From Chitinophagaceae bacterium (GTDB taxonomy: Bacteria; Bacteroidota; Bacteroidia; Chitinophagales; Chitinophagaceae): DNA of 10,048 nt. A model generated the notes under the pieces. That model did not search any database, was not told where the DNA came from, and saw nothing but the letters and a program-made list of their open reading frames with translations. Positions within the stretch are counted from its first letter, which is position 1. The number at the start of each line of letters is the position of its first letter. This document shows, piece by piece, positions 1 to 10,048 of the stretch. The stretch is taken from NCBI GenBank assembly GCA_023251285.1, contig JAHEZB010000037.1, positions 1-10,048 on the forward strand. The letters run 5' to 3'. The position numbers were made by a program, and so were the translations under genes.

Positions 1-1
1 T

Positions 2-1210
2 TTAGTGAAAAAATTAGAAGAATTGGGAATTGGTCGCCCAAGTACTTATGCGCCTACGATCAGCACAATTATTAAAAGAAGTTATGTAGAAAAACGAGAT
101 AAAGAAGGAACGCAACGCAATATAAGAATCGTAAAACTTTCAAAAGAAAATGTAATTAATAAAGTAACCTTAACAGAAAATACAGGAGCCGAAAAAGGTA
201 AACTTTTCCCGACTGATTTAGGTTTGGTCGTTACTGATTTTTTGAATCAGCATTTTGATAAAGTAATGGATTATTCTTTCACAGCAAATATTGAGGAAGA
301 ATTTGACAAAATTGCTGAAGGCCATTTACAATGGAATAAAATGGTGGGTGAATTTTATAAGCCATTTCATGATTCGGTAGAACATACCTTGGAAAATGCG
401 GAGCGTGCAAAAGGTGAACGTGAATTAGGAATAGATGCAGAAAGTGGAAAACCGGTATTTGCAAGAATGGGAAGATACGGCCCAATGGTACAAATCGGAA
501 ATGCCGATGACGAAGAAAAACCACGTTTTGCAAAATTAAAAGCGAGGCAAAGTATAGAAACGATCACATTGGAAGAGGCAATGGATTTATTCAAACTTCC
601 TCTGAACCTGGGTGAATATGAAGGCAAAGAAGTATCTGCGAACGTAGGAAGGTTTGGTCCATACATAAAATGGGGTGAACAATTTATTTCCATTCCGAAA
701 GGTGAAGAACCTACGGAAGTTGACTTACCGCGTGCCATAGAAATTATCAAAGCAAAGCAGGTTGAAGAAGCACCAATAGGGCATTATGAGGGAAAGCCAA
801 TTACAAAAGGCAAAGGCCGATTTGGCCCCTTCATCAAATGGAATGATCTTTTTATCAATATTCCAAGAGCTTATGATTTTGATCATCTAACCCAAAAAGA
901 TTGTGATGAACTGATCGGAAAAAAGATTGAAAAAGAAGCGAACCGCTTTATAAAGCAATGGCCCGAAGAAAAAATTGCCATTGAAAATGGAAGATGGGGA
1001 CCATTTATTCGTTTTGGGAAAAAAATGCTCAAGATTGCGAACAAGGCGGCAAGCGAAAAATATACTCCACAGGAATTAGCCGATTTAAATTTAGAAGATG
1101 TAAAAAAATTGATCCTTCTGCAGGATCCTAAAGCGTTTGATAAAAAAAGTGCTGCCAAAAAAACTGCAAGAAAGAAGGCTGCGCCGAAGAAATCTGCAAA
1201 AAAGAAATAA
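2..1210 (+). CDS. topA: DNA topoisomerase I, C-terminal part (5' end outside window)
   Basis: Type IA topoisomerase that relaxes negatively supercoiled DNA by single-strand passage. The frame is open from the left edge, so only about 402 C-terminal codons are present and the catalytic tyrosine lies outside. Near the start is the conserved family motif LGIGRPSTYAPTISTI. It is followed by the end of the core domain, then four glycine/aromatic repeats of the Toprim C-terminal repeat type: GRYGPMVQIG, GRFGPYIKWG, GRFGPFIKWN and GRWGPFIRFG, at about residues 156, 215, 271 and 329 counted from the GTG at base 5. No CxxC zinc ribbons are seen, unlike the E. coli enzyme; this is usual for Bacteroidota. 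The protein ends in a Lys/Ala-rich basic tail (about residues 379-401), probably for DNA binding. The GTG at base 5 is an internal valine codon, not a start. Family assignment is secure; the role of the tail is inferred. Confidence 0.95.
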   Translation, partial: LVKKLEELGIGRPSTYAPTISTIIKRSYVEKRDKEGTQRNIRIVKLSKENVINKVTLTENTGAEKGKLFPTDLGLVVTDFLNQHFDKVMDYSFTANIEEEFDKIAEGHLQWNKMVGEFYKPFHDSVEHTLENAERAKGERELGIDAESGKPVFARMGRYGPMVQIGNADDEEKPRFAKLKARQSIETITLEEAMDLFKLPLNLGEYEGKEVSANVGRFGPYIKWGEQFISIPKGEEPTEVDLPRAIEIIKAKQVEEAPIGHYEGKPITKGKGRFGPFIKWNDLFINIPRAYDFDHLTQKDCDELIGKKIEKEANRFIKQWPEEKIAIENGRWGPFIRFGKKMLKIANKAASEKYTPQELADLNLEDVKKLILLQDPKAFDKKSAAKKTARKKAAPKKSAKKK

Positions 1211-1589
1211 TAATTATTATCTGAAATTGCGAAAACAGAATCGCCATTATTTATTGCTTTACTGCTTTTTCTGGTTTTTTGATTAATCACCGCTTAAGGC
1301 TAGGATTAACTTTCAGCAACGAAAAATTGGCAGTATTTGTTTGTTGACTGTCCAATTGTTTATTTGTCAGAATAAAGAAAGATTTTCTTGTCTACTTATG
1401 TAGCGCGAAAAAAAACTTTCTGTTTTATTTTGATTTTAAATTATAATTATTAGTTTTGTCTCCGCCTCATCCTCAGAAAACAGTTCCATTTCCCTTTTTA
1501 AAACTAACTCCCATCATCCTTTTATTGCCTTTGCAATTGCGTAAGACCCCTTGCTTTACTTAATTTTTAATGCTTCTAAAACCTTTTTT
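1211..1589. other. Intergenic region between topA and the T9SS protein gene
   Basis: This is 379 bases of AT-rich DNA with no supported gene. It holds a candidate promoter (1429-1458). Just upstream are two small adjacent inverted repeats: AAGAAA-GAT-TTTCTT at about 1375-1389 and CTAC-TTAT-GTAG at about 1392-1403. No convincing GC-rich intrinsic terminator is seen after topA. The TTAATC...GATTAA repeat near 1282-1310 lacks a T-run. Confidence 0.6.
1429..1458 (+). promoter_or_regulatory. Candidate Bacteroidota promoter for the T9SS surface protein
   Basis: TTTG at 1429-1432 and TAGTTTTG at 1451-1458 are separated by 18 bases. This matches the Bacteroidota primary sigma (sigma-ABfr) pattern of TTTG at -33 and TAnnTTTG at -7. 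Transcription would start near 1464, giving an untranslated leader of about 125 bases before the ATG at 1590. The match is seen directly; activity is inferred. Confidence 0.55.
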
Positions 1590-2855
1590 ATGAAACAAAA
1601 TTTTACGCTTTGTTCTAAGCTTTATGTTGTTTTCGCACTTTTATTTTCAGCTTTATTCTTTACTAACTCAGTAAATGCACAGATAGGCTGCAGCGGAGAA
1701 AGAGTATTATGGCTTGAAACTTTTGGAACCGGAACAACCTCCACCAGCAGTCCGGATGTACTAACAAGCGGGTTAACGTATCAGGATACCGGAAGTCTTG
1801 TTAACGAAGGAGTTTATCGTATTATTGATAGCACTCAACAAAAACCTGAATGGCATGTTTCCGCCGATCATACCGGCGATGTCAACGGTAAAATGCTGGT
1901 GGTAAATGGCCAGGCAGAAACCTTTTTTCAACATACCATTACAGAGGCAAACGGTTTTCTTGAAGGAAACTACAACATTAGTTTATACGTCATGAATGTT
2001 GATACGCTTGGAATTTGCGGCACCAACGCACTCTTAACCAAATTAACTTTTACAGTTGAATACCTTTCTTCTGCAAATACATGGATTGCTATGACTGGTT
2101 CACCTCTCGTTGCTGCTTCTGTTCCCCAATCACCAACTTCCACCTGGGTGAATCAGGGTGGATCATTTACGCTACCATCTACCGGTAATTTCCTTCCTAC
2201 ACAAATCAGGATCACATTAGGTGATGGCACTATTGGCGGTTGTGGAAATGATTTTGCAATGGATGACGTGAAGTTTTCATATTGCGCTGCAGCAGGCCCG
2301 ATGCCTATCGAACTAACCAGTTTTACCGCACACAACAAAGGAACCGGTGTGAGTCTTGATTGGTCAACCTCTCAGGAACTGAATAACGACTATTTCGATA
2401 TAGAAAAAAGTGTAAATGCAAGCGACTGGACAGTAGTTACAAGAGTGAAAGGTGCAGGTAATAGCCAAACGGTTAAAAATTACAACGCTTTTGATGCAAA
2501 CCCTGTATCAGGAATCAATTACTACCGTTTAAAACAAGTTGACTTTGATGGCAAGTCGAAATATTCTAAAACAGTTTCAATAAAAGTAGATGGCCCTAAA
2601 ACTGAAATCTCTGTTTTGACAAATCCATTCTACAATACACTTTCTGTTACTTTCAACAGCGCCACATCACAGACGGTTTCTGCACGGTTGATGGACATTA
2701 CAGGTAAACTGGTAGCCGCTGAAAACTGGTCTATCACAAGCGGTAACGTAAGAAAAGATTTATCTGCCGGAGCTTTAAATCAGGGAATGTATATACTTAC
2801 TATCAGAAATAATTCAGGCGAAATACTTTACAATGGAAAAGTTGTAAAGCAATAA
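1590..2855 (+). CDS. Secreted protein with T9SS type A sorting domain
   Basis: A 421-residue protein exported first by Sec, then by the type IX secretion system to the cell surface or medium. Residues 1-30 are a signal peptide: basic start, hydrophobic core, likely cleavage after SVNA before QIGCS. About residues 33-232 form a beta-rich domain ending in GGCGNDFAMDDVKF, a pattern common in Bacteroidota lectin-like or jelly-roll surface domains. About residues 238-333 resemble the fibronectin-III-like linker often preceding the sorting signal (PIELTSFTA, then INYYRLKQVDFDG). Residues 339-421 are the sorting domain, with the TNPF motif, MDITGKLV, GMYILTI and a terminal KVVKQ. The ATG at 1590 is preferred over an in-frame TTG at 1551 because it puts the signal peptide at the N terminus. 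Its ligand or substrate cannot be told; no catalytic motif is seen. It stands alone, with its own promoter and terminator. Confidence 0.9.
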   Translation: MKQNFTLCSKLYVVFALLFSALFFTNSVNAQIGCSGERVLWLETFGTGTTSTSSPDVLTSGLTYQDTGSLVNEGVYRIIDSTQQKPEWHVSADHTGDVNGKMLVVNGQAETFFQHTITEANGFLEGNYNISLYVMNVDTLGICGTNALLTKLTFTVEYLSSANTWIAMTGSPLVAASVPQSPTSTWVNQGGSFTLPSTGNFLPTQIRITLGDGTIGGCGNDFAMDDVKFSYCAAAGPMPIELTSFTAHNKGTGVSLDWSTSQELNNDYFDIEKSVNASDWTVVTRVKGAGNSQTVKNYNAFDANPVSGINYYRLKQVDFDGKSKYSKTVSIKVDGPKTEISVLTNPFYNTLSVTFNSATSQTVSARLMDITGKLVAAENWSITSGNVRKDLSAGALNQGMYILTIRNNSGEILYNGKVVKQ

Positions 2856-2874
2856 TATTACACACGCATAAACC

Positions 2875-2905
2875 AAAAGGGGGAATCAACTGATTCCCTT
2901 TTTTT
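2875..2905 (+). terminator. Rho-independent terminator of the T9SS protein gene
   Basis: GGGAATC (2881-2887), loop AACT, GATTCCC (2892-2898). The stem can extend through two G-U pairs and A-T pairs (AAAAGG opposite the T-run). It is followed by seven T, then A. It lies 20 bases past the stop codon. Confidence 0.85.
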
Positions 2906-2919
2906 ATTTATAACGAAAG

Positions 2920-2927
2920 TACTTTTG
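2920..2927 (+). promoter_or_regulatory. Candidate -7 element for the 155-residue protein
   Basis: TACTTTTG fits TAnnTTTG. The -33 position falls in the T-run of the preceding terminator and has no clear TTTG, so the promoter is only tentative. Leader length would be about 80 bases. Confidence 0.3.
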
Positions 2928-3015
2928 TCCTTAATTCTGTTTGTGCAGCCAAACAAGTTTATTATCAAAACTTTCTAACTATTAAACGTGAGCCATTAAA
3001 AAATAATATTCCGCA

Positions 3016-3483
3016 ATGAAACCTTCATCGATTAGTGAAATAAAAAAGGATCTTGAAAAACGTGATTCCAAAGAATTACTGGAATATTGTCTTCGCCTCG
3101 CCAGGTACAAAAAGGAAAATAAAGAGCTGCTGGCGTTTTTACTTTTCGAATCGGATAATGTTTCTGTTTATGTTGAAAATGTAAAACAGGAAACAGAACA
3201 ACAATTTGTGGAAATGAATAAAAACAATATTTATTTTATCAAAAAAAGTGTACGAAAAATATTGAGGTCAATCAACAAATACATTCGTTTTTCTTTATCA
3301 AAGCAAACAGAAGCGGAATTATTAATTCATTTTTGTAATTGCCTGGTCCGCTATTCAATCCCATTAAAAAAGAGCAGGCAATTAATGAATCTTTATGAAA
3401 GCCAACTCAAAAAAATTGATGCGGCTCTTTCCGTCCTCCATCCGGATTTACAATACGATTTTAAAAAACAACTCTTGACTTAA
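3016..3483 (+). CDS. Conserved-looking helical protein of unknown function
   Basis: A 155-residue, Lys/Glu/Leu-rich, probably all-alpha cytoplasmic protein. No signal peptide, membrane segment or catalytic motif is visible. The sequence alternates charged and hydrophobic residues in long helices: KELLEYCLRLARYKKENKEL near residues 19-38, then KKSVRKILRSINKYIRF near 76-92, then an aliphatic segment with FCNCL near 106-110. The C-terminal part LYESQLKKIDAALSVL (126-141) looks like a further amphipathic helix. It resembles hypothetical proteins I have seen in Chitinophagaceae, but I cannot name a family. The ATG at 3016 gives a natural start after an A/T-rich leader without SD. No GC-rich terminator follows the stop. 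Its transcript may therefore run into the micro-ORF RNA and end at the terminator at 3644-3672. Confidence 0.8.
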   Translation: MKPSSISEIKKDLEKRDSKELLEYCLRLARYKKENKELLAFLLFESDNVSVYVENVKQETEQQFVEMNKNNIYFIKKSVRKILRSINKYIRFSLSKQTEAELLIHFCNCLVRYSIPLKKSRQLMNLYESQLKKIDAALSVLHPDLQYDFKKQLLT

Positions 3484-3515
3484 AAATTTTTTACTTTTCA
3501 TTGTTACCTTTTTGC

Positions 3516-3523
3516 TATCTTTA
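3516..3523 (+). promoter_or_regulatory. Candidate -7 element for the micro-ORF RNA
   Basis: TATCTTTA matches TAnnTTTG at all but the last base. The upstream -33 box is poor: TTG at 3501 is only 12 bases away. A start near 3530 would give a leader of about 22 bases before the ATG at 3552. Independent transcription is plausible but unproven. Confidence 0.4.
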
Positions 3524-3540
3524 ATTTTCATCAAATAAAA

Positions 3541-3547
3541 AGGAGGT
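3541..3547 (+). promoter_or_regulatory. Perfect Shine-Dalgarno sequence before the micro-ORF
   Basis: AGGAGGT within an A-run (A at 3537-3541), five bases from the end of GGAGG to the ATG at 3552. None of the other gene starts visible in this window has a GGAGG-like site; they have A/T-rich leaders. Strong SDs are rare in Bacteroidota, where the anti-SD end of 16S rRNA is masked on the 30S subunit by bS21, bS18 and bS6. That makes this site notable and helps choose the ORF start. Confidence 0.75.
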
Positions 3548-3551
3548 ATTC

Positions 3552-3596
3552 ATGCAATCTACAGATAGAACATGGATGCCTGTTCTAAATTTTTAA
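3552..3596 (+). CDS. Micro-ORF, 14 codons (leader-peptide-like)
   Basis: ATG to TAA encodes MQSTDRTWMPVLNF. It follows a perfect SD at ideal spacing and is followed 47 bases later by an intrinsic terminator, the layout of a leader peptide or a translated small RNA. It has no signal peptide character and is too short to fold as a domain. A 7-bp inverted repeat (TAGAACA 3566-3572, TGTTCTA 3581-3587) sits inside the coding region, so translation would disrupt this RNA hairpin. It has one Trp and no run of a single amino acid, so it does not look like a classical amino-acid attenuator. A nascent-peptide arrest role is possible through the C-terminal MPVLNF, but that is inference. I do not recognise the peptide. 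Confidence 0.55.
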   Translation: MQSTDRTWMPVLNF

Positions 3597-3643
3597 TTAG
3601 AAAAGGCTCCATTAAAATAATCTGAGACGCTTGCAGCGTCAAT

Positions 3644-3672
3644 AACCACTGGTTTAAACCGGTGGTTTTTTT
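3644..3672 (+). terminator. Strong intrinsic terminator
   Basis: AACCACTGGT (3644-3653), loop TTAA, ACCGGTGGTT (3658-3667): a 10-bp stem with a single G-U pair, running into seven T (3666-3672). It ends the micro-ORF RNA and probably also any readthrough from 3016-3483. Confidence 0.85.
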
Positions 3673-3771
3673 GTGATTAATTCCTTAGGATAAGGGTTAC
3701 TTTTTCAATAAAGAAGTATATATATCAGCATCGAGAGTTTTCAATTTTTTCTAAATAATTAAAAACAGGGA

Positions 3772-3784
3772 TAGGGTTTCCCTA
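3772..3784. promoter_or_regulatory. Palindrome TAGGG-TTT-CCCTA, possible operator or small hairpin
   Basis: A perfect 5-bp inverted repeat around TTT, with a preceding CAGGGA copy of the left half and an A/T-rich surround. It could be a dimeric regulator site or an RNA hairpin. It lies 207 bases before the ATG at 3992. No second copy was noticed in the window. Confidence 0.35.
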
Positions 3785-3814
3785 CACCTCAATTTTTAAT
3801 ACAAGCAATCGTTA

Positions 3815-3848
3815 AAGCCTTTCTGTTCCCAGAAAGGCTTCTTCTTTC
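3815..3848 (+). terminator. Perfect 11-bp hairpin, terminator-like
   Basis: AAGCCTTTCTG (3815-3825), loop TTCC, CAGAAAGGCTT (3830-3840), followed by CTTCTTTC, which is T-rich but interrupted by C. It may be a weak or conditional terminator, or an mRNA 5' structure upstream of the gene at 3992. No gene between 3672 and 3815 explains a terminator here. Confidence 0.55.
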
Positions 3849-3991
3849 GTAAACATTATTTTCGATTTTATAAGCTTTTCTTTTTGCTCTTTTTAAACAT
3901 TAAAAGAAAAACAAAAGAATAGGAATGATTCTTGTAATCGCTTTGATTGGTTGGACAGATACAATTTTTTTTCATTTAAAAAACATTATTT

Positions 3992-4294
3992 ATGCGCACA
4001 AAAAACATTATTTCCGCATTATTAATTGCAATGTGCTTTTCATTGCTTACTCCGGTTTATGCTGCAAACGAAACTCCTGTAAAAACTGAAGTACCGAAAG
4101 AAGTGCGGGCACAACAAATTGAAAACCGGCTGATCGAAATCCGGCAAATGTCGAAGACAAATTTGACAAAATCTGAGAAAAAGGATCTACGGAAAGAAGT
4201 AAAAAGCCTGAAAAAAGAAGCGTCCACACAGGGAATTTATTTATCCATTGGAGCAATTATCATTATCATTTTATTGCTCATTCTTTTATTGTAA
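3992..4294 (+). CDS. Small exported protein with C-terminal membrane anchor
   Basis: A 100-residue protein. Residues 1-24 form a signal peptide (MRTK, hydrophobic core, cleavage likely after PVYA). About residues 37-78 are highly charged and likely to form an amphipathic helix or coiled coil, with IENRLIEIRQM and then KKDLRKEVKSLKKEA. Residues 81-100 are a hydrophobic helix of mostly Ile and Leu ending exactly at the C terminus. Predicted topology is a periplasmic helix anchored in the inner membrane by its tail. Similar short proteins ending in a run of Ile/Leu are, to my recollection, common in Bacteroidota and uncharacterised. The ATG at 3992 follows an A/T-rich leader without SD. It is convergent with the small membrane protein gene at 4363-4575 and shares its terminator. 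Function unknown. Confidence 0.8.
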   Translation: MRTKNIISALLIAMCFSLLTPVYAANETPVKTEVPKEVRAQQIENRLIEIRQMSKTNLTKSEKKDLRKEVKSLKKEASTQGIYLSIGAIIIIILLLILLL

Positions 4295-4316
4295 AAATTT
4301 TTCAAAACAGTTTTTC

Positions 4317-4350
4317 AAAAAAAAGCCCGTTTTTCAACGGGCTTTTTTTT
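4317..4350. terminator. Bidirectional intrinsic terminator between two convergent genes
   Basis: Eight A (4317-4324), GCCCGTT (4325-4331), loop TTTC, AACGGGC (4336-4342), eight T (4343-4350). The T-run on each strand serves the plus gene ending at 4294 and the minus gene ending at 4363. Confidence 0.9.
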
Positions 4351-4362
4351 TATAGAATGAAA

Positions 4363-4575
4363 TTACGCGTCCTTTTTAGAAGTAGCTAACAAAACAACTC
4401 CGACAATTGCAATAGCTCCACCCACATAAGTAGGCCAGCCATACCAATGATTTTCAGTTTTATTTACCTGGATCGGCCCTGCGTCGATAATGGTTTTCTT
4501 TTCGGGAATAGAAACACCTTTGATCACAATCATTATAATCCCAATAGCGATTAAAATCCAACCTGCTGCTTTCAT
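4363..4575 (-). CDS. Small two-helix inner-membrane protein, function unknown
   Basis: A 70-residue protein with two predicted membrane helices: about residues 4-22 (AGWILIAIGIIMIVIKG) and 48-65 (PTYVGGAIAIVGVVLLA). Between them is a polar loop of about 25 residues with TIIDAGPIQVNKTENH, and the tail KKDA is short and charged. The loop pattern 'DxGPIxxNK' is one I associate with small uncharacterised Bacteroidota membrane proteins, but I cannot assign a named family with certainty. The start is the ATG at 4575. An in-frame TTG at 4599 lies inside the promoter -7 element, so it is not used. With transcription starting around 4590 the leader would be only about 15 bases. Two direct repeats lie upstream of the promoter (4634-4663), at a distance where an activator could bind. 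Confidence 0.75.
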   Translation of the reverse strand: MKAAGWILIAIGIIMIVIKGVSIPEKKTIIDAGPIQVNKTENHWYGWPTYVGGAIAIVGVVLLATSKKDA

Positions 4576-4596
4576 AATTTTAATTTTTTGGTTAAA

Positions 4597-4604
4597 CAAA
4601 TATA
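4597..4604 (-). promoter_or_regulatory. Consensus -7 promoter element of the two-helix protein gene
   Basis: Read on the minus strand it is TATATTTG, an exact match to TAnnTTTG. A TTG lies 16 bases further upstream, slightly closer than usual for -33. It sits 22 bases before the ATG at 4575. Confidence 0.6.
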
Positions 4605-4633
4605 AGAAATTTATTTATTACAATTAAAGTGCC

Positions 4634-4663
4634 GATAGTCAAAGTGAGGATAAAAGATAGTCA
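4634..4663 (-). repeat. Two direct repeats of TGACTATC, 22 bases apart
   Basis: On the minus strand TGACTATC occurs at 4663-4656 and again at 4641-4634: identical 8-mers with a period of 22 bases, or two helical turns. They lie about 30 to 60 bases upstream of the TATATTTG element. The spacing is like sites bound by tandem-binding activators such as LytTR regulators, although the half-site does not clearly match the known LytTR consensus. Confidence 0.4.
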
Positions 4664-4709
4664 GGTTCGTGTTGCTTTAAAAATACATTATGAGGTTAAT
4701 GAGATAATT

Positions 4710-6698
4710 CTAAATTTGGGTCAACGCATGAGCAACATTTTCCACAGGCAAGTTGCAACTCTTGTTTTTGCACACATAAATCATTGTTCTTCCTTCTGCC
4801 AGTTTATTCTCCAACAAAGGAAGTGTTCCTTCGTTTTCACCACCTGAATAAAAAGCGTTTGGTAAATAATTTTTTTGAAATTGCACCAGCTTTTCTTTCC
4901 AATCTTTACCAACAATGGCAATTTCAGTTGTTGGATAGACTTGTAAAAGCATTGCCTGTGCCCAATTGCTGTAATAGCCGAGGTTTTTCATCAAATCATC
5001 GGACACATTTTTGACTAACTGCATTGATATTTCTTCATAATCTTTATCATCAAAATACTGGCTCAAAAAATATAAACTCTTCGCCATTTCGCTGTTTGAG
5101 GATGGGATTACATTATCCGTTACTTCCATTTTTCGTGCGATTAAACTGCTGTGTTGATCATCGGTGTATAAGAACATCCCGGAATCCTTATCAAAAAAAT
5201 GTGTGTTCACATATTCCGTAATTGCCTTTGCTTTTTGCAGATACGATTCGTCAAAACTTGCCTGGTAATATTCAATTAAAGCAGTAATAAAAAAAGCATA
5301 ATCATCTAAAAAACCATGAATCGTTGCCTTGCCGTTTTTATAATTTCTAAATAAAGAATTGTTGTCCGAGAACATGTTTTTTAATAAAAAATCAATATTT
5401 CGCTTCGCTGAATTTAAAAAACTTTCATCACCAAACGCCTGGTACGCATCAATGAAACCCTTTGTCATTAAGCTATTCCACGAAGTGAGTATTTTATCAT
5501 CCGTTGCAGGCCGTATTCTTTTTTCCCTTTCTTCAAATAATTTTTCATTTAAAGAAACAAGTTTTTGTGTTATTTGTTCGTTTACTGCAAAATTTTTTTT
5601 GCTAAAACTTGCATCCGGAATATTTTTATTTTTTTCCCAATTTCCTTGCTCAGTTATTCCAAAATAATCGAGATAAAAACCAGCGTCTTCTTTCAGAATT
5701 TCCTTGATCTCTTTTTGACTCCAAACATAATATTTTCCTTCTTCGCCTTCGCTGTCTGCATCCAATGAAGAATAAAATCCACCTTCCGGGGAAGTAAGTT
5801 CCCTATTGACAAATTTCAAAGTCTCATAAACCACTTTTTTGTACAATGGATTTGCAGTAACCTGAAAGGCATGGCTATAAAGGCTTACCAGTTGCCCGTT
5901 ATCATAAAGCATCTTTTCAAAATGCGGAACATGCCACTTTACATCGGTTGCATATCTCGAAAATCCTCCACCAACCTGGTCATAAATTCCGGCATTTGCC
6001 ATATTGTTTAAAGTGATTTCTACCGCATTTAAAGCTTCTTCATTTTTTGAAAAATAATGATATTGCAACAGGAATTCCCAGATTGAAGGCATGGGAAATT
6101 TCATCCCGCCTTTTGTGCCGCCATGTTCTGAATCAATTCTTTTTTGAAAAAGAAAAAACATTTTATTCAAATCATTTTCACTGAATGAAACCGGATTTTT
6201 ATTCATGGGAAGATGTTCGATGTCACGGATTCCTTTTGAAACGTTTTCTGCCTGCTCTTCCAGTTTCTGAGGTTCTGTTTTATAAATTGCAGCGAAATAT
6301 TCAAGCAGTTTTATCCAATTTTCTTTGGGATAATAAGTGCCGGCAAAAAATGGCTTTCCATCGGGCATGGCCAAAGCATTTAAAGGCCAGCCGCCATTTC
6401 CATTAATGAGATAAGCGGCGTTCATATAAACCTGGTCCACGTCCGGCCGCTCTTCCCTGTCGACTTTTATACAAATAAAATTTTCATTCATCACGCTGGC
6501 CACTTCTTCGTTTTCAAAGCTTTCATGCTCCATCACGTGGCACCAATGGCAAGCTGCATAGCCAATACTGATGATCAACATTTTATTTTCTTCTTTTGCT
6601 TTTGATAAAGTAGCATCATTCCAGGCATACCAATTTACCGGGTTATTTGCATGTTGCAAAAGATAAGGAGAAGTTTCGTTTATCAGGGAATTAGGCAT
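4710..6698 (-). CDS. DUF255 thioredoxin-fold / six-hairpin protein (YyaL/SPATA20 family)
   Basis: A 662-residue cytoplasmic protein, about the usual family length. The N-terminal thioredoxin-like domain (about residues 1-165) opens with the family hallmark SPYLLQHANNPVNWYAW. It has a CxxC-type active-site motif AACHWCHVM (Cys50, Cys53), then KVDREERPDVD (78-88), GGWPLN (102-107) and AGTYYP (119-124). The remainder is an alpha/alpha-toroid resembling N-acylglucosamine 2-epimerase and cellobiose epimerase folds. Family motifs there include GGMKFPMPSIWEFL, YDQVGGGFSRYA with WHVPHFEKMLYDN, YSSLDADSEGEEGKYYVWS, and KILTSWNSLM. The C terminus has a Cys pair, CKNKSCNLP. The reaction is not established for the family; a redox or sugar-related role is only suggested by folds. 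The start at 6698 fits family N termini. It is divergent from hutI with 113 bases between, and no clear terminator follows it. Confidence 0.92.
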   Translation of the reverse strand: MPNSLINETSPYLLQHANNPVNWYAWNDATLSKAKEENKMLIISIGYAACHWCHVMEHESFENEEVASVMNENFICIKVDREERPDVDQVYMNAAYLINGNGGWPLNALAMPDGKPFFAGTYYPKENWIKLLEYFAAIYKTEPQKLEEQAENVSKGIRDIEHLPMNKNPVSFSENDLNKMFFLFQKRIDSEHGGTKGGMKFPMPSIWEFLLQYHYFSKNEEALNAVEITLNNMANAGIYDQVGGGFSRYATDVKWHVPHFEKMLYDNGQLVSLYSHAFQVTANPLYKKVVYETLKFVNRELTSPEGGFYSSLDADSEGEEGKYYVWSQKEIKEILKEDAGFYLDYFGITEQGNWEKNKNIPDASFSKKNFAVNEQITQKLVSLNEKLFEEREKRIRPATDDKILTSWNSLMTKGFIDAYQAFGDESFLNSAKRNIDFLLKNMFSDNNSLFRNYKNGKATIHGFLDDYAFFITALIEYYQASFDESYLQKAKAITEYVNTHFFDKDSGMFLYTDDQHSSLIARKMEVTDNVIPSSNSEMAKSLYFLSQYFDDKDYEEISMQLVKNVSDDLMKNLGYYSNWAQAMLLQVYPTTEIAIVGKDWKEKLVQFQKNYLPNAFYSGGENEGTLPLLENKLAEGRTMIYVCKNKSCNLPVENVAHALTQI

Positions 6699-6769
6699 AG
6701 TTGAATTATTAAATGATTAATTATCCGGAAAGTGCATCACACATTGTATATTTCCAATCTCTATTCTTA

Positions 6770-6777
6770 CAAAGTTA
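6770..6777 (-). promoter_or_regulatory. Candidate -7 element for the DUF255 gene
   Basis: On the minus strand TAACTTTG matches TAnnTTTG, 71 bases before the ATG at 6698. No good -33 element is seen at the right spacing, so confidence is low. The facing hutI promoter could not be identified: TATATTTC near 6747 and TAGCTTTA just before the hutI ATG are only near matches. Confidence 0.3.
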
Positions 6778-6811
6778 CCTCCCTCAAATCCTTTTTCCAT
6801 AATTTAGCTTT

Positions 6812-8044
6812 ATGGCCACACAAATATTTACAAACATCAGTTTATTGGCAAATACGCAAGGCCATTCCGGCTTCGTTCGTGGTGATAAACTGGCGAGTCT
6901 GACATCAATAAAAGATGCTTACATCATTATTGAAGATGAAACAATTGCGGAAATGGATGTGATGGAAAATTTTCGATTTTCAAAAGGCAATTTTTCGGTT
7001 CCCGAGAATACGATCGTTATGCCCTGCTGGTGCGATAGTCATACTCATATTGTTTTTGCAGGAAGCCGTGAAGAAGAATTTATTGATAAAATAAAAGGTT
7101 TAAGCTATGCTGAAATTGCTGCGAAAGGCGGTGGAATTCTTAATTCTGCAAAAATATTAAATGCTACTCCTGAAGATGAGCTTTTTAATGCTGCATGGAA
7201 AAGACTCGAAGAAGTAAGCAAGCTGGGAACCGGGGCTATTGAAATAAAAAGCGGCTATGGATTATCAGTTGAGGGCGAATTAAAAATGCTTCGTGTGATC
7301 AAAAAATTAAAAGAAAAAAGCAGGCTGAAAATAAAATCTACTTTTCTGGGTGCACATACATTTCCTTTGGAGTACAAAGAAAATCATGCAAAATATATTG
7401 ACCTCATCATCCATGAAATGCTTCCCGTAATTGAAAGAGAAGAACTGGCGGACTATATAGATGTCTTTTGTGAAAAAGGATTTTTTTCTGCAGAAGAAAT
7501 GAAGATCATTTGCGAAGCGGGAAAAAACCATGCTTTAAAACCGAAGCTGCATGTGAATCAATTGAACAGTATCGGCGGCATCCAAACCGGAATTTCATTA
7601 GACGCTTTATCACTCGACCATTTGGAAACTTTGACGGAAAATGAAATGGAATTATTGGGAAAATATAAAGGTGCTTCTACCCTGCTTCCATCGGCGGCGT
7701 TTTTTTTAAGAATGCCGTTGCAACCGGCCAGAACCCTTATTAATGCCGGCGCTGCAGTTACTTTAGCTTCTGATTATAATCCTGGTTCTTCACCATCAGG
7801 CAATATGAATTTTATCATTTCTCTTGCCTGTATTCAAATGAAAATGCTGCCCGAAGAAGCGATAAACGCTGCCACAATCAACGGTGCCTGCGCAATGGAA
7901 ATTGAAAGTGATTATGGAAGCATTTCTATCGGCAAAAAAGCAAATCTTATATTTACAAAACCGGTGCCTTCGCTTGCATACCTTCCCTATTCATTTGGAA
8001 ACAACCTGATTGATAAAGTGATGATTGACGGTACTTTTATTTAA
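6812..8044 (+). CDS. hutI: Imidazolonepropionase (histidine degradation)
   Basis: Hydrolyses 4-imidazolone-5-propanoate to N-formimidoyl-L-glutamate, the third step of histidine breakdown, in the cytoplasm. It is a 410-residue amidohydrolase-superfamily protein of normal family length. Visible motifs are the metal-binding DSHTHIVFAGSR (His78, His80), AAKGGGIL (103-110), the substrate-binding KSGYGL (146-151), FLGAHTFP (178-185), KLHVNQ (245-250, His247), LDHLE (268-272) and ASDYNPGS (319-326, Asp321). His78, His80, His247 and Asp321 correspond to the metal ligands known for HutI enzymes, so the active site looks intact. The ATG at 6812 gives the expected N terminus; no SD precedes it. hutG follows 42 bases downstream, probably in one operon. 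hutH and hutU are not in the window. Confidence 0.95.
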   Translation: MATQIFTNISLLANTQGHSGFVRGDKLASLTSIKDAYIIIEDETIAEMDVMENFRFSKGNFSVPENTIVMPCWCDSHTHIVFAGSREEEFIDKIKGLSYAEIAAKGGGILNSAKILNATPEDELFNAAWKRLEEVSKLGTGAIEIKSGYGLSVEGELKMLRVIKKLKEKSRLKIKSTFLGAHTFPLEYKENHAKYIDLIIHEMLPVIEREELADYIDVFCEKGFFSAEEMKIICEAGKNHALKPKLHVNQLNSIGGIQTGISLDALSLDHLETLTENEMELLGKYKGASTLLPSAAFFLRMPLQPARTLINAGAAVTLASDYNPGSSPSGNMNFIISLACIQMKMLPEEAINAATINGACAMEIESDYGSISIGKKANLIFTKPVPSLAYLPYSFGNNLIDKVMIDGTFI

Positions 8045-8086
8045 ATTGAAAAATAATTTATTGAACTGTTTATAAACTTATGCTGT

Positions 8087-9139
8087 ATGCCAACAAACTT
8101 TAAACGACTTGACAAGAAAGATATCCAAATGCTTACGCGTCTGAGAAAGTATGAAACAAAACTGGGAGAAATAATTCTCTCAGATAGTACTACTGATTTG
8201 GAAAAAGCAATATCAGAAACAAGCGCGAAGTATATTGTTTTCGGAATTCCGGAAGACATCGGCGTAAAAGCAAACCTCGGAAAGGGCGGTGCAGATTCTG
8301 CCTGGTTCCCATTTCTTGATTCTTTTTTAAATATTCAGAGCAATGATTTTTTGAGCGGTGAAAATATTTTTATCGCCGGACATTTTGATTTTACAGACGC
8401 GCAAAAATTAATTAATGTAAATGCAGCAACCGATGAAGAAAAGATAACAGCGTACCGTTCCTATGTAAGTAAGATCGACGATGCAGTGGAAGAAATGGTA
8501 AAAATTATTACCCAAAATAAAAAAATTCCCATCATCATTGGCGGCGGCCACAATAATGCGTATCCTGCAATAAAGGGCTCTTCCAAAGGATTGTACAAAG
8601 CAGAACTGTTGCAACTTGCACAAATTAATTGCATCAATTTAGATGCACATACCGATTTTCGCCCTCCAGAAGGAAGGCATTCCGGGAATGCTTTTCGCTA
8701 TGCGGATGAGGACGGATATCTGAATAAATATTGTGTTATCGGCGTTCATGAAAATTATATCCAACAAAATATCTGGATAGATATTGTGAACAATCCCTTC
8801 ATTGATCTTATTTCTTACGAAGATATTTTTATTCACCAAAAAAGAAATTTTATAGAAGCTATTGCCCATGCGACATCTTTTACCGCTGATAATTTCACCG
8901 GTATAGAACTGGACCTGGACTCCATTGAAAATGTGTTGAGCAGCGCTTCCGCTCCATGCGGAATTTCAAGTTTAAACGCGCGGCAATACCTCAATTTTGC
9001 AGCCATCAGTTCAAGAGTCGCCTACCTGCACATCTGTGAAGGAGCAACAAAAACTGATTTTGGCGAAACCGATAATTCTACCGGAAAATTAATCAGCTAC
9101 CTTGTAAGCGATTTTATCAAAGCGCACTCAAAAGTTTGA
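8087..9139 (+). CDS. hutG: Formimidoylglutamase, arginase (ureohydrolase) family
   Basis: A 350-residue member of the arginase/agmatinase/formimidoylglutamase family, predicted to hydrolyse N-formimidoyl-L-glutamate to glutamate and formamide, the last step after HutI. The binuclear manganese motifs are all present: GGGHNN (152-157, His155), NLDAHTD (184-190, Asp186, His188, Asp190) and ELDLDS (274-279, Asp276, Asp278). RHSGN (197-201) and ICEGA (316-320) are further family-like segments. The N terminus MPTNFKRLDKKDI precedes a segment RLRKYETKLGE expected of this subgroup. The ATG at 8087 is the first in frame and leaves a 42-base gap after hutI. Substrate is assigned from the hutI neighbour; by sequence alone arginase or agmatinase activity is possible but less likely. 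No convincing GC-rich terminator follows. Confidence 0.88.
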   Translation: MPTNFKRLDKKDIQMLTRLRKYETKLGEIILSDSTTDLEKAISETSAKYIVFGIPEDIGVKANLGKGGADSAWFPFLDSFLNIQSNDFLSGENIFIAGHFDFTDAQKLINVNAATDEEKITAYRSYVSKIDDAVEEMVKIITQNKKIPIIIGGGHNNAYPAIKGSSKGLYKAELLQLAQINCINLDAHTDFRPPEGRHSGNAFRYADEDGYLNKYCVIGVHENYIQQNIWIDIVNNPFIDLISYEDIFIHQKRNFIEAIAHATSFTADNFTGIELDLDSIENVLSSASAPCGISSLNARQYLNFAAISSRVAYLHICEGATKTDFGETDNSTGKLISYLVSDFIKAHSKV

Positions 9140-9222
9140 TAGAACCTCAGCAAATTGAAACGAACAGTAAACAAAGATTTAATTGCTTTTTTGTTTTTGG
9201 ACAAACAGTATCTGAAAAATCA

Positions 9223-9253
9223 TTTTAAAATAATTCGATAATTTGTACATTTA
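9223..9253 (+). promoter_or_regulatory. Weak candidate promoter of the ABC transporter gene
   Basis: TTTT at 9223-9226 and TACATTTA at 9246-9253 are 19 bases apart, each one base off the Bacteroidota consensus (TTTG, TAnnTTTG). It lies in the 228-base gap after hutG, which otherwise shows only A/T-rich sequence, with a weak AAACAAA/TTTGTTT inverted repeat near 9170-9197. Confidence 0.3.
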
Positions 9254-9367
9254 CTATTGATTAAACAAGAAACGGGAGCAGTATTTTTTTGACTATTGCT
9301 TACTTGCCACACTCCACACGAAACAACGCGAGAATTTTTAATAGAAGGTTATTATAAAAACTTTTAA

Positions 9368-10048
9368 ATGTTCCTTCAATTTAAAAAAGGTATTCGTTTT
9401 TCGGAAAATCTTTCAGAAAGAAGCATTTCTTTCAGCGCTCTTATACGTTGGGCTATAAGTCTTGCCAAACCATATCGCAAAATGGTGGTGATTATTCTGG
9501 TTGCCATGTTGCTTCAGGCTTTAATTGGTTTGGCAACGCCGTGGCCGCTTAAAATTATCATTGACAACGTAGCTGGCCACCATCCATTGCCCCACTGGCT
9601 AAATTGGTTAGATCTTATTTTCCCAAAAGAAAATATAAAACAACTGGCAGCTGTTGCTGCCATTAGTTACATTGTCATAACTGCCTTAGGTTCCTTTGCC
9701 GATTTTTTGGATACTTATTTTAATGAAAAAGTGGCGCAGTCTGTTGCCAATGATCTGCGGCGTAAAATATATCATCATCTTCAGCACCTTTGCCTTTCTT
9801 ATTATGATACCCATCAAACCGGTAAATTGCTGAGCACCCTGACTACCGATGTCTCCACAATACAGGATTTCGCTTCTTCTATCCTGCTAAACATTCTTGT
9901 AGATGCAATTACAATTTTGGGCATGATTGGAATTATGTTTTATCTCGATGCTGATTTTACTTTGGTAGCCCTGGCAGTCGCTCCGTTTCTACTTTTTTTT
10001 GTAGCGCGTTTCAAAAAAGCGATGAAGAAAGCAACACGTGAGGTTCGT
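9368..10048 (+). CDS. ABC exporter (MsbA-like, fused permease/ATPase), N-terminal part
   Basis: The first 227 codons of a gene that runs off the right edge. A short charged N terminus (1-37) precedes predicted membrane helices at about 38-58, 92-112, 169-192 and 195-213. Between them is the type I exporter signature region NEKVAQSVANDLRRKIYHHL (119-138), followed by CLSYYDTHQTGKLLSTLTTDV (from 142), which in this family forms the intracellular coupling loop. TPWPLKIIIDNV (57-68) is also typical of Bacteroidota homologues. The ATP-binding domain would lie beyond the window. The start is well fixed: an in-frame TAA directly precedes the ATG, and no SD is present. The substrate may be a lipid, drug or peptide and cannot be told from this fragment. 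It is same-strand with hutG but 228 bases away, so probably a separate unit. Confidence 0.9.
   Translation, partial: MFLQFKKGIRFSENLSERSISFSALIRWAISLAKPYRKMVVIILVAMLLQALIGLATPWPLKIIIDNVAGHHPLPHWLNWLDLIFPKENIKQLAAVAAISYIVITALGSFADFLDTYFNEKVAQSVANDLRRKIYHHLQHLCLSYYDTHQTGKLLSTLTTDVSTIQDFASSILLNILVDAITILGMIGIMFYLDADFTLVALAVAPFLLFFVARFKKAMKKATREVR

Follow-up and report, generated by a model that had tools for sequence, protein, structure and literature searches.

Judged from its sequence, the segment at positions 3516-3672 of the window (the entire 10,048-nucleotide stretch of DNA analyzed here) is one member of an RNA family that carries its own promoter and terminator, and its leader is, by comparison with the rRNA of related genomes, complementary to essentially the whole 16S rRNA 3′ tail. 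The reading that accounts best for these properties is a stand-alone, ribosome-read RNA switch of approximately 145 nucleotides that captures 30S subunits whose 16S tail is exposed or reports on them, acting through ribosome binding and reading and not through its peptide; we give this joint reading about an even chance of being correct. A separate RNA gene with a longer match to the tail than rpsU would give the masked tail a second, non-protein client and would offer a direct way to ask whether cells sense ribosomes poor in bS21. It also looks like a rare case of a reading frame whose conservation serves translation itself and not the product.

No description of this RNA was recognized in the literature covered, which comprised titles and abstract openings, and its novelty is provisional since subscription papers, preprints, and supplements lay outside that scope. 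Word searches of two structured-RNA surveys found neither Chitinophaga nor Bacteroid in the main text of one (PMC11109978) and, in the text available for the other, a single occurrence of Bacteroidetes, referring to an endosymbiont partner (PMC6429828). Rfam gave no match at the element in the window at E values up to 1 and, in eight relatives, a single 25-bit match below the gathering threshold at the 3′ end of one locus (L020).

Architecture and distribution of the RNA family

The unit consists of a promoter box, the leader TTTCATCAAATAAAAAGGAGGTATTC, an ATG, a 14-codon open reading frame (ORF), several stems, and an intrinsic terminator (Table 1). The AGGAGGT core of its Shine-Dalgarno (SD) sequence lies at 3541-3547, followed by the ATG at 3552 and the TAA stop codon at 3594-3596, and the transcript probably starts at about 3527-3530. 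Across 128 copies the -7 box has the consensus T87 A83 N N T85 T82 T78 A77 (percent) at fixed spacing, and the motif TAnnTTTA/G stands at a constant distance before CA(C/T)CAAA. The 147-nt RNA from 3526 to 3672 has a predicted folding energy of -43.5 kcal/mol against a mean of -24.2 for shuffled sequences (z = -5.5), a value equaled by none of 200 shuffles.

All of the elements named in a preliminary description of this DNA, namely the -7 box, AGGAGGT, the ATG, the 14-codon ORF, a 6-bp hairpin, and the terminator, were recovered, and the inverted repeat that it had placed in the ORF corresponds to a hairpin present inside and around the ORF. Absent from that description were the inclusion of the SD in a 16-nt stretch perfectly complementary to the relatives' 16S tail, the complementarity of codons 7-10 (to 11 in relatives) to the strand carrying the SD and AUG, the pairing of the ORF with sequence 3′ of it through P1 and P2, and the conservation of the reading frame and not of the peptide.

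Table 1. Features of the RNA unit, with positions in the window
Feature	Sequence	Position	Strand	Basis
-7 promoter element	TATCTTTA	3516-3523	+	Sequence; conserved at fixed spacing in copies
Extended SD	TAAAAAGGAGGTATTC	3536-3551	+	16-nt perfect complement of relatives' 16S rRNA 3′ tail
Micro-ORF, 14 codons plus TAA	MQSTDRTWMPVLNF	3552-3596	+	Start kept in 127/127 full copies
Helix B (SD-closing), 5′ strand	AGGTATTCATG	3544-3554	+	Fold of nascent 5′ part; RNAalifold on alignment A1
Helix B, 3′ strand; internal anti-SD/anti-AUG in codons 7-10	CATGGATGCCT	3571-3581	+	Folds and shuffle comparison
P1, 5′ strand	CAGAT	3562-3566	+	Fold and covariation
P1, 3′ strand	ATCTG	3620-3624	+	Fold and covariation
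P2, 5′ strand, common to helix B	ATGGA	3572-3576	+	Fold and covariation
P2, 3′ strand	TCCAT	3608-3612	+	Fold and covariation
P3 and extension	GCCT/AGGC, TTCTAA/TTAGAA	3578-3607	+	Fold; covariation
Hairpin H4, 6 bp, sequence variable among relatives	GACGCTTGCAGCGTC	3626-3640	+	Fold
Intrinsic terminator and T-run	AACCACTGGTTTAAACCGGTGGTT	3644-3672	+	Fold; stem covariation

Matches to the RNA were obtained by blastn at E < 1e-8 in 29 other genomes among 196 relatives. A covariance model built from 30 copies, from which an alignment that had misaligned TCCAT (A2) was excluded, matched 98 of 394 genomes sampled from the family of the window, which the named matches indicate to be Chitinophagaceae, and 34 of its 101 sampled genera; genomes scored as lacking the RNA are provisional in these counts, the first look having scored seven candidates per genome. 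At the order level the model matched 34 of 396 sampled genomes, 30 of them in the same family, three in a sister family (G118, G184, and G241), and one (G180) by a weak partial match that retains the 5′ letters without an ORF and was excluded from the counts. Five of 395 genomes sampled from the class were matched, two being the window and G023; the three weak matches among them (L063-L065) lacked SD and ORF and proved false on inspection, and the covariance model found no convincing member of the family in the other class genomes sampled. An exact-pattern scan returned 44 named loci, in Chitinophaga (among the named matches C. rhizophila, C. chungangae, and C. barathri), Pinibacter, Ferruginibacter, Niastella, Terrimonas, Flavitalea, Paracnuella, Ginsengibacter, Pollutibacter, and metagenome-assembled genomes, and a pattern that assumed the peptide codons of the window found zero matches in genome contigs. 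No mobile copies were detected in phage and plasmid collections searched with one copy as query, nor in viral contigs searched with one exact pattern.

Counting was based on 135 of 183 loci that went to the model, most of the remainder being repeats of the same places; five distinct loci outside the counts (L045, L046, L074, L096, and L099) all carry the SD and a 15-codon ORF. The 138 matches comprised 131 distinct ones, which were reduced to 127 full copies by removal of two truncated copies (L134), one at a contig edge (L088), and the partial match in G180 (L183). These copies share descent, so the counts given here and below are not independent. Most genomes hold a single match, whereas two occur in G299 and G241, and G1055 has one full and two truncated copies. 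The latter (L134; G1055:C191:8500-10300) form an intact copy followed by two lacking promoter, SD, and AUG, all within a tandem repeat of approximately 180 bp. In G299 (L135; C1:4222500-4224700) about 1 kb separates two full units of similar sequence, and the terminator of the second is decayed; in G180 (L183; C164:302-400) the conserved leader CACCAAACAAAAAGGAGG stands without an ORF before a different terminator, possibly a remnant or a chance likeness.

The extended Shine-Dalgarno sequence, the 16S rRNA tail, and rpsU

The 16S rRNA 3′ end reads GGCTGGAATACCTCCTTTTTA in the RNA-positive family members G023, G103, G412, and G073, in G041 and G048, which had no match to the model, and likewise in G118 of the sister family. 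Its complement is TAAAAAGGAGGTATTCC, of which the window carries 16 bases consecutively, giving a predicted SD/16S-tail duplex of -21.7 kcal/mol. The 16S tail of the window's genome is extrapolated from these relatives because no 16S 3′ end was found in its own assembly or genus; a presumed 16S sequence, GGATCACC, matched no 16S gene. In 126 of the 127 full copies, the stretch preceding the AUG has an uninterrupted match of 13-16 bases to the tail of relatives, GAATACCTCCTTTTTA; over 129 scored rows (the full copies plus one contig-edge and one truncated copy) the match lengths were 14 (59 rows), 16 (37), 15 (29), 13 (2), 8 (1), and 4 (1). Perfect 9-mer SDs close to an ATG are not rare as such, with 3-26 sites per genome and 137 in total in 12 genomes versus 124 in a reversed control. 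This site stands out by its longer match, its conservation, and its structure, and not by the SD alone.

The closest known parallel is the autoregulation of rpsU, which encodes bS21. According to the report describing it (PMC9976891), the 16S tail is held by bS21, bS18, and bS6, an extended SD lets ribosomes without bS21 read rpsU, and residue 54 of bS21 was mutated as Y54A; that report also states that approximately half of the Chitinophagales satisfy the criteria for such control and that in Flavobacteriales rpsU is typically the sole gene with an exceptionally strong SD. Residue 54 was Tyr in all 40 bS21 proteins checked, and masking of the tail in the window's family is taken from this residue together with the findings in other Bacteroidia. 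The RNA shares with the rpsU unit an extended SD whose complementarity covers much of the 16S tail (9-13 bp in an rpsU-type unit), here measured against the tail of relatives, and so could be readable by ribosomes with an exposed tail. Unlike rpsU, it codes for neither bS21 nor any other gene, its 14-codon ORF being unrelated and rpsU lying elsewhere (G000:C70), and it occupies a separate locus with its own terminator, matches the tail over a greater length (13-16 nt), has a fold that closes on itself, and carries an ORF of 13-15 codons. The letters KPSV are common to bS21 and many of the micro-peptides, a likeness that is probably coincidental because the micro-ORF codons are fixed by RNA pairing.

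Comparison of rpsU leaders outside the genus of the window, from 38 RNA-positive and 29 RNA-negative genomes, revealed a median duplex energy of about -16 kcal/mol, versus -21.5 kcal/mol predicted for the RNA family, and a related sequence, AAAGGAGGT, in 31 of the 67. There, an rpsU SD at least as strong as -13 kcal/mol was present in 30 of 38 RNA-positive and 26 of 29 RNA-negative genomes (weaker where the RNA occurs; p = 0.054, Mann-Whitney test on energies), and the presence of the RNA shows no clear relation to the strength of the rpsU SD. Within the genus of the window the rpsU SD is weak or absent, with medians of -3.45 kcal/mol in 12 RNA-positive and -6.0 kcal/mol in seven RNA-negative genomes, the weaker values accompanying the RNA (p = 0.012, kinship ignored). 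The extended SD of the RNA is kept in this very genus, a further difference from the rpsU system, and, on the narrower sensor reading put forward below, the RNA may have taken over there from the rpsU SD loop. The loci concerned include the rpsU of the window's genome (L253 on G000:C70) and, among others, L274-L283, although the rpsU SD is retained in many further genomes of the family. For other Bacteroidia we take the 16S tail to be GAACACCTCCTTT, and a search for an analogous unit built on its complement, AAAGGAGGTGTTC, gave matches in five of 395 genomes, none of them a comparable micro-ORF RNA.

Two competing predicted folds and a possible ribosome-read switch

Structure prediction points to two mutually exclusive folds, a closed form in which helix B would hide the SD and AUG and an open form, built from P1, P2, and P3, in which both would be free. 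In the open form (fold A), codons 4-5 and 7-9 pair with sequence 3′ of the stop through P1 (CAGAU/AUCUG) and P2 (AUGGA/UCCAU), and P3 forms around the stop codon. In the closed form (fold B), GGAGGUAUUCAUG pairs with CAUGGA.GCCUUC in the ORF, so that the strand CAUGGA is common to both. The computed energies of the two forms differ by a median of 1.0 kcal/mol, fold A being the lower in 44 of 125 copies. The predicted fraction of unpaired SD core has a median of 0.008 in the nascent 5′ part versus 0.25 at full length, and in the window it changes from 0.17 to 0.33, a modest opening.

The support for the open form is uneven along its length. In an alignment of 103 sequences that had been fitted to the model, 95.6% of fold A cells were paired and 22 of 25 pairs had changed on both sides, above every slid or shuffled control. 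The 310 double-change cells comprised 262 in the terminator stem (97.4% of cells paired, 9/9 pairs double-changed), 34 in P3 (6/6 pairs), and 14 in P1 and P2 together, namely eight in P1 (92.7% of cells paired in alignment A3, 4/5 pairs) and six in P2 (96.1%, 3/5 pairs). For P1 and P2 alone these 14 cells compare with 1.8 in shuffles, and two slid versions also reached 14; on the unfitted alignment A1 the count was 4 versus 0.7 in shuffles, with some slid versions equal or higher. Covariation of P1 and P2 is hence modest, and weak on A1, for which RNAalifold selected the helix B core, four P3 pairs, and the terminator, and not P1 or P2. Helix B itself has zero compensatory double changes across copies because its SD strand is invariant. 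Nine of the ten positions of its core pair in 117-125 of 125 copies and the remaining one is unpaired in 120 of 125, and in 98 of 126 copies no more than 5 of 100 shuffles equaled its complementarity, whereas a control stretch 3′ of the stop did as well (no more than 2 of 50 shuffles) in only 2 of 126.

The stop codon falls within the 3′ arm of P3 in 90 of 101 rows of alignment A3 and 32 of 33 rows of A4, and all of the 10 TAG and eight TGA stops in this arm in A3 keep a standard pair (C-G or U-G) at the changed letter. In the remaining copies, including the window, it lies before that arm, mostly in the loop, as it does in the window. Riboswitches and RNA thermometers are switches that sequester an SD, and the RNA resembles them in its two exclusive folds of nearly equal computed energy, one of which hides SD and AUG. 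It differs from them in having no evident ligand domain or downstream gene, the gated ORF being its whole coding part.

Combined with the complementarity to the 16S tail, these features suggest how the proposed ribosome-read switch might operate. The nascent RNA would first close its own SD, which would then be opened either by completion of the full-length transcript or by a 30S subunit whose 16S tail is exposed, such as one lacking bS21; no 30S other than one with its tail free would outcompete helix B. The ribosome would initiate, run over 13-15 codons, and stop at P3, melting P1-P3 and keeping fold A apart, and the RNA would therefore trap or report ribosomes with a free tail. Its output might be the titration of such ribosomes, including away from rpsU mRNA, or the freeing of the UCCAU..AAAAUAAUCUG segment to pair in trans, titration or buffering being the more likely of the two. 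A narrower version, in which the RNA is a dedicated trans-acting sensor of ribosome state that detects 30S subunits with an exposed anti-SD (bS21-deficient or immature) and buffers or signals defective ribosomes through a bistable fold flipped by transit of a throw-away ORF, is put forward tentatively, with odds somewhat against it. The preliminary description had proposed a sensor or decoy for the exposed anti-SD alongside an attenuator of the gene at 3992; the former, on the sequence data, fits best, and the latter found no support. It had also made its reading depend on conservation of the SD, the frame, and the stems in relatives, and such conservation was found, so that this condition did not refute the reading.

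The strongest rival, which we consider possible though distinctly less probable, is a trans-acting base-pairing sRNA with UCCAU..AAAAUAAUCUG as its seed, in which the micro-ORF and SD would gate exposure of the seed by ribosome occupancy and no functional peptide would be made. The free-standing layout with its own promoter and terminator and the varied neighbors agree with such an sRNA, as do the AAAATAATCTG segment, parts of which are nearly invariant, and its largely single-stranded state in the closed fold of two copies (L002 and L009). The same segment is, however, accounted for by P1 and P2 pairing, and the antisense strand of the RNA gave only a weak, gapped local alignment to one region of rpsU.

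The micro-ORF and the genomic neighborhood

The micro-ORF is preserved as a frame far more strictly than as a peptide. With the AUG never lost from a full copy, frame 0 is open to the stop in all 127, compared with 59 and 56 for the other two frames, and the ORF has 15 codons in 106 copies, 14 in 18, 13 in two, and 11 in one, which places 126 of the 127 at 13-15. Stop codons are TAA in 100 copies, TAG in 18, and TGA in nine, and the single copy with a truncated ORF (L017) is also the single one with a broken SD core. Among 85 distinct standard ORFs, pN/pS was 0.91 in the ORF frame versus 0.68 and 0.94 in the two shifted frames, and entropy was equal across codon positions (0.66, 0.70, and 0.68 bits). 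Compensated frameshifts, in which the register between AUG and CATG was changed and then restored between CATG and the stop, occurred in at least two lineages, one of five copies and one represented by L026; a third case returned by the script (L180) is ambiguous, being readable as substitutions too. The five-copy lineage retains TCTACAG..TATTCATGG at the nucleotide level and has its peptide altered from STD..SW to SLQ.IHG. Selection thus appears to act on translation to a fixed stop and hardly on the product, and with frame and stop conserved and peptide letters not, the unit looks like an RNA switch read by ribosomes.

These data bear directly on whether the unit is a short mRNA for a functional peptide of 13-15 residues, an improbable reading. 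Conservation of the SD, AUG, frame, and stop and the recurrence of SW and PSV residues would suit it, but the pN/pS of 0.91, the even entropy across codon positions, and the compensated frameshifts, with nucleotides kept where the peptide is swapped, disfavor it, and the PSV codons fall on the SD-pairing strand and on P3. The dual-function sRNAs SgrS/SgrT and VcdRP (PMC4021124 and PMC8672173) are likewise free-standing RNAs with a small ORF; here no conserved functional peptide was found, and the SD region is the most conserved part.

Less probable still is a role in rRNA maturation or quality control, in which the RNA would pair with the 16S 3′ end and translation of its ORF would test 30S competence. 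Complementarity that spans the whole tail over 13-16 nt, beyond the need of an ordinary SD, would be expected of such an RNA, but it stops where the tail apparently ends and does not continue along the precursor, and no rRNA-related neighbor gene is shared, as judged from similarity clusters only.

The RNA lies between an ORF that ends at 3483 and one that starts at 3992, neither of which matched Pfam. Over 54 loci and the window (several of the 54 being the same place twice, and four further loci not having been oriented by the motif), neighbors differ between genera and are common within the genus of the window and its near relatives. The order of the small flanking ORFs (3016-3483 and 3992-4294) is kept in close relatives (clusters c2 and c4), and scattered neighbor similarity occurs across loci (cluster c0 in L041 and L048, c31 in L054). 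From its sequence context the RNA is taken to be a stand-alone unit. Leader-peptide or uORF attenuators and free sORF motifs (PMC11109978; peTrpL, PMC7298713) also have a short ORF overlapping stems, and the fthC motif (PMC11109978) has its stop codon within a stem, whereas the present family has no consistent downstream gene, and its terminator and ORF stems are not mutually exclusive. The idea that the unit is a cis attenuator or leader-peptide regulator of a neighbor such as the gene at 3992, put forward in its peptide-dependent form in the preliminary description, is the least probable of all: the ORF followed by hairpins and terminator has an attenuator-like order, but the reading was rejected because neighbors differ between genera, and it is further opposed by the 320 nt between the terminator and 3992, the conserved terminator stem, the lack of purifying selection on the peptide, and the position of all modelled stems clear of the terminator, with which none competes.

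Two further terminator-like hairpins were noted by eye at 3814-3840, between the RNA and the gene at 3992, and at 4321-4352. Farther along the window, at 6812-9139, an amidohydrolase-family ORF is followed by an arginase-family ORF, a pair that we take to be reminiscent of histidine degradation.
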